The position numbers were made by a program, and so were the translations under genes. This document shows positions 1 to 64,000 of a stretch of 64,000 nt of DNA, in pieces; the first letter of the stretch is position 1; every line of letters starts with the position of its first letter. This stretch comes from Carboxydocella thermautotrophica (GTDB lineage Bacteria; Bacillota; GCA-003054495; Carboxydocellales; Carboxydocellaceae), in the NCBI GenBank assembly GCA_003054495.1, contig CP028514.1, positions 2,372,001 to 2,436,000 of the forward strand. The letters run 5' to 3'. The notes beneath the pieces are model-generated. The model saw nothing but the letters and a program-made list of their open reading frames with translations, was not told where the DNA came from and searched no databases.

Positions 1-249
1 ATCATGAACATTTTTATCAGTCGGATTCGGTTCTGCCCCCGGATAAATTACTACTTTAATGCCTTCCTTTTCAATAATGTCACTGATCTCTTTGGCCATG
101 CCTATCTGGTTCAAATAAGCATCAGTAACCAGTAAGACTTTTTTACCCCCCAGAAGCTTTGCCTGTTCACCCACTTTCTGAGCAGCCCCGGCCCCCATTA
201 AATTAACCGTAGGCATAAAATAACCATAAACCTGATGAACAACTGACAT
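1..249 (-). CDS. Iron-containing alcohol dehydrogenase (N-terminal part)
   Basis: The reading frame starts at the ATG at 249 and runs off the window edge, so only the first 83 residues are visible. They begin MSVVHQVYGYFMPTVNLMGAG and continue through KKVLLVTDAYLNQIGMA to a GAEPNPTD motif. This is the N-terminal nucleotide-binding part of the group III iron-dependent alcohol dehydrogenases, which interconvert aldehydes and alcohols with NAD(P)H in the cytoplasm. A strong GGAAGGAGG site lies 8 bases before the ATG. The gene sits downstream of a sigma-54 activator gene and has its own -24/-12 promoter at 309-325. With the AOR gene two genes upstream it could complete reduction of a carboxylic acid to an alcohol. 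Family is clear; substrate is unknown. Confidence 0.88.
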   Translation of the reverse strand, partial: MSVVHQVYGYFMPTVNLMGAGAAQKVGEQAKLLGGKKVLLVTDAYLNQIGMAKEISDIIEKEGIKVVIYPGAEPNPTDKNVHD

Positions 250-308
250 CTTTCATTCCTCCTTCCTACTATAATCTTTTACTGGTTGTGTTGGCATTAA
301 TCATCTTT

Positions 309-325
309 TGCAAAATTCATGCCAA
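309..325 (-). promoter_or_regulatory. Sigma-54 (-24/-12) promoter for the alcohol dehydrogenase
   Basis: On the minus strand the sequence reads TTGGCATGAATTTTGCA, matching TGGCAC-N5-TTGC with exactly 10 bases between the invariant GG and GC. It lies 60 bases before the alcohol dehydrogenase ATG and directly downstream of a gene for a sigma-54 activator, so position and match both support it. Confidence 0.88.
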
Positions 326-370
326 TTTTCAGAAAAATCCATCAACCTGAATTAACGGCTTTGCTGAACC

Positions 371-408
371 GAAAAAAAAACGAACTGTTCCACAATAAAA
401 CAGTTCGT
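371..408 (-). terminator. Terminator of the sigma-54 activator gene, possible enhancer site
   Basis: A perfect inverted repeat ACGAACTG...CAGTTCGT (380-408) is followed on the minus strand by a run of nine T (nine A at 372-380 on the plus strand), just after the stop of the activator gene. It also lies about 85-110 bases upstream of the predicted sigma-54 start site, the usual distance for an activator site, and contains TGTT and AACA half-sites. Confidence 0.8.
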
Positions 409-423
409 GCCGGTACACTTTGT

Positions 424-2319
424 TCATTTAAGCAAATTGTATTCCTTCAGTTTTCGATACAGGGTAGTTCTGCCCATTCCCAGCAGCCTGGCAGCCGGAG
501 CAATTTTCCCTTTGGTTTTTTGTAATGCCTCGATAATAGCCAGCCTGGTTTTTTCTTCCAATAACGCTCCTTCCTCGACTTTTGTGCTACAAAATAGATT
601 TTGCCGCAGTTCGGGAGGCAAATCCGCTACCGTGATTTGAGGTCCACCGGCTAAAGCAACCATGCCAGTTATAATATTTTCCAATTCCCGCACATTTCCG
701 GGCCAATGGTAAGCAAGTAAATAAGGATATATTTCCCGGTCCACTTCCAGCAAAGGTTTACCCATATTCTGGCAAGCTTTAGAAACAAAATAGGGTACCA
801 GGTCATAGATGTCCTCTATTCGCTCCCGTAGTGGCGGCAGGTTAATGGTAACCACTTTTAAACGATAATACAGATCCAGACGAAACAAGCCAGTTTTAAC
901 CAGTTTTTCTAAATCTTTATGGGTTGCCGCAATTACCCTCACATTAATTTTCCTGACCTTGTGATCACCGATGCGACAAACTTCCCTTTCCTGCAGCAAT
1001 CTTAACAGAGCCACCTGTACATTGGCAGGCATATCCCCAATTTCATCAAGAAAAATCGTTCCGCCATCAGCCAGTTCAAATTTGCCCGGTTGTCCACCTT
1101 TTTTGGCACCGGTAAAAGCGCCTTCAGCATAGCCGAAAAGCTCACTTTCAATCAAATTAGGAGGCAAGGCTGCACAATTTAAGGCTACAAACGGTCCTTC
1201 CCGGCGGTCACTCAGCTGATGAATATATCGGGCTATCACTTCTTTACCTGTACCACTTTCCCCCTGAAGCAATACAGAAACATTGACCGCAGCCGCTCTA
1301 GCCGCTATATCCAGCACCTGTTTCGATTTGGCACAGTTCCCAACCCAGCAGCTGGACTCTATGGGATCGACATTTGCCCTGGTCAGGTTTAAAACCCCAA
1401 CGCTACCGAGCAAACGACCTTCAGGGGAAGTAACTCGTATCAGACGGGAATCAATTTCCTTGCCAGCATTGTCTTCAAACTGCAGGTCTAATCTCTTGTG
1501 GCTGAACAGGATACTTTTGGTATTATCAAAAACATCTCCTACCGTGTTACCAATTATTTCCTCTCGTCTTTTACCCAGGAGCTGCGCACCCTGCTGGTTA
1601 ATTTCCTTGATTACCCCTTTGTTGTCTATTACAATAAATCCTTGCCGCAGCATAGCTCCAGCCAGCTGCAATCCTCGCTGACTTATAGCAGCTTCTTTTT
1701 GCAATTCAGCAAGAAGCAGGTTTTGTTCGATCATTTTAGCGCCAATCAAGGCTATTTCCAGAAAACGACTATTTCTCTGTCCACTTTCTCCGGATATATC
1801 CAGAACCCCTACGATTTTCCCCTGGGGATTACGTACAGGAGCAGCCCAGCAGGATAAAAAATGGTTCTCCTGAACATAATGCTCCCAGCCTAATACTTTT
1901 ACTGCCGTACCTTCGGAAATTGACGTACCAATGGCATTTGTACCCCTTACGTCTTCTCGCCAGTTGGCTCCCGGTGATAACTGTACTTGTTGTGCTCTGG
2001 TCAGAAAAGGCGGATCTCCGACTACTTTTAAAATATAGCCTTCGAAATCACACAAAATGACCATATAATTCTGACCCTGCAGCAAACGATAAATATACGG
2101 AAGTACCTGTTCTGCAGCTTGAACTAAACTCTCCTGAGCTTGACAACGCTCACGCAAAAGCGGCGCCGGGAGTATATCAGTATCCTTTACCAGTCGGTAG
2201 TTTACTCTTCTTTCTCTGCTCCTCTGCCAGGAACGCAGGATGATCGGTTCTACTCCACTCACTGTATTCTCACCAGCTATAAAGCGCCGCCATTGCTCAC
2301 TCATCCTCTTTTCACCCAC
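424..2319 (-). CDS. Sigma-54-dependent activator, GAF-PAS-AAA+-Fis (AcoR-like)
   Basis: A 631-residue cytoplasmic enhancer-binding protein. Residues about 70-200 form a GAF-type sensor with the [12 protein letters not shown] motif seen in AcoR-like regulators; about 215-320 is a PAS-like segment. The AAA+ domain has Walker A GESGTGKE (353-360), the sigma-54 contact loop GAFTGA (400-405) and Walker B LDEIGD (424-429). A Fis-type helix-turn-helix (about 606-626) ends the protein. AcoR-type proteins activate catabolic operons in response to small ligands such as acetoin or aldehydes. The neighbouring -24/-12 promoter in front of the alcohol dehydrogenase is the obvious target. The start is uncertain: GTG at 2319, or ATG at 2304 which gives MSEQWRRF. 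Confidence 0.93.
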
Positions 2320-2336
2320 CTTTGCGAATTATTGTC

Positions 2337-2370
2337 AAAGGAGGACTTCCCGGTCCAGGAAGCCCTCCTT
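2337..2370 (-). terminator. Terminator after the AOR gene
   Basis: Inverted repeat AAGGAGG-CTTCC...GGAAG-CCTCCTT between the AOR stop and the activator start. The T tract on the minus strand is short, so some read-through into the activator gene is possible. Confidence 0.55.
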
Positions 2371-2376
2371 TTCTTC

Positions 2377-4173
2377 TTATAACCCCAGTTCCTGTCTCCT
2401 GGCCGCTGTTGGCACTCCGTTTTCATCCCAGCCCCGCACCTGGTAATAGACAGGCAGCAATTCTGCCAGCCGGTGCACACTGCCCTTGGATGGCCCGTCC
2501 GGAATGGGCTCTTCCAGTAAGCGCCGGGGCAGGGTGTCATCCTGGGCGGTATAGCCCTCCTGCAGGTTGAACAGGCGCTCATTGTTCCAGATCCGTTCCC
2601 CGCAGGCCAGCAGTTGTTCTGCTGTCAGGTTTTCCCCGGTGGCGGCATTATACAGGTCGGCATAATCCTGCGCCCCCAGGGCAAAGGAGGTGAACAGGCA
2701 CAGCCCCAGGCTGTCGATTACTGCCGTCAGGTCCTGGAATACCTTCACCCATTCCGCTTTCCCCTCCAGGGAGAACCGGTCCAGTTTCTCCGGCAAGCCC
2801 AGAATTTCCGGGGAAATCATGTAACCCCGCACATGGCAGCCACCCCGGTTGGAGGTAGCATACTGCAAACCATGGCCCTGCACACCCCGCGGGTCATAGG
2901 CCGGCAGTTCCTGCTTCTTGACCGCCATCGCCAGCTCCGGATGGCCATAGGCCTCACACAACCGGGCGGAACCCAGCGCCAGTTTGGCCCCCAGGCCTTC
3001 CCCGGCTCCCATCTTGCGGGTCCATTCCACGATGGCTTCCCCACTGCCCCATTTCAGCTCCGGTCCATCCACTTCCTCGGGCTTGATGATGCCCCGCTGG
3101 TAGAGCTCCATGGCCGCCGCAATGGTAGCTCCAGCTGAGATGGTATCCAAACCGTACTCATTGCAGAGATTGTTGGCCTTGATTATCGCTTTCAGGTCGG
3201 AGACGCCACAGTCAGAGCCATAGGCCCAGATGGTTTCATACTCCGGACCGCCCCCTTCTTCCCCATCCACTTCACAGTAGCGGCCACAGGCGATGGGACA
3301 GCGGTAACAGGGATCTTTCTTTTTCAGGTATTTCTCCGCCAGGGTTTCCCCGGAGATTTCATCGGCAGCCGGGAAATAGGCTTCCTGAAAATTGTTGGTG
3401 GGAAATATGCCGCTTTCATTGATGATATTGACCAGCACCGCTGTGCCATAAGCCGGCAGGCCCTGACCGGTGACGCCGTTCTCCCGGATTTTCTTCAACA
3501 GCCCGCTGACCACTTCCTTGAAGCGGTCGGGCTGGGCTACTTCTACCTTACCGCTGCCTCGCACCACGATGGCCTTCAGGTTCTTAGAACCCATGACGGC
3601 ACCTACCCCGGAACGGCCTGCGGCCCGGTAGCGGTCATTCATGACGGCAGCGATGGGAGATAGCCGTTCCCCGGCCGGACCGATGGTCAATACCCTGGCC
3701 TTGTCGTCTCCTGCCTCAGCCAGAAGTCCGTCAGTGGTTTCACTGACCAGTTTGCCCCAGTACTTGTCGGCAGGGCGGATTTCCACCTGGTCATCCTTGA
3801 TGTAGATATATACGGGTTTGGCTGCTTTCCCTTCTACAATCACCATGTCATAGCCAGCGAATTTCAGTTCTGCGCCCCAGAAACCTCCGGAGTTGGAAGA
3901 GGCAATGGTATTGTTGAGGGGGGATTTGGTAACTACCATGTAACGTCCGGAAGTCGGAGCGGAAGTACCGGTAAGCGGACCGGTAATGAAAAAGATTTTG
4001 TTAGCTTCACTCAGGGGATCGATTCCGGCTGGGATTTCTTCGGCCAGCATGCGGCCCCCCAGGCCCCGGCCGCCGAGAAAGGCTCTGGCTTTCTCCACCG
4101 GCAGGACTTCGGTGGTGATAGAGCCGGTAGTTAAATTGATGCGCAGGATTTTGCCTGCATAAGCGTTAGACAC
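2377..4173 (-). CDS. aor: Aldehyde:ferredoxin oxidoreductase (W/Mo-pterin)
   Basis: A 598-residue protein of the AOR family, which oxidises aldehydes to acids with ferredoxin, or reduces acids when reduced ferredoxin is abundant. It is full length. The N-terminus (GKILRINLTTG, FLGGRGLGGRM) is the pterin-binding first domain, with a GPLTGTSAPTSGRYMV segment. The [4Fe-4S] ligands are visible as CYRCPIAC near residue 290 and a later Cys in LGLCLFTSF near residue 500. The start is GTG at 4173 with GAGGAGGGG 5 bases upstream. It precedes the sigma-54 activator and the alcohol dehydrogenase on the same strand, suggesting acid-aldehyde-alcohol conversion. W versus Mo cannot be told from sequence. 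Confidence 0.95.
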   Translation of the reverse strand: MSNAYAGKILRINLTTGSITTEVLPVEKARAFLGGRGLGGRMLAEEIPAGIDPLSEANKIFFITGPLTGTSAPTSGRYMVVTKSPLNNTIASSNSGGFWGAELKFAGYDMVIVEGKAAKPVYIYIKDDQVEIRPADKYWGKLVSETTDGLLAEAGDDKARVLTIGPAGERLSPIAAVMNDRYRAAGRSGVGAVMGSKNLKAIVVRGSGKVEVAQPDRFKEVVSGLLKKIRENGVTGQGLPAYGTAVLVNIINESGIFPTNNFQEAYFPAADEISGETLAEKYLKKKDPCYRCPIACGRYCEVDGEEGGGPEYETIWAYGSDCGVSDLKAIIKANNLCNEYGLDTISAGATIAAAMELYQRGIIKPEEVDGPELKWGSGEAIVEWTRKMGAGEGLGAKLALGSARLCEAYGHPELAMAVKKQELPAYDPRGVQGHGLQYATSNRGGCHVRGYMISPEILGLPEKLDRFSLEGKAEWVKVFQDLTAVIDSLGLCLFTSFALGAQDYADLYNAATGENLTAEQLLACGERIWNNERLFNLQEGYTAQDDTLPRRLLEEPIPDGPSKGSVHRLAELLPVYYQVRGWDENGVPTAARRQELGL

Positions 4174-4343
4174 AAATACCCCTCCTCTACTCGAAATGTA
4201 GGTAAATATTTCGCCGCAGAGGCAGGTTTTTCCTGCCGGGTAAGTTTTCTTTTCTGCAATTTTCTTTTTCTTCAGTATAATCGTGAGACTTTTGGGCCCG
4301 TATGTAGCTATACATAAGGTGAAACAACTACAAGCAACAAGAA
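4174..4343 (-). promoter_or_regulatory. Leader region of the AOR gene
   Basis: This 170-base AT-rich stretch holds a TATACT hexamer that could be a -10, and a small hairpin GGCAGG-AAAAA-CCTGCC about 45 bases before the start. No -24/-12 element and no recognisable molybdenum or tungsten cofactor riboswitch fold could be seen by eye. Confidence 0.3.
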
Positions 4344-4367
4344 GAGCTGCCCCGCAAGGGACAGCTC
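4344..4367 (-). terminator. Terminator of valS
   Basis: GAGCTG-CCCC-GCAA-GGG-ACAGCTC hairpin 20 bases past the valS stop, followed on the minus strand by TTCTTGTT. Confidence 0.7.
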
Positions 4368-4386
4368 CATTATTTTGACTATCTCA

Positions 4387-7041
4387 TCACCCCAGGGCAG
4401 CAAGCCTTTCCCTTAGCGCCTCTGCTTTTTCCCGGTACTCAGCCGCTCTGGCTTTTTCCTTTTCCACCACCGCTGCCGGGGCCCTGGCGACAAAGCTTTC
4501 ATTGTTCAGCTTGGCTTCCACACGGGCCAGGTCTTCTTCCACTTTGGCCAGCTCTCTGGCTAGCCGCTCTTTCTCCTTCTCGATATCAATCAGCCCGGCC
4601 AGAGGCAGGTAGATTTCCACCCCTTTAGCCACAGCAGCCGCCGCTTGAGCCGGTTTCTCCGGCAGGGTCAGCACCAGCTCCAGTTCACCGATACCGGCCA
4701 GCTGTTTGAGGTAACTGGCTCCCGCCTGCAATACCGCCAGATTTTCCTCCCGGTTGGCCGCCAGAATGGCAGCAATCTGACGGGAAGGGGGTACATTCAT
4801 CTCCGCCCGGATATTGCGCACCGCCCGAATGGCTTCCATCAGCAGCTCCATGGCTGCTTCAGCTTCAGAATCATTGTATTCCGGTTTGACCTGCGGCCAG
4901 GGAGCCAGCATGATGGTTTCGCCCTGGTGGGGCAGAGCCTGCCAGATTTCCTCGGTGATAAAGGGCATAAAGGGATGCAGCAGTTCCATAGTCCGGCTCA
5001 ATACATACCAGAGGGTCCACTGGGCCGTAGCCCGGGAGCCAGGGGTTTCTTTCCCGTAAAGCCGGGGCTTGATCAATTCAATATACCAGTCACAGAATTC
5101 ACTCCAGATGAAATCATAGAGAACCCGGGCCGCTTCCCCCAGTTCATAGCGATCCAGTTGCCGGGTTACTTCCTCAATGGTATGATTGAGGCGGCTGAGA
5201 ATCCAGCGATCAGCCAGGGCCAATTCCGGCTGCACTTCCTCCGGCTTGAAGTCCCCCAGGTTGAGCAGAGCAAAGCGGGCAGCATTCCAGATCTTGTTGG
5301 CAAAATTCCGGGTTCCTTCCAGGCGTTCCTGCTGGAAGCGCAGGTCATTACCGGGGGTATTGCCGGTAATCAGCATAAAGCGCAGGGTATCGGCTCCGTA
5401 CTGGTCAATGATATCTATTGGATCAACCCCATTACCCAGGGATTTGGACATCTTCCGCCCCTGAGCATCCAGCACCAGCCCATGGATGAGAACTTCCTTG
5501 AAGGGCCGCTCCTGCATGAACTCGAGACCCATGAAAATCATGCGGGCCACCCAGAAGAAAATGATATCCCGGCCGGTGACCAGCACTGAAGTAGGATAAA
5601 AATGGGCCAGTTCCTCCGTCTGTTCCGGCCAGCCCATGGTGGAAAAGGGCCAGAGGGCGGAACTGAACCAGGTATCCAGCACATCGGGGTCCTGTTCCAG
5701 GTTAGTGCTGCCACAGTGCGGACAGCTGGTGGGGTTTTCCTTGGCACAGATTTCTGCCCCACAATCCTGACAGTACCAGACGGGAATGCGGTGTCCCCAC
5801 CAGAGCTGGCGGGAAATGCACCAGTCCCTGATGTTTTCCAGCCAGTTGATGTAGATTTTGGTGAAACGCTCCGGCACAAACCGCAGTTTCCCTTCCTGCA
5901 CCACCTTGATGGCCGGTTCGGCCAGGGGCTTCATCTTGACAAACCACTGGGGTGAAACCATGGGTTCGATCACAGTATCACAGCGGTAGCAATGCCCAAC
6001 GGCATGAGTATGTTCTTCCACTTTTACCAGGTAGCCCTGGGCTTCCAGATCTTTGACTATCTGGGCCCGGCAGGCATAGCGTTCCATCCCCTGGTAAGGC
6101 CCGGCCTCTTCGTTCATCAAACCTTCTCTGGTCATGACAGTAATCTGGGGCAAATGGTGGCGCTGACCAATTTCAAAGTCATTCAGGTCATGGGCTGGCG
6201 TGATTTTCACCGCCCCGGTCCCAAATTCTTTTTCCACATATTCGTCAGCAATCACCGGAATTTCCCGACCCAGAATAGGCAGAATCAAGGTTTTGCCGAT
6301 CAGGTGACGATAGCGCTCATCTTCCGGATGTACGGCTACGGCTACGTCCCCCAGCATGGTTTCGGGGCGGGTGGTGGCTACAATGATGCGTTCCTGGCTA
6401 TCCTTGACCGGATAGGCAATGTGATAGAGCTTGCCGGCTGTTTCCTCGTGCTCCACCTCGATATCGGAAATGGTGGTCATGCACTTGGGACACCAGTTGA
6501 TGATATAACTGCCCCGGTAAATGAGGCCTTTGTTATAGAGCTCCACAAACACATCCCTGACCGCTTTAGAGCAGCCTTCATCCATAGTAAAGCGTTCCCG
6601 CTGCCAGTCACAGGAAGCCCCCAGGCGGCGCAACTGTTTGGTAATGCGGTCACCATAAGTATTTTTCCAGTCCCAAACCCGTTCCAGAAATTTCTCCCGG
6701 CCCAGGTCATACTTGGACAAACCTTCTTTGGCCAGCTGTTCCTCCACTTTGGCCTGGGTAGCAATTCCGGCATGGTCAGTGCCCGGCATCCAGAGGGTAT
6801 TGTAACCCTGCATCCGCTTCCAGCGGATGAGAATATCCTGCATGGTGTTATCCAGGGCATGGCCCATGTGCAGAGCCCCGGTCACATTGGGCGGGGGCAT
6901 CACGATACTGAAAGGCTCTTTGTTTTTGTCAACCTCAGCATGAAAATAGCCCTTTTCCTCCCAGCGGGAATACCATTTGCTTTCCACTTCCTGGGGGTTA
7001 TAGGTTGTAGGTAATTGGCCGCTTCTGGTTGCAGTGGTCAT
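4387..7041 (-). CDS. valS: Valyl-tRNA synthetase
   Basis: An 884-residue class I aminoacyl-tRNA synthetase that charges tRNA-Val. The HIGH-type motif is seen in [15 protein letters not shown] near residue 40 and the KMSKS loop in [14 protein letters not shown] near residue 520. The editing domain lies between them ([18 protein letters not shown]). A zinc-type CxxC pair occurs in the insert ([19 protein letters not shown]). The C-terminal coiled coil typical of ValRS is rich in Glu/Ala/Arg. I chose ATG 7041 ([11 protein letters not shown]) because GAGGGGAG sits 8 bases upstream; a 13-residue upstream extension lacks such a site. Expression is controlled by the T-box leader just upstream. Confidence 0.98.
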
Positions 7042-7081
7042 AATTGCTCTCCCCTCTATACGAATATGTTCTAAAAACAAA

Positions 7082-7330
7082 AGGCTCTTTCACCCCTAAG
7101 GGCGAAAGAGCCAGGCTTCCGCGGTACCACCTTAGTTTTTCCCTGCCGGAACAGCAGAGAAACCCTCTACAGCTGTAACGGGCAGACCCGCTGCTGTCTA
7201 CTTTTCTTCAACAGCAGAGCTCTGGGGCGACCTTCAGCGCATTCCCCCGGAAACCTTTCAGCCTGCGGGTTTCCTCTCTGTCGAGGTAGGCTCGCCTACT
7301 CCTCCCCATCATTGCCTTTCCCTGATTATG
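7082..7330 (-). ncRNA. T-box leader of valS
   Basis: The minus strand carries the canonical T-box sequence AAGGTGGTACCGCGGAAGCC at 7114-7133 followed by a terminator GGCTCTTTC...GAAAGAGCC (7083-7112) with a TTTTGTTTTT tract. Upstream are a purine-rich stem I start (GGGGAGGAGTAGG) and a distal stem (GGAAACC...GGTTTCC). A GUC valine triplet in TGAAGGTCGCC is the likely specifier. Uncharged tRNA-Val would stabilise the antiterminator and switch valS on. Confidence 0.93.
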
Positions 7331-7336
7331 TACAAT

Positions 7337-7365
7337 ATTTTATGAAAAAGGAAATCTTTTGTCAA
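7337..7365 (-). promoter_or_regulatory. Sigma-A promoter of valS
   Basis: On the minus strand TTGACA (7360-7365), 17 bases, TAAAAT (7337-7342), with the expected start close to 7330, right at the 5' end of the T-box leader. Its -35 overlaps the -35 of an outward promoter on the plus strand. Confidence 0.85.
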
Positions 7366-7387
7366 CCTGCTCCAAAGCGGGTATAAT
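7359..7387 (+). promoter_or_regulatory. Near-consensus promoter reading into the TnpB-like island
   Basis: TTGTCA (7359-7364), 17 bases, TATAAT (7382-7387). The only genes downstream on this strand are the IS607-type recombinase stub and the TnpB-like gene. The -35 shares the palindromic TTGTCAA/TTGACAA with the divergent valS promoter. Confidence 0.78.
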
Positions 7388-7434
7388 GAAAATAAGGAAT
7401 TGATTGTATTTAACTGTTTTACTACATTAAAGGT

Positions 7435-7491
7435 ATGGAACTATTATCCATTGGAGAAGCAGCAAAGTCCGGCAGGGTTTCGGGGAGCTGA
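7435..7491 (+). pseudogene. Stub of an IS607-type serine recombinase (tnpA)
   Basis: An 18-codon frame reads MELLSIGEAAKSGRVSGS then TGA. The opening MELLSIGEAAK matches the MerR-like helix-turn-helix that starts IS607-family TnpA recombinases, which normally continue with LGVS...TLRRW and a serine recombinase domain; here almost everything else is missing. AAAGGT precedes the ATG. It ends 6 bases before the TnpB-like start, where tnpA-tnpB pairs usually adjoin. I infer a deleted IS607-family element. Because the match is short, chance resemblance is possible but the location supports it. Confidence 0.6.
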
Positions 7492-7497
7492 TCAGGA

Positions 7498-9186
7498 ATG
7501 CCAGAGAAACACGAGAAGAACAAATTTAGCATAACTGTGTGCGGGGAGTTTTTTCCGGAGATTTACCCGACTCACCGGTCTTCGAAGTGGAGCCGGGGCG
7601 AAGAAGACCCGCTGACTACGGAGATGCGTCTCTTCTGTGCCTGTATGCGGTGGGCCTTTAACCGGCTCCTGGAAGGTGCTTCCCGCCATGAAATCAAGAA
7701 GTCAGGACAAGAACTTTTCGGGCTGAACTCCCGCTTTGTCGATGACTCCAGACTTAAAGCACAGGCCCTGCTGGACTCCCAAACAGAACTGCTGAAGTTA
7801 AAAAATGAAGAAACAGAAAAGAAACTGGGCCGGGCCAGGAAGAAACTCAGCCTGGCCATGAGGAAGCTGGCGAAGGCAGAGAAAAAAGGGGCTGCACCAG
7901 AAGATATTGAAAAGCTCCGCCTGGCAGTCAAGGGGCGGAACAAGCGGGTGGTTTCACTGGCAAAAAGGCTGGCTGAACTGAAGGATTACCGGGAGAAGGG
8001 TACAATACCAAAGGTAGTCTTTGGGGGCAGAAGGCTGTGGGAAAAGGTCTGCCAGGGCCGGGCCGCCCGTGAGGAATGGCGGCATGCCCGCAGGAACCGC
8101 CTCTACTCCCGGGGAGACGAGAGCAAGGGAGGCAACCCCAACATTAAGATATTTTATGACGGACAGGACTTCCGCCTGGCGGTTTCCCTCTCCCACCTTT
8201 CTGAACAGACAGGCATAGATAAACTTGGACGCCCCAGGATGAGCCAGGCCCCCAGGGTTGAGGGTAAGTTGTGGCTGCCGGAAAAACACCGGGAACTGGT
8301 GCAGATATGGCTGGCCATGAAGTTACCCTATGCGGTAGAACTGATCCGCACCCTGGAAGGACGCTATTTGGTACATTTGACATTTGAAGTGGTCAGGGTG
8401 ATGGAACCGGACTTTGCTAAAGGTTGTCTGGCTATAGATACAAACCCTGATGGGGTAGCCCTGTGTAACGTTAGTGCTTCCGGCCAGCCGGAGCCGTGGC
8501 CGGAGGGTTTTAATATTCCTTATCCCGGCAACCTGGGCAAGTATGAAGGAGAGTTTCAGGTTATCCCTTACCCGAACGGCTTTCTTTATATCAGAATACC
8601 AGACTTAGCCCATGCTTCCAGCTTCCGGCGTAGCTACCTGATAGGCGTTTTAGCTAAAGTAGTGGTAGATATAGCTTTCTTTTCAGGCAAACCCATTGTT
8701 TTAGAAAACCTGAACTTTGGCAAAGACAGGCTGGACACTAATAAAAAGTTTAACCGCATGGCTTCCAATTTTCCATTTGCGAAAATGGTAGGAGCAATGT
8801 ATCGGAGAGCGACAAAAGAAGGGGTGCCTTTCAAGTTAGTATCACCCCGGCATACTTCAACCATAGGTTACTGGAAGTATATGAAACGTTACGCCGTTCC
8901 GGTGCATTGCGCGGCGGCACTGGTTACAGGACGCCGGGCAATGGGGTTCAGGGAACGGGTGACTGAAGAACTCAGGCAACTGGTATCGCAAATCAAGCAA
9001 AACCTGACCCGGAAGGATAATCCTGATAGACCTGGGGAAGGAAAAGGGATGACCCGTGGGGTCAGGGCCTGCTTGAGGCGGCTGGAGGAGAGGCTTCCTG
9101 TGCATAACGGGCTTGCCCAGAGTGAGCAGGAGGCGTATAACTCCGTCTGGTCTGACCTGAAGTTATTGGCCCTGTCCGTACGGTGA
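7498..9186 (+). CDS. TnpB-like RNA-guided nuclease homologue with altered RuvC site
   Basis: A 562-residue protein related to the TnpB proteins of IS605/IS607 elements. The N-terminal half is basic with a long charged coiled coil (about 100-165). RuvC-I is visible as CLAIDTNPDG with Asp314 and RuvC-II as KPIVLENLNFGK with Glu403. The C-terminal part, SPRHTSTIGYWKYMKRYAVPVHCAAALVTGRRAMG, corresponds to the TnpB stretch from the Thr-Ser motif to RuvC-III, but the four-Cys zinc ribbon is absent and the usual Asp of the AD-x-NAA motif is His470. A tail of about 80 residues follows. TnpB cuts DNA guided by an RNA made from the element's right end. Whether this variant is a nuclease, a nuclease-dead binder or something else cannot be decided here. 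It follows an IS607-type stub, has a strong promoter upstream and a structured region downstream. Confidence 0.85.
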   Translation: MPEKHEKNKFSITVCGEFFPEIYPTHRSSKWSRGEEDPLTTEMRLFCACMRWAFNRLLEGASRHEIKKSGQELFGLNSRFVDDSRLKAQALLDSQTELLKLKNEETEKKLGRARKKLSLAMRKLAKAEKKGAAPEDIEKLRLAVKGRNKRVVSLAKRLAELKDYREKGTIPKVVFGGRRLWEKVCQGRAAREEWRHARRNRLYSRGDESKGGNPNIKIFYDGQDFRLAVSLSHLSEQTGIDKLGRPRMSQAPRVEGKLWLPEKHRELVQIWLAMKLPYAVELIRTLEGRYLVHLTFEVVRVMEPDFAKGCLAIDTNPDGVALCNVSASGQPEPWPEGFNIPYPGNLGKYEGEFQVIPYPNGFLYIRIPDLAHASSFRRSYLIGVLAKVVVDIAFFSGKPIVLENLNFGKDRLDTNKKFNRMASNFPFAKMVGAMYRRATKEGVPFKLVSPRHTSTIGYWKYMKRYAVPVHCAAALVTGRRAMGFRERVTEELRQLVSQIKQNLTRKDNPDRPGEGKGMTRGVRACLRRLEERLPVHNGLAQSEQEAYNSVWSDLKLLALSVR

Positions 9187-9423
9187 CCCCGTTTAGCCGG
9201 TGTCGGAGAAACCGGTAGGCGTCCTAACAGGACACGGGAGGCGGAGTTATACTCCCACCGGGAGATCAGCATAAACCGGTGCAGTACTCCCGTCCGGGTG
9301 GAACTCCCGGGCCGAGGTCCCCTGTCGCCCTTGCCCCGCGGGGGCAAATCAAGTATTCGGAAAGGAGGCGAAAGCCTGGTCTGGGGGCCGACTTGATTGA
9401 AAATAAAAATAATCAAGTTTTTT
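9187..9423 (+). ncRNA. Structured GC-rich region after the TnpB-like gene, candidate guide/omega-type RNA
   Basis: This non-coding stretch is much more GC-rich than its surroundings and full of complementary arms: GTCCT-AAC-AGGAC (9221-9233), CACCGG/CCGGTG (9256-9261, 9276-9281), TTGCCCC-GCG-GGGGCAA (9331-9347) and AGGC-GAAA-GCCT (9366-9377). AATCAAGT (9347-9354) can pair with ACTTGATT (9391-9398), which can instead pair with AATCAAGT (9411-9418) followed by six T. TnpB elements make their guide RNA from the right end, so this is a natural candidate. Boundaries and function are inferred. Confidence 0.5.
9391..9423 (+). terminator. Terminator ending the structured region
   Basis: ACTTGATT, a 12-base AT-rich loop, AATCAAGT, then TTTTTT. 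The first arm also pairs with an upstream copy of AATCAAGT at 9347-9354, giving mutually exclusive folds. Confidence 0.55.
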
Positions 9424-9781
9424 GAACCAGGTATGGGAATGGATCAGCAACAGGAAAAGCTATATACTGTTCAAGATTATCTGGACCTGGATGAAGGGGC
9501 ACGGGTGGAGCTGATCGGGGGCCGTTTTTATGCCATGGTTCCGGCTCCTTCGCGGCAGCATCAGAAGATTATTGGTAAACTCTTTTTAAATCTTGGTAAT
9601 TATTTAACTAAAAAGGGCGGTCCCTGTGAGGTTTATCTTTCTCCCTTTGATGTTTATAACCCGTTACCTGCTGAATGAGGACTACCAATATGGTGAGCCA
9701 GAAGTTTATACTGGCGGCACCATTACTTTCAGCCTTTTCCCCGATTTAGCCATTAACCTGGAGGAATTATTCGATGAATAG
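9397..9781 (+). pseudogene. Uma2-family (DUF820) gene with internal deletion
   Basis: The first frame (to 9678) encodes an Uma2 N-terminus: YTVQDYLDLDEGARVELIGG, MVPAPSRQHQKIIGKL and YLSPFDVYNP. It then stops. A second frame starting around 9668 encodes the typical Uma2 C-terminus, YQYGEPEVYTGG and FSLFPDLAINLEELFDE, ending at TAG 9779-9781. Uma2 proteins are about 185-200 residues of PD-(D/E)xK nuclease fold; here the central part with the catalytic Asp and Glu is missing, roughly 80-90 residues. The probable original start is ATG 9433 or 9439. The gene is inactive and abuts the TnpB-like island. Confidence 0.82.
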
Positions 9782-10409
9782 CTCTGAACTGTTTCTAACC
9801 TCCTTCCTGATCGGCTTTTCCGGAGCGATTATGCCCGGTCCCCTCTTGACCATGGTAATCAAAGAAAGCCTGAGCCGGGGCTGGCGTACCGCCCTGGCCC
9901 TGCCGGTCAGCCATGCTTTACTGGAGCTGGCCCTGTTAATAGGGTTATTGCTGGGGGTAGGCCAGCTGCTGGAACAAACACTGGTCAAAGGCATAATCGC
10001 CGTTATCGGCGGCCTGGTGCTGGCCTGGATGGGCTATGATATGCTGAAAAGCCAGCTTAATCCAGAACTGGCCGCCACGGTGGAAAGCAGCGCCCGAGTC
10101 AGACTCAGTCCCTGGCTGGCCGGCTCCTTAACTTCCGCCAGCAGCCCTTATTTCTGGCTCTGGTGGGCCACCATCGGCATGAGCTATATAGCCCTCAGCC
10201 GGCCTCTAGGCCCCTGGGGGATAGGCGCTTTTTATACCGGCCATATTGCTGCCGACCTGGTCTGGTATGGTGGGGTAATTCTGGCTCTCACCCATGGCCG
10301 GCGTTTACTGAGCCCGCGGCTTTATACCTGGATTATCCGCATCTGCGGTCTTTTCCTGATTTATATCAGCCTGACCTTTATCTATCAGGGCTGGGGCTGG
10401 TTACGCTAA
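9774..10409 (+). CDS. LysE-family amino acid exporter
   Basis: A 211-residue inner-membrane protein with about six hydrophobic segments. The N-terminus, LIGFSGAIMPGPLLTMVI, is the characteristic LysE/RhtB signature, and a second hallmark appears in GSLTSASSPYFWLWWATIG. Family members export lysine, arginine, threonine or homoserine with proton antiport. The start ATG 9774 has GAGGAATT upstream and overlaps the end of the broken Uma2 gene by 8 bases. It converges on trmL with no gap: its stop ends at 10409 and the trmL stop begins at 10410, so no separate terminator fits between them. The exported substrate is unknown. Confidence 0.92.
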   Translation: MNSSELFLTSFLIGFSGAIMPGPLLTMVIKESLSRGWRTALALPVSHALLELALLIGLLLGVGQLLEQTLVKGIIAVIGGLVLAWMGYDMLKSQLNPELAATVESSARVRLSPWLAGSLTSASSPYFWLWWATIGMSYIALSRPLGPWGIGAFYTGHIAADLVWYGGVILALTHGRRLLSPRLYTWIIRICGLFLIYISLTFIYQGWGWLR

Positions 10410-10871
10410 TTACTTTAAGCCGGCAAAATTGTTTTGCCGCAAAGCTTCATAAACTACTACCGCCACCGCATTGGAAAGATTGAGACTGCGGGCATCTTCC
10501 CGCATGGGCAGGCGAATGCGGTGATGGGGACGGGCTGCCAGCAATTCTGCCGGCAGCCCTTTGGTTTCCTTGCCAAAGAGGAGAAAATCCCCCGGCCGAT
10601 AGCTGACTTCCGTATGCCAGACACTGCCCTTGGTGGTAGCCAGCCAGAGGGTTTTACCCCCGTGCACAGCCAGGAAATGCTCCAGGTTATCATAATGATG
10701 AACATCCAGCAGGTGCCAGTAATCCAGGCCCGCCCTTTTCAAGGAACGGTCATCCACGGAAAACCCCAGGGGATGAACCAGGTGCAGGCTAGCGCCGGTA
10801 GCAGCACAGGTACGGGCAATATTGCCGGTATTCTGGGGTATTTCCGGCTCGACCAGAACGATATTAAACAT
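10410..10871 (-). CDS. trmL: tRNA (cytidine/uridine(34)-2'-O)-methyltransferase
   Basis: A 153-residue SPOUT-fold methyltransferase. MFNIVLVEPEIPQNTGNIARTC at the start is the TrmL signature, and the C-terminal knot that binds S-adenosylmethionine appears as LLFGKETKGLP and IRLPMREDARSLNLSNAVAVVVYEA. TrmL methylates the wobble ribose of tRNA-Leu isoacceptors. ATG 10871 is preceded by GGAGAGG and overlaps the end of the phosphorylase gene by 8 bases, so the two are translationally coupled. A longer frame beginning at 10931 is not needed. Confidence 0.95.
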   Translation of the reverse strand: MFNIVLVEPEIPQNTGNIARTCAATGASLHLVHPLGFSVDDRSLKRAGLDYWHLLDVHHYDNLEHFLAVHGGKTLWLATTKGSVWHTEVSYRPGDFLLFGKETKGLPAELLAARPHHRIRLPMREDARSLNLSNAVAVVVYEALRQNNFAGLK

Positions 10872-11706
10872 CCTTTTCCTCTCCTTGCATCTCCTTGAGC
10901 AAAGTCGGTTTGCGCAAATCAGCACAACCACACTCTCTGGCGGCAGGGGCTGCCGCCAGAGCTTCCAGTAATATGGCGCCTATACGCTGACTCTGGCCGT
11001 AGAACAGCTCCTTTAGCTCTTCATGCTCCCAATCCTTGATAATTCCTTCCGCATAATTGACCACCAGATCCACCCGGGCATAACAGGCGCCAATCTCCCG
11101 GGCCAGATACACCTCCGGACAGATGCTCTGTCCAATCACATCAGCCCCGGCCAGCTTTAAGAGCTGCACTTCCGCCGGGCTTTCAAAATGACGGCCATCA
11201 GTACAGGCATAGATAGAGCGATCAAACACCCGTCCGGCTGCGTATTTTTCCGCCGCCTGAACCAGTAGTCGACGCAATTCCGGACAGAGGGCCTGCCGCA
11301 TTACCAGCAAATAACGGCCATCCAGTTCCACATCCTTGCGCATGGACTGGTCGATATAATCATTGGGTATTACTACATCCGCTGGCCGCAAGAGGTGATT
11401 GACTGACCCCACCCCTCCTTCGGCCAGCACTGTATGTACTCCAGCCTCCCGCAAGACCCAGAACACCTGGCGCGAAGCATCAGCCCGGCTCACTCCCCGC
11501 CGCCAGCCATGCATACGGCAGGTCAGCACTTTTTTCTCCCCCAGCTGGAAATAGGTAAAAGGCGGTGAACTGCCCCAGGGGGTAGCAAAAACCAGGTCTT
11601 CCGCAATAATCTCCAGGCCCGGCCAGGGCAAGTCCCGGGGAAAGGAGATGGAATTGGTACTGGAACCGCCAATTATAGCCCATTGTGCTACAGGTATATT
11701 AGCCAA
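10864..11706 (-). CDS. Methylthioadenosine phosphorylase-family protein
   Basis: A 280-residue member of the trimeric MTA/purine nucleoside phosphorylase family. Recognisable landmarks are IGGSSTNSI at the phosphate loop, the central HG in CRMHGWRRG, TDGRHFESPAEVQLL, and GADVIGQSICPEVYLAREIGACYARVDLVVNYAEG, which matches the family segment GADVVGMT..PE..LARE..ICYA. Several usually invariant residues differ (Gln-Ser for Met-Thr in the last motif; SRADASRQV in the NYRAN region), so the substrate may be MTA, methylthioinosine or another nucleoside. The start is TTG 11706, chosen for the AAAGGAGG eight bases upstream. Its control region is shared with the divergent HPr gene and contains 21-bp repeats. 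Confidence 0.85.
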   Translation of the reverse strand: MANIPVAQWAIIGGSSTNSISFPRDLPWPGLEIIAEDLVFATPWGSSPPFTYFQLGEKKVLTCRMHGWRRGVSRADASRQVFWVLREAGVHTVLAEGGVGSVNHLLRPADVVIPNDYIDQSMRKDVELDGRYLLVMRQALCPELRRLLVQAAEKYAAGRVFDRSIYACTDGRHFESPAEVQLLKLAGADVIGQSICPEVYLAREIGACYARVDLVVNYAEGIIKDWEHEELKELFYGQSQRIGAILLEALAAAPAARECGCADLRKPTLLKEMQGEEKDV

Positions 11707-11732
11707 TCTGATTGCCTCCTTTGCTGGTAATT

Positions 11733-11872
11733 ACCACTCAACTTATTATTTTAACCGTTCACCCCCAAAAAACAACCGTTTACCCCAAATTTTTTTCCGT
11801 TTACCCCCTTGTCAAACGTCGGTGAATGGTAGTAAAATAAAGGTGAACGGTAGATATTCCACCTTGAATGGT
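11733..11872. repeat. 21-bp-periodic operator array between mtnP-like and HPr genes
   Basis: Three direct copies of the core ACCGTTYACC start at 11754, 11775 and 11796, spaced exactly 21 bp; a weaker copy (ACCACTCAAC) lies at 11733, again 21 bp away. Three inverted copies (GGTGAATGGT, GGTGAACGGT, CTTGAATGGT) start at 11821, 11842 and 11863, also 21 bp apart. The two arms face each other across a promoter -35 at 11809-11814. The period equals two turns of DNA, so a repressor or activator could line up on one face. Confidence 0.75.
11809..11838 (+). promoter_or_regulatory. Promoter of the HPr gene inside the operator array
   Basis: TTGTCA (11809-11814), 18 bases, TAAAAT (11833-11838). The -35 lies at the symmetry axis of the operator arms and the -10 lies between the first two inverted copies, so bound protein would compete with or contact RNA polymerase. 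Confidence 0.65.
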
Positions 11873-11910
11873 TGGGATAGATAGTGAGACCTACGCAGGG
11901 AGGGGTCGAC

Positions 11911-12177
11911 ATGGTTCAACAAACTGCCGCTGTGAAAAATCCTACCGGCTTGCACGCGCGGCCAGCCGCATTACTGATCCAGGCTGCCAGCCGTTTTAAA
12001 GCCGATATCCGACTGGCCAAAGGCGAAAAAGAGGTAGATGCCCGCAGCCTGATGGGCATCCTTACTTTAACCGCCCGGCCCGGTGATATTCTTACAGTGA
12101 AAGCTAGTGGTGAAGACGCAGCACAGGCCGTAGCAACCATCACAACTCTGGTCCAGTCTCCTTTAGATGAAATGTAA
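11911..12177 (+). CDS. ptsH: HPr-family phosphocarrier protein
   Basis: An 88-residue protein covering the full HPr fold. His15 lies in the active-site motif TGLHARPA and Ser46 in DARSLMGIL, the site used by HPr kinase in Firmicutes. It could therefore act both as PTS phosphocarrier and as a CcpA co-regulator. No EI, EII or HPr kinase gene is in the window, so its partners are elsewhere or it serves only regulation. ATG 11911 was chosen because GGGAGGGG is 5 bases upstream; the longer frame from 11884 has no such site. It is divergent to the MTA phosphorylase homologue and is followed by a strong terminator. Confidence 0.93.
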   Translation: MVQQTAAVKNPTGLHARPAALLIQAASRFKADIRLAKGEKEVDARSLMGILTLTARPGDILTVKASGEDAAQAVATITTLVQSPLDEM

Positions 12178-12226
12178 GCAGCAACAACCCAGCATTTATT
12201 TAACCAGACACCATTTACCCTAGCTT

Positions 12227-12262
12227 AAGGAGGCCTTGTCAAAAGACAAGGCCTCCTTTATT
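12227..12262 (+). terminator. Terminator of the HPr gene
   Basis: AAGGAGGCCTTGTC-AAAA-GACAAGGCCTCCTT followed by TATTTC; a 14-bp perfect stem that may also act for the convergent flavoprotein gene. Confidence 0.9.
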
Positions 12263-12291
12263 TCTAATCTCAAACCTCGAACTTCGTACCT

Positions 12292-13122
12292 CTATTTCCG
12301 CACCCACCAGTCCAGTCCCCGGTAGGGCTTTTGCACTTCCTTTAGCTGAACCCGGTTTTGCAGGAACTTCTGTTTCATTTCCACCAGCCAGTGATTGAAA
12401 TGTTCCTTCAGCCCCTCAGGACTAAAACGGCTCTGCTGGCGGGACTCTCCCAGCTCCAGCCCTGCCTGACCTACAGTGCCGGTGCTCCCGCACAGCGGGC
12501 AAAGAAAAGCATCTGCCTGCTGCAGGCGAACATAGCCACTGCCGCAATCAGGACAGGCAAAAGGCGCCCGGGTAACTTCTCCTCCTGTTTGCAAAGCCCG
12601 GGCCAGCCGGTCCAGTTCCGCTACTACCTGCGGATTGGCCAATCCTTCTCCCGGCAAAGCGGCATGGACCAGCAAGCTTCCTACATGCTGGAAACGGAAA
12701 AGTTTGGGCAACATATCCACCACTTCCTGGGCATAGCCCATCCAGCCGGGAGCGCCATAGGTAGTAATAGTGACACAAGCCTTACCTGCATATTGTTCAC
12801 TGTTGGCCCCCACTCCCAGCAAGCGGTCAGCAAATACCTTCAAGGAAGCATGGGGACCGAGGAAATAGACCGGAACTGCCAGCACGATGGCATCAGCCTG
12901 GCGGATTTCCTCCAGCACGAAATTAAGGTCATCAGGTAAGGGGCAGCTCTGCCCCGGTTCCAGGCATTTGTAACAGGCCCGGCAATATTCCAGTTTCAGC
13001 TCAGCCAGATTCAGCATCCGCTTTTCCACCTGAACCGGCAAACGGGATAAAATGTGTTTAACCATCAGTTCACTGTTGCCAAATCGCCGGGCAGTAGCTA
13101 TAATTCCCAGCACTCTTTTCAT
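12292..13122 (-). CDS. Iron-sulfur-flavoprotein-like NAD(P)H FMN reductase with C-terminal zinc ribbon
   Basis: A 276-residue flavodoxin-fold protein. The N-terminus MKRVLGIIATARRFGNSELM is the FMN phosphate loop. The cluster EYCRACYKCLEPGQSCPLPDD resembles the compact Cys motif that binds [4Fe-4S] in archaeal/clostridial iron-sulfur flavoproteins, followed by the conserved VPVYFLGPHASLKVFADR. A four-Cys zinc ribbon (CPDCGSGY...CPLCGS) sits near residue 180, an unusual addition. The role is probably electron transfer or reduction of small oxidants in the cytoplasm. ATG 13122 is preceded by GGGGGAAAT; a longer frame extending to 13314 overlaps the upstream small gene and is rejected. Confidence 0.8.
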   Translation of the reverse strand: MKRVLGIIATARRFGNSELMVKHILSRLPVQVEKRMLNLAELKLEYCRACYKCLEPGQSCPLPDDLNFVLEEIRQADAIVLAVPVYFLGPHASLKVFADRLLGVGANSEQYAGKACVTITTYGAPGWMGYAQEVVDMLPKLFRFQHVGSLLVHAALPGEGLANPQVVAELDRLARALQTGGEVTRAPFACPDCGSGYVRLQQADAFLCPLCGSTGTVGQAGLELGESRQQSRFSPEGLKEHFNHWLVEMKQKFLQNRVQLKEVQKPYRGLDWWVRK

Positions 13123-13174
13123 GTTATTTCCCCCTTCTTCCCCTCTACCCAAACCGATGAATCTATCTCTCATT

Positions 13175-13378
13175 TTACTTCCGCTCCCGCTTGACCAGGT
13201 CGCATTCAACCATACCCTGGATACATTCATCACAGATGAATTCGCCGCATTCCTGACAGAGGCGAATATCCTCCGGATGCAAATCCAGACAGTCATAGCA
13301 GTAAGAGGTATCACAGTGTCGGCACAACAGGCCTTCTACCCCCTCCCGCTGACAGCGGTCACATACCGCAATCTTCAT
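13175..13378 (-). CDS. Small cysteine-rich zinc-finger-like protein
   Basis: A 67-residue protein with 12 cysteines and two histidines arranged as CDRC, CRHC, CYDC, CQEC, CDEC pairs, resembling cross-braced B-box/RING-type zinc sites. No DNA-binding or enzymatic domain can be recognised. The ATG at 13378 is preceded by GGGGGG 5 bases upstream. It lies 52 bases before the flavoprotein gene on the same strand and is probably co-transcribed with it, so a metal or redox role is possible but only inferred. Confidence 0.75.
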   Translation of the reverse strand: MKIAVCDRCQREGVEGLLCRHCDTSYCYDCLDLHPEDIRLCQECGEFICDECIQGMVECDLVKRERK

Positions 13379-13462
13379 GTTTTCCCCCCTTAAACCTTCA
13401 GGCTGGTTACATTGCTATTATAGCACAGAACATGGTAAACTGGAAAGCGGAGGTGAAAAACC

Positions 13463-14593
13463 ATGGCAACCCAACCGCGTATTCTTCTCTGTTCAGTTTC
13501 TATCGGCGCCGGCCATGACCTGGCCGCTCTGGCCATGGAGCAGGCTCTGGCCGAGCGCTTCCCCGGAGCAGTTTTTAAAACCATTGACACCTTCCGTTAC
13601 ATAAATCCTTTCTTGAATCAGGTAGTAAAAGGCAGCTATCTGGAAACCATCAAATTCACCCCTAAAGTCTGGGGCTATCTCTACCGTCAGGCTGAGGAAG
13701 GGGACAACTTCATCGACTTCAATTATATTTTGAATAAGCTTTTATCCCCCAAGCTGGCTAAGCTGGTGGAAGATTTTCGTCCTGACCTTATCATCGCTAC
13801 CCATGCCTTCCCCTGTGGCATATTTTCGGTTTTAAAAGAAGAAGAAAAACTGGATATCCCTCTGATCGGGATTATTACCGATTATACTATCCACCCTTTC
13901 TGGCTCCACCCCCGGGTGGATCATTATGTCATCCCTAGCCCCCAACTGCTCAAGGTCATGCAAAAAAACGGCTTTACCGGCGAGCGGGTCTGGCCGCTGG
14001 GCATTCCGTTACGGCAGCAGTTTGCCCGACAGCGGAACAAACTCCAGCTGCGTCAACAACTGGGTCTTAGTCCTGACTTGCCTCTTATGCTTCTGTCCGG
14101 GGGCGGTTTTGGTCTGGGCGCACTGGAAGAAATTGCACAGATACTGCTGGCTTCAGGTTTGCAGGTGCAGATTGTTGCTATTACAGGCAAAAACGAAAAA
14201 TTACGACGGAAACTGGAAGCCATGACTCCCGCCAGTATCCCTCTGCATGTTTATGGCTATGTGGAAAATATGCCCGATTTTCTGCAGGCTGCTGACCTGC
14301 TCATCTCCAAACCCGGTGGTTTGACTACAGCAGAGGCCCTGGCCTGCCGCCTGCCCCTGCTTATTGTCAATCCCATCCCTGGCCAGGAAGAACGCAATAC
14401 CGTCTTTCTCCTCAATCACGGTGTAGCGCTGCTGGCTGCTGAAACCGAAGAAATTCCGGTGGTATTGGAACAATTCCTGGCCAATCCCCTGCGCCAGCGG
14501 CATATGGTGGAAATGGCCACCTACCTGGGTCGCCCCCGTGCAGCTGAGGAAATTGTGGAAAAGATCATCGCAAAAGGCTTTGTGAAAAAATAA
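13463..14593 (+). CDS. UgtP/MGDG-synthase-like glycosyltransferase
   Basis: A 376-residue GT-B glycosyltransferase of family 28 type. The N-terminal MGDG_synth domain starts LLCSVSIGAGHDLAALAMEQAL, and the C-terminal domain shows LLSGGGFGLG, GYVENMPDFLQAADLLISKPGGLTTAEAL and PIPGQEERN, the nucleotide-sugar site of processive diacylglycerol glucosyltransferases. It likely transfers glucose or galactose from a UDP-sugar to diacylglycerol at the inner face of the membrane. The start ATG 13463 has GGAGGTG 7 bases upstream. It lies divergent from the Cys-rich gene and ends shortly before the hydrogenase promoter. MurG is excluded by the N-terminal domain and context. Confidence 0.88.
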   Translation: MATQPRILLCSVSIGAGHDLAALAMEQALAERFPGAVFKTIDTFRYINPFLNQVVKGSYLETIKFTPKVWGYLYRQAEEGDNFIDFNYILNKLLSPKLAKLVEDFRPDLIIATHAFPCGIFSVLKEEEKLDIPLIGIITDYTIHPFWLHPRVDHYVIPSPQLLKVMQKNGFTGERVWPLGIPLRQQFARQRNKLQLRQQLGLSPDLPLMLLSGGGFGLGALEEIAQILLASGLQVQIVAITGKNEKLRRKLEAMTPASIPLHVYGYVENMPDFLQAADLLISKPGGLTTAEALACRLPLLIVNPIPGQEERNTVFLLNHGVALLAAETEEIPVVLEQFLANPLRQRHMVEMATYLGRPRAAEEIVEKIIAKGFVKK

Positions 14594-14606
14594 TCGCTTT
14601 TTTGTC

Positions 14607-14636
14607 TTGACTTGTCTGAAAATAAGATATTATACT
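14607..14636 (+). promoter_or_regulatory. Promoter of the hydrogenase operon
   Basis: TTGACT (14607-14612), 18 bases, TATACT (14631-14636), leaving a leader of about 110 bases before the first hydrogenase gene. Confidence 0.7.
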
Positions 14637-14678
14637 AGAAGACAGAGTTTGTATCAAAAAAACAACATAAAATACATT

Positions 14679-14725
14679 GCACCGCCTGGCTGTTCCCACA
14701 GACGGTCGGTGCTTTCTCTTTTTTT
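14679..14725 (+). terminator. Attenuator-like hairpin in the hydrogenase leader
   Basis: GCACCGCC...CTGT-tccc-ACAG...GG-CGGTGC forms an interrupted 12-bp stem followed by TTTCTCTTTTTTT. It lies between the predicted promoter and the first hydrogenase gene, so it would stop transcription unless relieved. It might instead simply terminate the upstream glycosyltransferase transcript if the promoter call is wrong. Confidence 0.65.
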
Positions 14726-14753
14726 AAACTTTAATTGGAAAGGAGTGTAAATT

Positions 14754-16655
14754 GTGTCAAGTGACTGGCTAGTTTCCATTTTTTTCTTTGCAATTGGGCT
14801 CTGGTTGGCTGGTGGCCTACTATCTTTAATCACTCAGCGCAAACCAACCCTCTCCCACAGACTGGGTGCCATTTCGGCTTTGCTGTCTTCTTCAACTTTA
14901 CTGGTGCTGGCACTTATCACCATCAGTTCTGGTCTGGAAGTACAGCTTAGTCGAGCCGGTTTGTTTCTCCTGGCTTCTTTCAGCTGGTACCTGGATCCTG
15001 TGGGAGGCTTTTTTCTGCTACTCATCGGCCTGGGTGGTACCCTGGCTTCCTGGTATGGCCTGGGCTACTGCCAGGAATACCTGGAACATAAACCCATTGG
15101 TACCCTCTGGTTCTGTTTTAATCTTTTCCTGGCCAGCCTGGCTTTAGTAGTTACCGCCGGCAATGGTCTACTCTTCCTGTTAAGCTGGGAATTGATGTCC
15201 CTTTTCTCCTATTTTCTGGTGGTGTTTGAATATGACCGCCAGAATGTGCGGAAAGCCGGTTTTGTCTACCTGGTTATGACTCATATTGGCACAGCCTTTA
15301 TTACCGCTGCCTTTTTGCTTTTCTATAAAACCAGCGACAGCTGGGAATTTGCCCACTGGTCACAAGCACAGCTCAGTCCCAGTCTTATGACTCTGGTTTT
15401 CCTCTTTGGCTTAGTTGGCTTTGGGACTAAAGCCGGTCTAGTCCCCCTGCACATCTGGTTACCCCGGGCCCATCCGGTAGCCCCCAGCCATATGTCGGCC
15501 CTGATGTCAGGGGTGATGGTCAAACTGGCTGTTTATGGGTTTTACCGCCTGGCCTGGGAATGGCTGCCCGCCCAGCCTCCCCTTTTCCTGAGCCTGCTGG
15601 TACTGAGTCTCGGGGCTGTCTCAGCCCTGCTGGCTATGCTCTTCGCTCTGGGCTGCCGGGATCTCAAACAGTTACTGGCCTTTTCCACTATTGAAAATGT
15701 CGGTATCATTTTCCTGGCGCTGGGCACAGCCTTAACTGCCCGCAGTTCAGGTCAGACCCAGCTGGCTGAGCTGGCCTTAGGAGCGGCCTTATTGCATGCC
15801 CTTAACCATGCTGTAATGAAGTCCCTGGCCTTTTTCGGAGCTGGTGCCGTGCTTTATCGTACCCATACCAAAAATCTCGATGAACTGGGGGGGCTGGCCA
15901 AACTGATGCCCTGGACCGGAGTTACCTTTTTCCTGGCCGTTGCGGCATTAAGCGCTCTGCCCCCTCTCAACGGTTTTTATGGTGAATGGCAAATTTATCG
16001 GGCCTTGTTGCAGCTGAACTCTACCCTGCAGCCACAAGGAGCGATTGCCGTCTTCGCTACCCTGGCAGCAGTGGCCCTGGCCTTTACCGGTGCTCTAGCT
16101 CTGGCTGCCCTGAGCAAAGCCTATGCCGGTGCTTTTCTAGCCACTCCCCGCAGTGAAAAAGCGGCCCATGCCAGCGAAGTCCCGGCCGCCATGCGCTTGC
16201 CTATGGCTCTGGCTGCCCTGCTCTTGCTGGTCCTGGGCCTGAGCGGGCCGCAGGTCTACCACTGGTTACTGGGACAGGTACTGGCAGTCAACAGCCCCGT
16301 TCCTGCTGGCAGTTTGCTGCTGGTAAGCGGACAGTTACTCCTGCTGGGCCTCTTGTTGTTCCTGGGCCTTAGGGCCCTCAACAATTTGCCGGTGCGGCAG
16401 GCTCCTACCTGGGGCTGTGGTATCGAGCTAACCCCGCGCATGGAATATAGCGCCAGTGGCATCACCATGCCTTTGGCCTTCCTCTTCCGCCGCTGGACTT
16501 TCGCGGCCCGGGTGGAAGACCATCTCTATCGCCCCCTCTGGGATAAGGTGATGGTGGTAGTCGATCAACTGCGCAGCGTACAAACCGGTCGATTGCAGAC
16601 TTATCTGGCCTATATGCTGATTACTCTGGTCATTCTCTTGATCTGGGTAAATTAG
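14754..16655 (+). CDS. hyfB: Hydrogenase-4 membrane subunit HyfB-like (proton-pump antiporter)
   Basis: A 633-residue polytopic protein of the NuoL/MrpA family, first gene of a group 4 [NiFe] hydrogenase operon. It has about 15-16 hydrophobic segments. Antiporter landmarks include the conserved Glu in SWELMSLFSYFLVVFEY and the Lys/His channel segment GFGTKAGLVPLHIWLPRAHPVAPSHMSALMSGVMVKL. These subunits couple electron flow from ferredoxin or formate to proton or sodium translocation. The start is GTG 14754 with GGAAAGGAG upstream. The gene precedes hyfC by 13 bases. Confidence 0.93.
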   Translation: MSSDWLVSIFFFAIGLWLAGGLLSLITQRKPTLSHRLGAISALLSSSTLLVLALITISSGLEVQLSRAGLFLLASFSWYLDPVGGFFLLLIGLGGTLASWYGLGYCQEYLEHKPIGTLWFCFNLFLASLALVVTAGNGLLFLLSWELMSLFSYFLVVFEYDRQNVRKAGFVYLVMTHIGTAFITAAFLLFYKTSDSWEFAHWSQAQLSPSLMTLVFLFGLVGFGTKAGLVPLHIWLPRAHPVAPSHMSALMSGVMVKLAVYGFYRLAWEWLPAQPPLFLSLLVLSLGAVSALLAMLFALGCRDLKQLLAFSTIENVGIIFLALGTALTARSSGQTQLAELALGAALLHALNHAVMKSLAFFGAGAVLYRTHTKNLDELGGLAKLMPWTGVTFFLAVAALSALPPLNGFYGEWQIYRALLQLNSTLQPQGAIAVFATLAAVALAFTGALALAALSKAYAGAFLATPRSEKAAHASEVPAAMRLPMALAALLLLVLGLSGPQVYHWLLGQVLAVNSPVPAGSLLLVSGQLLLLGLLLFLGLRALNNLPVRQAPTWGCGIELTPRMEYSASGITMPLAFLFRRWTFAARVEDHLYRPLWDKVMVVVDQLRSVQTGRLQTYLAYMLITLVILLIWVN

Positions 16656-16668
16656 GGAGGAGAGAAAG

Positions 16669-17610
16669 TTGTTCCAAGCATTGCAAGGTATATGCCAATC
16701 TCTGGCCCTGTTCTTTCTGGCTCCCCTCTTACTGGGCAGTATCAAAAAGCAAAAAGCCTTCTGGCAAAACCGCCAGGGCCCTGGTTTACTACAGCCCTAC
16801 CGGGATTTTCACAAGTTCTTGCGCAAAGAACCAGTGGTTGCACAACCAACTTCCTGGATTTCCCGGATTGCACCTTATGGGGTTTTATTGCTCACCATCG
16901 CCGCTTTCTGGTTTATTCCCCTGGGCAAATGGCCGGCAGCAACTGCCGGCTGGGCTGACTGGCTGGTATTACTCTATCTTCTGGCCGCATTGCGGTTATT
17001 GCTGGTACTGGCCGGGCTGGATAGTGCCAGCGCCTTTGGGGGTGAAGGTTCCAGCCGGGAGCTGTTTATTTCCACTCTGGTGGAACCGGCCCTCTTTCTG
17101 ATCCTGCTCACCGTCAGTCTCTCTGCCGGCAGCCAGGATCTGGGGCAAATCAGCAATTTCATGCGTCAGCAAGGGCTGGCCGCTTTCAGCCCCGCCTATT
17201 TCCTGGGCTTACTCAGCCTGTTAATCGTTACCATTGCCGAAACCGGACGAATCCCGGTGGACAACCCTGATACCCACCTGGAGCTAACCATGGTCCATGA
17301 AGGTATGCTGCTGGAATTTGGCGGTAAATATCTGGGCATGCTGCACTGGGCCGCAGCAGCCAAGGAAGTTTTGATCCTCTCCCTGGTGATCGCCCTCTAT
17401 CTCCCCTGGACCCCTGCCTGGGCGGGACCAGCCGGCTGGCTAGCCGACCTGTTTTTCTTTTTATTAAAATTGTTCGCCCTGAGCTCCTTGCTGGCTGTCA
17501 TCGAAACTGCCCTGGCCAAGTTACGCATCTTCCGGGTCCCCGATTTGCTGGGTGCTGCCTTTCTGCTGGCACTGCTGGCCAATCTCAGCCATTATGTGAT
17601 AGGGGGTTAA
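16669..17610 (+). CDS. hyfC: Hydrogenase-4 membrane anchor HyfC-like (NuoH family)
   Basis: A 313-residue membrane protein of the NuoH/HycD family that anchors the hydrogenase module to the membrane. Family features: RQGPGLLQPYRDFHKFLRKE near the N-terminus (quinone-site loop in complex I), GEGSSRELFISTLVEPAL, and TIAETGRIPVDNPDTHLELTMVHEGMLLEF. About eight transmembrane segments can be seen. The start is TTG 16669, chosen for GGGAGGAGA located 4 bases upstream and good family N-terminus. It is followed 4 bases later by hyfE. Confidence 0.94.
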   Translation: MFQALQGICQSLALFFLAPLLLGSIKKQKAFWQNRQGPGLLQPYRDFHKFLRKEPVVAQPTSWISRIAPYGVLLLTIAAFWFIPLGKWPAATAGWADWLVLLYLLAALRLLLVLAGLDSASAFGGEGSSRELFISTLVEPALFLILLTVSLSAGSQDLGQISNFMRQQGLAAFSPAYFLGLLSLLIVTIAETGRIPVDNPDTHLELTMVHEGMLLEFGGKYLGMLHWAAAAKEVLILSLVIALYLPWTPAWAGPAGWLADLFFFLLKLFALSSLLAVIETALAKLRIFRVPDLLGAAFLLALLANLSHYVIGG

Positions 17611-17614
17611 GGTA

Positions 17615-18256
17615 ATGGATTTTTCCCAGAGTTTAACCATGTTATTGCTAACCGCCTCCTTGCTGTTGATTATTACCCGTCATTTGGCCCGGGCAGTACA
17701 TCTCTTGACTCTGCAATCCCTGGCCTTAGCTGCCCTGGCCGCCTTCTGGGGTTACAGTTTTGCCAACCACGAACTCTACTGGGCTGCTGTGCTAACGTTA
17801 GTGGTCAAGGGGCTCGTTACCCCCTGGGTATTATTGCGGTTATTAAAAGCGATCAAAGTGAAAAAGGAAATGGAAATGACCCTGCCCATGCGGTTAAATC
17901 TCATTCTGGCCCTGCTTTTAATCCTGGTTGCTTACCGGGTGGCGATACCGCTTAAAGCCCTTGCCACCTTACCTGTACCTCATAGTTTGCCTGTAGCTAT
18001 TGCCATGATTATGTTAGGGTTGTTGCTGATGATCACCCGCAAAAAAGCTTTAACCCAGATTATCGGGTTGATTACTATGGAAAATGGTCTATATCTTTCG
18101 GCCATTACCGCCACCGGTGGCATGCCCCTGGTAGTGGAGCTGGGGATTTTCTTTGACCTGCTGGTCGGTGTAATCCTGCTGGGCATCTTTGCCTACCGAA
18201 TTAATCAGACTTTTGATACCCTCAATACCGATACACTACAAAGCTTGAAGGGATGA
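17615..18256 (+). CDS. hyfE: Hydrogenase-4 membrane subunit HyfE-like
   Basis: A 213-residue membrane protein with about seven hydrophobic segments, matching HyfE, which in its second half resembles NuoK (LGLLLMITRKKALTQIIGLITMENGLYLSA, with the conserved Glu in the membrane, and ELGIFFDLLVGVILLGIFAYRI). It would belong to the proton-translocating arm of the complex. ATG 17615 has TAAGG just upstream and lies 4 bases after hyfC. No separate HyfD-like subunit is present, so this operon is shorter than the enterobacterial hyf operon. Confidence 0.92.
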   Translation: MDFSQSLTMLLLTASLLLIITRHLARAVHLLTLQSLALAALAAFWGYSFANHELYWAAVLTLVVKGLVTPWVLLRLLKAIKVKKEMEMTLPMRLNLILALLLILVAYRVAIPLKALATLPVPHSLPVAIAMIMLGLLLMITRKKALTQIIGLITMENGLYLSAITATGGMPLVVELGIFFDLLVGVILLGIFAYRINQTFDTLNTDTLQSLKG

Positions 18257-18262
18257 TTCGGC

Positions 18263-19741
18263 ATGCTCCCACTCGGACTGATCCTCATACCTCTCTTAAG
18301 CGGACTGATTTCCTGGCTTCTGCCCCAGCCCCGCTGGAGTGCCTGGGCTAATGTGGCCGGAGCTACCCTGACTCTGGGCTGGGGCTGGTATCTGGCCTTA
18401 CCGCTGTTTTTGTCCGGACAAACCTATACCGGTGCTAAAGACTTCTTCTACCTGGATAGCCTCAGCGCCCTCCTGCTGTTACTGGTGGTGACTATCGGTT
18501 TTGTAACCGCTCTCTATTCAGTTGGCTATTTACAGGCCGATCTGACCCATAAGCAAATTAACCAGCAGCAGTATCGCCGTTATTTTCTCTGGTTTCATTT
18601 ATTTATCATGACCATGAACCTGACGCTGATAGTTAATAACCTGGGCATTATGTGGGTGGCAATTGAGGCCACTACCCTGGCCTCAGCAGTACTGGTAGGT
18701 CTGTATAACCAGAAAACCAGCCTGGAAGCAGCCTGGAAGTATCTTATCCTCTGCACAGTCGGTATAACCTTTGCTCTTTTCGGTTTAATTCTGGTCTTTT
18801 ATGCCGCCGGGCATACCGCAGGCAATGAACAATCAGCTCTCAACTATACCGTTTTGCTTCAGGTAGTAAAAGAGTTTGATCCGCAATTACTCAAACTGGC
18901 CTTTATCTTTATTCTGGTCGGCTATGGTACCAAAATGGGGCTAGCCCCCATGCACAACTGGCTCCCTGATGCCCACAGCCAGGCTCCTTCCCCGGTCAGT
19001 GCCGTGCTGTCAGGGGTACTGCTCAACTGTGCTTTCTATGGGATTTTGCGCTTCTTTATCCTGGTCAACACCAGGGTAGATGGTCAATTCGCCCCCGGTT
19101 TACTGGTAATCTTCGGGCTGATCAGTCTGGGAATTTCCGTTCCCTTTATTTTGATGCAATATGACTTAAAACGCCTGTTAGCCTATTCCAGTGTAGAACA
19201 TATGGGAATAATCACTCTCGCCGTAGGTCTGGGCGGCAAATGGGGACTGTTAGGCGGACTCTTGCATCTCATCAATCATTCATTTACTAAATCTTTCCTG
19301 TTTATGTTGAGTGGCAATGTGGTGCATAAATACCATACCAGGACCCTGGCCCGCATCAAAGGACTATTGCAAACCATGCCAGTCAGTGGCCCCTTGCTGG
19401 TTATCGGCCTCTTTGCCATCGCAGGAGCGCCTCCTTTCAGTATTTTTATCAGTGAACTGACCATCCTGACCGAAGCCTTCCAGCAAGGTCGCTGGTGGGT
19501 AGCCGGGTTACTCTTTTTCTTCCTGGCCCTGGTCTTTGCCGGTATGCTCTACCATGGCGGCAAAATGCTGCTTAGCAATAAAAGCAGCCGCCAGCGCCAG
19601 GGTGAAGGCAGCCACTGGCAGCTCTGGCCCCTCTTGCTGCCTTTGACTGCCATCCTGGTTCTGGGCATCTATCAACCTCCCCGGTTAGTGCATGCTCTGC
19701 AACAAGTGGCGGCAATTATCAGTCCCGGAGGTGCATATTAA
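18263..19741 (+). CDS. hyfF: Hydrogenase-4 membrane subunit HyfF-like (antiporter)
   Basis: A 492-residue polytopic protein of the NuoL/M/N antiporter family, second such subunit in the operon. The channel landmarks are seen in MWVAIEATTLASAVLVGLYNQ (membrane Glu), GYGTKMGLAPMHNWLPDAHSQAPSPVSAVLSGVLLN and LLAYSSVEHMGIITLAVGLG. About 14 membrane segments. The HyfF type is distinguished from HyfB by its close fit to the formate hydrogenlyase/hydrogenase-4 branch. The ATG lies 6 bases after hyfE, and its TAA overlaps the A of the hyfG ATG, indicating translational coupling. Confidence 0.92.
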   Translation: MLPLGLILIPLLSGLISWLLPQPRWSAWANVAGATLTLGWGWYLALPLFLSGQTYTGAKDFFYLDSLSALLLLLVVTIGFVTALYSVGYLQADLTHKQINQQQYRRYFLWFHLFIMTMNLTLIVNNLGIMWVAIEATTLASAVLVGLYNQKTSLEAAWKYLILCTVGITFALFGLILVFYAAGHTAGNEQSALNYTVLLQVVKEFDPQLLKLAFIFILVGYGTKMGLAPMHNWLPDAHSQAPSPVSAVLSGVLLNCAFYGILRFFILVNTRVDGQFAPGLLVIFGLISLGISVPFILMQYDLKRLLAYSSVEHMGIITLAVGLGGKWGLLGGLLHLINHSFTKSFLFMLSGNVVHKYHTRTLARIKGLLQTMPVSGPLLVIGLFAIAGAPPFSIFISELTILTEAFQQGRWWVAGLLFFFLALVFAGMLYHGGKMLLSNKSSRQRQGEGSHWQLWPLLLPLTAILVLGIYQPPRLVHALQQVAAIISPGGAY

Positions 19742-21249
19742 TGGTGGAATACCAGGAAGTCAGTTTAGAGAATTTGCGCTCGGAAGCACACCGATTATAT
19801 CGCCAGCAGGGTGGGCGCCTGGTTACCATGATCGGGACCGATGAGCGGGAAAAGGATGGTTATTTTCGCCTCTATTATGTTTTCTCCCTGCCGGCCGAGC
19901 AGCGCCATCTGGCTCTGGTAGCCAGGGCCAACCCTGAACAACCCGAGTTCCCGGCCTTAACCCCTGTCCTGCCAGCAGCCCACTGGTATGAGCGGGAAGT
20001 CCAGGACCTGCTGGGTCTTACCCCACTGGAACATCCTGATCCGCGGCCCCTGGTTCTGCATGAGATGTGGCCGGAAGGGGTTTACCCCCTGCGTAAGGAC
20101 TATAATGGCTGGCGTCCCTCCCATCACCATCCCGGCCGCCAGCACCCATTCCCCCGGATTGATGAGCCCGGGGTATTTGAAGTCCCGGTTGGGCCAATTC
20201 ATGCCGGGATTATTGAACCTGGTCATTTCCGCTTCAGTGTGAATGGCGAATATATCCACCATCTGGAACCGCGCCTGTTCTATACTCATCGCGGTCTGGA
20301 GAAGCTGGCAGAAGGGAAAACTGTAGAATGGGGTCTGGCCTTAGCTGAAAGGATCTGTGCCGTTTGTGCATTCAGCCATTCGGTAGCTTACAGCCAGGCT
20401 GTTGAAAAGATGAGCGGAACCGACGTGCCCCTGCGGGCTCAGTTTATCCGTACCATTCTGGTGGAGCTGGAGCGGTTGTATAACCATATCGGTGACCTGA
20501 GTAACCTTTGCGCCGGTACCGGCCTGGCCTTTGGTGTCAGCCAGCTGGCCCGTCTGAAAGAGCGCCTGCTGCAATTGAATGAAGCCCTGACCGGCAACCG
20601 CTATTTACGGGATTTTAATGCTCTCGGTGGAGTTAAACAGGACTGGGATCAAGCTACCATTAACCTGATCGCCCAAACAGTTACTGAGGTTTTTGAAGAA
20701 TACGAAAAAATAATCGCCATCATCGATAACCATGATTTCCACCTGGAACGACTGGCTAATACCGGTATTTTATCCACTGTTGTTGCCCAGAATCTGGGGG
20801 CAGTAGGGGTAGCTGCCCGGGCCGCCGGTGTAGACCGGGATGTACGCCGGGACCATCCCCATCTTGCTTATAGCTCCCTGCCCCTGGAGGTTCCGGTACT
20901 GAGTAAAGGGGATGTGGAAGCCCGTTACCGTATCCGCCAGGCGGAAATTGAGGTATCAGTCTCCCTGATTCAATCTGCCCTGGACCAGTTACCTGCCGGG
21001 CCTGTTCGCACCGCCCTGGCTCCCCTGCCTGCCTGGGGCCAGGGGCTGGGTTATGCCGAAAGCGCCCGCGGCGATGACTATCACTGGCTGATGCTGGACG
21101 ACAGGGGCCTGATCTATCGTTACCGCATCCGCAGTGCCAGTTACTGTAACTGGCCGGCAGTGGCCCAGGCGGTCCCCGGCAACATGATTCCCGATTTTCC
21201 CCTGATCAATAAAAGCTTTGAACTCTGTTACTCCTGTTGTGACCGTTAG
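19741..21249 (+). CDS. hyfG: Group 4 [NiFe] hydrogenase large subunit HyfG-like (NuoC-NuoD fusion)
   Basis: A 502-residue cytoplasmic protein. Residues about 1-150 form the 30-kDa (NuoC-like) domain (MIGTDEREKDGYFRLYYVF, WYEREVQDLLGLTP, PLRKDY); the remainder is the nickel-bearing large subunit. The two Ni-Fe ligand motifs are CAVC in ERICAVCAFSHS and CYSC in FELCYSCCDR at the very C-terminus. All four Cys are kept, so a hydrogen-active site is expected rather than a complex-I-type quinone module. The second motif lacks the usual DP before the first Cys (EL instead) and the protein ends at the Arg, so no cleavable tail is present. Maturation (hyp) genes are not in the window. Confidence 0.93.
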   Translation: MVEYQEVSLENLRSEAHRLYRQQGGRLVTMIGTDEREKDGYFRLYYVFSLPAEQRHLALVARANPEQPEFPALTPVLPAAHWYEREVQDLLGLTPLEHPDPRPLVLHEMWPEGVYPLRKDYNGWRPSHHHPGRQHPFPRIDEPGVFEVPVGPIHAGIIEPGHFRFSVNGEYIHHLEPRLFYTHRGLEKLAEGKTVEWGLALAERICAVCAFSHSVAYSQAVEKMSGTDVPLRAQFIRTILVELERLYNHIGDLSNLCAGTGLAFGVSQLARLKERLLQLNEALTGNRYLRDFNALGGVKQDWDQATINLIAQTVTEVFEEYEKIIAIIDNHDFHLERLANTGILSTVVAQNLGAVGVAARAAGVDRDVRRDHPHLAYSSLPLEVPVLSKGDVEARYRIRQAEIEVSVSLIQSALDQLPAGPVRTALAPLPAWGQGLGYAESARGDDYHWLMLDDRGLIYRYRIRSASYCNWPAVAQAVPGNMIPDFPLINKSFELCYSCCDR

Positions 21250-21261
21250 GAGGGTAGGAGC

Positions 21262-22017
21262 ATGTTCAATATCTTTCGCAAAAGCCTGGCTACCGGCCGG
21301 GTCACAACCCCTTATCCCGCTCAACCAGACACTCCGGCAGCCGCCTTTCGCGGTGCGCCTCAGCTGGCACCTGAATTCTGTCAGCAATGCGGTGCTTGCA
21401 TCCGGGCCTGCCCTAGTGGGGCGCTGACCACAGAATACCTGGACCTGGGCCTCTGTCATTTTTGCGGTCGCTGTGCCGAAGCCTGCCCCCACGGGGCAAT
21501 AACCATGAGCAAGGACTTTGAGCTGGCAGTACGGCAACGTTCTCTGCTCCTGCGCCAGATACCGGCTACTGTCAGTGTGGAGGAAATAGGGGCAGAGCTG
21601 CAGCGAACCATCAACCGTCTTTTTGGTCATTCTATGCATATCCGCCATGTGGACAGCGGTTCCTGCAATGGCTGTGACTGGGAAATGGTGGCCCTGACCG
21701 GTCCGGTCTATGACCTGCAGCGCTTTGGCCTGGATTTTGTCGCCTCCCCCCGCCATGCTGATTGCCTGATGGTCACCGGCTGCCCTTCTCTCCATCTGGT
21801 CCAGGCCCTGGAAAAAACCTATGAGGCCGCACCCAATCCCAGGCTGGTGGTAGCTGTTGGCACCTGTGCTATCTCTGGCGGCATGTTTGCTGACAGCTAT
21901 GCTGTGCTGGGTGGAGCCGATAAAGTGGTCCCGGTGGATTTATATATCCCCGGCTGTCCCCCCCGGCCCCAGGCCTTGCTCTATGGTTTGTTGAAGCTTT
22001 TGAACCGACTTGGATAG
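21262..22017 (+). CDS. Fused ferredoxin-small subunit of group 4 hydrogenase (HyfH-HyfI)
   Basis: A 251-residue fusion. Residues about 38-75 carry two [4Fe-4S] ferredoxin motifs, CQQCGACIRACPSG and CHFCGRCAEACPHG, equivalent to HyfH. From about residue 120 on it is a NuoB/HyfI-type small subunit with cluster ligands in GSCNGCDWE, VGTCAISGG and IPGCPPRPQ. In most group 4 operons these are separate genes. It would pass electrons from a soluble donor to the Ni-Fe site of the preceding subunit. ATG 21262 follows GGAGGGTAGGAGC and lies 12 bases after hyfG. A terminator follows. Confidence 0.92.
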   Translation: MFNIFRKSLATGRVTTPYPAQPDTPAAAFRGAPQLAPEFCQQCGACIRACPSGALTTEYLDLGLCHFCGRCAEACPHGAITMSKDFELAVRQRSLLLRQIPATVSVEEIGAELQRTINRLFGHSMHIRHVDSGSCNGCDWEMVALTGPVYDLQRFGLDFVASPRHADCLMVTGCPSLHLVQALEKTYEAAPNPRLVVAVGTCAISGGMFADSYAVLGGADKVVPVDLYIPGCPPRPQALLYGLLKLLNRLG

Positions 22018-22043
22018 GAACAAATTCGCCCTTCGGGTGACTT

Positions 22044-22074
22044 AAAAGAGTAAGCCGCAAAGCTTACTCTTTTT
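22044..22074 (+). terminator. Terminator of the hydrogenase operon
   Basis: AGAGTAAGC-cgcaaa-GCTTACTCT followed by TTTT; it also covers the stop codon of the converging small gene, so may serve both strands. Confidence 0.82.
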
Positions 22075-22327
22075 CCCCTTTATAAACCATGCCTCCAGGA
22101 CAATAAGGACATTCCAAAATTGGCATTCCTGGTGAGCCCAGGTTATCCAATTTGTCCATAGCTTTCATCTCGTCTACGATAAATGCTGGCACTTCCTCTT
22201 TATACCCACATTTCTGACAATGATAATTGTAATAGGTTTCCTTCTTCTGTCCTTCGAAGGGAAACTCCCAGTCCAGCAGTAGATCTTCTATCTCGGCCAT
22301 TTCGTTTTTTCTTTTCTTTTTCTTCAA
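22064..22327 (-). CDS. Small zinc-ribbon protein, function unknown
   Basis: An 87-residue frame with two CxxC pairs (YHCQKCGY and ECPYCPGG) that could bind zinc, and no other recognisable domain. The start may be TTG 22327, with GGGGTGA 7 bases upstream, or ATG 22300. Its 5' part overlaps another frame belonging to the IS91-like remnant by about 125 bases, so it is either a passenger gene of that element or a gene that the element's end now overlaps. I cannot assign a function. Confidence 0.5.
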   Translation of the reverse strand: MKKKKRKNEMAEIEDLLLDWEFPFEGQKKETYYNYHCQKCGYKEEVPAFIVDEMKAMDKLDNLGSPGMPILECPYCPGGMVYKGEKE

Positions 22328-22859
22328 TGTAAATCACCCCATCCTTCTCAAATGACCATATGGTTCCATATTTGTAATGCCATATCCTCCATAACTCCAT
22401 CTCCTGCCCACAACATGGACATTTTAATGGATTTTTCGGTTTACCCAGTTCCACAATCCAATGATTTTCGGTTACCAGAACATGAACATGCGGATTAAAT
22501 TTCAAGTCCCTTCCAAAGGTATGTATTACTGCTATTGCCCCGACTTCGTACCCTCTTTTCCTGCCTTTCTCCCGCTACCAATACTGAATTACTTCTGCTG
22601 CTTTATCACTCAGGTCTTTTAGCCAATCTCGGTTACGGTAAAACATCACCCTTAATTCTTCTGGAACGGTAAATACCATATGTCTGTGCCCTATTTCTAA
22701 TATCCGTTCTGTTTGTTTTTCTACCCACTTTTCTATATAAACTTTTCCACATCGATTACAAAATCTACTCTTACATGTAAATGCTACTTTCTTTTTCTTG
22801 CTCCCGGTACAATTAGTACATATGTATTCTGCATAACCGTACTTTATTTTCTTTCTCAT
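22200..22859 (-). pseudogene. Degraded IS91-family (Y2) transposase
   Basis: The N-terminal frame from 22859 encodes a four-Cys zinc domain (ICTNCTGSKKKKVAFTC and RFCNRCG) followed by EIGHRHMVFTVPEELR, the N-terminal zinc-binding domain of IS91 transposases. An in-frame TAG after VIQYW (22575-22577) interrupts it; the frame then continues REKGRKRGYEVGAIAVIHTFGRDLKFNPHVHVLVTE, including the HvH motif of the Y2 rolling-circle domain. Immediately after this it jumps to KCPCCGQEMELWRIW, the C-terminal end, so the central catalytic part with the tyrosines is deleted. Thus it carries both a nonsense codon and an internal deletion and cannot be active. Confidence 0.82.
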
Positions 22860-22891
22860 GCGCTCTCATATTTCTACCTTAACACCCTAAG

Positions 22892-22900
22892 TTATCCACA
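22892..22900 (+). other. Isolated DnaA-box-like nonamer
   Basis: TTATCCACA, an exact DnaA box, in the 92-base gap between the IS91-like remnant and the activator ATPase gene. No cluster of further boxes or AT-rich unwinding element was seen, so it is not an origin. Confidence 0.35.
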
Positions 22901-22932
22901 TCAAGCCTTAAAGCATAATTTCCTAAACATTC

Positions 22933-22965
22933 AAAAAGCCATTGACGCAAGTCAATGGCTTTTTT
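22933..22965 (-). terminator. Terminator after the activator ATPase gene
   Basis: AAAAAGCCATTGAC-GCAA-GTCAATGGCTTTTTT. The stop codon of the ATPase gene lies within the hairpin. Confidence 0.88.
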
Positions 22966-23731
22966 GGTAGCGTTCCCTGGCCAGCAATGCTGCTCCTAAT
23001 GCTCCAATCAAGTGCGGTTCCAGCGGCACATCAACCGGTTTACCCAGGAATTCCGCCAGCATTTTCTGCATACCTCTCAGTCTGGCAACTCCGCCAGTAA
23101 AAGTAACTCTGTTAAAAGGCTCCATTGCTGCAACCAGACCGGTTATCCTGCTGGTTATGGCTCGAAATACTCCCCAAATAATCCTCTCTCTGGCAATGCC
23201 TGCTGTCATCAGGCCGATAATCTCTGATTCGGCAAAAACAGCACACATACTATTAATTGCCACTGGCTCCACCGTTTTTATGTCATGAATTTGTTCTATT
23301 TCCATTCCCAAATTAGCAACAATCATTTGCAAAAAGCGACCCGTCCCGGCAGCACATTTATCATTCATAACAAAGTTCAAAACTTTGCCATGGGGGTTAA
23401 TTTTAATTGCCTTACTATCCTGACCACCAATATCTATCACCAGGTCATTCTGAGGATATAAAAAACTGGCACCTTTCCCATGACAGGTAATTTCAGTTAT
23501 TGCTTCATGGATAAACGGGAGCACAGTACGACCATATCCTGTGCCAATAATATATTTCAGGTCATTTCTGTCAATTCTGGCTTGTTCAACTGCTTTTTCC
23601 AATACTGTTTCACCAAAAACCTGTGGTTGCCAGCTAGTTGGAAGCATTGCCCGGGCTAAAATTTCCCCTGTCTGGTTTATATTTATAGCCTTTACCATAG
23701 TTGAGCCGACATCTACACCAGCAAAATACAT
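22952..23731 (-). CDS. Activator ATPase of the 2-hydroxyacyl-CoA dehydratase/DCCP type
   Basis: A 259-residue member of the BcrAD/BadFG (ASKHA) ATPase family. Phosphate-binding motifs are seen in GVDVGSTMVKA and LVIDIGGQDSKA; the conserved NDKCAAGTGRF and MCAVFAESEIIGL carry the two cysteines that hold one [4Fe-4S] cluster between the dimer subunits. These activators inject a single low-potential electron with ATP hydrolysis. It begins directly after the stop of its partner (no gap), so both come from one mRNA. Together the pair fits a double-cubane-cluster protein and its reductase better than a 2-hydroxyacyl-CoA dehydratase, which would need a second subunit. Confidence 0.9.
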   Translation of the reverse strand: MYFAGVDVGSTMVKAININQTGEILARAMLPTSWQPQVFGETVLEKAVEQARIDRNDLKYIIGTGYGRTVLPFIHEAITEITCHGKGASFLYPQNDLVIDIGGQDSKAIKINPHGKVLNFVMNDKCAAGTGRFLQMIVANLGMEIEQIHDIKTVEPVAINSMCAVFAESEIIGLMTAGIARERIIWGVFRAITSRITGLVAAMEPFNRVTFTGGVARLRGMQKMLAEFLGKPVDVPLEPHLIGALGAALLARERYQKSH

Positions 23732-25006
23732 TTATTGCCCCACCATTTCCAAAAATGCCTGAATACGGTTTTGCAGAATTGGTAAATCTTCTTCACTATA
23801 ATCGCTCTCAATTTTGAGTACCGGTATTTCCGCTGCCTGTAAGGCCCGTTCAATTTTATAATATTCAATACTATAAGGATGACAGAATTGCAGGTTATAA
23901 TAAATCACACCATCAATTTTATACTCCTCAACCAAACGCAAAATATCATTTATCCTTTCATTATTGGGCGTAAAGCAGGCACAATTTATTTTCATTGCTC
24001 GCATTGCAATCTGTTTTAATTGTTCAGATATAGTTTGCCCTTCCTCAGTCAGTTGTTCAAAATACCTGGTACCAGTGCAGGTTTCCTCACATACCACTAC
24101 TCCACCACAGCTTTCTATAATATCATGTATTTTCCAGTTAGGAATCGGCATCGGACTCCCGGTAATCAATATCCTCGGAGTGCCTTGAGGCACTACTCCC
24201 ATTCCTTCTTTTACTCTTTCTTCCAGTTCATCACATAACTCCGATACTTTAGCACTAAAACGCTCCGGATCATCAAAGAAAGCGAGCTGGGTAATCAATA
24301 AGGCATCTTTACCGGAGATCGGTACAGGGTCAGCTTTGCGCAAATCGTATAGCCGTCGTAATACTTTTCTTCTATTATTAACTTTAGCAACTGCCTGACT
24401 TAAACTTTCAAAATCTACCGCTTTTCCGGTTTCAGTCTCCAACTTTTGCATCAATCGGTTTACTTCGGCCTCCCAAAGATCGTAATCCTCTTTTTCTTTT
24501 CGTTGGGGCAATTCCATAACATAAGTAGGTATAAAGTCGTTTAAGATTTCCCACGCTTTTTTCTTACCATCACAAGTAGTTTCCCCGATGACAAAATCAG
24601 CTACCTGAAAATAGGGGCATATACTGTCCAGTTTGAAACCGATGCTGGCTTTAATCAATGGGCATATGCTTCTCGGTAATACTTTTTCACCAGTAGCTAC
24701 CGGAAACTGTGCTCCTGCACATAAACCTATGCTGACAGCATCAACAGCTAAAATCAATTCTTCAGGTACAAATACACAAAATGAGGCTACTACTTTTCCA
24801 CCTTTTAGTTTATGATCCACCAATTCTTTTACCCTCAAACCATGTACTTCACTGATAACAAAATCAAAATATTGCATGGCTTGCGGCCTATTGAACTGAT
24901 TAATAAAAGTCTTTTCATAAAGTTCCGGCAAAGCTGCCAGAAATTGATCATGTTTCTCCAAATCAATCCCCAGTTCAGCCCACATTGCGCGCCAGTCATT
25001 ACTCAT
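23732..25006 (-). CDS. Double-cubane-cluster-type protein (HgdB/FldB/BcrB family)
   Basis: A 424-residue protein of the 2-hydroxyglutaryl-CoA dehydratase D-component family. Cysteines in conserved positions include CAGAQFP, RSICPLIK, DSICPYFQ, IGETTCDGKKK, CEETCTG, NCACFTPNNER and FCHPYSIEYY. Dehydratases have two different subunits of this family; here one subunit alone accompanies the activator, as in the double-cubane [8Fe-9S] proteins described from Carboxydothermus, which reduce small molecules such as acetylene. Its physiological substrate is unknown. ATG 25006 has AAAGGAGAGG upstream. The activator gene follows directly. Confidence 0.88.
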   Translation of the reverse strand: MSNDWRAMWAELGIDLEKHDQFLAALPELYEKTFINQFNRPQAMQYFDFVISEVHGLRVKELVDHKLKGGKVVASFCVFVPEELILAVDAVSIGLCAGAQFPVATGEKVLPRSICPLIKASIGFKLDSICPYFQVADFVIGETTCDGKKKAWEILNDFIPTYVMELPQRKEKEDYDLWEAEVNRLMQKLETETGKAVDFESLSQAVAKVNNRRKVLRRLYDLRKADPVPISGKDALLITQLAFFDDPERFSAKVSELCDELEERVKEGMGVVPQGTPRILITGSPMPIPNWKIHDIIESCGGVVVCEETCTGTRYFEQLTEEGQTISEQLKQIAMRAMKINCACFTPNNERINDILRLVEEYKIDGVIYYNLQFCHPYSIEYYKIERALQAAEIPVLKIESDYSEEDLPILQNRIQAFLEMVGQ

Positions 25007-25124
25007 ATAATCCTCTCCTTTGTATTTTTTTCCTTTATCCTTTTCTCGTTTATATATATAACTTCCTGTTTTGATAAGTATAAAATTTTTTTATGATGAA
25101 TGACCGATGATAAAAAAATAAAAT

Positions 25125-25153
25125 AAGACCACTGATGGCATCTCAGTGATCTT
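25125..25153 (-). terminator. Terminator of the DUF421 gene
   Basis: AAGACCACTGA...TCAGTGATCTT stem followed on the minus strand by TATTTTATTTTTTT. Confidence 0.8.
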
Positions 25154-25829
25154 TCTTCTTATCTATATATAAACTGCCCCTGGAATCAATTCCGGCATAC
25201 AAAACTTCCCGGAGATCAAAAATGCCCCGTTTACCCAGTTCGTCCCGCAGCCATTGTTCAGTCAAATTAATTTTTTGCAAGTTTTCCTTTAAAATTTCGC
25301 CATCACTGATTAAGTCCCAGCTCATCCCCTCATACTGAGTGGGTAGCCCCAGGTCTTCCGGTGTAACCGGCCGCTTTTGCGATTTTAGCAAAACACTGAG
25401 CTGACCGTTGGGTTCTAAGACAGCAAACTCCACATCATGCAGGTTAAAGGCATTTTTATTGCGCAATTGCATCAGAAGATCATCTACATTGTAACGGAGT
25501 TTGGCCATGTTTTCTTCCAGAATCTTACCATTATGTACAACGATAGTCGGTTGTCCTTCCAGCAGTTTACGAGCTGGCCGGCTGACCAGGGACAGGTAAC
25601 CCATCATGTAGGTAAGAAAACACCATAGAACCAAACCCAGCAGGTCGGGCAGAAATTTGACTTCCGTATCAATGGCTATCGTCCCGGCCATACTGCCGAT
25701 GGTAATCCCGGTAACATATTCGTAAAAAGTCAGCTGTCCCACCTGTTCCTTATTGAGCAAGCGCGTTAAAATCAGAATAGCTAAAAAGGATCCCAATGTC
25801 CGCAATAACACCTCGGCTATTTCTGCCAT
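25143..25829 (-). CDS. DUF421 membrane protein (YetF family)
   Basis: A 228-residue protein with two to three N-terminal hydrophobic segments (RTLGSFLAILILTRLLN; YEYVTGITIGSMAGTIA; LLGLVLWCFLTYMMGYLSL) and a soluble C-terminal domain of the YetF/DUF421 type (LEGQPTIVVHNGKILEENMAKLRYNVDDLLMQLR, VEFAVLEPNGQLSVLLK). The family is widespread in spore formers; the molecular function is not established. I chose ATG 25829 because GGAGGTGG lies 4 bases upstream; an ATG at 25850 has no such site. It stands alone, with its own terminator. Confidence 0.88.
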   Translation of the reverse strand: MAEIAEVLLRTLGSFLAILILTRLLNKEQVGQLTFYEYVTGITIGSMAGTIAIDTEVKFLPDLLGLVLWCFLTYMMGYLSLVSRPARKLLEGQPTIVVHNGKILEENMAKLRYNVDDLLMQLRNKNAFNLHDVEFAVLEPNGQLSVLLKSQKRPVTPEDLGLPTQYEGMSWDLISDGEILKENLQKINLTEQWLRDELGKRGIFDLREVLYAGIDSRGSLYIDKKKDH

Positions 25830-25899
25830 TTTACCACCTCCAGTTTTCATACATTCCTAGTTTGAAAAAGGGCAGGCCAAAATATACGCCAAAGCAAAA

Positions 25900-25925
25900 A
25901 GGACCCCGGCCTAAATCCGGAGTCC
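25900..25925 (-). terminator. Terminator of the DUF2680-like gene
   Basis: AGGAC-CCCGG...CCGG-AGTCCT stem followed on the minus strand by TTTTTGCTTT. Confidence 0.8.
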
Positions 25926-25934
25926 TCTTTGTAG

Positions 25935-26375
25935 CTATACCCCCTGGCTACTGGTATTGGTTGTGTTGTTAGTATTATTGGAATTGTTACCTGTACCAGG
26001 GTTGACACCATTCCAGCCCCCACCTGGTCCAAAACCGGGTCCAAAACCACCTCTGCCAAAGCCGCCCCGTTTACAAGGGCCGCCGCCAAAACCGCCGGCC
26101 CCTGGCAAAATCCCGTTCTCTTCTCTAAATTTCTGCATCTGGTCCATCCGGTCCTTAATCAGTTTGCCCTGATCTTCTGTCAATTGACCCGCTTCCACAT
26201 ACTTGTCGACAATCTTTTTACGCAGCTCAATTATTTGTTTTTCAAGACTCAGGATTTCCTTCTTCTGGGCATCGGTCAATGTCTTCTGGGCCGTAGTGGT
26301 CAAGGCCGCAAAAGCGGGGACAGCCATTGCCAGCATCAGGACCACAGCCAGTCCGATGAAAATTTTGCGTTTCAT
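25935..26375 (-). CDS. Secreted DUF2680-like protein with Gly/Asn-rich tail
   Basis: A 146-residue exported protein. MKRKIFIGLAVVLMLAMAVPAFA is a clear signal peptide, cleaved after AFA. The mature part has an amphipathic helical segment (DAQKKEILSLEKQIIELRKKIVDKYVEAGQLTEDQGKLIKDRM) similar to DUF2680 proteins of clostridia, then a Gly/Phe/Pro-rich stretch (GGFGRGGFGPGFGPGGG) and an Asn/Thr-rich end. The family resembles LTXXQ/Spy-like envelope proteins in layout but no function is known. AGGAGG lies before ATG 26375; it has its own terminator. Confidence 0.8.
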   Translation of the reverse strand: MKRKIFIGLAVVLMLAMAVPAFAALTTTAQKTLTDAQKKEILSLEKQIIELRKKIVDKYVEAGQLTEDQGKLIKDRMDQMQKFREENGILPGAGGFGGGPCKRGGFGRGGFGPGFGPGGGWNGVNPGTGNNSNNTNNTTNTSSQGV

Positions 26376-26466
26376 CCTCCATTCACCTCCTTGTCCTTGA
26401 TTTCAAGTTTAGTATAACCGTTCAAGATGGCAGAATTAGGGCAAGTGTGTGACATTTTTGTGAAAA

Positions 26467-26988
26467 CTAGCTGACCATTTTTGTGGCTGCTAGCGGTACA
26501 CGCCGGAACAACACGGTCAAAGTCTGCCCCCGGCAAATTACCGCAACCCTGCTAAAACCGGCTGGGATGACCCTTGCCTCTATTTCTTCCTCAGTCAAAG
26601 TATTACGCCCTGACCCGGGTCTCCTGTAAGCTACATCCAGCAAAAACAGTCCTCCAGGCCGCAGATTGCGCCAGACATTAGAAAGCAGCCGCTGTTTTTC
26701 CCTTTCATCCTCAATGATATTGAAGACAAAATTGCACGTCACCAGATCCAGACATAGAGATGTGTCTTTCAGCTCATCTACTGCCAGTATTCCTTTCACC
26801 CCACTGGTACGAGCCTGCCCTGCCACTTTCTCCAGCTGTGCAGGCAAATCGGTAATGTAGACAGTATAGCCCCGGTTCAACAGATACCTGGTATTGCGCA
26901 GGGTGCCTGCGCCATAATCCAGCACCCTTCTTACTTTTTCCCGTTGAAAAAGGGGTTCCAGCAATAACAAACTTTTTACAGCAGCCAT
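26467..26988 (-). CDS. Class I SAM-dependent methyltransferase
   Basis: A 173-residue protein with the Rossmann methyltransferase motifs: motif I VRRVLDYGAGTLRNTRYLL, motif II GYTVYITDLP, and the segment LDLVTCNFVFNIIEDEREKQRLLSNVWRNLRPGGLFLLDV typical of motifs IV-V. The C-terminus is short. Target molecule unknown. ATG 26988 gives GGAG at 8 bases; GTG 26997 and ATG 26994 are alternatives but would put GGAG too close. The gene is alone between two intergenic gaps. Confidence 0.82.
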   Translation of the reverse strand: MAAVKSLLLLEPLFQREKVRRVLDYGAGTLRNTRYLLNRGYTVYITDLPAQLEKVAGQARTSGVKGILAVDELKDTSLCLDLVTCNFVFNIIEDEREKQRLLSNVWRNLRPGGLFLLDVAYRRPGSGRNTLTEEEIEARVIPAGFSRVAVICRGQTLTVLFRRVPLAATKMVS

Positions 26989-27065
26989 ATCCATCACTCC
27001 ATAATTTGATATTGATTTTCATTTTCATTTTAGTAAGACCCTTTGTTTTTGTCAATAAAAAAAAC

Positions 27066-27090
27066 GAGGGGTCTCCCCCTCATTTTTCCC
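27066..27090 (-). terminator. Terminator of the bofC-like gene
   Basis: GAGGGG...CCCCTC stem just past the stop, followed on the minus strand by TTTTTTTT. Confidence 0.82.
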
Positions 27091-27091
27091 A

Positions 27092-27706
27092 TTACTCTTC
27101 CCGGTATTCATCCAGATTATCCAGAAAAGAGTTGAGTGCACCATCATTTTTGAATTCCAGCACTCGCCGTAAATCCTCTTTTTCAGCCTCAGTTAATTGC
27201 TGCCATTGTTTGACTTTATACAAGCGGCTGCGCAATTCTGCGGGCAATTGCTCCACAGGAATGGCTTCCCGCTGCAGCAAAAGACCCCCTCCACCCAGGG
27301 GCCCATGGTAGATAGCCAGAAAACCCTGCTCGACACCCAGATGGCGGTATTCCCGGTGGACGGGACAAAAATCATCCACCCTTTTGCGCAAGATCAGCAG
27401 GGTACTGGCCGGGAATTCTACCTCCCAGCCTTCCTGGGCGGAAAACTGTTTTTTTATCCTGTCCTCAGTCAAGCCTTTGATGGCCGGCCAGGGCCCCGTC
27501 ACCGTTTGTTCCTTCTCCCCGCATAAGAAGATTTTCTCCTGGCGGATCTGGGTCTGGTCTGTCACCTTTTTAGGTTCAAGAATAGGCGCCGGTGTGGGCT
27601 TGGTAGCCGGCACCAGGGCCCGATAGCCATAATACAGGACAGCTCCTGTACCCAGTCCCAGAGAGAGCATCCCCACCAGCCAGAGAGTCACTACATATTT
27701 ACGCAT
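27092..27706 (-). CDS. bofC: BofC-like sporulation protein
   Basis: A 204-residue protein with an N-terminal membrane anchor or signal peptide (VVTLWLVGMLSLGLGTGAVLYYGYRA) and an extracytoplasmic part. The C-terminal region, HLGVEQGFLAIYHGPLGGGGLLLQREAIPVEQLPAELRSRLYKV followed by LTEAEKEDLRRVLE, matches the BofC C-terminal domain. In Bacillus BofC acts in the forespore membrane space on sigma-K checkpoint signalling; the function here is inferred from the domain. ATG 27706 is preceded by AAAGGAGG, which lies in the 3' arm of a hairpin shared with the yebC terminator region. It lies 55 bases after yebC on the same strand. Confidence 0.75.
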   Translation of the reverse strand: MRKYVVTLWLVGMLSLGLGTGAVLYYGYRALVPATKPTPAPILEPKKVTDQTQIRQEKIFLCGEKEQTVTGPWPAIKGLTEDRIKKQFSAQEGWEVEFPASTLLILRKRVDDFCPVHREYRHLGVEQGFLAIYHGPLGGGGLLLQREAIPVEQLPAELRSRLYKVKQWQQLTEAEKEDLRRVLEFKNDGALNSFLDNLDEYREE

Positions 27707-27713
27707 AAAAATA

Positions 27714-27746
27714 CCTCCTTTGGGTACGATTATTCCCCAAAGGAGG
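27714..27746 (-). promoter_or_regulatory. Hairpin sequestering the bofC-like ribosome site
   Basis: On the minus strand CCTCCTTTGGG, an 11-base loop, CCCAAAGGAGG: a perfect 11-bp stem whose 3' arm contains the AAAGGAGG of the bofC-like gene, followed by TATTTTT. It may terminate yebC transcription and would mask the ribosome site on read-through mRNA. Confidence 0.7.
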
Positions 27747-27761
27747 CAGCTTTAAACCAGT

Positions 27762-28505
27762 TCAGGCCATTTCTGCCAGATCGATATCAAAGTTGGCGTA
27801 AACATCCTGCACATCATCATGATCTTCCAGGGCTTCCATTAGCTTGAGCATTTTCGCCGCTTCATCACCGGTCAGGGCCACGGTAGTCTTGGGCAGCATG
27901 GTGACCTGAGCCATAGCAATAGGATAGCCGGCTGCTTCCAGTGCCTCTTTCACCTGGTCAAAATCATCGGGCTGAGTGATAATTTCCATGCTTTCCTCAT
28001 CACTTTTTACATCCTCTGCCCCGGCTTCAATAGCGGTCAACATGACCTCATCCTCATCAGCCTTTAATTCTGCTTTGTCGATAACGATCAGACCCCTGGG
28101 GTCAAAGAGCCAGGCCACACAGCCTGTTTCCCCCAGACTGCCGCCATTGCGGGAAAAGATATGTCTGATTTCAGAAGCAGTCCGGTTACGATTATCGGTC
28201 ATGATATTCATCAGCACAGCTACTCCGCCTGGACCATAGCCTTCATAGACCAGTTCCTCGTAGTTGGTATTGTTACCCGCCCCGGAAGCCCTTTCAATCA
28301 CCCGCTGGATATTGTCATTGGGAATATTATTTTCACGGGCTTTCTGGATGACGGCTTTCAGCCTGGGATTGGCTTCCGGATCCGGTCCCCCGGCCTTGAC
28401 CGCTACCATGATTTCCCGGGAAATTTTGGTGAAAATCTTGGCCCGTACGGCATCCTGCTTGGCCTTACGGTGTTTGATATTGGCCCATTTACTGTGACCT
28501 GCCAT
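27762..28505 (-). CDS. yebC: YebC/PmpR-family protein
   Basis: A 247-residue full-length member: [28 protein letters not shown] at the start, [49 protein letters not shown] and the acidic C-terminus [17 protein letters not shown] are diagnostic. The family was annotated as transcriptional regulators, and recent work links YebC to ribosome function at proline stretches. GGAGAGG lies 10 bases before ATG 28505. It is followed by the bofC-like gene, with a strong hairpin between. Confidence 0.97.
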
Positions 28506-28677
28506 CAGATACCTCTCCTTTATGTCTTTTATCCTGTCTTATTTTAGCATAAGCCCCTTGTTATTGAAAAGGAGAAAGTACAGGAAAAAATCACAGTACA
28601 AGCAGGATTTTGCTGAAAATTATGGAATTTAGAAAGAAAGGGTCAGATTCGAGGCAAAAGCCCGGGAGGGAAAAAAA

Positions 28678-29796
28678 GTGAAACAAATCATCGAAACCAT
28701 TGGTTCTGACTATCCCATGGGAGTGTTACAGGGCAGGATGGCCAAACAGCAAATTGCGGAAATGTGGCAAAAAGTCCAGGATTCCACCCTCCTGGCCCAC
28801 AACCGGCCACCTTTAATGCCCAAACCCCTGCACCTTTTGCATTGTCAGAAAAAAGCCGATACTTTTTTGAAAAACTACCTGCAAAGAGCATTGCCGGAGG
28901 AATGTGAACGAATTCACGGCCTCGCCCAGGGAGCTGCTCTTCCCGAGGAAGCCCTTTTATTTATGCAAGTGCTGGAAATGGAACTGGTACCAAAAGCCGA
29001 CACCTATACCCTCACGGCCGGTTTGGGCTTTGTAGCCGGTCCCCAGGCTACTATTCAGGAAGAAGTACTTATTTGCTCAATCTGGGACTTCGCCCTGCCT
29101 GTCGAAGACCAGTTGCTGGTGCGTAAAAGCTGGCCCCGTCAGGGTAACAGTTCCCTGGATGTAACCCTGGCCCACCTGGCCGGTTGCCTGGGAGGGGTAA
29201 ATCAGCACGGCCTGGCTGTAGCCCTCTTCCCGGCTTATGCCGCTGACAGCCTTTCCTTGAAGGCTGTTCCCCTTAACCTGCTGGTCCAAAAAGTACTGGC
29301 CAGCACCGCTACTGCCGAGGAAGGGGCTGCTTTGCTGGAAAAATACCATCGTGACATTGGAGCCACCGTATGTCTGGCCGACAGCTCTGGCAAAATAATA
29401 TTATTGGAGTTGAGCCGAACTGACCAGGCCCGGCGTCAGGCCGAAACGGGGATGAACTGGATTACTACCCGGTTTACTTCCCAGTTGCCCCAGGTTACAG
29501 AAGAATACTTCAGCAAAAAAGCTCATCCTTCCTTCCAGGGTCTGCCTATTCATCAACCTGCTCAGGAGCGGGCACGGCAGTTACAGGAAAAAATCCAGCA
29601 GGTTGGCTTGCTGGAGCCGGAAAATATCTTGCCTTTACTCAGAGATCATGGTCAGGGTCAGGGCGAAAACAGCCTTTGTCGCCACGGTAAAATGCTTACC
29701 ACCCAGCTGGCTTTTATCCTGCAACCACGCCTCAAACGCCTCTGGGTCTACCTGGGTTCACCCTGTCTCAATCAATGGCAAAAATGGGGGCTGTAA
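28678..29796 (+). CDS. C45-type (acyltransferase/hydrolase) fold protein, nucleophile Cys not evident
   Basis: A 372-residue protein resembling the acyl-CoA:6-APA acyltransferase (peptidase C45) family. The typical layout is visible: an N-terminal helical propeptide-like part (GRMAKQQIAEMW, FLKNYLQRALPEECERIHGLAQGAALPEEALLFMQ), then a beta-rich part with CSIWDFALP at the usual N-x-D position and LAHLAGCLGGVNQHGLAVALF. Active members have a GC(T/S) at the autoprocessing site; here the matching position appears to read LTAGLGFVAG without Cys. It may therefore not self-process. GTG 28678 follows GGGAGGG. It is followed by a DUF155-like gene three bases later. Function unknown. Confidence 0.65.
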   Translation: MKQIIETIGSDYPMGVLQGRMAKQQIAEMWQKVQDSTLLAHNRPPLMPKPLHLLHCQKKADTFLKNYLQRALPEECERIHGLAQGAALPEEALLFMQVLEMELVPKADTYTLTAGLGFVAGPQATIQEEVLICSIWDFALPVEDQLLVRKSWPRQGNSSLDVTLAHLAGCLGGVNQHGLAVALFPAYAADSLSLKAVPLNLLVQKVLASTATAEEGAALLEKYHRDIGATVCLADSSGKIILLELSRTDQARRQAETGMNWITTRFTSQLPQVTEEYFSKKAHPSFQGLPIHQPAQERARQLQEKIQQVGLLEPENILPLLRDHGQGQGENSLCRHGKMLTTQLAFILQPRLKRLWVYLGSPCLNQWQKWGL

Positions 29797-29799
29797 TCA

Positions 29800-30858
29800 G
29801 TGCAAACCGGAATCTGGCTTTATCGTCTCTATGATGTAGCAGAAGAAATCGATCTGAACCGGGTGGAACAGCTGCTATCTGTCACCTTACCTACCGTGCG
29901 GCTGCGGCTGGCCAAAATCCGGGCCAAATCCATGCAACTGGCCAACCCGCCGGTAGCGGTGGAATTACTGGAGGAAAGCCTTTATCTGGGCCCCTGGCAG
30001 GTAAATGTCCAGTGGTCAGCTAAAATTTTCGATCTGGGAGTAGTTTCTCTGGTTATGCGGATCCTGATGCCAGGGGAAGTGGACCTCTCCCTCTGGACGG
30101 AAATGGCCAACTTCCTGTATAACAGCGAAGAAGTGGAAATGCATTTTGAACGGCAGCTGGCCACTGTGATACACTCCCTGGCTCCGGCTTTGCATAAACC
30201 CGCTGCCAGCCACAATATGATGGAGGATTTTACCGTCTACTACTTTCGGCGCTGGAATCGGGACTGGGACCCCGTTCCCTTGCTGCTGGCCGAAACAGAG
30301 AAGGTCAGCAATCAGGTGCGCCGGGATACCATGCAGCATAGTTTCAGTTACGGCCCGGATGATCTGACCATCATCACCTGGGACTCCGCCCTGGTTTATG
30401 ATGCCGGTGGCAGTACAGATATTCCCGATCTACTGGAACTTGGTCTGGCGCAGCTGCTGGAATTACGCTACTATGACGATCTCTTGAGCCGGGAGCTGGC
30501 TCAGGCCTATCAGGACATCGAATGGGCTGAACGCCGGCTGGGCCGGCTCAGCCAGTACCGGCGGATAATGAAACGTTTAATGGAACTGGTCGTGGATATC
30601 ACGGAAATCATTGACCGTATCCAGAATTCCTTGAAGGTAACAGAAGACATTTTTTATGCTCGCGTCTATAGTGCCGCCCTCAGCATTTTTCGCACCAGGG
30701 TCTGGGTGGAAAGTATCGAACGGAAAACCAATTTGTTGCGCGAAACCTATTCCATGCTCAGTGAAGAAATTGTTACCCGCCGTTCCATGACCCTGGAGGT
30801 AGCGATTGTCTTGTTGTTTATCCTGGAAATTATCATGGGCCTGTTCGGTCATTTCTAG
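29800..30858 (+). CDS. DUF155/RMD1-like protein with C-terminal membrane anchor
   Basis: A 352-residue protein. The segment ALVYDAGGSTDIPDLLELGLAQLLELRYYDDLLSREL followed by a long helical coiled-coil region and a C-terminal hydrophobic segment (LEVAIVLLFILEIIMGLFGHF) matches the layout of the DUF155/RMD1 (YagE) family, members of which are organelle- or membrane-attached in yeast; bacterial function is unknown. The start GTG 29800 has GGGGG upstream and lies 3 bases after the C45-like gene, so the two form an operon. It overlaps the convergent yunB-like gene by 26 bases at the 3' ends. Confidence 0.7.
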   Translation: MQTGIWLYRLYDVAEEIDLNRVEQLLSVTLPTVRLRLAKIRAKSMQLANPPVAVELLEESLYLGPWQVNVQWSAKIFDLGVVSLVMRILMPGEVDLSLWTEMANFLYNSEEVEMHFERQLATVIHSLAPALHKPAASHNMMEDFTVYYFRRWNRDWDPVPLLLAETEKVSNQVRRDTMQHSFSYGPDDLTIITWDSALVYDAGGSTDIPDLLELGLAQLLELRYYDDLLSRELAQAYQDIEWAERRLGRLSQYRRIMKRLMELVVDITEIIDRIQNSLKVTEDIFYARVYSAALSIFRTRVWVESIERKTNLLRETYSMLSEEIVTRRSMTLEVAIVLLFILEIIMGLFGHF

Positions 30859-31504
30859 AACTAAAATCCCCATAAAATTGCGGTACAGGACCCACCACCA
30901 TCAGATTGGTCAGCAGCACCTCAGTGTGTACAGGTACAGTCCGATCTGTAAAGGGCGGCACCACGATTTGCAGCTGGGTCTCCACCATCAAGCTGATTAC
31001 GTGCCGGGTCTGGTTGATCCCGGCTGTTTTTACTTCATTTTTTATCTCCGTTTTAACTGCACCTGTGGGCCAAACTTCCACTTTAATCCCTGGCCCCCAG
31101 GCCGCCAGCCAGGTGATACGGGTAATCGTCCCCAGCGGAACGGTTACCTTTTTTATTTTCAATTCCTCCAGGCGTCGGTTTACTGTTAATGCTACCCGGC
31201 TCTGCAGCTTGTCGAGAGCTACCACATCCGGTTCCATCAGCACTGGCCGCCCTTCCCCATCTTTATATACCTTAACCAGGTTGCCCTGGCCGAAACGTTC
31301 CATCTCTTCCAGAACAGAGCGATGCACAATTTCCGTGGCCAGGCGCTTGACCTGGGCCTCTGCTTCAGCCCGCAAGGGAGCAGCAATGAGGAGATCCAGC
31401 AGATAAAAGCCGCTAATGAGGATTGCGACCAGGAATAGAACCAGCGCCAGCCACGGTCTCCGCCGGCGTGGGCCAAAACCCTGCAGTGATGGACGGCGTC
31501 CCAT
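30833..31504 (-). CDS. yunB: YunB-like sporulation protein
   Basis: A 223-residue protein with one N-terminal membrane segment (PWLALVLFLVAILISGFYLLD) and an extracytoplasmic domain with the YunB pattern: AEAQVKRLATEIVHRSVLEEM, LVKVYKDGEGRPVLMEPDVVALDKLQSRV, GTITRITWLAAWGPGIKVEVWPTGAVKTE and ISLMVETQLQIVVPPFTDRTVPVHTEVLLTNLMVVGPVPQFYGDF. YunB is sigma-E-controlled in Bacillus and needed for efficient sporulation. ATG 31504 has GGAGGTGA 8 bases upstream; that site lies in the 3' arm of a hairpin (31514-31541). It follows tyrS by 55 bases. Confidence 0.88.
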   Translation of the reverse strand: MGRRPSLQGFGPRRRRPWLALVLFLVAILISGFYLLDLLIAAPLRAEAEAQVKRLATEIVHRSVLEEMERFGQGNLVKVYKDGEGRPVLMEPDVVALDKLQSRVALTVNRRLEELKIKKVTVPLGTITRITWLAAWGPGIKVEVWPTGAVKTEIKNEVKTAGINQTRHVISLMVETQLQIVVPPFTDRTVPVHTEVLLTNLMVVGPVPQFYGDFSSRNDRTGP

Positions 31505-31541
31505 AAAAAAATTCACCTCCACCCTAATCTATGTGGAGGTG
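31505..31541 (-). terminator. tyrS terminator carrying the yunB ribosome site
   Basis: On the minus strand CACCTCCAC, a 10-base loop, GTGGAGGTG then AATTTTTTT. The stem's 3' arm contains the GGAGGTG of the yunB-like gene and the T run touches its ATG. Confidence 0.8.
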
Positions 31542-31559
31542 AACCAGTAGGTGAAAGCC

Positions 31560-32798
31560 CTAGGCTAAAATCACTCTGGCGAATTTCCTTTTGCCTACCT
31601 GCAAAATCAGGCCATCCTGAACGTTAATGCGCATAAGGGGATCAGTTACTTTTTCTTCATTGACCTTGACTCCCCCCTGGGCAATCAACCGGCGGGCTTC
31701 ACTGTTGGACGCAGCCAGGCCACTCAGTTGTAACAGTTTGGAAAGACCAATGGTGCCACCTTCCAGCTCATTGGCCGGCAGCTGATAGACGGGAATTTCC
31801 TCCGGCAAGTGGCGCTGCTGGAATACCCGGACAAAGTGTTCTTCCGCCTGCCTGGCTGCCTCCGGCCCATGGTACATGCTGACAATTTCCCGGGCCAGCC
31901 GCATTTTCACGTCCCGTGGATGCAATTTTCCCTCTGCCAGGCCTGCTTTGATTTGAGCCAGCTCCTCCAGGGATACCCGGGTTACCAGCTCAAAATAACG
32001 CAGCATCAATTCATCGGGAATAGACATGGTTTTGCCGTACATTTCCTCAGGGGCCTCATTGATACCGATATAGTTGCCCAGGGATTTGCTCATCTTGTTG
32101 ACGCCATCCAAACCTTCCAGAATCGGCATCATAAGAGCGATTTGCGGCTCCTGGCCAAATTCTTTCTGTAAATGGCGGCCCATCAGAAGGTTAAACTTCT
32201 GGTCAGTACCCCCTAATTCCACATCCGCTTCTAACGCCACAGAATCATAACCCTGCATGAGAGGATAGAAAAACTCATGGATGCTGATAGGTGCCCCTTC
32301 TTTGAAGCGCTTGCTGAAATCTTCCCGCTCCAGCATGCGGGCCACAGTATATTTGGCCGCTAATTGAATAACATCTGTAAAGGTAAGGGGAGCCAGCCAC
32401 TGGCTGTTAAATACAACCCTGGTCCTGGCCCGGTCCAGGATTTTAAAAATCTGCTCTTGATAGGTACGGGCATTGGCCTGCACCTCTTCTTCAGTCAGCT
32501 GTTTCCTGGTTTCCGATTTGCCAGTAGGGTCACCAATGCGGCCGGTAAAGTCCCCGATAATTATAATCACTTCATGCCCCAGGTCCTGAAAGGTTCGGAG
32601 CTTATTGAGCACTACCGTATGTCCCAGATGGATATCCGGTGCCGTGGGATCCAGGCCCAGTTTTACCCGCAGGGGTTTACCGGTAGCAATAGCTTTTTTT
32701 AACTTCTCTACCAGTTCGTTTTCCGGTACAATTTCCGCTACGCCACGGCGGATTTCCGCCAGCTGGCGTTCTAAATCTGCCAACACTTCCCTCACCAT
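31560..32798 (-). CDS. tyrS: Tyrosyl-tRNA synthetase
   Basis: A 412-residue class I synthetase charging tRNA-Tyr. [23 protein letters not shown] holds the HIGH motif (near residue 57), and [12 protein letters not shown] the KMSKS loop (near residue 230). An S4 RNA-binding domain closes the protein ([25 protein letters not shown]). The [13 protein letters not shown] wording places it with the TyrZ-like branch, distinct from the Bacillus TyrS branch. The start is ATG 32798 with a weak GCGGG. No T-box leader was found, unlike valS. Confidence 0.97.
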
Positions 32799-32876
32799 CC
32801 CGCAAGCATTTATATTTATGTATTATAACAAAGGAAATCCTGGTTGGCAAATACCATACCCATGACGGAACGGATA

Positions 32877-32885
32877 TGGTATAAT
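32877..32885 (+). promoter_or_regulatory. Extended -10 promoter of the PBP gene
   Basis: TGGTATAAT (TGN-TATAAT) with no clear -35. The expected start near 32892 excludes upstream ATG choices and supports the GTG at 32928. Confidence 0.6.
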
Positions 32886-32927
32886 ACCACTATGTCGGAT
32901 TATTTTTTACAAAGGAGAGGAGAAGCT

Positions 32928-35318
32928 GTGGGCAAAAAACTTTTGCTCTTGTTCGCCCTGCTCGGCCTGGGAGTTTCTCTGGGCTTGGGCATTTATGCCG
33001 CTCTGGTTATTGCCGATGCTCCTGCCTGGGACCCCAGTAAATTGGCTGTCAGTGAAACCTCGATCATTTATGACAGCAAGGGTAATATTATCGCGAAAGT
33101 ACATGGTAGCGAAAACCGGACAGTGGTATCCATAAAAGACATCCCACCCCATGTTATCAATGCCTTCCTGGCCGTGGAGGATGCCAACTTTTACGAACAT
33201 TCCGGTATTGATTATAAGGCAGTGGTGCGGGCAGTGATTGCCAATATAACTGATGGTTTTGGCTCCCAGGGTTTTTCCACTATAACCCAGCAGTTAGTCA
33301 AACAGTCTTTTCTTTCTCCGGAAAAAACCATCAAGCGCAAATTGCAGGAAATTTATCTGGCTCGTCAGGTAGAAAAATACTATACCAAAGATCAAATTCT
33401 GGAAATGTATCTTAACCGCATTTTCTTTGGCCACAATGCCTATGGAATACAGGCTGCGGCCCAGACCTATTTTGGCAAGGATGTCAAGGACCTGACTATC
33501 GCTGAAGCAGCCATGCTGGCCGGGATTCCCCAGGCTCCCAGCCGTTTAAGCCCGTTCCGCAATCCGGAACTGGCCAAAAAACGCCGGGCCCATGTGCTGG
33601 AGAACATGGTCCGCTTCGGCTTCATCACCCAGAAACAGGCTGAACAGGCCAATGCTGATAACTTTGAATCTTTGAATCGGGATGGACGGAATCAGGGAAG
33701 CAATGCTACCTACCAGCACCAGTATTATGTAGAATATGTCCTCGACCAGCTGGAGGATATTTTTGGACCGGAAAAGGTCTTTGCTGGCGGTTTGCAGGTT
33801 TACACCGCCCTTGACCCGGAAATCCAGACGGAAGCGGAAAAAGTGATGAATGATCCCAAAAACTTCCCAAAAGGAAAAGCCAATGAGCAGGGAATAATTC
33901 AGCCCCAGGGCGCAGTGGTAATTCTGGAACCTGGCACCGGCCAAATCAAGGCCCTGGTGGGTGGGCGCGGCCAAACTGAAGGCCGGCGCGTCCTTAACCG
34001 GGCCACCCAGTCCCACCGGCAACCGGGTTCAGCCTTTAAACCTATTATTGCTTATGGCCCGGCTCTGGAAGCAGGAATGAGCCCGGCCACAGTGGTGGAT
34101 GATGCCCCTGTCTCCTATGGAAAATACAGCCCCAAAAACTATGATGGCTCCTATGGAGGCCTGACTAGCTTACGCTCCGCTCTGACCCGGTCTGTTAACG
34201 TGGTAGCGGTCAAGTTACTGGATGAAGTAGGTATCAAGAAAGCGATGAAAATCGCCCGCAACCTGGGTATTTCTACCGAATCCCTGGACCCGGTGGCTGA
34301 TAACGGCCTCAGCATCGCTTTAGGCGGTCTTTCCCGGGGTGTCACCCCTCTGGAAATGGCTGGCGCCTATGCCGCTTTTGCCAACAAAGGTATCTATGTT
34401 GAACCAACTGCCATTCTTAAAGTCACTGACAAAACCGGTAAGGTTATCTGGGAAAGTGCCCCCTTAAAGCGCAAAGCCCTGAAATCTTCGACTGCTTTCA
34501 TGCTCACTGACATGTTACAATCAGTGGTTAAATATGGTACTGGTACCAGGGCGCAATTGCCCGGCTGGCCCGTTGCCGGTAAAACCGGCACTACCAATGA
34601 TGCCAAGGATATCTGGTTTGCTGGTTATACTCCCAAACTGGTAGGCGTGGTGTGGATTGGCTATGACCAGCCCAAACCCATGCCCCGGGAATTTGGCGGT
34701 CGTTATCCCGCTTTGATCTGGAAGAAAATCATGATCAAAGCCCATGAAGGCCTGGAACCGGTCAATTTCGAAAAACCTGACAGCGTGGTTCAGGCTACCG
34801 TCTGCAAAATTTCCGGCAAAAAGCCTTCGGAAATCTGTCCCAAAGAGGATCTGGTAACAGAGTATTTCGCTGAAGGAACTGTCCCGGAGGAAATCTGCGA
34901 CTTGCATATCGAGGTTAAGGTCTCAGCGGCCAGCAATCTCCTGCCTAGCCCTTACTGTCCCGACGTCGTCACCAAAGTTTTTATCAAACGCAGTGCCAGC
35001 AAGGTGCCTATGCCCAATATGGCTCCTACAGAAGTATGTACTCTGCATAACCCTGGAAATAGTGAAACAGTTGCCATCTGTACCGACCCCAGCCATAATG
35101 GCAGGGAAGTGCTGGCCAATGTGCCCGGTCCAGGAGAAAGCGGCGGCTGCCCACCGGAACTGGTAGTGAAGAAAACCTATGTTAAAGGACAGGCGCCCAA
35201 AGAGAAATGCCAGATTCCAGAACATCAGGTAACGGTAAGCCAGCCTGCTCCTCCAGATAATACTACCAGTCCAGAACCCCCTACTTCACCGGAAGTTCCG
35301 GCTCCCACTCCGCAATAG
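32928..35318 (+). CDS. Class A penicillin-binding protein (transglycosylase/transpeptidase)
   Basis: A 796-residue bifunctional peptidoglycan synthase. After a short cytoplasmic start and one membrane helix (LLLLFALLGLGVSLGLGIYAALVIA) come the glycosyltransferase motifs (FLAVEDANFYEHSGID; SQGFSTITQQLVKQ; KRKLQEIYLARQVE). The transpeptidase has SxxK in PGSAFKP, SVN in TRSVNVVAVK and KTG in VAGKTGTTND. A long tail of about 190 residues carries regularly spaced Cys pairs (VCKISGKKPSEIC; EEICDLH; YCPDVV; EVCTLH; KCQIPEH) and a Pro-rich end, which could form disulfide- or metal-stabilised repeats outside the membrane. GTG 32928 is chosen for AAAGGAGAGG and the promoter position. Confidence 0.95.
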   Translation: MGKKLLLLFALLGLGVSLGLGIYAALVIADAPAWDPSKLAVSETSIIYDSKGNIIAKVHGSENRTVVSIKDIPPHVINAFLAVEDANFYEHSGIDYKAVVRAVIANITDGFGSQGFSTITQQLVKQSFLSPEKTIKRKLQEIYLARQVEKYYTKDQILEMYLNRIFFGHNAYGIQAAAQTYFGKDVKDLTIAEAAMLAGIPQAPSRLSPFRNPELAKKRRAHVLENMVRFGFITQKQAEQANADNFESLNRDGRNQGSNATYQHQYYVEYVLDQLEDIFGPEKVFAGGLQVYTALDPEIQTEAEKVMNDPKNFPKGKANEQGIIQPQGAVVILEPGTGQIKALVGGRGQTEGRRVLNRATQSHRQPGSAFKPIIAYGPALEAGMSPATVVDDAPVSYGKYSPKNYDGSYGGLTSLRSALTRSVNVVAVKLLDEVGIKKAMKIARNLGISTESLDPVADNGLSIALGGLSRGVTPLEMAGAYAAFANKGIYVEPTAILKVTDKTGKVIWESAPLKRKALKSSTAFMLTDMLQSVVKYGTGTRAQLPGWPVAGKTGTTNDAKDIWFAGYTPKLVGVVWIGYDQPKPMPREFGGRYPALIWKKIMIKAHEGLEPVNFEKPDSVVQATVCKISGKKPSEICPKEDLVTEYFAEGTVPEEICDLHIEVKVSAASNLLPSPYCPDVVTKVFIKRSASKVPMPNMAPTEVCTLHNPGNSETVAICTDPSHNGREVLANVPGPGESGGCPPELVVKKTYVKGQAPKEKCQIPEHQVTVSQPAPPDNTTSPEPPTSPEVPAPTPQ

Positions 35319-35323
35319 AGAAA

Positions 35324-35357
35324 CACCCCAAACCCCGAAACGGGGCTGGGGTTTTTC
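35324..35357 (+). terminator. Terminator between the PBP and chemoreceptor genes
   Basis: CCCC-aa-ACCCCG-AAA-CGGGG-c-TGGGG followed by TTTTTCTAT; convergent genes on both sides, so probably bidirectional. Confidence 0.85.
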
Positions 35358-37291
35358 TATTCTGTTTTAAACTGGCTGATCTGCTGTTTCAGTTCTTCTG
35401 CCACCTGCAGTAATTCTTCGGCCGAAGCAGCTACCAGCTGGGTAGCTGCCCGCATCTGCTCCATCTCCCGATCCAGTTCTATACTATGACCGCTGCTCTC
35501 TCCTGCCAGACGGGCGATTTCTTCCATCGCCTGTCGGCTTTGGTCACCAATCTGGACAATTTCCCGGCTGGCCAGTTCATTGCGCTGGGCAATGTTCGTC
35601 ATGTTCTGCATCGCCCCAACTACTTCATTGGTACTGGCGGTAACCTCTTCAATGATAGCGGAAATACTGCTAATCTGTTCAGCCACTTCTTCTACCGCCT
35701 GGTCGATGGCGGTCAAAACCTGTCCGGCTCCTTCTGCCAGCTCTACCCCTTTACTAACCTGAGACAAGCCATTTTCCATCGCTGCAATGGCTTCATTTAC
35801 ACCAGCCTGAATCCGGGAAACCAGCTGATTGATTTCCTTGGTTGCTCTGGAAGACCTTTCGGCCAGTTTCCGGACCTCATCGGCCACAACCGCAAAGCCT
35901 TTGCCCTGTTCCCCGGCCCGGGCCGCTTCAATAGCCGCATTCAATGCCAGCAAGTTTGTCTGTTCAGCTATATCGTCAATCATCTGCACAATAGTACTGA
36001 TTTGTTCCGATTGTTCCCCCAGGGAATGGATGGTGCGTGCCGTAGCCGTTACTGCCTCCTGAATCGCCTCCATTCCAGTAATGGTGGTTTGTACTGCCCT
36101 GGCTCCCTCCTGGGCCGCCTCCCTGGCCTTTATACTTTCCGCATTGACTTTTTCTGCCGCTCGCGCAGCCTTTTCCATGCCTTCTGCCACATTGCGCAAA
36201 AGCAGTCCATCAGCCTCCACCTGGCGTAACTGATTCTGAGAGCCAGCAGAAACTTCCTGCACTGTTTGCGCCAGCTGAACCAGTAATTGCAAACTGGCGG
36301 TGGTTTGCTGTTGTTGCTGCTGAATCGCCTGTTTTAGTTTTTCTGTCCGTTCTTTCACTTTTGCAATTGATTGGGAGTTATCTTCAACAACATTGACCAG
36401 TAATTGGCTCTGCTGATTTACCTGTTCTCCGCCGGCATATATCTGTCTCAACATTTCCTGCAACTGGGCCAGCATGCTATTAATATAACCCGCAAGAATC
36501 CCAAGCTCATCCTGGCGCTCAATTTTAAGGCGCCGGGTTAAATCCCCCCGCCCCTGGGCCAGCTCAGCTACTGCTGCCAGAATAGCATCCAGAGGCCGTT
36601 TCAGAATCAAATTGGTAGTCACCCAGACCGCACATAAGATGAGGGCAATCATCAGCAACATCAGCAGAGTTACATTATTGCGGACCGCAGCAATTTTCTC
36701 CTCTGCCCGGGCCACCGAGACCCCGACCCGAAAAGCTCCCCATTTCTGGCCATCTACATAAATGGGATAACTGAAATCCCAGATCACTTCCCCTGTATCC
36801 CGGTGATAAACTTGTTTCAGGGCTTTTTCGGTCTGAGCTGCCGCCAGGCCTACCGGGTCATTGAAAATCCTTTTGGCCCGCTGCTGATATTTGCTGTTAT
36901 GGGTCGGAGCATAACCCCGGTCATCCACAGCCAGGGCATAGACTATATCTTCATCAGTCAAAAAGGCATCAAAAACCTTTTGCCAGTGTTGTTCGGCATA
37001 GTCATCATAGACGGTATGGAATTTCTTGACCCCGTTTTCTTCCGCAAACTGCCGGTACTGGCGCTGAAAAAGTTGTTCCCGCTGGATAATACCTGTTTGC
37101 AAATCCGAACTGATAATGCTTTCAATGGTCCGGGCACCGGCCAGAGCCAGCCCCATCCCCTTCTCAGTCAGATTCGCTTCTACCCTTGTTCGCTCCGAGT
37201 AAACGCGATAGACACCATAACTGGCTGTCAGTACCGCTAACACCAGAAACAAGGATAAAATCAACTTGAATCTGAGACCGCGCTGTACCAC
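35357..37291 (-). CDS. Methyl-accepting chemotaxis protein
   Basis: A 644-residue chemoreceptor. A membrane helix near the N-terminus ([24 protein letters not shown]) is followed by a Cache-like sensor of about 160 residues outside the cell, a second helix ([25 protein letters not shown]), a HAMP domain ([32 protein letters not shown]) and a long signalling coiled coil. The hairpin tip sequence [38 protein letters not shown] that contacts CheA/CheW is intact. The ligand is unknown. GTG 37291 has GGGG 7 bases upstream; GTG 37309 is an alternative. No che genes are nearby. Confidence 0.95.
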
Positions 37292-37383
37292 TATACCACC
37301 CCTTCTCACCTTCTCTGTTTTATAACAGTTTTCGACATGAATTTATAAAATCCTATCAGAGGTTTTTAAAATAACAAAAAATA

Positions 37384-37410
37384 AAGGGCAGCAGTAAAAA
37401 CTGCGCCCTT
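37384..37410 (-). terminator. Terminator of the DUF2148 gene
   Basis: AAGGGC-GCAGTTTTTACTG-CT-GCCCTT followed on the minus strand by TATTTTTTG. Confidence 0.82.
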
Positions 37411-37945
37411 AACGGTCAAAAAAGGGATTTTTGCTGCTGACTGAAAGGGGTATACCGTAGATGATTTTGACATCCTCTCCCAGCAGTTTTAGATTAACTG
37501 CCGCTTTTCCTACGGAAAACCAAACCCGGTGGTCAACATGATGTAAACCGGCAACCTGCGCTGCAGAAGCAATGGCTATGCTCAAATCGGTGATATTAAA
37601 GGCACAGATGCCATCAGCAGCTGCATTGGCCTGGCAATTAGCAAAACCACAATAGCCACAGGGGGTCAAGCCCAAACGTTCTGAGCGGCTACCCACCAGA
37701 AACACCGCTGCCGTCCGGTCCAGGTTACCGGCATCGCGGGCAAAAAAGGCAGCCGGGCTTCCTGTTTCTTCAGCAATGCGCCGCATTTCGCTCTGTAAAC
37801 GCTGCAGATCTTCTCCGGGAAAAACCGCCGCAGTCACCAGGGTATCCCGCCCCCGGCCTTTGGGGGCCGTACGAGCGGCAATGGCCATCAGCCGCAAAAC
37901 TTCCAGAATTCCTTCCTGTTCCAGTATTTTACCTTCAACTACCAT
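37409..37945 (-). CDS. DUF2148 ferredoxin-like protein
   Basis: A 178-residue protein of the DUF2148 family. The Cys-rich centre PCGYCGFANCQANAAADGICAFN carries five Cys and likely binds an iron-sulfur cluster; the N-terminal half (MAIAARTAPKGRGRDTLVTAAVFPGEDLQRL) is typical of the family, which is common in anaerobes but of unknown function. The C-terminal WFSVGKAAVNLKLLGEDVKIIYGIPLSVSSKNPFFDR is well conserved too. ATG 37945 has GGAGGAAG upstream and lies 2 bases after the acetyltransferase stop, so these belong to one operon starting with the Lon-like protease. Confidence 0.88.
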   Translation of the reverse strand: MVVEGKILEQEGILEVLRLMAIAARTAPKGRGRDTLVTAAVFPGEDLQRLQSEMRRIAEETGSPAAFFARDAGNLDRTAAVFLVGSRSERLGLTPCGYCGFANCQANAAADGICAFNITDLSIAIASAAQVAGLHHVDHRVWFSVGKAAVNLKLLGEDVKIIYGIPLSVSSKNPFFDR

Positions 37946-37947
37946 GT

Positions 37948-38415
37948 TTATCTTCCTCCTTCATTCAGTTCTATAATGACTGCATATTCATCACAATTGG
38001 GAAATTTAGGGCAGTTAATGCATTCCTTCCAGACTTTATGGGGTAATGTCTCCATAGGTACTTCCCGGAAGCCGCAAGCCAGGAAAAAATCCAGCTGATA
38101 GGTTAAAGCGAAAACCCGGGGTAAGCCCAGTTCCCTTGCCTCTTCCACCAGGGCCTCTACCAGTTTTCTGCCCAGCCCCTTTCCTCGCCAGTCGGATGCC
38201 AGGGCCAGAGCCCGGATTTCAGCCAGGTCCTCCCAGATGACGTGCAGGGCCCCGGTTCCCACTACCTGGCCCTCGATTTCAATTACGGTAAATTCCCGGA
38301 TGGTTTCATAGAGCATGCTGCGGGAGCGGGCCAGCATAAGGCCCTGGGCGGCACATTCATTAATCAGCTGGTGCATGCTTTCCACATCCGCCATCCTGGC
38401 TTTTCGAATCAGCAT
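37948..38415 (-). CDS. GNAT acetyltransferase, short ArgA-like
   Basis: A 155-residue single-domain GNAT protein. The acetyl-CoA loop is seen in ALASDWRGKGLGRKLVEALVEEARELG, and the start MLIRKARMADVESMHQLINECAAQGLMLARS matches short N-acetylglutamate synthases of clostridia that lack the kinase-like domain. A Cys-rich CINCPKFPNCDEYAV segment near the C-terminus is also seen in that group. It may make N-acetylglutamate for arginine biosynthesis, but no arg genes are nearby. The ATG overlaps the stop of the Lon-like gene (TAATG). Confidence 0.82.
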   Translation of the reverse strand: MLIRKARMADVESMHQLINECAAQGLMLARSRSMLYETIREFTVIEIEGQVVGTGALHVIWEDLAEIRALALASDWRGKGLGRKLVEALVEEARELGLPRVFALTYQLDFFLACGFREVPMETLPHKVWKECINCPKFPNCDEYAVIIELNEGGR

Positions 38416-40787
38416 TAGTTATCACCCATTTCACTGATAATATTATAGTATTTCTGGAGCTGAGCCTCTACCCGTTGATGAATTTCCGCTGCCGGGAGCC
38501 CGGTTAATAACTCCAGCCCCTGGTCGATGGTGCTGATGGCATAAAGATGAAAGCGCCCGGCCGCAACGGCTTCCACCACCTCTTCATTGAGCATCAGATT
38601 GGGTACATTCTGTACAGGCATAATAACCCCCTGGGTTCCAGTCAGTCCACGGGCTTTGCAGGTATAATAAAAGCCTTCAATTTTTTCATTAATGCCACCA
38701 ATGGGCTGAATTTCCCCTTTTTGATTTACAGAACCCGTTACCGCCAGGTCCTGTCTGAGGGGAACGTTGGCCAGACTGGAAAGCAGGGCATAGAGTTCAG
38801 CAGCAGAGGCGCTGTCACCATCCACCCCATCATAGTTCTGTTCAAAACAGAGACTGGCCGAGAGACAAAGGGGGACCCGGTGGGCATAGCGGGCTCCCAA
38901 ATAGCCAGCCAAAATCATGACCCCCTTGTCATGGATACGACCGGACAGGCGCACTTCCCGCTCGATATTGATAATCCCCTCTTCCCCCAGATAGGTATTG
39001 GCAGTGATACGAGAGGGCTTACCAAAAGAATAGTCCCCGGTATCCAGCACTGCCAGTCCATTGATTTGTCCCACCTTGCTGCCACTTGTATCTAACAGAA
39101 TTACACCCTGAGCCAGCAGTTCACCCAGCTTCTCTTCATAGAGGTTGGAACGGTAGACTTTTTCCTTGATCGCGGTTTCAACATGTTCAGCCTCCACCCT
39201 TTCCGCTCCGGCCAGGGTGGCCCAGGCTTCCGCTTCAAAAATAATTTCGACGATTTCATTAAAACGGGCTGAAAGTTTATCCTGATGTTCGGCCAGACGG
39301 GAGCTGTATTCGATAATCCGCGCCACTCCCGAGGCCGCAAAAGGCTTGAGATCGTTTTTCTGACACTGGGCAGCGATGAATCCAGCCATAGCTCGTTCGT
39401 TCTCCTCACTTCTGACCAGTTCATCATCAAATTCCGCCCTGATTTTGAACAATTTGGGAAAATCCTCATCATACTCATGCAGCAGCTGATAATATTCCAG
39501 GCTACCGGTCAGTACCACTTTAACCTGAACCGGAATCGGTTCTGGTTGCAAAGTGGTAATTACCGCCACCCCCTGGTGGTCGGTAGGATTTTCGATGCGA
39601 ATTTCGCCATTGCGTAAAACCCTTTTTAATGCCTCCCAGGCCGCTGGATTGGCCAGTACGTCCTTGACCTGCAAAATCAGATAGCCGCCATTGGCCCGAT
39701 GCAGGGCCCCGGCTTTGATTTTGGTATGGTCGGTGGACAAAACCCCCAGTTCATTTTGATATTCAATCCTGCCAATCAAATTGGTAAAAGTAGGGTTGGG
39801 TTCATAAACTACCGGTGCCCCTTTAACTTCGCTGCTATCCACCAGCAGGTTGACTTTATATTTTTCATAGGGGTCTTCTCCTTTTTTGGCCCCCAGGAGA
39901 AAAGCCAGCTGTTCTCCCACTTCGTCCTTTTCCGGTTCCTTAAAGCTCTCCAGATTATTGATAATATCTTCCTGAATTCCCTTGATGTATTCCACTACCT
40001 GATGATACTGGCGGTATTTGTCCTTTAAATCAGCCAGCAAATGGCCGATAGCCAGCAAAGCCATCTGGCCCTCCAGCTGCTTTTCCTTTTGCTGATACTT
40101 CTTCTCCAGTTTTTTTAATTTGCTGACCATTTCCACCAGCTTTTCCTGCAGATACGAGGAATCCTTTTCCAGATCCCGTCGCGTTCCTGGATCCAGCTTG
40201 TTGTATTCCTCCTCGGTCAGGGGTTCCCCGTTCAGCAGGGGTACGGAAACAAACCCTTCACTGGTGCGATGGAGGGAAAATCCTTTCTGGTTGGCCATTT
40301 TCTCCAGTTGCTGATAAAGCAATTCGCTTTCCTGTTCAAATTGCTGCCAGAGCAGGGTTTTCTTTTTCTGGCTGTTTTCACTGTCAAAGGCTTTGGGTAC
40401 TTCTTTTTTCAGACTGTTTACCATGTCTTCCATATCCCTGACAAACTGCTTGCCCAGTCCGGCCGGTAGAGAAATAGCCCGGGGCTGACTGGGTTTCTTG
40501 AAATTATAGACATAGCACCAGTCCTGGGGACGGGGTTCCTGGGCTGCCTGGCCTTCAATTACCTTACGGGTATAAGTGAGTTTTCCCGTCCCTGTTTCTC
40601 CAGCCACGAAAATATTGTAACCAGGACGCCGGATTTTCAAGCCGAATTCCAGGGCTTGCTTGGCCCGCTGCTGTCCGAGCACTTCTCCTACCGGCTCTAC
40701 CTCTGTCGTATCCCGAAAAGGTAACTTGCTGGCATCGCAAGGACGCCATAACTGGCGGGGCGTTAGTTTCAAAGACTCCTGGTTCAT
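38415..40787 (-). CDS. LonB-type ATP-dependent protease
   Basis: A 790-residue AAA+ protease of the Lon-related branch that lacks the LAN substrate domain of classical Lon. Walker A is VAGETGTGKLTYTRK near residue 60; a long coiled-coil insertion with many Lys/Gln/Glu (about 150-260) precedes the second ATPase part, EYQNELGVLSTDHTKIKAGALHRANGGYLIL. The serine-lysine dyad is Ser659 in DGDSASAAEL and Lys702 in GINEKIEGF. It would be a cytoplasmic or membrane-associated quality-control protease. ATG 40787 has GAGGGGAGAG upstream. It starts a three-gene operon with the acetyltransferase and DUF2148 genes. Confidence 0.95.
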   Translation of the reverse strand: MNQESLKLTPRQLWRPCDASKLPFRDTTEVEPVGEVLGQQRAKQALEFGLKIRRPGYNIFVAGETGTGKLTYTRKVIEGQAAQEPRPQDWCYVYNFKKPSQPRAISLPAGLGKQFVRDMEDMVNSLKKEVPKAFDSENSQKKKTLLWQQFEQESELLYQQLEKMANQKGFSLHRTSEGFVSVPLLNGEPLTEEEYNKLDPGTRRDLEKDSSYLQEKLVEMVSKLKKLEKKYQQKEKQLEGQMALLAIGHLLADLKDKYRQYHQVVEYIKGIQEDIINNLESFKEPEKDEVGEQLAFLLGAKKGEDPYEKYKVNLLVDSSEVKGAPVVYEPNPTFTNLIGRIEYQNELGVLSTDHTKIKAGALHRANGGYLILQVKDVLANPAAWEALKRVLRNGEIRIENPTDHQGVAVITTLQPEPIPVQVKVVLTGSLEYYQLLHEYDEDFPKLFKIRAEFDDELVRSEENERAMAGFIAAQCQKNDLKPFAASGVARIIEYSSRLAEHQDKLSARFNEIVEIIFEAEAWATLAGAERVEAEHVETAIKEKVYRSNLYEEKLGELLAQGVILLDTSGSKVGQINGLAVLDTGDYSFGKPSRITANTYLGEEGIINIEREVRLSGRIHDKGVMILAGYLGARYAHRVPLCLSASLCFEQNYDGVDGDSASAAELYALLSSLANVPLRQDLAVTGSVNQKGEIQPIGGINEKIEGFYYTCKARGLTGTQGVIMPVQNVPNLMLNEEVVEAVAAGRFHLYAISTIDQGLELLTGLPAAEIHQRVEAQLQKYYNIISEMGDN

Positions 40788-40936
40788 GCTCTCCCCTCGC
40801 TTTTTCTTTTATTTACAAAACCCGGGCTTTTTGCCGGAATGTCTTCCTTGTATTGTATAAATCTGGTACAATATAGCTATGGAACAGAAATATAGACATA
40901 AACGTGCATCCGTTTTGACCACATCGTGAACAGGGG

Positions 40937-42217
40937 GTGATTGAGCTGGCACGCAAAAAGAAGTTCAGTAACGGTATGCCAACGCAGACTCTCACTGCCA
41001 GGGCCAAAGTCATCAACCTTTCCGACCGGGACGCCCTGCTCCTGGGCCTGCTGGGTTTTTTTGCCACCAAGCTGTGGAATGTAGCCAACCACCACCGGCG
41101 TACTGTCTGGAACGAAACTGGTAGAATACCCGGTTTCGTTGAGCAGTGTAGGGAACTTAAAATCAACCGCTGGTACAGGCTCCTGCCTTCCCAGTCTGCT
41201 CAGGAAGTCCTGGGCGAGCAGGACGACTCCTATCGGTCATGGTTCTCACACAGGAAAAACGGCGATGTACTGGCAAAACCGCCGGGCTTCCGGAAAAAAG
41301 ATACTCTCAGCACCGTGACTTTTAAACAGAACGCTTTCGAAACACTGCCGGACAACCGGGTGCGCCTGAAGCTGCCCAAAACCTACGGCAGGCGGGTGAT
41401 TGTACTGGAATACCAGCTCCCATCGCACGTCACTCTGAGCAAAGTCCAGCAGGTAAAGCTGGTCTACGAACCCGGGACCGGCGACTGGTACCTGCACATA
41501 ACCCACAGGGTCCCGGTAACCTATAAGGAAACCGGAAACGTCATGGCGCTGGATCTGGGTATCGTGAACATCGCAGCCGGAGTAATCTCCGACGGCTTTT
41601 CTTTCCTCGTGCCCGGCGGGGAACTTCTGGCCCTCGACCGGTACTTCCAGAAAGAAAAAGCCAAATGTACCAAATCCACCAGCAGGCGCTGCATTGAGTT
41701 GAACGTCAAGTGGGGCAGGCAGCGCAACCACTACCTGCACGTACTGACCAGGTGGTTGGTCGACCTGGCAGTTGCCCACAACGTTTTCACCATCGTAGTC
41801 GGCGAATTAAAAGGTATTCGTGCAGACAGGGAATGGGGAGACGCGGGCAACCAGAAACTCCACGCCTGGCCGTTCAGTAAGATAATAAGCCTGCTCACTT
41901 ATAAAGCGGCCCTCGCCGGCATCCGGGTGGTCAAGGTGTCGGAGAAGAACACCAGCACTACCTGCCCGGCGTGCGGTGAAAGGGGCAAGAAAGCCCGCGT
42001 GCATCGGGGGCTGTTCGTCCACTGCGGTGTCGTACTGAACGCCGATCTGGTAGGCGCATATAACATTCTGCAAAGGTATCTCCGTGAGTCCGGTCTGGCA
42101 CTGCCGGACCGGTCGGGAGTAGTGGGCGCACTGGCACGCCCTGCGGTCAACCTGTTCGTGTGGAGAAAAACCACACCGTCAGGCCGTGAACAGGGGACGT
42201 TCGGGCAGGCCGCTTAG
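40937..42217 (+). CDS. tnpB: TnpB (RNA-guided endonuclease of IS605-type element)
   Basis: A 426-residue TnpB with all three RuvC acids: Asp206 in MALDLGIVNIA, Glu290 in VVGELKGIR and Asp370 in VLNADLVGAYNIL. The zinc ribbon has Cys343 and Cys346 (CPACGERG) but only Cys363 in LFVHCGVVLNAD where a CxxC pair is usual, so one ligand is missing. TnpB uses the transcript of the right end as guide and cuts target DNA, helping the element persist. The start is given as GTG 40937 but the GGGGG next to it is very close, so the true start may be slightly different. No TnpA transposase is nearby, so mobility would need help in trans. Confidence 0.9.
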   Translation: MIELARKKKFSNGMPTQTLTARAKVINLSDRDALLLGLLGFFATKLWNVANHHRRTVWNETGRIPGFVEQCRELKINRWYRLLPSQSAQEVLGEQDDSYRSWFSHRKNGDVLAKPPGFRKKDTLSTVTFKQNAFETLPDNRVRLKLPKTYGRRVIVLEYQLPSHVTLSKVQQVKLVYEPGTGDWYLHITHRVPVTYKETGNVMALDLGIVNIAAGVISDGFSFLVPGGELLALDRYFQKEKAKCTKSTSRRCIELNVKWGRQRNHYLHVLTRWLVDLAVAHNVFTIVVGELKGIRADREWGDAGNQKLHAWPFSKIISLLTYKAALAGIRVVKVSEKNTSTTCPACGERGKKARVHRGLFVHCGVVLNADLVGAYNILQRYLRESGLALPDRSGVVGALARPAVNLFVWRKTTPSGREQGTFGQAA

Positions 42218-42300
42218 GTCTGTACCGGGCAGCCGCGAATTATAAAACCAACCACTTCTAGAAGGGGAACCCCACCCCTTTTAGGGGTGGGAGGATGTCA
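42218..42300 (+). ncRNA. Right-end guide-RNA scaffold of the tnpB element
   Basis: By analogy with characterised TnpB systems, the scaffold spans the tnpB 3' end and the right end; the visible part contains CCCACCCC-TTTTA-GGGGTGGG and ends AGGATGTCA. The following roughly 16-20 bases (starting GAGCAACTTATGCGG), which belong to nth, would be the guide. Confidence 0.6.
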
Positions 42301-42930
42301 GAGCAACTTATGCGGAAACTGGCAGTCCAATGCTACCGGACATTCCTGGCACCGGGGCCGGCGCGCCTTGCACCAGGTACGCCCCAGAAAGATAAGCCAG
42401 TGATGGGCCTGACCCCACCGTTCCCGGGGTAACAGCGCCATTAACTGTTCTTCCGTATCTCTGACATTATCCGCCCGGGCCAATCCCAGTCGGTTGGCCA
42501 CCCGGAAAACATGGGTATCTACCGCCAGAGCCGGCTGTCCGAAAGCATTATTCAACACCACATTGGCTGTTTTGCGCCCTACCCCGGGCAAGCTCTCCAG
42601 CTCCTTCCGCTGGTCTGGAACCTGCCCGCCATACTTTTCCACCAGTTGCCTGGCCATGGCCACCAGATGCCGGGCTTTGTTATGATAGAGGCCACAGCCC
42701 TTGATATACTCTTCCACTTCCTCCACTCCAGCCCGGGCCAGGGCCTGAGCATCGGGAAAACGGGCAAACAAGGCTGGAGTGAGTTTATTTACCTGTTCAT
42801 CAGTGGACTGGGCAGAGAGGATAGTAGCTACCAGCAGCTCAAAGGGATTACGGTATTGAAGGGCAGGCCTGGGGTCAGGCCAGATGTGGGCCAGCTGATC
42901 GAGAATCCTGTTAGCCAGTTCCCTGTTCAT
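42298..42930 (-). CDS. nth: Endonuclease III
   Basis: A 210-residue DNA glycosylase/AP lyase for oxidised pyrimidines. The helix-hairpin-helix LESLPGVGRKTANVVLNNAF includes the catalytic Lys, and DTHVFRVANRLG the catalytic Asp. The C-terminal [4Fe-4S] ligands are spaced C-x6-C-x2-C-x5-C in CKARRPRCQECPVALDC. The ATG overlaps the stop of the preceding GGDEF gene (ATGA). The last codon before the stop is native, but the TGA itself appears to be supplied by the right end of the tnpB element, so the original protein may have been a few residues different at the C-terminus. Confidence 0.96.
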   Translation of the reverse strand: MNRELANRILDQLAHIWPDPRPALQYRNPFELLVATILSAQSTDEQVNKLTPALFARFPDAQALARAGVEEVEEYIKGCGLYHNKARHLVAMARQLVEKYGGQVPDQRKELESLPGVGRKTANVVLNNAFGQPALAVDTHVFRVANRLGLARADNVRDTEEQLMALLPRERWGQAHHWLIFLGRTWCKARRPRCQECPVALDCQFPHKLL

Positions 42931-44576
42931 ACCATAACCACCCTGTTCCTGCCCTCGGCTTTAGCCCGGTACAAAGCCATGTCAGCCCGATTGACCAGCT
43001 CGTTGGCCATGGTCTTATAATCCCCCAGAGATGGTACCCCCACCAGGTCCGCAACCCCAAAGCTGGCTGAAAAGGGCAGCTTTTCGCCCTGAGCATCAAC
43101 CTGGACCTCAGCCAGCTTTTGGCGCATGCGTTCAGCCAGCTGACTGGCGGCACTCCCTGAAGTACTGGGACAGATGATAATAAATTCCTCCCCGCCATAA
43201 CGCCCCAGGATATCCGCCTTGCGGGTACTGGCCCGCAGCAAGTCTGCCACCTGGCGCAAAACCTCATCACCAACCAAATGACCATACGTATCATTGATAT
43301 TTTTGAAGTAATCTACATCCACCATAATCACCGAAAGCGGCTCTCCATAACGCAGAGCATGGGCCACCTCTGAGGGCAGTCGATTCATGACATAGCGCCG
43401 GTTGTAACACTGGGTGAGGGGATCGGTAATAGCCATCTCTTCCAGTAAACGATTGCGGCGTTCCAGCTCTCCCCGCTGTTCCTGTAATTCATCCAGGGTT
43501 GCTTCCGCTTCGGCCCGTACTTGCTGGAGCTGGGCCATCATTTCATTGATAGCCAGGGCCAGTTTTTCAATCTCCCGGTAAGAATACACCCTGACCGGGC
43601 TGGAATAATCTCCGGCAGCGATACGCTGAGTGGCTTCCACCAGTTCCTCCAGGGGCTGGGTCAGTCGTTTGCTCAGATAGTTGAACAGGGGCATAATTCC
43701 GGCAATAAGCAAAAGCAAACTGATACCCGCCACTTCAAAAGCCAGCAGTCTTAGCTGGTCTGCCATTTTATTGATATTGCTTTCCACAATCAGTACCCAG
43801 TCCGCCTTGCGTAAATAGCTCCAGTGGCCCACCACCGGTTCCCCGGCATGATTTTGATATTTGTGCACTTGCCGGTAAAGGCGATCCTCCATTATCGCTT
43901 TCCAATCCGGATAAAGCCGCTGTCCGCTTTGCTCCTTATCCAGAAGTTTACGCTCTGCCGAAGCAACAATAGTTGTCCCGGTGGCAGTGGTCAGGTAAAT
44001 CTGAAAATCCCCGTCCAGATTGACCATCTCAAGGATTTCCCGCAAGTGTTCCAGGTTCAGAGTAACGATTAAAATCCCCTGAATTTTTCCTCCCAGGTAC
44101 AGAGGTCTGGCCTGTACCAGCACCGGGCTGCCGGTAACCCGACTAATTACTGGCTCGGACATCACTGTCTTTCCTGCCAGTGCTGCCTTGAAATAGGCCC
44201 GATCGGCAACATTCAGGCTATTATCCCCAGTACTGTTGGCCCAAACCCAACCGGCTGGATCAGCTACACCAATGGCATCCAGTTCAGGAAACTCCCTGGT
44301 TTCATGAACAAGCCAGGCCTGTAATTTTTCTCGATCGTTCAGCAATCTGTTAGCCTCTTCGGCTAACTGCTGCAGTTTAGCCATTTTTTCCGCCTGCCAT
44401 TTTTCCACCGCTGCCTTCAGCCGTTCATCCACTTCCTGGACATTGTTCTGGAGTGCTTCTTCATATTTGGTGATAGCCAGATATTGAAAAGTGAGAATCT
44501 GAATAATACAAAACGCCAGAAAGGCCAGGGCAAAATGTTTCATTATTGAAATCCGCAGGGGCCTTTTTTCCACCAT
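42927..44576 (-). CDS. Diguanylate cyclase with dCache sensor
   Basis: A 549-residue membrane sensor. After a first helix (HFALAFLAFCIIQILTFQYLAI) an extracellular dCache-type domain spans about 40-290 (LDAIGVADPAGWVWANSTGDNSLNVADRAYFKAALAGKTVM is a typical Cache loop), then a second helix and a HAMP domain. The GGDEF domain at the end has RYGGEEF with the inhibitory site RxxD (RKAD) exactly five residues upstream, so product feedback by c-di-GMP is expected. ATG 44576 directly abuts a GGAGG, so GTG 44573 could be the real start. It is translationally coupled to nth. Confidence 0.93.
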   Translation of the reverse strand: MVEKRPLRISIMKHFALAFLAFCIIQILTFQYLAITKYEEALQNNVQEVDERLKAAVEKWQAEKMAKLQQLAEEANRLLNDREKLQAWLVHETREFPELDAIGVADPAGWVWANSTGDNSLNVADRAYFKAALAGKTVMSEPVISRVTGSPVLVQARPLYLGGKIQGILIVTLNLEHLREILEMVNLDGDFQIYLTTATGTTIVASAERKLLDKEQSGQRLYPDWKAIMEDRLYRQVHKYQNHAGEPVVGHWSYLRKADWVLIVESNINKMADQLRLLAFEVAGISLLLLIAGIMPLFNYLSKRLTQPLEELVEATQRIAAGDYSSPVRVYSYREIEKLALAINEMMAQLQQVRAEAEATLDELQEQRGELERRNRLLEEMAITDPLTQCYNRRYVMNRLPSEVAHALRYGEPLSVIMVDVDYFKNINDTYGHLVGDEVLRQVADLLRASTRKADILGRYGGEEFIIICPSTSGSAASQLAERMRQKLAEVQVDAQGEKLPFSASFGVADLVGVPSLGDYKTMANELVNRADMALYRAKAEGRNRVVMV

Positions 44577-44699
44577 CCTCCGCCGCCCATCCTTTCCCTT
44601 AACACCTTACCCTTTATCATAACAAATATTTTGCCAGAATGGAATTATATGATAGTATTGTTTTAGTGAAAAAAAACAAACTAAGGGAAGAGGTGTCTT

Positions 44700-44933
44700 A
44701 TGATTACCAGAGAACTGATTGACCGCATTAATGAACTGGCCCGCAAACAAAGACAGGCTGGCCTGACCCCGGCGGAAAAGGAAGAACAGGCCATCCTGCG
44801 CCGACAGTACATTGAGAATATCAAAGCCCAGGTTAAACAAACTCTGGAAAGCATCGAATTTGTTGAGGAACTGCCAGAAATGGAATTCTCCTGTTCCTGT
44901 GGTTGTCAGGGAAAACACCATCACCATCACTAA
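44700..44933 (+). CDS. DUF896 protein with Cys/His-rich tail
   Basis: A 77-residue protein. MITRELIDRINELARKQRQAGLTPAEKEEQAILRRQYIENIKAQVKQTLESI is the two-helix DUF896 (YnzC) core found in Firmicutes; the role is unknown, perhaps in the SOS or stress response. The tail FSCSCGCQGKHHHHH, not part of the core, holds three Cys and five His and looks like a metal-binding extension. AAGAGGTG lies before the ATG. It precedes the rubrerythrin gene but that has its own promoter. Confidence 0.85.
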   Translation: MITRELIDRINELARKQRQAGLTPAEKEEQAILRRQYIENIKAQVKQTLESIEFVEELPEMEFSCSCGCQGKHHHHH

Positions 44934-44952
44934 ATTTTTTTCCAGAAAATCC

Positions 44953-44981
44953 TTGACAGACAGAAAACTTTTTGCCATAAT
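44953..44981 (+). promoter_or_regulatory. Promoter of rubrerythrin
   Basis: TTGACA (44953-44958), 17 bases, CATAAT (44976-44981). Confidence 0.78.
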
Positions 44982-44991
44982 ATAATCGTAA

Positions 44992-45006
44992 CAATAATGA
45001 TTACTA
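44992..45006 (+). promoter_or_regulatory. Candidate PerR/Fur-type box at rubrerythrin
   Basis: CAATAATGATTACTA agrees with TTATAATNATTATAA at 11 of 14 defined positions and covers the region just after the predicted start of transcription, where a repressor would block the rubrerythrin gene. PerR control of rubrerythrin is known in clostridia. Confidence 0.45.
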
Positions 45007-45021
45007 ATAAGGGGGAAGATA

Positions 45022-45516
45022 ATGATGAGTACTACTGACAATCTGAAAGCCGCTTTTGCCGGCGAATCCCAGGCCAACCGCAAATATCTGGCCTTTGCCA
45101 AGCAGGCTGAAAAAGAAGGTTATCCCGGTGTAGCCAAACTGTTCCGCGCTACTGCCGAAGCGGAAACTATTCACGCTCATGCCCATCTGCGGGTTTTGGG
45201 AGAAATCAAGAGCACAGCTGAAAACCTGCAGGCTGCCATCCAGGGTGAAACCTACGAGTTTGAAAAAATGTATCCCGGGTTCATTGCCACAGCCCAGCAG
45301 GAAGGCAATAAGCAGGCTGAAAGGTCCTTCCACATGGCCAATGAAGCGGAAAAAGTTCACGAACAACTGTTCTCCAAAGCTCTGGCCAATCTGGAAAGCA
45401 AGTTCGATGCCGAATATTTTGTGTGTGAAGTCTGTGGTCATATTGCCGAAGGGAATGCACCTGACAAATGCCCCATCTGTGGCGCCCCTGGCAGCAAATA
45501 TTTTCAGGTAAAATAA
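45022..45516 (+). CDS. rbr: Rubrerythrin
   Basis: A 164-residue peroxide-reducing protein. The four-helix diiron domain shows AGESQANRKYLAFA, EAETIHAHAHLR, GETYEFEKMYPGFI and ANEAEKVHEQLF, and the C-terminal rubredoxin-like site is CEVCGHIAEGNAPDKCPICGAPG with four Cys. It removes hydrogen peroxide in the cytoplasm of anaerobes. AAGGGGG lies upstream of the paired ATGATG; ATG 45022 or 45025 would both work. Own promoter and terminator; a PerR-like box overlaps the start region. Confidence 0.97.
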   Translation: MMSTTDNLKAAFAGESQANRKYLAFAKQAEKEGYPGVAKLFRATAEAETIHAHAHLRVLGEIKSTAENLQAAIQGETYEFEKMYPGFIATAQQEGNKQAERSFHMANEAEKVHEQLFSKALANLESKFDAEYFVCEVCGHIAEGNAPDKCPICGAPGSKYFQVK

Positions 45517-45524
45517 AGCTTCTA

Positions 45525-45560
45525 CCAGCCCCTCTGTCTAATACAGAGGGGTTATTCTTT
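45525..45560 (+). terminator. Terminator of rubrerythrin
   Basis: CCCCTCTG-TCTAATA-CAGAGGGG followed by TTATTCTTT. Confidence 0.85.
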
Positions 45561-45612
45561 ACCCGGGAACAGGCATATATATGTGGTAAATCCTCGGGTT
45601 TGGAGGCAAACC

Positions 45613-46521
45613 ATGAGTTACTGCATTCTCTGTTTTGACGGTGGCGGTGTGCGGGGGATTTATGCTTCGCTCCTCTTGCAGCGCCTGAGTACCCACCATC
45701 CCGCCCTTCTCGCCCAAGCAGATCTGCTGGCCGGTACCTCCAGTGGTTCTTTTATTGCCCTGGCCCTGGCAGCCGGCCTTACCCCGGAACGCTTACTGGA
45801 ATTTTTCTCAGTCGATACGGCAAAACAAATTTTCCGTCCCCGTTATTTTAATCTCTGGCGGCCACGTTATCAGCAGAGTCAGCTGAAAAAAGTCCTGGAG
45901 CAGATTTTTCCTCCTGATTTGTGCCTCAAAGATTTAAGGAAAAAAGTGGTGATCCCCACCTTTCAGGTAGCTCAGATGCGAGCCCCCTGCTGGCAACCCA
46001 TCTTTTATCACAATTTTCCCGATTCACCTTATCTGAATTTACGGGTTCTTGATGTGGCGCTGGCCTCCAGCGCCGCCCCTACTTTTTTCCCCGCTCATCG
46101 TGGCCACATTGACGGCGGGGTAATTGCCAACAACCCCAGTCTGGTCGCTCTGGGCCTGGCAGTCGATCCCGCCGGAGCCAGTCGGGAACTAAAAGAAATA
46201 GTTTTACTGTCTATCGGTACAGGCTTAGGACCTCATCGGCTGCCAGAACACACCGAACACTGGGGGATTTTACAATGGACATTTATCCTTACCTCCGGCT
46301 GTCAGGTTGAATTTCCCCTGCTTACTGTCCTGACGGAAGGAGATGTGGAAGCTGATGCCCGTATCGCCTCCAGCCTGCTCGGTCATCGCTATTTTCGCTT
46401 AAATCCGCTCCTGCCCCGTTCAGTCGCCCTTGATGCATGGGAAATGATACCCTTGCTCCTCCGCTGGGCAAAAGAGGCAGAATTAGCCGAAATAAAAAAG
46501 TGGCTAAACCAGTACTGGTAA
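45613..46521 (+). CDS. Patatin-like phospholipase
   Basis: A 302-residue cytoplasmic serine lipase homologue. The glycine-rich oxyanion motif DGGGVRG, the nucleophile elbow GTSSG and the catalytic DGG (HIDGGVIANNP) are all present, so it should be active on acyl esters of phospholipids. The region between (PTFQVAQ...) is typical of the bacterial CapV/patatin-like group, but no cyclic-nucleotide synthase partner is adjacent, so an anti-phage role is not supported. ATG 45613 has GGAGG 6 bases upstream. The 3' end overlaps the convergent TauE gene by 18 bases. Confidence 0.92.
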   Translation: MSYCILCFDGGGVRGIYASLLLQRLSTHHPALLAQADLLAGTSSGSFIALALAAGLTPERLLEFFSVDTAKQIFRPRYFNLWRPRYQQSQLKKVLEQIFPPDLCLKDLRKKVVIPTFQVAQMRAPCWQPIFYHNFPDSPYLNLRVLDVALASSAAPTFFPAHRGHIDGGVIANNPSLVALGLAVDPAGASRELKEIVLLSIGTGLGPHRLPEHTEHWGILQWTFILTSGCQVEFPLLTVLTEGDVEADARIASSLLGHRYFRLNPLLPRSVALDAWEMIPLLLRWAKEAELAEIKKWLNQYW

Positions 46522-47225
46522 ATTAAAAGCTAACAATAGAATTCTAATTCCCACTAACCCAAGAGCTACAGCAAGGCTATTCATTATCCATTGCTCTCGA
46601 ACAAACCTGGAAAAATAGGCACCGATCTGTGCTCCACCTATCACCCCAATAGAAATAGTTACTGTTTGTATATAACCATCACGCAGTGAACCGGTCAATA
46701 AATGCACCAATGTTCCGAAAAAGGCCATAATTGCCAGTACTAAATGAGATGTTGCTGTCGCAATATGAACAGGAAAATTTAACAGGTAAACAAGAATTGG
46801 TACATGAATAATTCCACCTCCTATACCAAGCAGGCTGGAAATAAAATGACTGCAGGTTCCATTTCAGATTTAAGCAAGAGAAATGCCGAACTAATAATTA
46901 AAGCAAATCCAAAAATGCCATCAAATATTCTTCTTGGTATTAGGCTTGTTAAATAGGCACCAAAAATCGCGCCAGGAGTACTGGCAATTGCGAACAGAAT
47001 TCCTGATTTGAAATCAACCCGCTTTTGCCGAAAATAAGCAAAAGAACCTGATAAGGCATTAAAGAAGACTACCGCCAGTGAAATACTGGTAATTAGGTCC
47101 GGACTCTTGGCAGGATATAGTAGCAAAAGAATTGGTACAAGCACAAACCCCCCACCGGCTCCAATTAATGTACCAAAGCTGCCTACTATTATTCCTAAAA
47201 CTAAAAGTCCAAGAAACTTCAACAT
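46504..47225 (-). pseudogene. TauE/SafE-family anion exporter, frameshifted
   Basis: The first frame (47225 to 46821) encodes five membrane segments beginning LGIIVGSFGTLIGAGGGFVLVPILLL, the TauE signature, then shifts near 46840, where V-I-L-F-P-A-C-L-V-stop replaces the expected I-S-S-L-L-G. A second frame resumes with SSLLGIGGGIIHVPILVYLLNFPVHIATATSH and continues to 46504. A loss of one base in an ATTTTATTT stretch restores one frame. The family exports sulfite, sulfoacetate or similar anions. ATG 47225 has AAGGAG upstream. Inactive unless the sequence is wrong or frameshifting occurs. Confidence 0.85.
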
Positions 47226-47311
47226 ATGTACCAGCTCCTTATAAGTTGTTGTAAACATAGAGTATAGTATTAAAGCTTGCCTACAAATAATATATAGCGG
47301 AGGTGATATTT

Positions 47312-47581
47312 ATGACCCCGCAGATGACCAGTGACTGGGAACAATGGAAACAAACCCTGCATTCTTTAGTAGATCTAGGTGAACGGGTAGGCCTGGAGGA
47401 GGAAACTATCAGCAAGGCCGCCTATAAACTGGGTAACTTCCTGGCTGATAAAGTGGACCCCAAAAACCGCGAACAGCGCCTGCTCAAAGAACTATGGGAT
47501 GCTGGTGATGAAGAAGAGCGCAAGGTTCTGGCCCATTTGATCATTAAAATGGTTAACCGGGATAATGTCGCCCAGCATTAA
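47312..47581 (+). CDS. DUF3243 protein
   Basis: An 89-residue soluble protein: DWEQWKQTLHSLVDLGERVGLEEETISKAAYKLGNFLADKVDPKNREQRLLKELWD is the DUF3243 core shared by many Bacillales and Clostridia. No catalytic motif; function unknown. ATG 47312 was chosen for CGGAGGTGAT 6 bases upstream. It stands alone, divergent to the TauE gene and converging on the ABC transporter gene. Confidence 0.86.
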   Translation: MTPQMTSDWEQWKQTLHSLVDLGERVGLEEETISKAAYKLGNFLADKVDPKNREQRLLKELWDAGDEEERKVLAHLIIKMVNRDNVAQH

Positions 47582-47602
47582 GTATTTACAGAGCCGACCG
47601 GT

Positions 47603-49411
47603 TTATCCGGCCGGCTCTGCTGTTTGTCCAAATTGCTCCCGGTATAACCTGGCGTAGCGGCCATTTAGTGCCAGCAACTCCTGATGGGTTCCTTCCTCCA
47701 CAATTTTCCCCCCGGCCAGCACCAGGATGCGGTCTGCCGAGAGAATAGTGGAAAGCCGATGGGCAATCACCAGGGATGTCCGAGTTTTTAGTAAAGGTTC
47801 TAAAGCCTGCTGAATCAGCTGCTCCGAATGGGAATCCAGGTTGGAAGTAGCCTCATCGAGAATAAAGATGCGGGGGTTTTTTAAAATCACCCGGGCCAGG
47901 GCCAGCCGCTGTTTCTCCCCACCGGAAAGCCGATAGCCCCGCTCCCCTACTACCGTATCATACCCTTCCGGCAAAGACATAATCAGGTCATGGATATGAG
48001 CTGCCCTGGCCGCTGCCACCATTTCCGCTTCCGTCGCTTCAGGCTTGCCGTAGAGGAGGTTTTCCCGCACAGTAGCATGAAAGAGAATGGTCTCCTGGGT
48101 CACCAGCCCGATATGCCGGCTCAGGGTAGCCAGGCTTAAATCCCTGATGTCAATTCCATCTAATCGCACTTCCCCCTGCCAGGGGTCAAAAAATCGTGGT
48201 ACCAGGTAGCTGATAGTGCTCTTCCCTGCCCCACTGGGCCCCACAATCGCCACTGTCTGTCCGGGTTCAATGGCAAAACTCACCCCTTGCAGGATAGGCC
48301 GGTCTTTTTCATAGCCAAACCAGACATCCCGGAATTCCAGCCTCCCTTTAATTTCCGTCAGAGTAACCGATTCCCCTTTTTCCTGCACCTCAGGCACTTC
48401 ATCCAGAAAGGCAAACAAACGCTCAAACAGGGCCAGGGAACCCTGGATGTTCACCACCAGGTTGGCCAGGGCTGAAACCGGCATATAGAGCCGGCTGAGA
48501 TAGGCAGTAAATGCAACTACTGTCCCTATGCTGAGCTCCCCTTTGATAGCCTGCCAGCCCCCAAACCAGTAGATAAAAGCAGGGCCGGCGGCGGTGATTA
48601 CCCCCAGCAACATAAAAAACCAGCGGCCGATCATTTTCTGTTTTAGCTCTAACTCCAGCAGCTCCAGGTTTTCCCGGGCAAACCTGCTGTTTTCTTCCCA
48701 CTGGCGGCCAAAGGCCCGGATCAGCATGGCCCCGGAAATGTTGAGGGTTTCCTGCATCAGACTGGACAAGTCCGCCAGTTTCTGCTGGGCCATTTTACGG
48801 GCCCGGTAATTCATGCGGCCTACCTGGCGGGTGGGTAGAACCAGAGCCGGCAAAACCACCAGGGCCACCAGGGTCAAACGCCAGTCCAGCCAGAACATGG
48901 AGCCCAGAGTAACCAGAAAAACCAGGCCATTATTGAAAAGCCCGGTAATGGTATCCCCCACCACATTCTGTAAGCCCCCCACATCATTGGTTAACCGGGA
49001 AATGATCTCCCCTGTCTTGTGGCGGACAAAAAAACTGAGACTGAGTTGCTGCAAATGTTCATACATTTGCTGGCGCAAAGTATACATCAGCTTCTGTCCA
49101 ATCAGAGTAGCCAGATAAAACTGAGCCACCCCCAGCAATCCCCCCAGCAAAGCTGTTGCAATTATCCCAGCCACCAGCAGGTTTAATAACCCCAGTTTCC
49201 CCTGGGGGATTGCCTGGTCCAGAATCAGTTTAATCAGATAGGGCTGTAATGCCCCCATAACCGCTCCCCCTAGAATACAGAGCAGCACCAGCAACCATTG
49301 CCGCCAGTAAGGCCGCAGATACCCTGCTATTCGCGTTAACAAACGGGGGTCCGGTTTGGTAATTTTCTTCTCCTCCAGACCCCAATCCACTCCACTGAAT
49401 GGATGGGCCAT
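47603..49411 (-). CDS. ABC-type multidrug/lipid exporter (fused membrane and ATPase domains)
   Basis: A 602-residue half-transporter of the MsbA/LmrA type. Six membrane segments (about 45-330) precede the ATPase: Walker A GPSGAGKST, Q loop VTQETILF, signature LSGGEKQRLALARV, Walker B IFILDEATSNLD and the switch His in LVIAHRLST. It works as a homodimer or with a partner; no second half is nearby. ATG 49411 follows GGGAGGGAG; a longer frame to 49507 is rejected. Divergent from the sigma-54 activator gene. The exported substrate cannot be told. Confidence 0.94.
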   Translation of the reverse strand: MAHPFSGVDWGLEEKKITKPDPRLLTRIAGYLRPYWRQWLLVLLCILGGAVMGALQPYLIKLILDQAIPQGKLGLLNLLVAGIIATALLGGLLGVAQFYLATLIGQKLMYTLRQQMYEHLQQLSLSFFVRHKTGEIISRLTNDVGGLQNVVGDTITGLFNNGLVFLVTLGSMFWLDWRLTLVALVVLPALVLPTRQVGRMNYRARKMAQQKLADLSSLMQETLNISGAMLIRAFGRQWEENSRFARENLELLELELKQKMIGRWFFMLLGVITAAGPAFIYWFGGWQAIKGELSIGTVVAFTAYLSRLYMPVSALANLVVNIQGSLALFERLFAFLDEVPEVQEKGESVTLTEIKGRLEFRDVWFGYEKDRPILQGVSFAIEPGQTVAIVGPSGAGKSTISYLVPRFFDPWQGEVRLDGIDIRDLSLATLSRHIGLVTQETILFHATVRENLLYGKPEATEAEMVAAARAAHIHDLIMSLPEGYDTVVGERGYRLSGGEKQRLALARVILKNPRIFILDEATSNLDSHSEQLIQQALEPLLKTRTSLVIAHRLSTILSADRILVLAGGKIVEEGTHQELLALNGRYARLYREQFGQTAEPAG

Positions 49412-49435
49412 TTTCTCTCCCTCCCAGCAGGAATT

Positions 49436-49464
49436 TTGCCTGAACAGGCGAATACTGTTATATA
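49436..49464 (+). promoter_or_regulatory. Promoter of the CBS-PAS sigma-54 activator gene
   Basis: TTGCCT (49436-49441), 17 bases, TATATA (49459-49464). A 16-base element, GTCAATTTTTTGACAC, follows at 49470-49485, in the predicted 5' untranslated region. Confidence 0.5.
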
Positions 49465-49469
49465 AAAGC

Positions 49470-49485
49470 GTCAATTTTTTGACAC
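49470..49485 (+). promoter_or_regulatory. Shared 16-bp element, copy 1 (activator gene)
   Basis: GTCAATTTTTTGACAC, with inverted arms GTCAA and TTGAC. Fifteen of 16 bases match the copy at 51254-51269 in front of the proline operon. Confidence 0.5.
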
Positions 49486-49500
49486 TCAGGAGGAATCGGT

Positions 49501-51246
49501 ATGTCATCTCTTACAGCTGCAGCAGTAATGTCCACAGCTTTTCTGCGCCGGGAAGCCCACATCCCTTTATCCCATTTACAGGCTCAGCTGACCTCTACCA
49601 GAGCAGAAGCAGTGCTGATCCTGGGCAAAAAAGGCCAGATCCGGGGCTTACTCAGCCGTGAACGAATCCTGGCCGCCCGTTCAGAACAGCCTCTGCCTAT
49701 CAGCAAAGTCTTTTCCCTGTCCAGGCCTGTAACCATTGGCCCGGACTTCTCCCTGGCCAAAATTCTGGCTTTTTTCAACCAGCAGCATCCCGGACTGGTA
49801 GTAGTGGATGAAAACCAGAATCCCCTGGGGGTAATCACCTGGGAAATCCTCACCACTGGCATTATCCGGGGCTGGCTCAAAAGTCAGGCTATCCTGGACA
49901 CACTCCTTAACCATGCCAGTGAGGCTATTTGTATCATCAACGAACGGGAAGAAGTGGAATACTGGAATCCCCGGGCCGAAATCCTCTATGGCATTAAGGC
50001 AAGGGAAATCCTCGGCCAGCCGGTCAGCAAGTTTTTCCCCAATGTTCTGGTTTCCCACTCCCTGAAGGAAAACAAAGTGATTCGAGAAAGCTACCACCAG
50101 CCCCGGGAAGACGCCCATGTACTGATTACCGCCGCTCCCATTCAGTGCGAAAACCGGGTGATAGGGAGCCTCTCCCTGGAACGGGATATCGGAGATATCG
50201 TTTACTTGAATCAGGAGCTGACCCGCACCAGCACTACCGTCAAAAAACTGCGCAAGGAAATCAACCGTCTCAGTCAGAAGAACGCCTTTGCCACTATTTA
50301 TGGCCACAGTACCATTATAAAGGAAACCATTAATTTAGCCAAAAAATTTGCTGCTACCGATGCTTCCCTGCTTATCCGGGGGGAAAGCGGCACCGGTAAA
50401 GAACTGTTTGCCCGCGCCATCCATGAAGAAAGCAAACGCTACAATCAGCCCTTTATTGCCGTTAATTGCGGCGCCCTGCCCTCCCTGCTTTTTGAAAGTG
50501 AACTGTTTGGCTATGAAAGCGGTGCCTTTACGGGGGCTGAGCGTGGCGGCAAACCCGGTAAATTCGAGCTGGCCGAAGGAGGTACCCTCTTTCTGGATGA
50601 AATCGGTGAGCTGGAATTGAGCCTGCAGGCCAAACTGCTGCGGGCCTTGCAGGAAAAGGTCTTTTACCGGGTAGGTGGTACTAAACCCATCAAGGTGAAT
50701 GTCCGCATCATCGCTGCAACTAACCGGGATCTGGAAAAAATGATCCGGGAAGGTACTTTCCGGGAGGACCTCTATTATCGCCTGAATGTCCTTACCCTAA
50801 CCCTGCCTCCGCTCAGGGAGCACAAGGAAGATTTGCCCGAACTGGCCTACTTGCTGGTCCAGGAGCTGGCCAGCATCCATCAAAAACGCATTCAGGAAAT
50901 TGAGCCAGAAGTAATGGTGGCTTTTATGAATTACCACTGGCCCGGCAATGTACGGGAACTGCGCAACACCCTGGAGCGGATGGTTATTCTCTCCGATGAT
51001 GGCATTTTGCGTCAGGATACCCTGCCTGCCCATCTTCGCCTGGAGAAACTGAAAGAATTGCGTTTGCCTGACAATGATACCAGCGGCCCACTGCCGGAAG
51101 TAACCATAGCTACAGAAAAAAGGCTGATTGCCGAGGCCCTGAAAAAGGCCAACTACAACAAGGCCGAAGCCGCCCGTTTGCTGGGCATCCCCCGCAGCAG
51201 CCTCTACTATAAAATGAAGGTCCTGGGTCTGACGCCAGATAACTGA
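49501..51246 (+). CDS. Sigma-54 activator with CBS and PAS domains (RocR/PrdR-like)
   Basis: A 581-residue enhancer-binding protein. Residues about 1-120 are a CBS-domain pair ([42 protein letters not shown]), which often bind adenine nucleotides; about 130-235 is a PAS domain ([30 protein letters not shown]). The AAA+ domain has Walker A GESGTGK (294-300), GAFTGA (341-346) and LDEIGE, and a Fis helix-turn-helix at the C-terminus ([20 protein letters not shown]). Directly downstream lie proline degradation genes behind a consensus -24/-12 promoter, so it is the likely activator of proline use. CAGGAGG lies upstream of ATG 49501. Confidence 0.95.
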
Positions 51247-51264
51247 CACTGGCGTCAGTTTTTT
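51229..51264 (+). terminator. Terminator of the activator gene overlapping its stop
   Basis: CTGACGCCAG-ataactgaca-CTGGCGTCAG, a perfect 10-bp inverted repeat spanning the TGA, followed by TTTTTT. It lies roughly 100-130 bases upstream of the predicted sigma-54 start, so it may also serve as activator site. Confidence 0.85.
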
Positions 51265-51269
51265 GACAC
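51254..51269 (+). promoter_or_regulatory. Shared 16-bp element, copy 2 (proline operon)
   Basis: GTCAGTTTTTTGACAC, matching 15 of 16 bases of the copy at 49470-49485. It lies about 90-105 bases upstream of the predicted sigma-54 start at about 51358, a typical enhancer position. Confidence 0.5.
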
Positions 51270-51330
51270 AAATTGGGCGAGGAAGTGCTTTTTCCCTGTA
51301 TTGGGCGCCAGTTTGCTCCCGGCCAATAAA

Positions 51331-51346
51331 TGGCACGAAAATTGCT
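51331..51346 (+). promoter_or_regulatory. Sigma-54 promoter of the proline catabolic operon
   Basis: TGGCACGAAAATTGCT, an exact match to TGGCACG-N4-TTGCW, 51 bases before the proline dehydrogenase ATG. Confidence 0.95.
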
Positions 51347-51396
51347 AAATTAAATTGGCGTAAAATTGCGGCAATAAAAAATAGGGGGAAGGCATA

Positions 51397-52326
51397 ATGG
51401 ATATGAACCTGCTGGCGCGCAAAATAATTCTTACCATTGCCGCCAACAAAACAGTAGTCAACCTGGTCAGTAAACATGGGATGAAATGGGGTGCCGCCCG
51501 CTTCGTGGCTGGTAGCACTCTGGCCGAAGCTGTTCAGAGAGTTAAAGAACTGAACAGCAGAGGCATTGATGTCACCCTGGACCACCTGGGGGAAAGCATC
51601 ACCAGTAAGGAACAGGCCAGGGAAGCGGTGGAAGCCTGTCTGGCTATCCTTGATGCCATCCATCAGGAAAAGCTGCGGGCTAATCTCTCCCTGAAACTGA
51701 CCCAGATCGGCCTGGACATTGATTATGATTTCTGTCTCAACAACATGCGGGAAATTCTGGAGCGGGCGCAAAAGTACAATAATTTTGTCCGCATCGATAT
51801 GGAAGATTCCGACCACTGTCAGATCACTTTTGATTTGTTTTATACCTTGTTGAATGAATATGGTCCGGAACGGGTAGGCATAGTAGTACAGGCCTATCTC
51901 TACCGTACCGCCAGGGATGTGGAGGAACTGATCAAGCGGAAATCCACCATTCGCCTCTGCAAAGGAGCCTATAAGGAACCTGCGGAGGTGGCATATCCCA
52001 GCAAAAAGGATGTTGATGCTAACTATCTGAAACTGGCCAAAACTTATCTCCGTTCCGGCGTCTATTTTGGGGCCGCCACCCACGACGAAAAAATCATTCG
52101 GGAGCTCATGGAATTCGTAGAAAAGGAAGGCCTGCGTAAAGAACAGTTTGAATTCCAGATGCTCTATGGTATTCGCCGGGATTTGCAAGAAGAGCTGGTC
52201 AAAAAAGGCTGGCGGATGCGGGTCTATGTACCCTACGGTAAAGACTGGTATCCCTACTTCTCCCGCCGTCTGGCCGAAAGGCCCGCTAACCTCTTCTTTA
52301 TCCTGAAAAATATGCTTAAACCATAA
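51397..52326 (+). CDS. putB: Proline dehydrogenase
   Basis: A 309-residue FAD enzyme oxidising proline to delta-1-pyrroline-5-carboxylate. PRODH barrel motifs: [78 protein letters not shown] and [24 protein letters not shown] (substrate-binding Arg-Arg). This is the monofunctional type of Gram-positives. GGGGGAAGG lies upstream of the ATG. It is the first gene of the operon behind the sigma-54 promoter, followed 25 bases later by the P5C dehydrogenase. Confidence 0.96.
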
Positions 52327-52351
52327 AAAATTCAAGGGAGGTAAAATTTCC

Positions 52352-53899
52352 ATGCTGCAAGAGTACCGTAACGAACCTTTTACAGATTTTAGCCAGCCGG
52401 CTAACCGGGAAGCCATGACCCGGGCCCTGGCCCTGGTAGAAAGCCAGCTGGGCCAGAGCTATCCTCTGGTGATCGGCAAAGAGAAAATCATGACCGAGGA
52501 AAAACTGGTTTCCATTAACCCGGGCAACAAGGACCAGGTGGTGGGCTATGTAGCCAAAGCCAACCTGGAACTGGCTGAAAAAGCCATCAAAACTGCAGAA
52601 GAAACCTTTAGCACCTGGTCCCAGGTAGATCCTGCCGTACGGGCCCGTTATCTGTTCAAAGCAGCAGCCGAAATGCGGCGGCGCAAACATGAATTCTCCG
52701 CCTGGCTGGTTTATGAAGTCGGTAAAAACTGGGCTGAAGCCGATGCTGATACCGCTGAAGCCATTGATTTCATGGAATTTTACGGCCGGGAAATGCTGCG
52801 TCTGGCCGAACCCCAGCCCCTGACCCGCATTCCCGGTGAAGACAATGAACTGTACTATATTCCCCTGGGCGTAGGGGTAATCATCCCGCCCTGGAACTTC
52901 CCCCTGGCTATCCTGGTGGGGATGACCACTGCTGCCATCGTATCCGGCAATACTGTGGTGCTAAAGCCCGCTTCCGCTTCCCCGGTAATCGCCGCCAAAT
53001 TCGTGGAGCTGATGGAAAGCGTCGGCCTGCCTCCCGGGATAATCAATTTCCTGCCGGGCAGCGGTGGTGCCATTGGCGACTTCCTGGTGGATCATCCCCG
53101 TACCCGTTTCATCTCCTTTACCGGTTCCATGGAAGTGGGACTGCGCATCTATGAGCGGGCAGCCAAACTGGCCCCTGGCCAGATCTGGCTGAAACGAGTA
53201 GTAGCGGAGATGGGCGGTAAGGATGCTATCATCGTCGACAAGGAAGCTGATCTAGAAGCCGCTGTTGAAGGGATAGTTGCTTCAGCTTTTGGCTTCCAGG
53301 GCCAGAAGTGTTCCGCCTGTTCCCGTGCCATTATCCATCAAGATGTCTATGACTATGTCCTGGAAAAAGTAGTGGAAAAGGCCAAACAAATCAAGGTCGG
53401 CCCTCCGCAAGATCCCGGCAACTTCATGGGTCCGGTGGTTGACCAAAAAGCCTATGAAAAAATCCTGGAGTATATGGAAATCGGCAAACAAGAAGGCCGT
53501 TTGATGTGTGGTGGTGGCAAAGCTGAAGGCAATGGCTTTTATCTCCAGCCCACTGTCTTCGCTGATGTCGATCCCCTGGCTCGCATTGCCCAGGAAGAAA
53601 TCTTCGGTCCTGTAGTAGCCTTTATCAAAGCCCGGGATTTCGACCATGCCTTAGAAATTGCCAACAATACCATCTATGGTCTGACCGGTGCCGTCTATTC
53701 CACCAACCGCGAACATCTGGAAAAAGCCCGTCGCCACTTCCATGTCGGCAACCTCTACTTCAACCGTAAATGCACCGGGGCCCTGGTAGGCGTCCATCCC
53801 TTTGGTGGTTTTAACATGTCCGGCACCGACTCCAAGGCCGGTGGCCGCGACTATCTCCTGCTCTTCACCCAGGCCAAGGTGGTAAGTGAAAAATTATAA
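52352..53899 (+). CDS. pruA: 1-pyrroline-5-carboxylate dehydrogenase
   Basis: A 515-residue NAD-dependent aldehyde dehydrogenase (RocA/PutC type) turning glutamate semialdehyde into glutamate. Family motifs: [47 protein letters not shown], the catalytic Glu in [13 protein letters not shown] and the nucleophile Cys in [14 protein letters not shown]. The C-terminal [17 protein letters not shown] is diagnostic of P5C dehydrogenases. AGGGAGGT lies upstream of ATG 52352. Cotranscribed with proline dehydrogenase. The operon is closed by a strong terminator. Confidence 0.96.
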
Positions 53900-53928
53900 A
53901 AAGAAGGGGCTAAATAGCCCCTTCTTTT
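53896..53928 (+). terminator. Terminator of the proline operon
   Basis: AAAAAGAAGGGGCTA-AA-TAGCCCCTTCTTTTTT; long perfect stem, also serving the converging permease gene. Confidence 0.92.
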
Positions 53929-55220
53929 TTACCTGTCCACCAGTAAACCGGTAAGCCCAGGGCGGTAATGCCCAGGCTAAACAAGGAATCCAGAGGATTA
54001 GTAACCAAATTATTGAGTAAAATATAAGTTCCCCCTATCATTGCTACCAGCGGCACAAAAGGATAAAGGGGTACCCGGTACTGATCCTGGCCTATCTCCC
54101 TTCGCCGCAAAAGAAAAATTCCGGCCAGGCCTAAAACAAAGAAAATCCAGACGGAAAACATGGCCAGATCAGTAAGGCGATCAAAGCTCCCGGTGAGAAT
54201 GAAGAAACATGCAATTATCACCTGCAAGAATATAGCGTTTACTGGGGTGCCAAAGGTCAGGTGAACTTTGCCGATCCAGTCACTGCCTGGTAATTGACCT
54301 TTTTGTCCCATGGCAAAAGGCACCCGGGCAGAAGTCAACAAATAACCATTCAATGCTCCGAAGATAGAGACCAGAATGCCGATACCGACAATACTGGCTC
54401 CAAATGTACCAAAGAGCATCTGAGCCGCATCCGTGGCTGGTGTAGCCGACTGTTCCAGCTGGGTCAGAGGCACTACCTTGAAAATTGCATAATTGATTGT
54501 CAGGTAAACAGCCATAACCAGCAACAGGCCGGAAGAAATAGCAATTGGTAAGTCCCGTTTGGGATTTTTCATCTCTCCAGCTACATAACTGACATTGAGC
54601 CAGCCGTCATAGGCCCAGAGAGTAGCCAGGATCGCCGCACCCAGACCGCTAATGGTAATGCGTGTTGCTGTACCGGTAAACAAGCCCAGTTGCTCCTGGC
54701 CCTGCCATAAACCAAAACCGATAATTGTCAGGATGGGTATGAGTTTGCCAATGGTAAAAATGGTTTGCACTCTACCGCCCTGTTTGGTGCCAGTTGTGTT
54801 AATCAACGCTACCAGCAATACCAGGCCGATAGCAACCAGAGTTTCTACCCAGCCAGAATAATGCAACAGCTGCCCGAGCTGGGCAGAAAAGATAATAGCC
54901 AGAGCTGCTACTATAGCCGGTCCGTAGATTACCGTTTGGACCCAGCCAAAGAGAAAACCAACAACTGGCCCATACAGTTCTTCCAGGTAGGCATATAGAC
55001 CCCCTGTACGGGGAATTGCTACCGCCAGTTCCGCCATAGTCAAACCCGCCGCCAGAGTGATGATTCCACCTAGAATCCAGGCTCCCAACGACCAGGTCGG
55101 TGAACCGGTGGCTTTCAGGATCACAGCCGGTTTAAAAAAGACCCCTGCTCCAATAACCATACCCACTACTAGCATCATTGTTGTGAATAAGCCCAATTCC
55201 TTGCGCAACTGTTGTTCCAA
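53910..55220 (-). CDS. APC-family amino acid permease
   Basis: A 436-residue transporter with 12 predicted membrane segments. LFTTMMLVVGMVIGAGVFFKPAVILKATGS is the substrate-binding first helix (GAG bend) of the APC/LAT superfamily, and AYDGWLNVSYVAGEMKNPKRDLP is the typical sixth helix region. It would take up or exchange an amino acid; proximity to the proline operon suggests but does not prove a proline or glutamate link. The start is TTG 55220 with AAGGAGGAG 5 bases upstream. It ends against the proline operon terminator on the opposite strand. Confidence 0.92.
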   Translation of the reverse strand: MEQQLRKELGLFTTMMLVVGMVIGAGVFFKPAVILKATGSPTWSLGAWILGGIITLAAGLTMAELAVAIPRTGGLYAYLEELYGPVVGFLFGWVQTVIYGPAIVAALAIIFSAQLGQLLHYSGWVETLVAIGLVLLVALINTTGTKQGGRVQTIFTIGKLIPILTIIGFGLWQGQEQLGLFTGTATRITISGLGAAILATLWAYDGWLNVSYVAGEMKNPKRDLPIAISSGLLLVMAVYLTINYAIFKVVPLTQLEQSATPATDAAQMLFGTFGASIVGIGILVSIFGALNGYLLTSARVPFAMGQKGQLPGSDWIGKVHLTFGTPVNAIFLQVIIACFFILTGSFDRLTDLAMFSVWIFFVLGLAGIFLLRRREIGQDQYRVPLYPFVPLVAMIGGTYILLNNLVTNPLDSLFSLGITALGLPVYWWTGKKEGAI

Positions 55221-55303
55221 TGCTGCTCCTCCTTAGTATGTCAGTATTTAAAATTTGCCCTGTCTAATATAGCACAGCACCAGAACCTTTACAAGTATAT
55301 TGT

Positions 55304-56038
55304 TTAGCTTTGAAAATAATTTATAATCCCATCACGCAGGGCCTGAGCCCAGCGTTGCCGCCAGGCGTTATCGGCCAGCAGTCTTTCTTCAATGGGGTTA
55401 CTGATAAAGGCCAGTTCCACCAGTACTGCCGGCATCTGGGCTTTGCGAATGACCAGAAAATTGCCCTGTTTAATCCCCCGCCAGGGTAACCCGGGTTTTT
55501 GCAGGGGTGGTTCTAAGGCCTGTGCCAGCGACCGGGCAGTAGCATGATGGAAATAGATCTCAGTGCCCCTGGCTTCCCTATTGGTTGCAGAATTACAATG
55601 AACAGAAACAAAGATATGGGCCCCCTGACTATTGGCCAGCTTTACCCGCCGGGATAATTCCGCTACCCGGCTATCCGGTTCCCCTACCCGGTCACTATCC
55701 CGGGTTAAAATCACCTGGGCCCCGTCATTTTGTAAGAGCTGTTTCAGCTTCAGAACCACATCCAGAGTGACATCCTTTTCCTTCAAGCCACTGGGCCCTA
55801 CCGCTCCCGGGTCAGGCCCGCCATGCCCGGCGTCCAGACAGATAATCCGGTTGGCCAGGGGTTTGACTGCTACCACTGGCTGGGAATCAATATAAACGAT
55901 CCGATTACTGCCATCCCAGACCAGACGATGACCCAGGCTTTCCAGCAAAGGCCGGATAGGCACCCAGGTCTGGTTTTCCTGCAGCCGTCCAAAAAAGGGC
56001 AGGGCCTTGCCCTTATACACCAGCTTGACCTCATCCAT
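55304..56038 (-). CDS. N-acetylmuramoyl-L-alanine amidase, no visible signal peptide
   Basis: A 244-residue protein. Residues about 1-60 resemble a copper-amine-oxidase-N/stalk domain (WVPIRPLLESLGHRLVWDGSNRIVYI). The rest is Amidase_3: zinc ligands appear in CLDAGHGGPDPGAVG (His), DVTLDVVLKLKQLL (after the Glu region), and SVHCNSA (His), and the catalytic Glu in VLVELAFISNP. It cleaves the amide between MurNAc and L-Ala. No hydrophobic N-terminus is present from ATG 56038 (GAGGTGAT upstream), which is odd for a wall enzyme, so export by another route or lysis-dependent release is possible. Confidence 0.88.
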   Translation of the reverse strand: MDEVKLVYKGKALPFFGRLQENQTWVPIRPLLESLGHRLVWDGSNRIVYIDSQPVVAVKPLANRIICLDAGHGGPDPGAVGPSGLKEKDVTLDVVLKLKQLLQNDGAQVILTRDSDRVGEPDSRVAELSRRVKLANSQGAHIFVSVHCNSATNREARGTEIYFHHATARSLAQALEPPLQKPGLPWRGIKQGNFLVIRKAQMPAVLVELAFISNPIEERLLADNAWRQRWAQALRDGIINYFQS

Positions 56039-56108
56039 CTAGCATCACCTCATTGAATTGTATGCACCGTTTGCCGGTGTCGCCACTGACCAAGAAAAAA
56101 AGAGCGGT

Positions 56109-57179
56109 CTAACCCGCTCCTGCATACTCTCCTTCTTCCTTTCCTACCATCCCGGCCGCCAAACCTGCCGCCCAGGCGGTTGTAATCAAACCAGTTCCTC
56201 CCCAGCTCATCCAGGGCAAGTTAATGGTAGTAATAGGAAACCAGCCGCTATTGGTCAGAAAATGCAAGGCCGTTGCACTTCCCAGCCAGGCCAGCAAAGC
56301 CCCTCGCACCATCAGGGGGTAATCCCCCTGCCAGTACTTTTCCCAGCGCCGCGGCCAGACCGCCCAAACCCAGGCCAGATAGGCAATAACCAGCAGTACA
56401 GCTGCTACCCAACCCAGTTTGTGGGCCAGGAAAGCAAAGAGATAATCATCTTCCGGTGATGAGATATAATAACTCTCCTGCCGCCAGGTAAAACCCTGGC
56501 CCCACCAGCCTGCTTCTGCCCACATGCGGCGCAGCCCCAGATAATCCTCACCCCCCTGCCCTGGTATGGGCCAGAGGACATTGTAAATACGCCCCTGCAC
56601 ATAGGGATGTAACCAGGCCAGACCACTAAACAGCAACAGTCCCAGGGCTCCGGCCAACCCTTCTCTCAGACCGAAATTGCCCTTCAGGACCAGCACCGTC
56701 AGGCCTGCTGCCCAGAGGACAGGAATCTGGCTGAAATCGGGCTGAGCTGCCAGCAGCAAACTCTCGCCCATTAAAAGGGCCAGCATCCAGCGCCGCCGGG
56801 GTAAGAGGGGTAAGACCAAACAGGTAGTAAGCAGCATCAAACCAGCAGGGGCAATTACCAGATCACCCAGCTTGAGCCAGCGAGCTGCCCCGCCGGCCGC
56901 TATACTCCAGCCAGGCACCAGCAAAAAACCGTTTAGCACTACTGTAATTGCCCACATACTCCAGGCCCAGTTTTGCCAGAAAGGCACAGTAGTCCGCCAG
57001 GCCAGAAAGAAGGCCAGCAGGGCCAGGAGAGCGAACTGGGCCTGCCGTAAGCCATAGGCATGGTAATTGCCATAATCCTGCCAGGAACGCACGGCTGTGG
57101 CTCTGTCCACCAGCATTACCCCAATTGCCATCAGAGACAACGGCAACAGGAGAGCCAGGGTGCGGCGCAAATCAAGCAT
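56109..57179 (-). CDS. SEDS-family protein (FtsW/RodA/SpoVE-like), divergent
   Basis: A 356-residue protein with about 10 membrane segments. SEDS landmarks are visible in altered form: GGAARWLKLGDLVIAPAG (usual GSSRWI...QPSE), DDYLFAFLAHKLGW (usual sDFIFAxxxEExG, the Asp kept but the Glu-Glu replaced by His-Lys) and TTINLPWMSWGGTGLI (usual TGxPLPFxSxGGS). Canonical members are glycosyltransferases of peptidoglycan polymerisation; the changes make activity uncertain. ATG 57179 has GGGAGG 6 bases upstream. No class B PBP partner is adjacent. Confidence 0.85.
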   Translation of the reverse strand: MLDLRRTLALLLPLSLMAIGVMLVDRATAVRSWQDYGNYHAYGLRQAQFALLALLAFFLAWRTTVPFWQNWAWSMWAITVVLNGFLLVPGWSIAAGGAARWLKLGDLVIAPAGLMLLTTCLVLPLLPRRRWMLALLMGESLLLAAQPDFSQIPVLWAAGLTVLVLKGNFGLREGLAGALGLLLFSGLAWLHPYVQGRIYNVLWPIPGQGGEDYLGLRRMWAEAGWWGQGFTWRQESYYISSPEDDYLFAFLAHKLGWVAAVLLVIAYLAWVWAVWPRRWEKYWQGDYPLMVRGALLAWLGSATALHFLTNSGWFPITTINLPWMSWGGTGLITTAWAAGLAAGMVGKEEGEYAGAG

Positions 57180-57244
57180 TTCCCTTCCTCCCAATTCGGG
57201 ATATAATATTATTATCCATTATATCACAGAAAGGAGCAAATTCC

Positions 57245-58120
57245 TTGCGCAAATGGCTGACCTATTCTGTTCCCCCCGAACAAGCCGGTTTGACGGTGGA
57301 AACTATTCTGCGCCAGCAGTTACAGGTATCAGGGCGGGCGATTCAGCGCCTGACCCGCCGCCGGGGAATTTTGCTCAATGGTCGTGCCCCTTTTTTGGGC
57401 CATACCGTAAAAGCAGGAGATGAGCTGAAAGTCCTGCTGGAAACCGCTGCTCCGGCCCCCGGTCTAACCCCGATACATATGGCTTTAGATATTCTTTTTG
57501 AAGATGAACAGTGCCTGGCTCTTAACAAACCGGCAGGTATAGCTGTTCATCCCGGTGGACCGCACCAGGGGCAAAAACCGACTCTGGCCCATGGTGTAGC
57601 CTATTACCTGCAGCAAAAAGGTCTGGCCCCGGTGGCCCATCCTGTCCACAGACTGGACCGGGACACCAGTGGCGTTGTTCTCTTTGCCAAACACAGCCAT
57701 GCCCATCATGTACTGGACCAGCTACTGCGCAGCGGCAAAATCATCCGCTATTACCAGGCCATCGTTTTGGGCCAGCCTCCGGCTGAAACGGGAGAAATTT
57801 CAGCTCCCATCGGCCCTCATCCCCATCATCCACAGTTACGCGCCATCATTCCTGCGGGGCAGCCTGCCCTTACCCGCTACCGCCTTCTACAAACCGGGAA
57901 GGAATGGTCCCTGCTGGAACTGGAGCTGGTTACCGGTCGTACCCACCAAATTCGAGTACATTTAAGCCACCTGGGCTGTCCTATTCTGGGGGACAAATAT
58001 TATGGCGGTCCGGCCGCTCCCCTGGCCCCTCGTCCTCTGCTCCACTGCCAGCGCCTGGTTTGGCCAGGACAGGGAATTAGCGCTCCGTTACCTGCCGATT
58101 TTCGGAATTTTTTAAAATAG
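57245..58120 (+). CDS. RluA-family pseudouridine synthase
   Basis: A 291-residue protein: an S4-like N-terminal part (VSGRAIQRLTRRRGILLNGR) followed by the catalytic domain with VHRLDRDTSGVVLFAKH, where the Asp is the nucleophile, and LVTGRTHQIRVHLSHLGCPILGDKYYGG. It isomerises uridine in rRNA or tRNA; the precise position cannot be predicted. TTG 57245 with AAAGGAGC upstream is preferred to the longer frame starting at 57125, which has no ribosome site. Divergent from the SEDS gene. Confidence 0.94.
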   Translation: MRKWLTYSVPPEQAGLTVETILRQQLQVSGRAIQRLTRRRGILLNGRAPFLGHTVKAGDELKVLLETAAPAPGLTPIHMALDILFEDEQCLALNKPAGIAVHPGGPHQGQKPTLAHGVAYYLQQKGLAPVAHPVHRLDRDTSGVVLFAKHSHAHHVLDQLLRSGKIIRYYQAIVLGQPPAETGEISAPIGPHPHHPQLRAIIPAGQPALTRYRLLQTGKEWSLLELELVTGRTHQIRVHLSHLGCPILGDKYYGGPAAPLAPRPLLHCQRLVWPGQGISAPLPADFRNFLK

Positions 58121-58181
58121 CTTTTAGTATGGTTGTTAATATGTTAAAATAAAAGAAATCTAAATATTTGGAGGAGAAAGA

Positions 58182-59033
58182 ATGCCCCAGTTTTCCATTG
58201 CACTAATCACAGACAGCGCCTGCGATCTACCCCCGACCTTGTTAGAAGCGCTGCAAATTCACGTCCTGCCCTTTGGCATCAATTATCAGGATGGTCAGTT
58301 CCTGGACCGGGTAGATATCCAGCCCGAGGATATCTATGCTCGCTTGCCGGTTGAAATCCCCACCACTTCCATGCCCACTCCCGGCGCGGTTCTGGCTTTG
58401 CTGGACCAACTGAAGGCTGAAGGCTACAAACAGGTACTGGCCATCCATATCTCCAGCAGTCTTTCTGGTACCTGGCAAATGGTACAGACCATAGCCAGCC
58501 AGTATGAAGGCCTGGACATCCGGGTATTTGACAGCCGTTCCCTTTCCTTCGGTCAGGGTTTTCTGCTTCTGGAAGCCGCCCGGATGCTGCGCAGCGGCCA
58601 AACCGATCTGGATACTATCTGGCAGCGCTTAGTACATCTGCGGGATACTAGCCGTGTCTTTTTTATCCTCGATACGCTGGAATATCTCCACCGGGGCGGT
58701 CGTATTGGTGCGGTTTCCGCCTTTCTTGGGCAAATGCTCAATCTAAAACCCATTATTTCTGTTGATAAAGAAGGCAAGTATTTTTCCTTCACAAAAGTAA
58801 GGGGAAAAAAACTGGGGTTAAAAGAATTGCTGAAAATAGGCGAACAGCTGGCTAAAGAAACCCCTTGCCGGCTGGCTGTTCTGCATGGCGCCGCCGAGGC
58901 AGAGGCACGGGAGCTTTACAAAAAACTGAAAGAGCTCCCCACTGTGGTAGAAAGCTTTCTGGAACAGATTTCCCCGGCTCTTGGCATCCATACCGGCCCT
59001 GGTCTGGTAGGTTTTGTTTTCTGTGAAGCATAA
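58182..59033 (+). CDS. DegV-family fatty acid-binding protein
   Basis: A 283-residue DegV protein. IALITDSACDLPPTL, LPFGINYQDGQFLDR, TSMPTPGAVLALL and HISSSLSGTWQMVQ mark the first domain; DTLEYLHRGGRIG and the C-terminal HTGPGLVGFVFCE the second. DegV proteins bind a fatty acid in a deep pocket and, as FakB, present it to the kinase FakA; no fakA is in the window. GGAGGAGAAAG lies upstream of ATG 58182. Followed by a strong terminator. Confidence 0.95.
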   Translation: MPQFSIALITDSACDLPPTLLEALQIHVLPFGINYQDGQFLDRVDIQPEDIYARLPVEIPTTSMPTPGAVLALLDQLKAEGYKQVLAIHISSSLSGTWQMVQTIASQYEGLDIRVFDSRSLSFGQGFLLLEAARMLRSGQTDLDTIWQRLVHLRDTSRVFFILDTLEYLHRGGRIGAVSAFLGQMLNLKPIISVDKEGKYFSFTKVRGKKLGLKELLKIGEQLAKETPCRLAVLHGAAEAEARELYKKLKELPTVVESFLEQISPALGIHTGPGLVGFVFCEA

Positions 59034-59063
59034 AAGCTGTCCTTGCGGACAGCTTTTTTATTG
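59031..59063 (+). terminator. Terminator of degV, convergent with cbiO
   Basis: AAAAGCTGTCC-TTGC-GGACAGCTTTT with TTTTATTG; it also lies at the end of the cbi operon on the other strand. Confidence 0.9.
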
Positions 59064-59888
59064 AGCCAGCACCAGGGCCAGCAACTCCTGCCGATTGCGC
59101 GGCAGCGGCCGGTTAGTTAGCCCCCGTTGCCTCAAGGCCTGATATACCTCAACCAGCCAGGGCTGAGTCAGATCTGCCTGTTGCAGAAGCTTTTCATCCA
59201 GGAAAATTTCCGCCGGTGTTCCCTGCCCGATTACCCGTCCCTGTTGCATGACATAGACATAATCTGCCCAGTCATAGGCCAGTTCCACATCATGGGTGGA
59301 AAGGATGACCGTTGTCCCCTTGTCGCTAATATTATCCAGCAATTCCATTACTTGTCTGGAATGGCGCGGATCCAGCCAGGCTGTAGGCTCATCACAAATC
59401 AGCACTTCCGGCTCCATGGCCAGAATGGCCGCCAGGGAAACCCGTTTTTTCTGCCCGTAACTCAAGGCATGGGTCGGTTTATCCCGTAAATGGCTGATCT
59501 CCGTGGCTGCCAGAGCCTGTTCCACCCTCCGCCGCACCTCCGCTTCCGCCAAGCCTAGATTGAGGGGGCCAAAGGAAATCTCCTGATAGACACTGGCGGA
59601 AAATAGCTGGCTATCCGGGTCCTGAAAAACAATCCCCACCCGTTTGCGCAGCTCCAGTAAATCTTTATGTTTATAGCTGACTTTATGCCCGGCAAAACGG
59701 ATTTCCCCCCGCCGGGGCCGTAAAATTCCGTTAAAGTGCAAAAACAGGGTGGATTTGCCCGCCCCATTGGACCCCAGCACGGCAATTTTCTTTCCCCGTT
59801 CAATCGCCATATTCACACCCTGCAATGCTACCGTCCCATCCGGATAGGCAAATTCCACGGCACAGGCCTCAAGAATGAAAGATGACAA
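59058..59888 (-). CDS. cbiO: Cobalt ECF transporter ATPase
   Basis: A 276-residue ABC ATPase. Walker A is LGSNGAGKST, Q loop FQDPDSQLF, signature ALSYGQKKRVSLA and Walker B VLICDEPTAWLDP; the Q-D-P-D segment is a mark of CbiO/EcfA subunits. It powers cobalt uptake with CbiQ and the M-N substrate subunits. The start is TTG 59888 with GGGGGAGGAG 6 bases upstream, overlapping the cbiQ end by 20 bases. Last gene of the operon. Confidence 0.95.
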   Translation of the reverse strand: MSSFILEACAVEFAYPDGTVALQGVNMAIERGKKIAVLGSNGAGKSTLFLHFNGILRPRRGEIRFAGHKVSYKHKDLLELRKRVGIVFQDPDSQLFSASVYQEISFGPLNLGLAEAEVRRRVEQALAATEISHLRDKPTHALSYGQKKRVSLAAILAMEPEVLICDEPTAWLDPRHSRQVMELLDNISDKGTTVILSTHDVELAYDWADYVYVMQQGRVIGQGTPAEIFLDEKLLQQADLTQPWLVEVYQALRQRGLTNRPLPRNRQELLALVLAQ

Positions 59889-60666
59889 TTTTTTCTCCTC
59901 CCCCGTTTAATGCCATAAACCAGAGTACCATTTGTACCAGAGCAATCAAGGCCAGATTGGCACCGGACCAGTGATATTCCGGTTCCAATACCCTTAACTC
60001 CCCCTGATAACCCCTGGCCTCCAGAGCTTGATAGAGCTGGCGGGAACGCTGCTGGGATTTGAACAACAGAGCGGTTATCAACTGGCCCAGGGAGCGGTAG
60101 GAATTGCCCAGACTGGCATAGCCCCAGCGGGAAGCCTGGGAAATCTGGATCTGTACTGCTGTTTCCGCCAGCACAAAGATAAAGCGATAAACCAATCCCA
60201 TCAGTTCCAGTAGCAGGGGCGGAATCTGCAAACGGCGCAGAATTCCCAGGATCTCAACCATCGGTGTAGTCAGGATGAGAAAGTAAAGGCAGCTGACAGC
60301 AGCCAGAGCCTGTAGTATAACCCGCAGGGCCAGCCCCAGCTGCCGCCAGTCAATCCCTGCAAACAGCGGCCCGATTTTCCAGGTTATAATCCCACTAACC
60401 GGCTCGGTACTGAGGCTTAACAAAATCGTCCAGGCACTGAGCAGCAAAAAGGAAAAAGGCAAAAGCAGCAGCCGCACCAGATAGCGCAAGGGTATACCAG
60501 CCCGCCCCCATAAAATTCCATTCATTATTAGCAGCACCAGGCCCGTTACCACCGGTTGGGGATGGCTCAAGACCGCCCCCATAGTTAATCCGGTCAATAG
60601 CAATTTTTCCAGAGGATGAACATGACGCAGCCGGTTATTATAAGCAAATTGATCGATATTAAACAT
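59869..60666 (-). CDS. cbiQ: Cobalt ECF transporter membrane subunit
   Basis: A 265-residue membrane protein with five or six hydrophobic segments. The conserved coupling helix motif ISQASRWGYA, followed later by YQALEARGYQGELRVL, is the double A-R-G-type signature (xARG) by which CbiQ/EcfT touches the ATPase. ATG 60666 is preceded by GAGGAG. It overlaps cbiN by 8 bases and cbiO by 20. Confidence 0.94.
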   Translation of the reverse strand: MFNIDQFAYNNRLRHVHPLEKLLLTGLTMGAVLSHPQPVVTGLVLLIMNGILWGRAGIPLRYLVRLLLLPFSFLLLSAWTILLSLSTEPVSGIITWKIGPLFAGIDWRQLGLALRVILQALAAVSCLYFLILTTPMVEILGILRRLQIPPLLLELMGLVYRFIFVLAETAVQIQISQASRWGYASLGNSYRSLGQLITALLFKSQQRSRQLYQALEARGYQGELRVLEPEYHWSGANLALIALVQMVLWFMALNGGGEKIVIFHS

Positions 60667-60952
60667 GCCCTTTTTTCTCCTCTGCCTGTTTTTTGCCGCG
60701 AAGATAGCCTAAATAATAGCCAATAAAACCACTGCCCAGGGCTGCTTGCAGGGCAAAGAGCAAGCTTTCCACTTCCCCGCTGGGCGGTTGCCAGAAATTC
60801 TGGAACCAGGGCTTGTAGTCAGGACGCAACTGGCTGATCACTTCTTCCGCCTGCCCATCAGCTCCAGCGAAAGGGGCATTGGGCAACAGGACAAGAGGTC
60901 CTAAAGATAAAACCACGGCCATTAGCAATAAAATAAGATTTTGCTTTTTCAT
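60659..60952 (-). CDS. cbiN: Cobalt transporter small subunit
   Basis: A 97-residue protein with two membrane helices flanking an extracytoplasmic loop. The loop PDYKPWFQNFWQPPSGEVESLLFALQAALGSGFIGYYLGYLRG is typical of CbiN, which assists cobalt transfer to CbiM. It starts 1 base after cbiM stops, with GGAGGGTTAAG upstream. The family is short and the assignment rests on both motif and operon order. Confidence 0.92.
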   Translation of the reverse strand: MKKQNLILLLMAVVLSLGPLVLLPNAPFAGADGQAEEVISQLRPDYKPWFQNFWQPPSGEVESLLFALQAALGSGFIGYYLGYLRGKKQAEEKKGHV

Positions 60953-60953
60953 C

Positions 60954-61697
60954 TTAACCCTCCTCCGTCAGAACTGCCAGTTCCACTAACTCCTGGCGGT
61001 TATAATTGCTGATGGTATTAAAGACCACTACAGTCAGCAAGCCTTCGCTGATGGCCAGCGGAATCTGGGTAAGGGCAAAAATCCCGGCAAATTTGAGAAA
61101 GGCAGCAATGAGCCCACCGGTGGGAAATGCCAGGGCCAGCTGAACCGATGTCACCAGATAGGTAGCCAGGTCCCCCAGGGTAGCGGCCAGAAAAATGCTG
61201 AAACTGCGGTTCACCCCGGTTTTTTGCAAAAGCTTGTAAAGTCCATAGGAAACCAGAGGGCCAGTAATAGCCATAGAAAAGGCATTGGCTCCTAAAGTAG
61301 TTACCCCGCCATGGGCCAGCAGTAAAGCCTGAAAAAGGAGAACAATCGTGCCCAGCACCATCATGGCAGCTGGACCAAACAGGATAGCTCCCAGCCCCAC
61401 TCCCGTTGGATGGGAACAGCTACCGGTTACGGAAGGTATTTTTAATGCAGATAGTACAAAGGCAAAAGCTCCCACCAAACCCAGGAGCATCTTTACTCCG
61501 GGGTTGGCTTTTACTATCCGGTTTATCCGGTACAAACCCCAGGCCAAAAAGGGCAAGAACAGCAAATACCATAATCCCGCCCAAACCGGCGGCAGGAAGC
61601 CTTCAGCTATGTGCATGGCATAAGCATTAACAGGGGCATTTAAAGTAAACCATAATAAACCCAAACCAATCAGAACTAATGACTTGTACTTTTTCAT
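60954..61697 (-). CDS. cbiM: Cobalt transporter substrate-binding subunit
   Basis: A 247-residue membrane protein. A signal peptide ends at NAYA, so that the mature protein begins [10 protein letters not shown], whose N-terminal amino group and His chelate cobalt in CbiM/NikM. Membrane segments include [21 protein letters not shown], with conserved His residues, and [40 protein letters not shown] precedes the ATG. First gene of cbiMNQO, with a structured leader upstream. The operon presumably supplies cobalt for B12 synthesis. Confidence 0.96.
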
Positions 61698-61729
61698 CTA
61701 CTCTTCCCCTCCCAGCATTGCAAAATAAA

Positions 61730-61965
61730 AAATCCCCAGCCTTATGACCAGGGAAGGCAAGGCGCTCAGCTTAACGGACAGCCTGAAGCAAACCACCTCC
61801 CATTTGCATAAAGGTGTGTTTCAGCAGGCCGGTTACTGGCTGAGGTTCATCGCTGGCCCCTCACAATGAGCCCGCTCACCAACACAGTAAATGCTCGGAT
61901 TCGCACCGGATACCGTTTAAGCCGACCCCTCAGGGCCAGGCGCCTCTGTTATTCTTTTTTAACAG
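61730..61965 (-). ncRNA. Probable cobalamin riboswitch upstream of cbiMNQO
   Basis: The 5' region of cbiM on the minus strand holds a long folded leader with TATCCGGTGCGAATCCGAGC, close to the cobalamin riboswitch pattern of a GGTGNNAAUCC element, then an ACTGT box and GCCAGTAACCGGCC, resembling the later conserved part (GCCACTG). A GCCTT...AAGGC hairpin followed by TGGGGATTTTTTATTTT ends it and would serve as terminator. The B12-box matches are imperfect, so the class is probable rather than certain. Confidence 0.72.
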
Positions 61966-61993
61966 TAATTATCATAGCATATTATGGTCATTT

Positions 61994-62914
61994 TTACAAG
62001 TCTTTGCCTGAATTTTCTGTTAAACTCAACCAGAGATAATGGGTTACCCAGCTCCGGTAGGGCCGCCAGCCTTCCCCGATTTCCCGTACTTCAGCTTCAG
62101 TTGCCTGGCGTCCCAGCCCCCACAGCTGCCCAACCGCATTACGTAAACCGATATCCGCTGCCGGCAACAAGTCCGACCGCCCCTGGCCAAACAGCAGGAT
62201 ACACTCTGCTGTCCAGCGCCCAATGCCCCGCCAGGAAATTAAATAGCTCATCGCCTCCTGTTCCGGCATGGTTTCAACCTTGCTCCAGTTCAGCTGGCCT
62301 GTTGCTGTAGCCTGGGCCACTCCCAGTACATATTCTGCCTTACTGCGGCTGAACTTGAGTAAACGTAAATCTTCCGCGGTCAACCTGACCAGTTGTTGCG
62401 GCTCAGGAAACAACAGCCAGTCCACCCCTTCCCAGTGCCACTGGCAATTACAACGGACCAGCAAATTCCGTTTCAGCTGGGCGCAAAAACTGAGATTGAG
62501 CTGCTGGGCAATTATAGAGCTAATGGCCGCTTCATAAAGAGTCGGCTCCAGGATCATGCGCTGACCATAGAAACGCTCCACCAGAGCAGCCAGGGGAAGA
62601 TGCTGGCGGCAAAACTGATAAAAAGCAGGCAAATCAAAATTCAGGCAAAAGACATGGCTTAAATAGGCAATAGCCCGTTCCTGCCAGTCAGGCGGTAGCT
62701 CGGGGCCAGCCACCTCAATATGCCAGCAGGGTTTGGTTACTGTGCCTTCTTCCTGTACTGTCAATAAAACAGGTCGACCATCCCAGCTCAGGGCCTTTTG
62801 TAAACCATTCTCCCCCAGCCGGTAGAGTACATCCTGACCGGCAGAACGCATTCGTTTCAGCATTCCCGGTAAATCGGTAGGAGCAGGGGGATTCCAGTAA
62901 AATTCGTGTTGCAT
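61994..62914 (-). CDS. DNA-3-methyladenine glycosylase, AlkA type
   Basis: A 306-residue HhH-GPD base-excision glycosylase. An N-terminal AlkA-N-like part (residues about 30-110) precedes LYEAAISSIIAQQLNLSFCAQLKRNLL and the helix-hairpin-helix LISWRGIGRWTAECILLFGQGRSDLLPAADIGLRNA, where the Asp after PAA is catalytic. It removes alkylated bases. ATG 62914 has GGAGGG 7 bases upstream. No Fe-S cluster Cys motif, unlike nth. The gene stands alone between the riboswitch and a ferredoxin gene. Confidence 0.93.
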   Translation of the reverse strand: MQHEFYWNPPAPTDLPGMLKRMRSAGQDVLYRLGENGLQKALSWDGRPVLLTVQEEGTVTKPCWHIEVAGPELPPDWQERAIAYLSHVFCLNFDLPAFYQFCRQHLPLAALVERFYGQRMILEPTLYEAAISSIIAQQLNLSFCAQLKRNLLVRCNCQWHWEGVDWLLFPEPQQLVRLTAEDLRLLKFSRSKAEYVLGVAQATATGQLNWSKVETMPEQEAMSYLISWRGIGRWTAECILLFGQGRSDLLPAADIGLRNAVGQLWGLGRQATEAEVREIGEGWRPYRSWVTHYLWLSLTENSGKDL

Positions 62915-62957
62915 CCATTAACCCTCCATTTCCTCTCCATTTTACCACAAATAGAAA

Positions 62958-62990
62958 AAGAGGAAAGCGGCCTTTAGCCGTTTTCCTCTT
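62958..62990 (-). terminator. Terminator of the ferredoxin gene
   Basis: AAGAGGAAA-GCGGC...GCCG-TTTTCCTCTT stem followed on the minus strand by TTCTAT; it includes the ferredoxin stop region. Confidence 0.85.
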
Positions 62991-63222
62991 CTAACCGTTT
63001 CAGCTCCTCTACCAGCAGAGCCAGTTCCTCGTCATCCTGAGCGAAGTAGATGGCCCCCGGTCCGCAATGGACCACACAGGTGCCACAGCTCATGCATTTC
63101 TCCCGATCATAGACGATTTCACCCCGTTCTTTGTCATAGCGCAGGGCCAGGGGTACACAATAGGTCGCTGCCGGACAGTCCTTGTTCTGGTCACATAGCT
63201 TTTTGTCGATGTAGATAGGCAT
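62974..63222 (-). CDS. 4Fe-4S ferredoxin-domain protein
   Basis: An 82-residue protein with two cysteine groups: CDQNKDCPAATYC near the N-terminus and CMSCGTCVVHCGPGAIYF in the middle, as in small bacterial ferredoxins. The first group is unusually spaced (C-x5-C-x5-C), so one standard [4Fe-4S] cluster is sure and a second is uncertain. It probably carries electrons in the cytoplasm. ATG 63222 was chosen because GGAGGAAGAG lies 5 bases upstream; a longer frame starts at 63261 without such a site. Confidence 0.88.
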   Translation of the reverse strand: MPIYIDKKLCDQNKDCPAATYCVPLALRYDKERGEIVYDREKCMSCGTCVVHCGPGAIYFAQDDEELALLVEELKRLEEENG

Positions 63223-63261
63223 CCCGCTCTTCCTCCTTCTTCCTCCCATATTCTTCCCCAT

Positions 63262-63453
63262 CCACCTTACAGGCGGATTGACAGCTGGAAATTTCTTGCC
63301 CTGTGTGATAGTATAGTTTACGCGCCAGCCATTCTACCGGACCCATGAAAGTATCACTTCTGTCTTGATTTATACTATACCCTTGTATTGTATATTTTAT
63401 GATAAATTGCTGTTGCCGTCAACCACTATAACACCATGAGGAGGTAAAGGTAT
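63262..63453. other. Intergenic region, ferredoxin/HAD
   Basis: About 190 bases between divergent genes, AT-rich in its second half, with repeated TATA-like strings around 63370-63410 but no convincing -35/-10 pair on either strand. Nothing further can be assigned. Confidence 0.4.
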
Positions 63454-64000
63454 ATGAAACGGGACACGATTTTATTTGACCTGGACGGTACATTACTGCC
63501 TATTGATCAGGAATTATTCATGCAGGAATATTTGCAGGCGGTAGCTGAGCATTTCCACTGGCTGGCAGACCGCAAAACCTTTTTACGCCACTTCTGGCAG
63601 GCTACTGAGGCCATGATCGCCAATGATGGCCGCCTTACCAATGCCGAAGCTTTCTGGCATACCTTTACCCGTCTGACAGAAAAGGGACAGGAAGAACTCC
63701 TGCCCCATTTTGAAAAATACTATCTTGAAGTTTTTCCGCAGCTGAAAAAGTGCTGTCAGCCTACGCCCCTGGCCCGGCAGGTGGTAGAAAAAGCCCTGGC
63801 CAAAGGCTACCAGGTAGTGCTGGCCACCAATCCCCTCTTCCCTGTGGAAGCTACCCGGGAACGCATGCACTGGGCTGGTATCGCCGACCTGCCCTGGCTC
63901 CATGTCACCTATTATGACAGCTACCGCAGTTCCAAACCAGCAGTCCGTTATTTCCTTGAAGTATGTGAAAATATTAACCGCCCCCCGGAAGCCTGTTTCA
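63454..64000 (+). CDS. HAD-family hydrolase (truncated by the window)
   Basis: The visible 182 residues start MKRDTILFDLDGTLLPIDQ, the DxDGT nucleophile motif of HAD phosphatases, then a helical cap, and VVLATNPLFPVEATRERM, the second motif with Thr; YYDSYRSSKPAVRYFLEV holds the Lys of motif III. It is cut off by the window end before motif IV. Members hydrolyse phosphoesters of small molecules; the substrate is unknown. GAGGAGGTAAAGG lies upstream of the ATG. Confidence 0.92.
   Translation, partial: MKRDTILFDLDGTLLPIDQELFMQEYLQAVAEHFHWLADRKTFLRHFWQATEAMIANDGRLTNAEAFWHTFTRLTEKGQEELLPHFEKYYLEVFPQLKKCCQPTPLARQVVEKALAKGYQVVLATNPLFPVEATRERMHWAGIADLPWLHVTYYDSYRSSKPAVRYFLEVCENINRPPEACF

Follow-up and report, generated by a model that had tools for sequence, protein, structure and literature searches.

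The 64,000-nucleotide stretch of DNA analyzed here (the window) carries a ladder of short repeats between the divergent genes for an MTAP-like protein and for the phosphocarrier HPr, which raises the questions of which gene the ladder serves and which regulator reads it. Seven copies of GAAYGGT, or ACCRTTC in the other orientation, form two mirrored halves around an axis at 11813, and all steps between same-strand copies are exactly 21 bp. The features of the region are as follows.

10864 to 11706, minus strand: nucleoside-phosphorylase-superfamily gene, MTAP-like (PF01048), the divergent neighbor
11733 to 11742, plus strand: weak outer copy ACCACTCAAC, core GAGTGGT on the minus strand
11754 to 11763, plus strand: copy ACCGTTCACC
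11775 to 11784, plus strand: copy ACCGTTTACC
11796 to 11805, plus strand: copy TCCGTTTACC, one mismatch
11809 to 11814, plus strand: -35 hexamer TTGTCA of the HPr promoter, on the mirror axis
11821 to 11830, minus strand: copy ACCATTCACC (GGTGAATGGT on the plus strand), within the -35/-10 spacer; its GAATGGT ends two bases before the -10
11833 to 11838, plus strand: -10 hexamer TAAAAT of the HPr promoter
11842 to 11851, minus strand: copy ACCGTTCACC (GGTGAACGGT on the plus strand), just 3′ of the -10, near the start site
11863 to 11872, minus strand: copy ACCATTCAAG (CTTGAATGGT on the plus strand), core GAATGGT intact, in the HPr leader
11911 to 12177, plus strand: gene for HPr, PTS phosphocarrier (PF00381)

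A first-pass annotation of this DNA had described a symmetrical array of the longer core ACCGTTYACC with strict 21-bp spacing. The symmetry and the spacing are borne out by the copy positions, the mirror axis and shuffling controls. Three pairs of copies at 21 bp with at most two mismatches each were observed in the intergenic region, where 5000 dinucleotide shuffles gave 0.0006 on average, and 60 shuffles of the whole 64-kb window gave 0 such pairs. The array is real and lies far above chance. Its sequence was described less accurately. The core is exact at 11754 and 11775 on the plus strand and at 11842-11851 on the minus strand, whereas the copies at 11796 and 11821-11830 have one mismatch each, and the outer copies at 11733 and 11863 differ from it at 3 of 10 positions. 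Relative to the shorter core GAAYGGT, the copy at 11863 is perfect and that at 11733 has one mismatch. The copies are non-palindromic direct repeats, too short for the settings of a generic repeat search, which for that reason did not detect the array. The exact 21-bp steps support the earlier view that this is a regulator-binding array presented on one DNA face with two-turn spacing.

HPr is most likely the regulated gene. TTGTCA and TAAAAT, with a spacer of 18, form the only sigma70-like promoter found in the intergenic region, and this promoter reads toward HPr; one match of this kind is in itself unremarkable (shuffle mean, 0.5). The -35 had already been placed on the axis at 11809-11814, and it indeed lies there, paired with a -10. 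Conservation of the repeats in a relative, which the first-pass annotation had named as a test, came out in its favor. In G002, which belongs to another family of the same taxonomic order and whose HPr is only 68% identical, the HPr-side copies are kept: CGGCGAATGGTAGTAAACTTATGGTGAACGGT is present upstream of HPr together with three further copies. The left-half copies of G002 are degraded or lost, and an ion-channel-like gene separates the phosphorylase gene from the array and HPr. This pattern argues that the element belongs mainly to HPr.

The MTAP-like gene is probably a bystander or a lineage-specific addition. Its product scores 113 bits against the TIGR01694 MTAP model, far under the cut-off of 275, and no arrays were found when orthologous MTAP-like loci (approximately 60% identity) were scanned. 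The left half of the array could nevertheless be a second, mirrored repressor-type promoter for this gene, which would make the whole a true divergent switch acting on both genes. This would add to the assignment to HPr rather than compete with it, and we consider it possible but somewhat doubtful. The exact mirror symmetry speaks for it, as does a TTGACA readable leftward at 11816-11811. However, our search of the intergenic region revealed no sigma70-like promoter directed at the phosphorylase gene and no good leftward -10, and both the array-free orthologues and the loss of the left copies in G002 argue against it.

We searched the genome that contains the window for further arrays by pattern. 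Within two mismatches, the HPr locus is the only three-copy array. Relaxing the limit to three mismatches yields a second credible array, at G000:C1:2159855-2159904, with spacings of 21 and 20, directly 5′ of a gene for a GNAT acetyltransferase (L038); a GNAT gene of the related genome G001 likewise has an array. HPr and this one GNAT gene are thus the only clear cases. Single 10-mers are at background (23, versus 21 in a reversed control), and a two-copy search with mismatches returned 27 matches, fewer than its reversed control (60). Only arrays of at least three copies are therefore informative, and weak candidates with two copies, at acs, an MFS gene, two acyl-CoA ligase genes and a KorA-like gene, are mentioned as leads only.

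A search of 399 related genomes for three GAAYGGT copies at 21 bp, with at most two mismatches, identified arrays in 51 genomes from about 20 families. The adjacent genes include pduL (phosphate propanoyl/acetyltransferase family), in several families, and those for pyruvate:ferredoxin oxidoreductase (PFOR), acetate-CoA ligase (acs), a CstA-family transporter, an acetate uptake transporter (satP), an L-lactate-type MFS transporter, GlcD, acetyl-CoA hydrolase/transferase, aldehyde:ferredoxin oxidoreductase and GNAT proteins. In the taxonomic order to which the window genome belongs, HPr adjoins arrays. By their annotated functions, these targets form a coherent set for acetate, pyruvate and lactate metabolism rather than for nucleoside or sulfur salvage. 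The carbon-control link proposed earlier was judged right, whereas the companion link to nucleoside and sulfur salvage is supported neither by these sites nor by the MTAP-like orthologues, which lack arrays. Among eight additional named genomes that had not been used to derive the motif, three (an Acididesulfobacillus, a Peptococcaceae strain and a Desulfosporosinus MAG) had one match each, all upstream of pduL. The consensus of 144 copies is G-N-Y-GAAYGGT-N-G-W-W-W, and of 19 additional copies beyond the imposed triplet, 9 cluster at 20 to 22 bp. Two short genes, L147:3115-3639(+) and L152:403-960(-), directly precede cstA in array-bearing loci; a Pfam search of their products (174 and 185 aa) gave no match, and a new CstA partner protein is a possibility.

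Which protein reads the array? Contrary to the initial impression that the layout was without precedent, direct repeats at 21 bp are a hallmark of LytTR regulators. LytTR sites in general consist of 9- to 11-nt repeats with 11- to 13-nt spacers (PMC4847170), and the window array is made of tandem imperfect repeats of approximately 8 to 11 bp at a pitch of about 21 bp. In Escherichia coli, the yjiY fragment GACCGCTTACATCCCTAAAATAACCACTCAG, to which BtsR/YehT binds, holds ACCGCTTA and ACCACTCA at a distance of 21 bp (PMC4847170). The half-site ACC[GA]TT[CT]A resembles both, and the first 8 bases of the weak copy at 11733 are identical to one of these BtsR half-sites, ACCACTCA. AlgR recognizes CCGTTCGTC and, at rhlI, which it represses, CCGTTCATC (PMC4064291); CCGTTCACC matches the latter at 8 of 9 positions. 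According to the literature, a shared half-site consensus is not required for LytTR sites. CoxC is a LytTR repressor acting on three direct repeats that overlap a -35 (PMC11347149). A LytTR-regulator gene is also present in the genome and co-inherited with the sites. From these similarities, we predict that the array is a conserved LytTR-type operator with an unusual mirrored layout.

The closest known counterparts are the E. coli pyruvate systems BtsS/BtsR and YpdA/YpdB, which likewise combine a LytTR response regulator with 21-bp direct repeats (PMC4847170), the BtsR half-site being nearly equal to ACC[GA][CT]T[CT]A, and which include CstA-family and MFS carboxylate transporters among their targets (PMC4847170, PMC5552118). 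Each of these systems, however, has two repeats, one known target and activation only, whereas the present arrays have three to six repeats, many metabolic targets, promoter overlap and a kinase without a 5TM-LYT domain. AlgR of Pseudomonas shares the core CCGTTCGTC/CCGTTCATC, the use of both orientations and a repressed target, rhlI, with its site at -28 (PMC4064291), but its sites are often single or irregularly spaced and lie at other genes. CoxC of Afipia represses PcoxB from three direct repeats over a core promoter element (PMC11347149) but is a membrane-bound one-component CO sensor with another repeat sequence.

The window genome encodes three LytTR response regulators, and the best candidate is the product of G000:C1:1972217-1973002, a receiver plus LytTR domain protein whose gene is not adjacent to the HPr array. 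LytTR proteins occur in all 40 array-positive genomes tested, compared with 18 of 32 array-negative ones. In a tree of 89 rows, a single clade accounts for a regulator from 35 of these 40 array genomes and contains the candidate itself, and a protein of this main clade is the sole LytTR regulator of G001, G187 and G351. The core motifs FFRTHRCYIVN, NGTYTLIVxD and SEVPVSR are well conserved in the clade. Orthologues of the candidate, searched in the same 399 genomes at E ≤ 1e-70, were found in 78: 38 of the 51 array genomes versus 40 of the 348 others (Fisher p = 1.3e-20), or 19 of 21 genomes when arrays are limited to at most one mismatch (p = 7e-13). These p values ignore shared ancestry and are hence optimistic; the positives nonetheless span about 20 families. 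In the 40 genomes with an orthologue outside the array set, there is no three-copy array at the search stringency. Conversely, the arrays of genomes that lack it (e.g., G023, G031, G139, G169, G219, G335 and G376) look, judged by sequence, mostly like chance matches or unrelated repeats. In G031, the GAAYGGT triplets at L138:559-760 lie within a duplicated unit of approximately 156 bp, likely an unrelated repeat.

The candidate is encoded with its own kinase, which has His_kinase and HATPase_c domains, as in LytS/LytTR two-component systems. This kinase has a GAF/SpoVT_C-like domain and, by sequence, two apparent N-terminal membrane segments. It gave no match to 5TM-5TMR_LYT, the domain present in the cstA-linked kinase of the same genome, and it thus differs from BtsS/BtsR-type sensors. 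Its signal may be a small carboxylate or an acyl-phosphate, which is a guess. Elsewhere in the genome, the gene L036:14862-15713(+), which by sequence presumably encodes a methylenetetrahydrofolate reductase, lies between the genes for a LytS-type kinase and its LytTR response regulator. Two similar 562-aa proteins that look TnpB/transposase-like by eye are encoded at 7498-9186(+) in the window and at L037:4962-6650(-), near the candidate regulator operon.

Since all three own regulators have LytTR domains, the array might instead be read by one or both of the others (L036:2994-3752, beside cstA, and L036:15715-16470) or by all three. In G243 and G341, which have only more distant LytTR relatives outside the main clade, arrays occur near a LytTR gene and cstA (in G243, L152, the array is beside both), and the G243 locus and that of the cstA-linked own regulator are alike in combining a large LytS-type kinase with cstA. 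We nevertheless find this unlikely, because genomes with a single LytTR protein carry one of the main clade, co-occurrence with the main-clade orthologue is strong, and no array (at most two mismatches per half-site) is present near the other two regulator genes. Still less probable is that a non-LytTR protein owns the array and that the LytTR link arose indirectly through shared lineages. A 21-bp pitch is not unique to LytTR, as AraC-type regulators can also use half-sites spaced by about 21 bp, and the phylogenetic linkage of the genomes inflates the statistics. Against this stand the match to AlgR and BtsR half-sites, the breadth of about 20 families in which every array genome tested has a LytTR protein, and the few arrays that adjoin LytTR genes, such as that between acs and a LytS/LytTR operon in G221 (L148); a scan of LytTR gene neighborhoods showed no general excess of arrays (7 versus 5 in the control). 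The regulator that the first-pass annotation had left without identity is narrowed to the LytTR response regulator family, with a candidate gene. We regard it as likely that the array is a multicopy operator for a LytTR-type response regulator, the foremost candidate being the orthologue group of C1:1972217-1973002.

Promoter geometry was our sole guide to the sign of regulation. In the pduL, HPr and GNAT promoters, a GAAYGGT copy occupies the spacer between the -35 and the -10, in most cases two bases short of the -10, and the start site and leader hold additional copies; in the PFOR promoters, the copies start right after the -10. Bound at such positions, a regulator should occlude the polymerase in a repressor-like manner. 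At the acs, cstA, satP and MFS genes, the copies lie upstream in the ACCRTTC orientation relative to the gene, and the last core is frequently followed, about 12 to 15 bp on, by the start of a -35-like hexamer, which suggests an activator-like arrangement. The upstream ACC copies of the HPr promoter stop just 7 bp short of the -35 rather than 12 to 15, and by its layout this promoter belongs to the repressor-like class.

We propose that one LytTR domain would bind each ACCRTTYA/TRAAYGGT copy and that neighboring copies, two helical turns apart, would favor cooperative binding along one DNA face. At HPr, the active regulator would fill the GAAYGGT ladder over the -35/-10 spacer, the start site and the leader; because the copies occupy these positions, transcription should be blocked, and lowered HPr would reduce PTS traffic. 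One could also imagine that the repeats act in RNA, as a 5′-leader element of the HPr mRNA, given that leader copies are in gene sense at HPr, pduL and GNAT and that the G002 HPr leader has further copies. This is highly improbable: the first copy is part of the spacer between the promoter hexamers, a mirrored set occupies the opposite strand in the window, the copies at acs-type genes are inverted and precede the -35, and a 21-nt pitch fits two turns of DNA.

On the operator model, the inverted copies that precede the -35 at acs, satP, cstA and the lactate-type MFS gene, which serve the uptake and activation of acetate or lactate, would lead to activation, at least in other species, and the cell would turn from using PTS sugars and forming acetate to scavenging acetate, lactate and pyruvate. 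A broader proposal, to which we give even chances, is that Clostridia-related Firmicutes share a widespread, so far undescribed “acetate switch” regulon controlled by one LytTR two-component system. Placed upstream of the -35, its 21-bp array would activate scavenging genes (acs, acetate/lactate/pyruvate transporters); flipped over the -10, the same array would repress fermentation genes (pduL, PFOR, HPr), the mirrored HPr/MTAP array being an extreme case. We found no published LytTR regulon of acs, pduL or lactate genes in a literature search that covered few subscription papers. The analysis ties an orphan motif to a named regulator family with a candidate gene. It also proposes a conserved acetate/pyruvate/lactate control circuit for anaerobic Firmicutes, a group in which little is known about such control. 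Because the geometry can be read as activator- or repressor-like, the model allows a prediction of regulatory sign for each promoter, and the long arrays of three to six copies offer a natural system to study cooperative LytTR binding.

The sign does not follow from the gene, since pduL occurs in both arrangements: in some lineages its arrays overlap the promoter, and in others they lie upstream in the activator-like form. The latter are seen at pduL of Acididesulfobacillus/Desulfosporosinus-type genomes (L293, L294 and L295), opposite to other lineages, and an evolutionary flip of the regulatory sign at pduL is possible.
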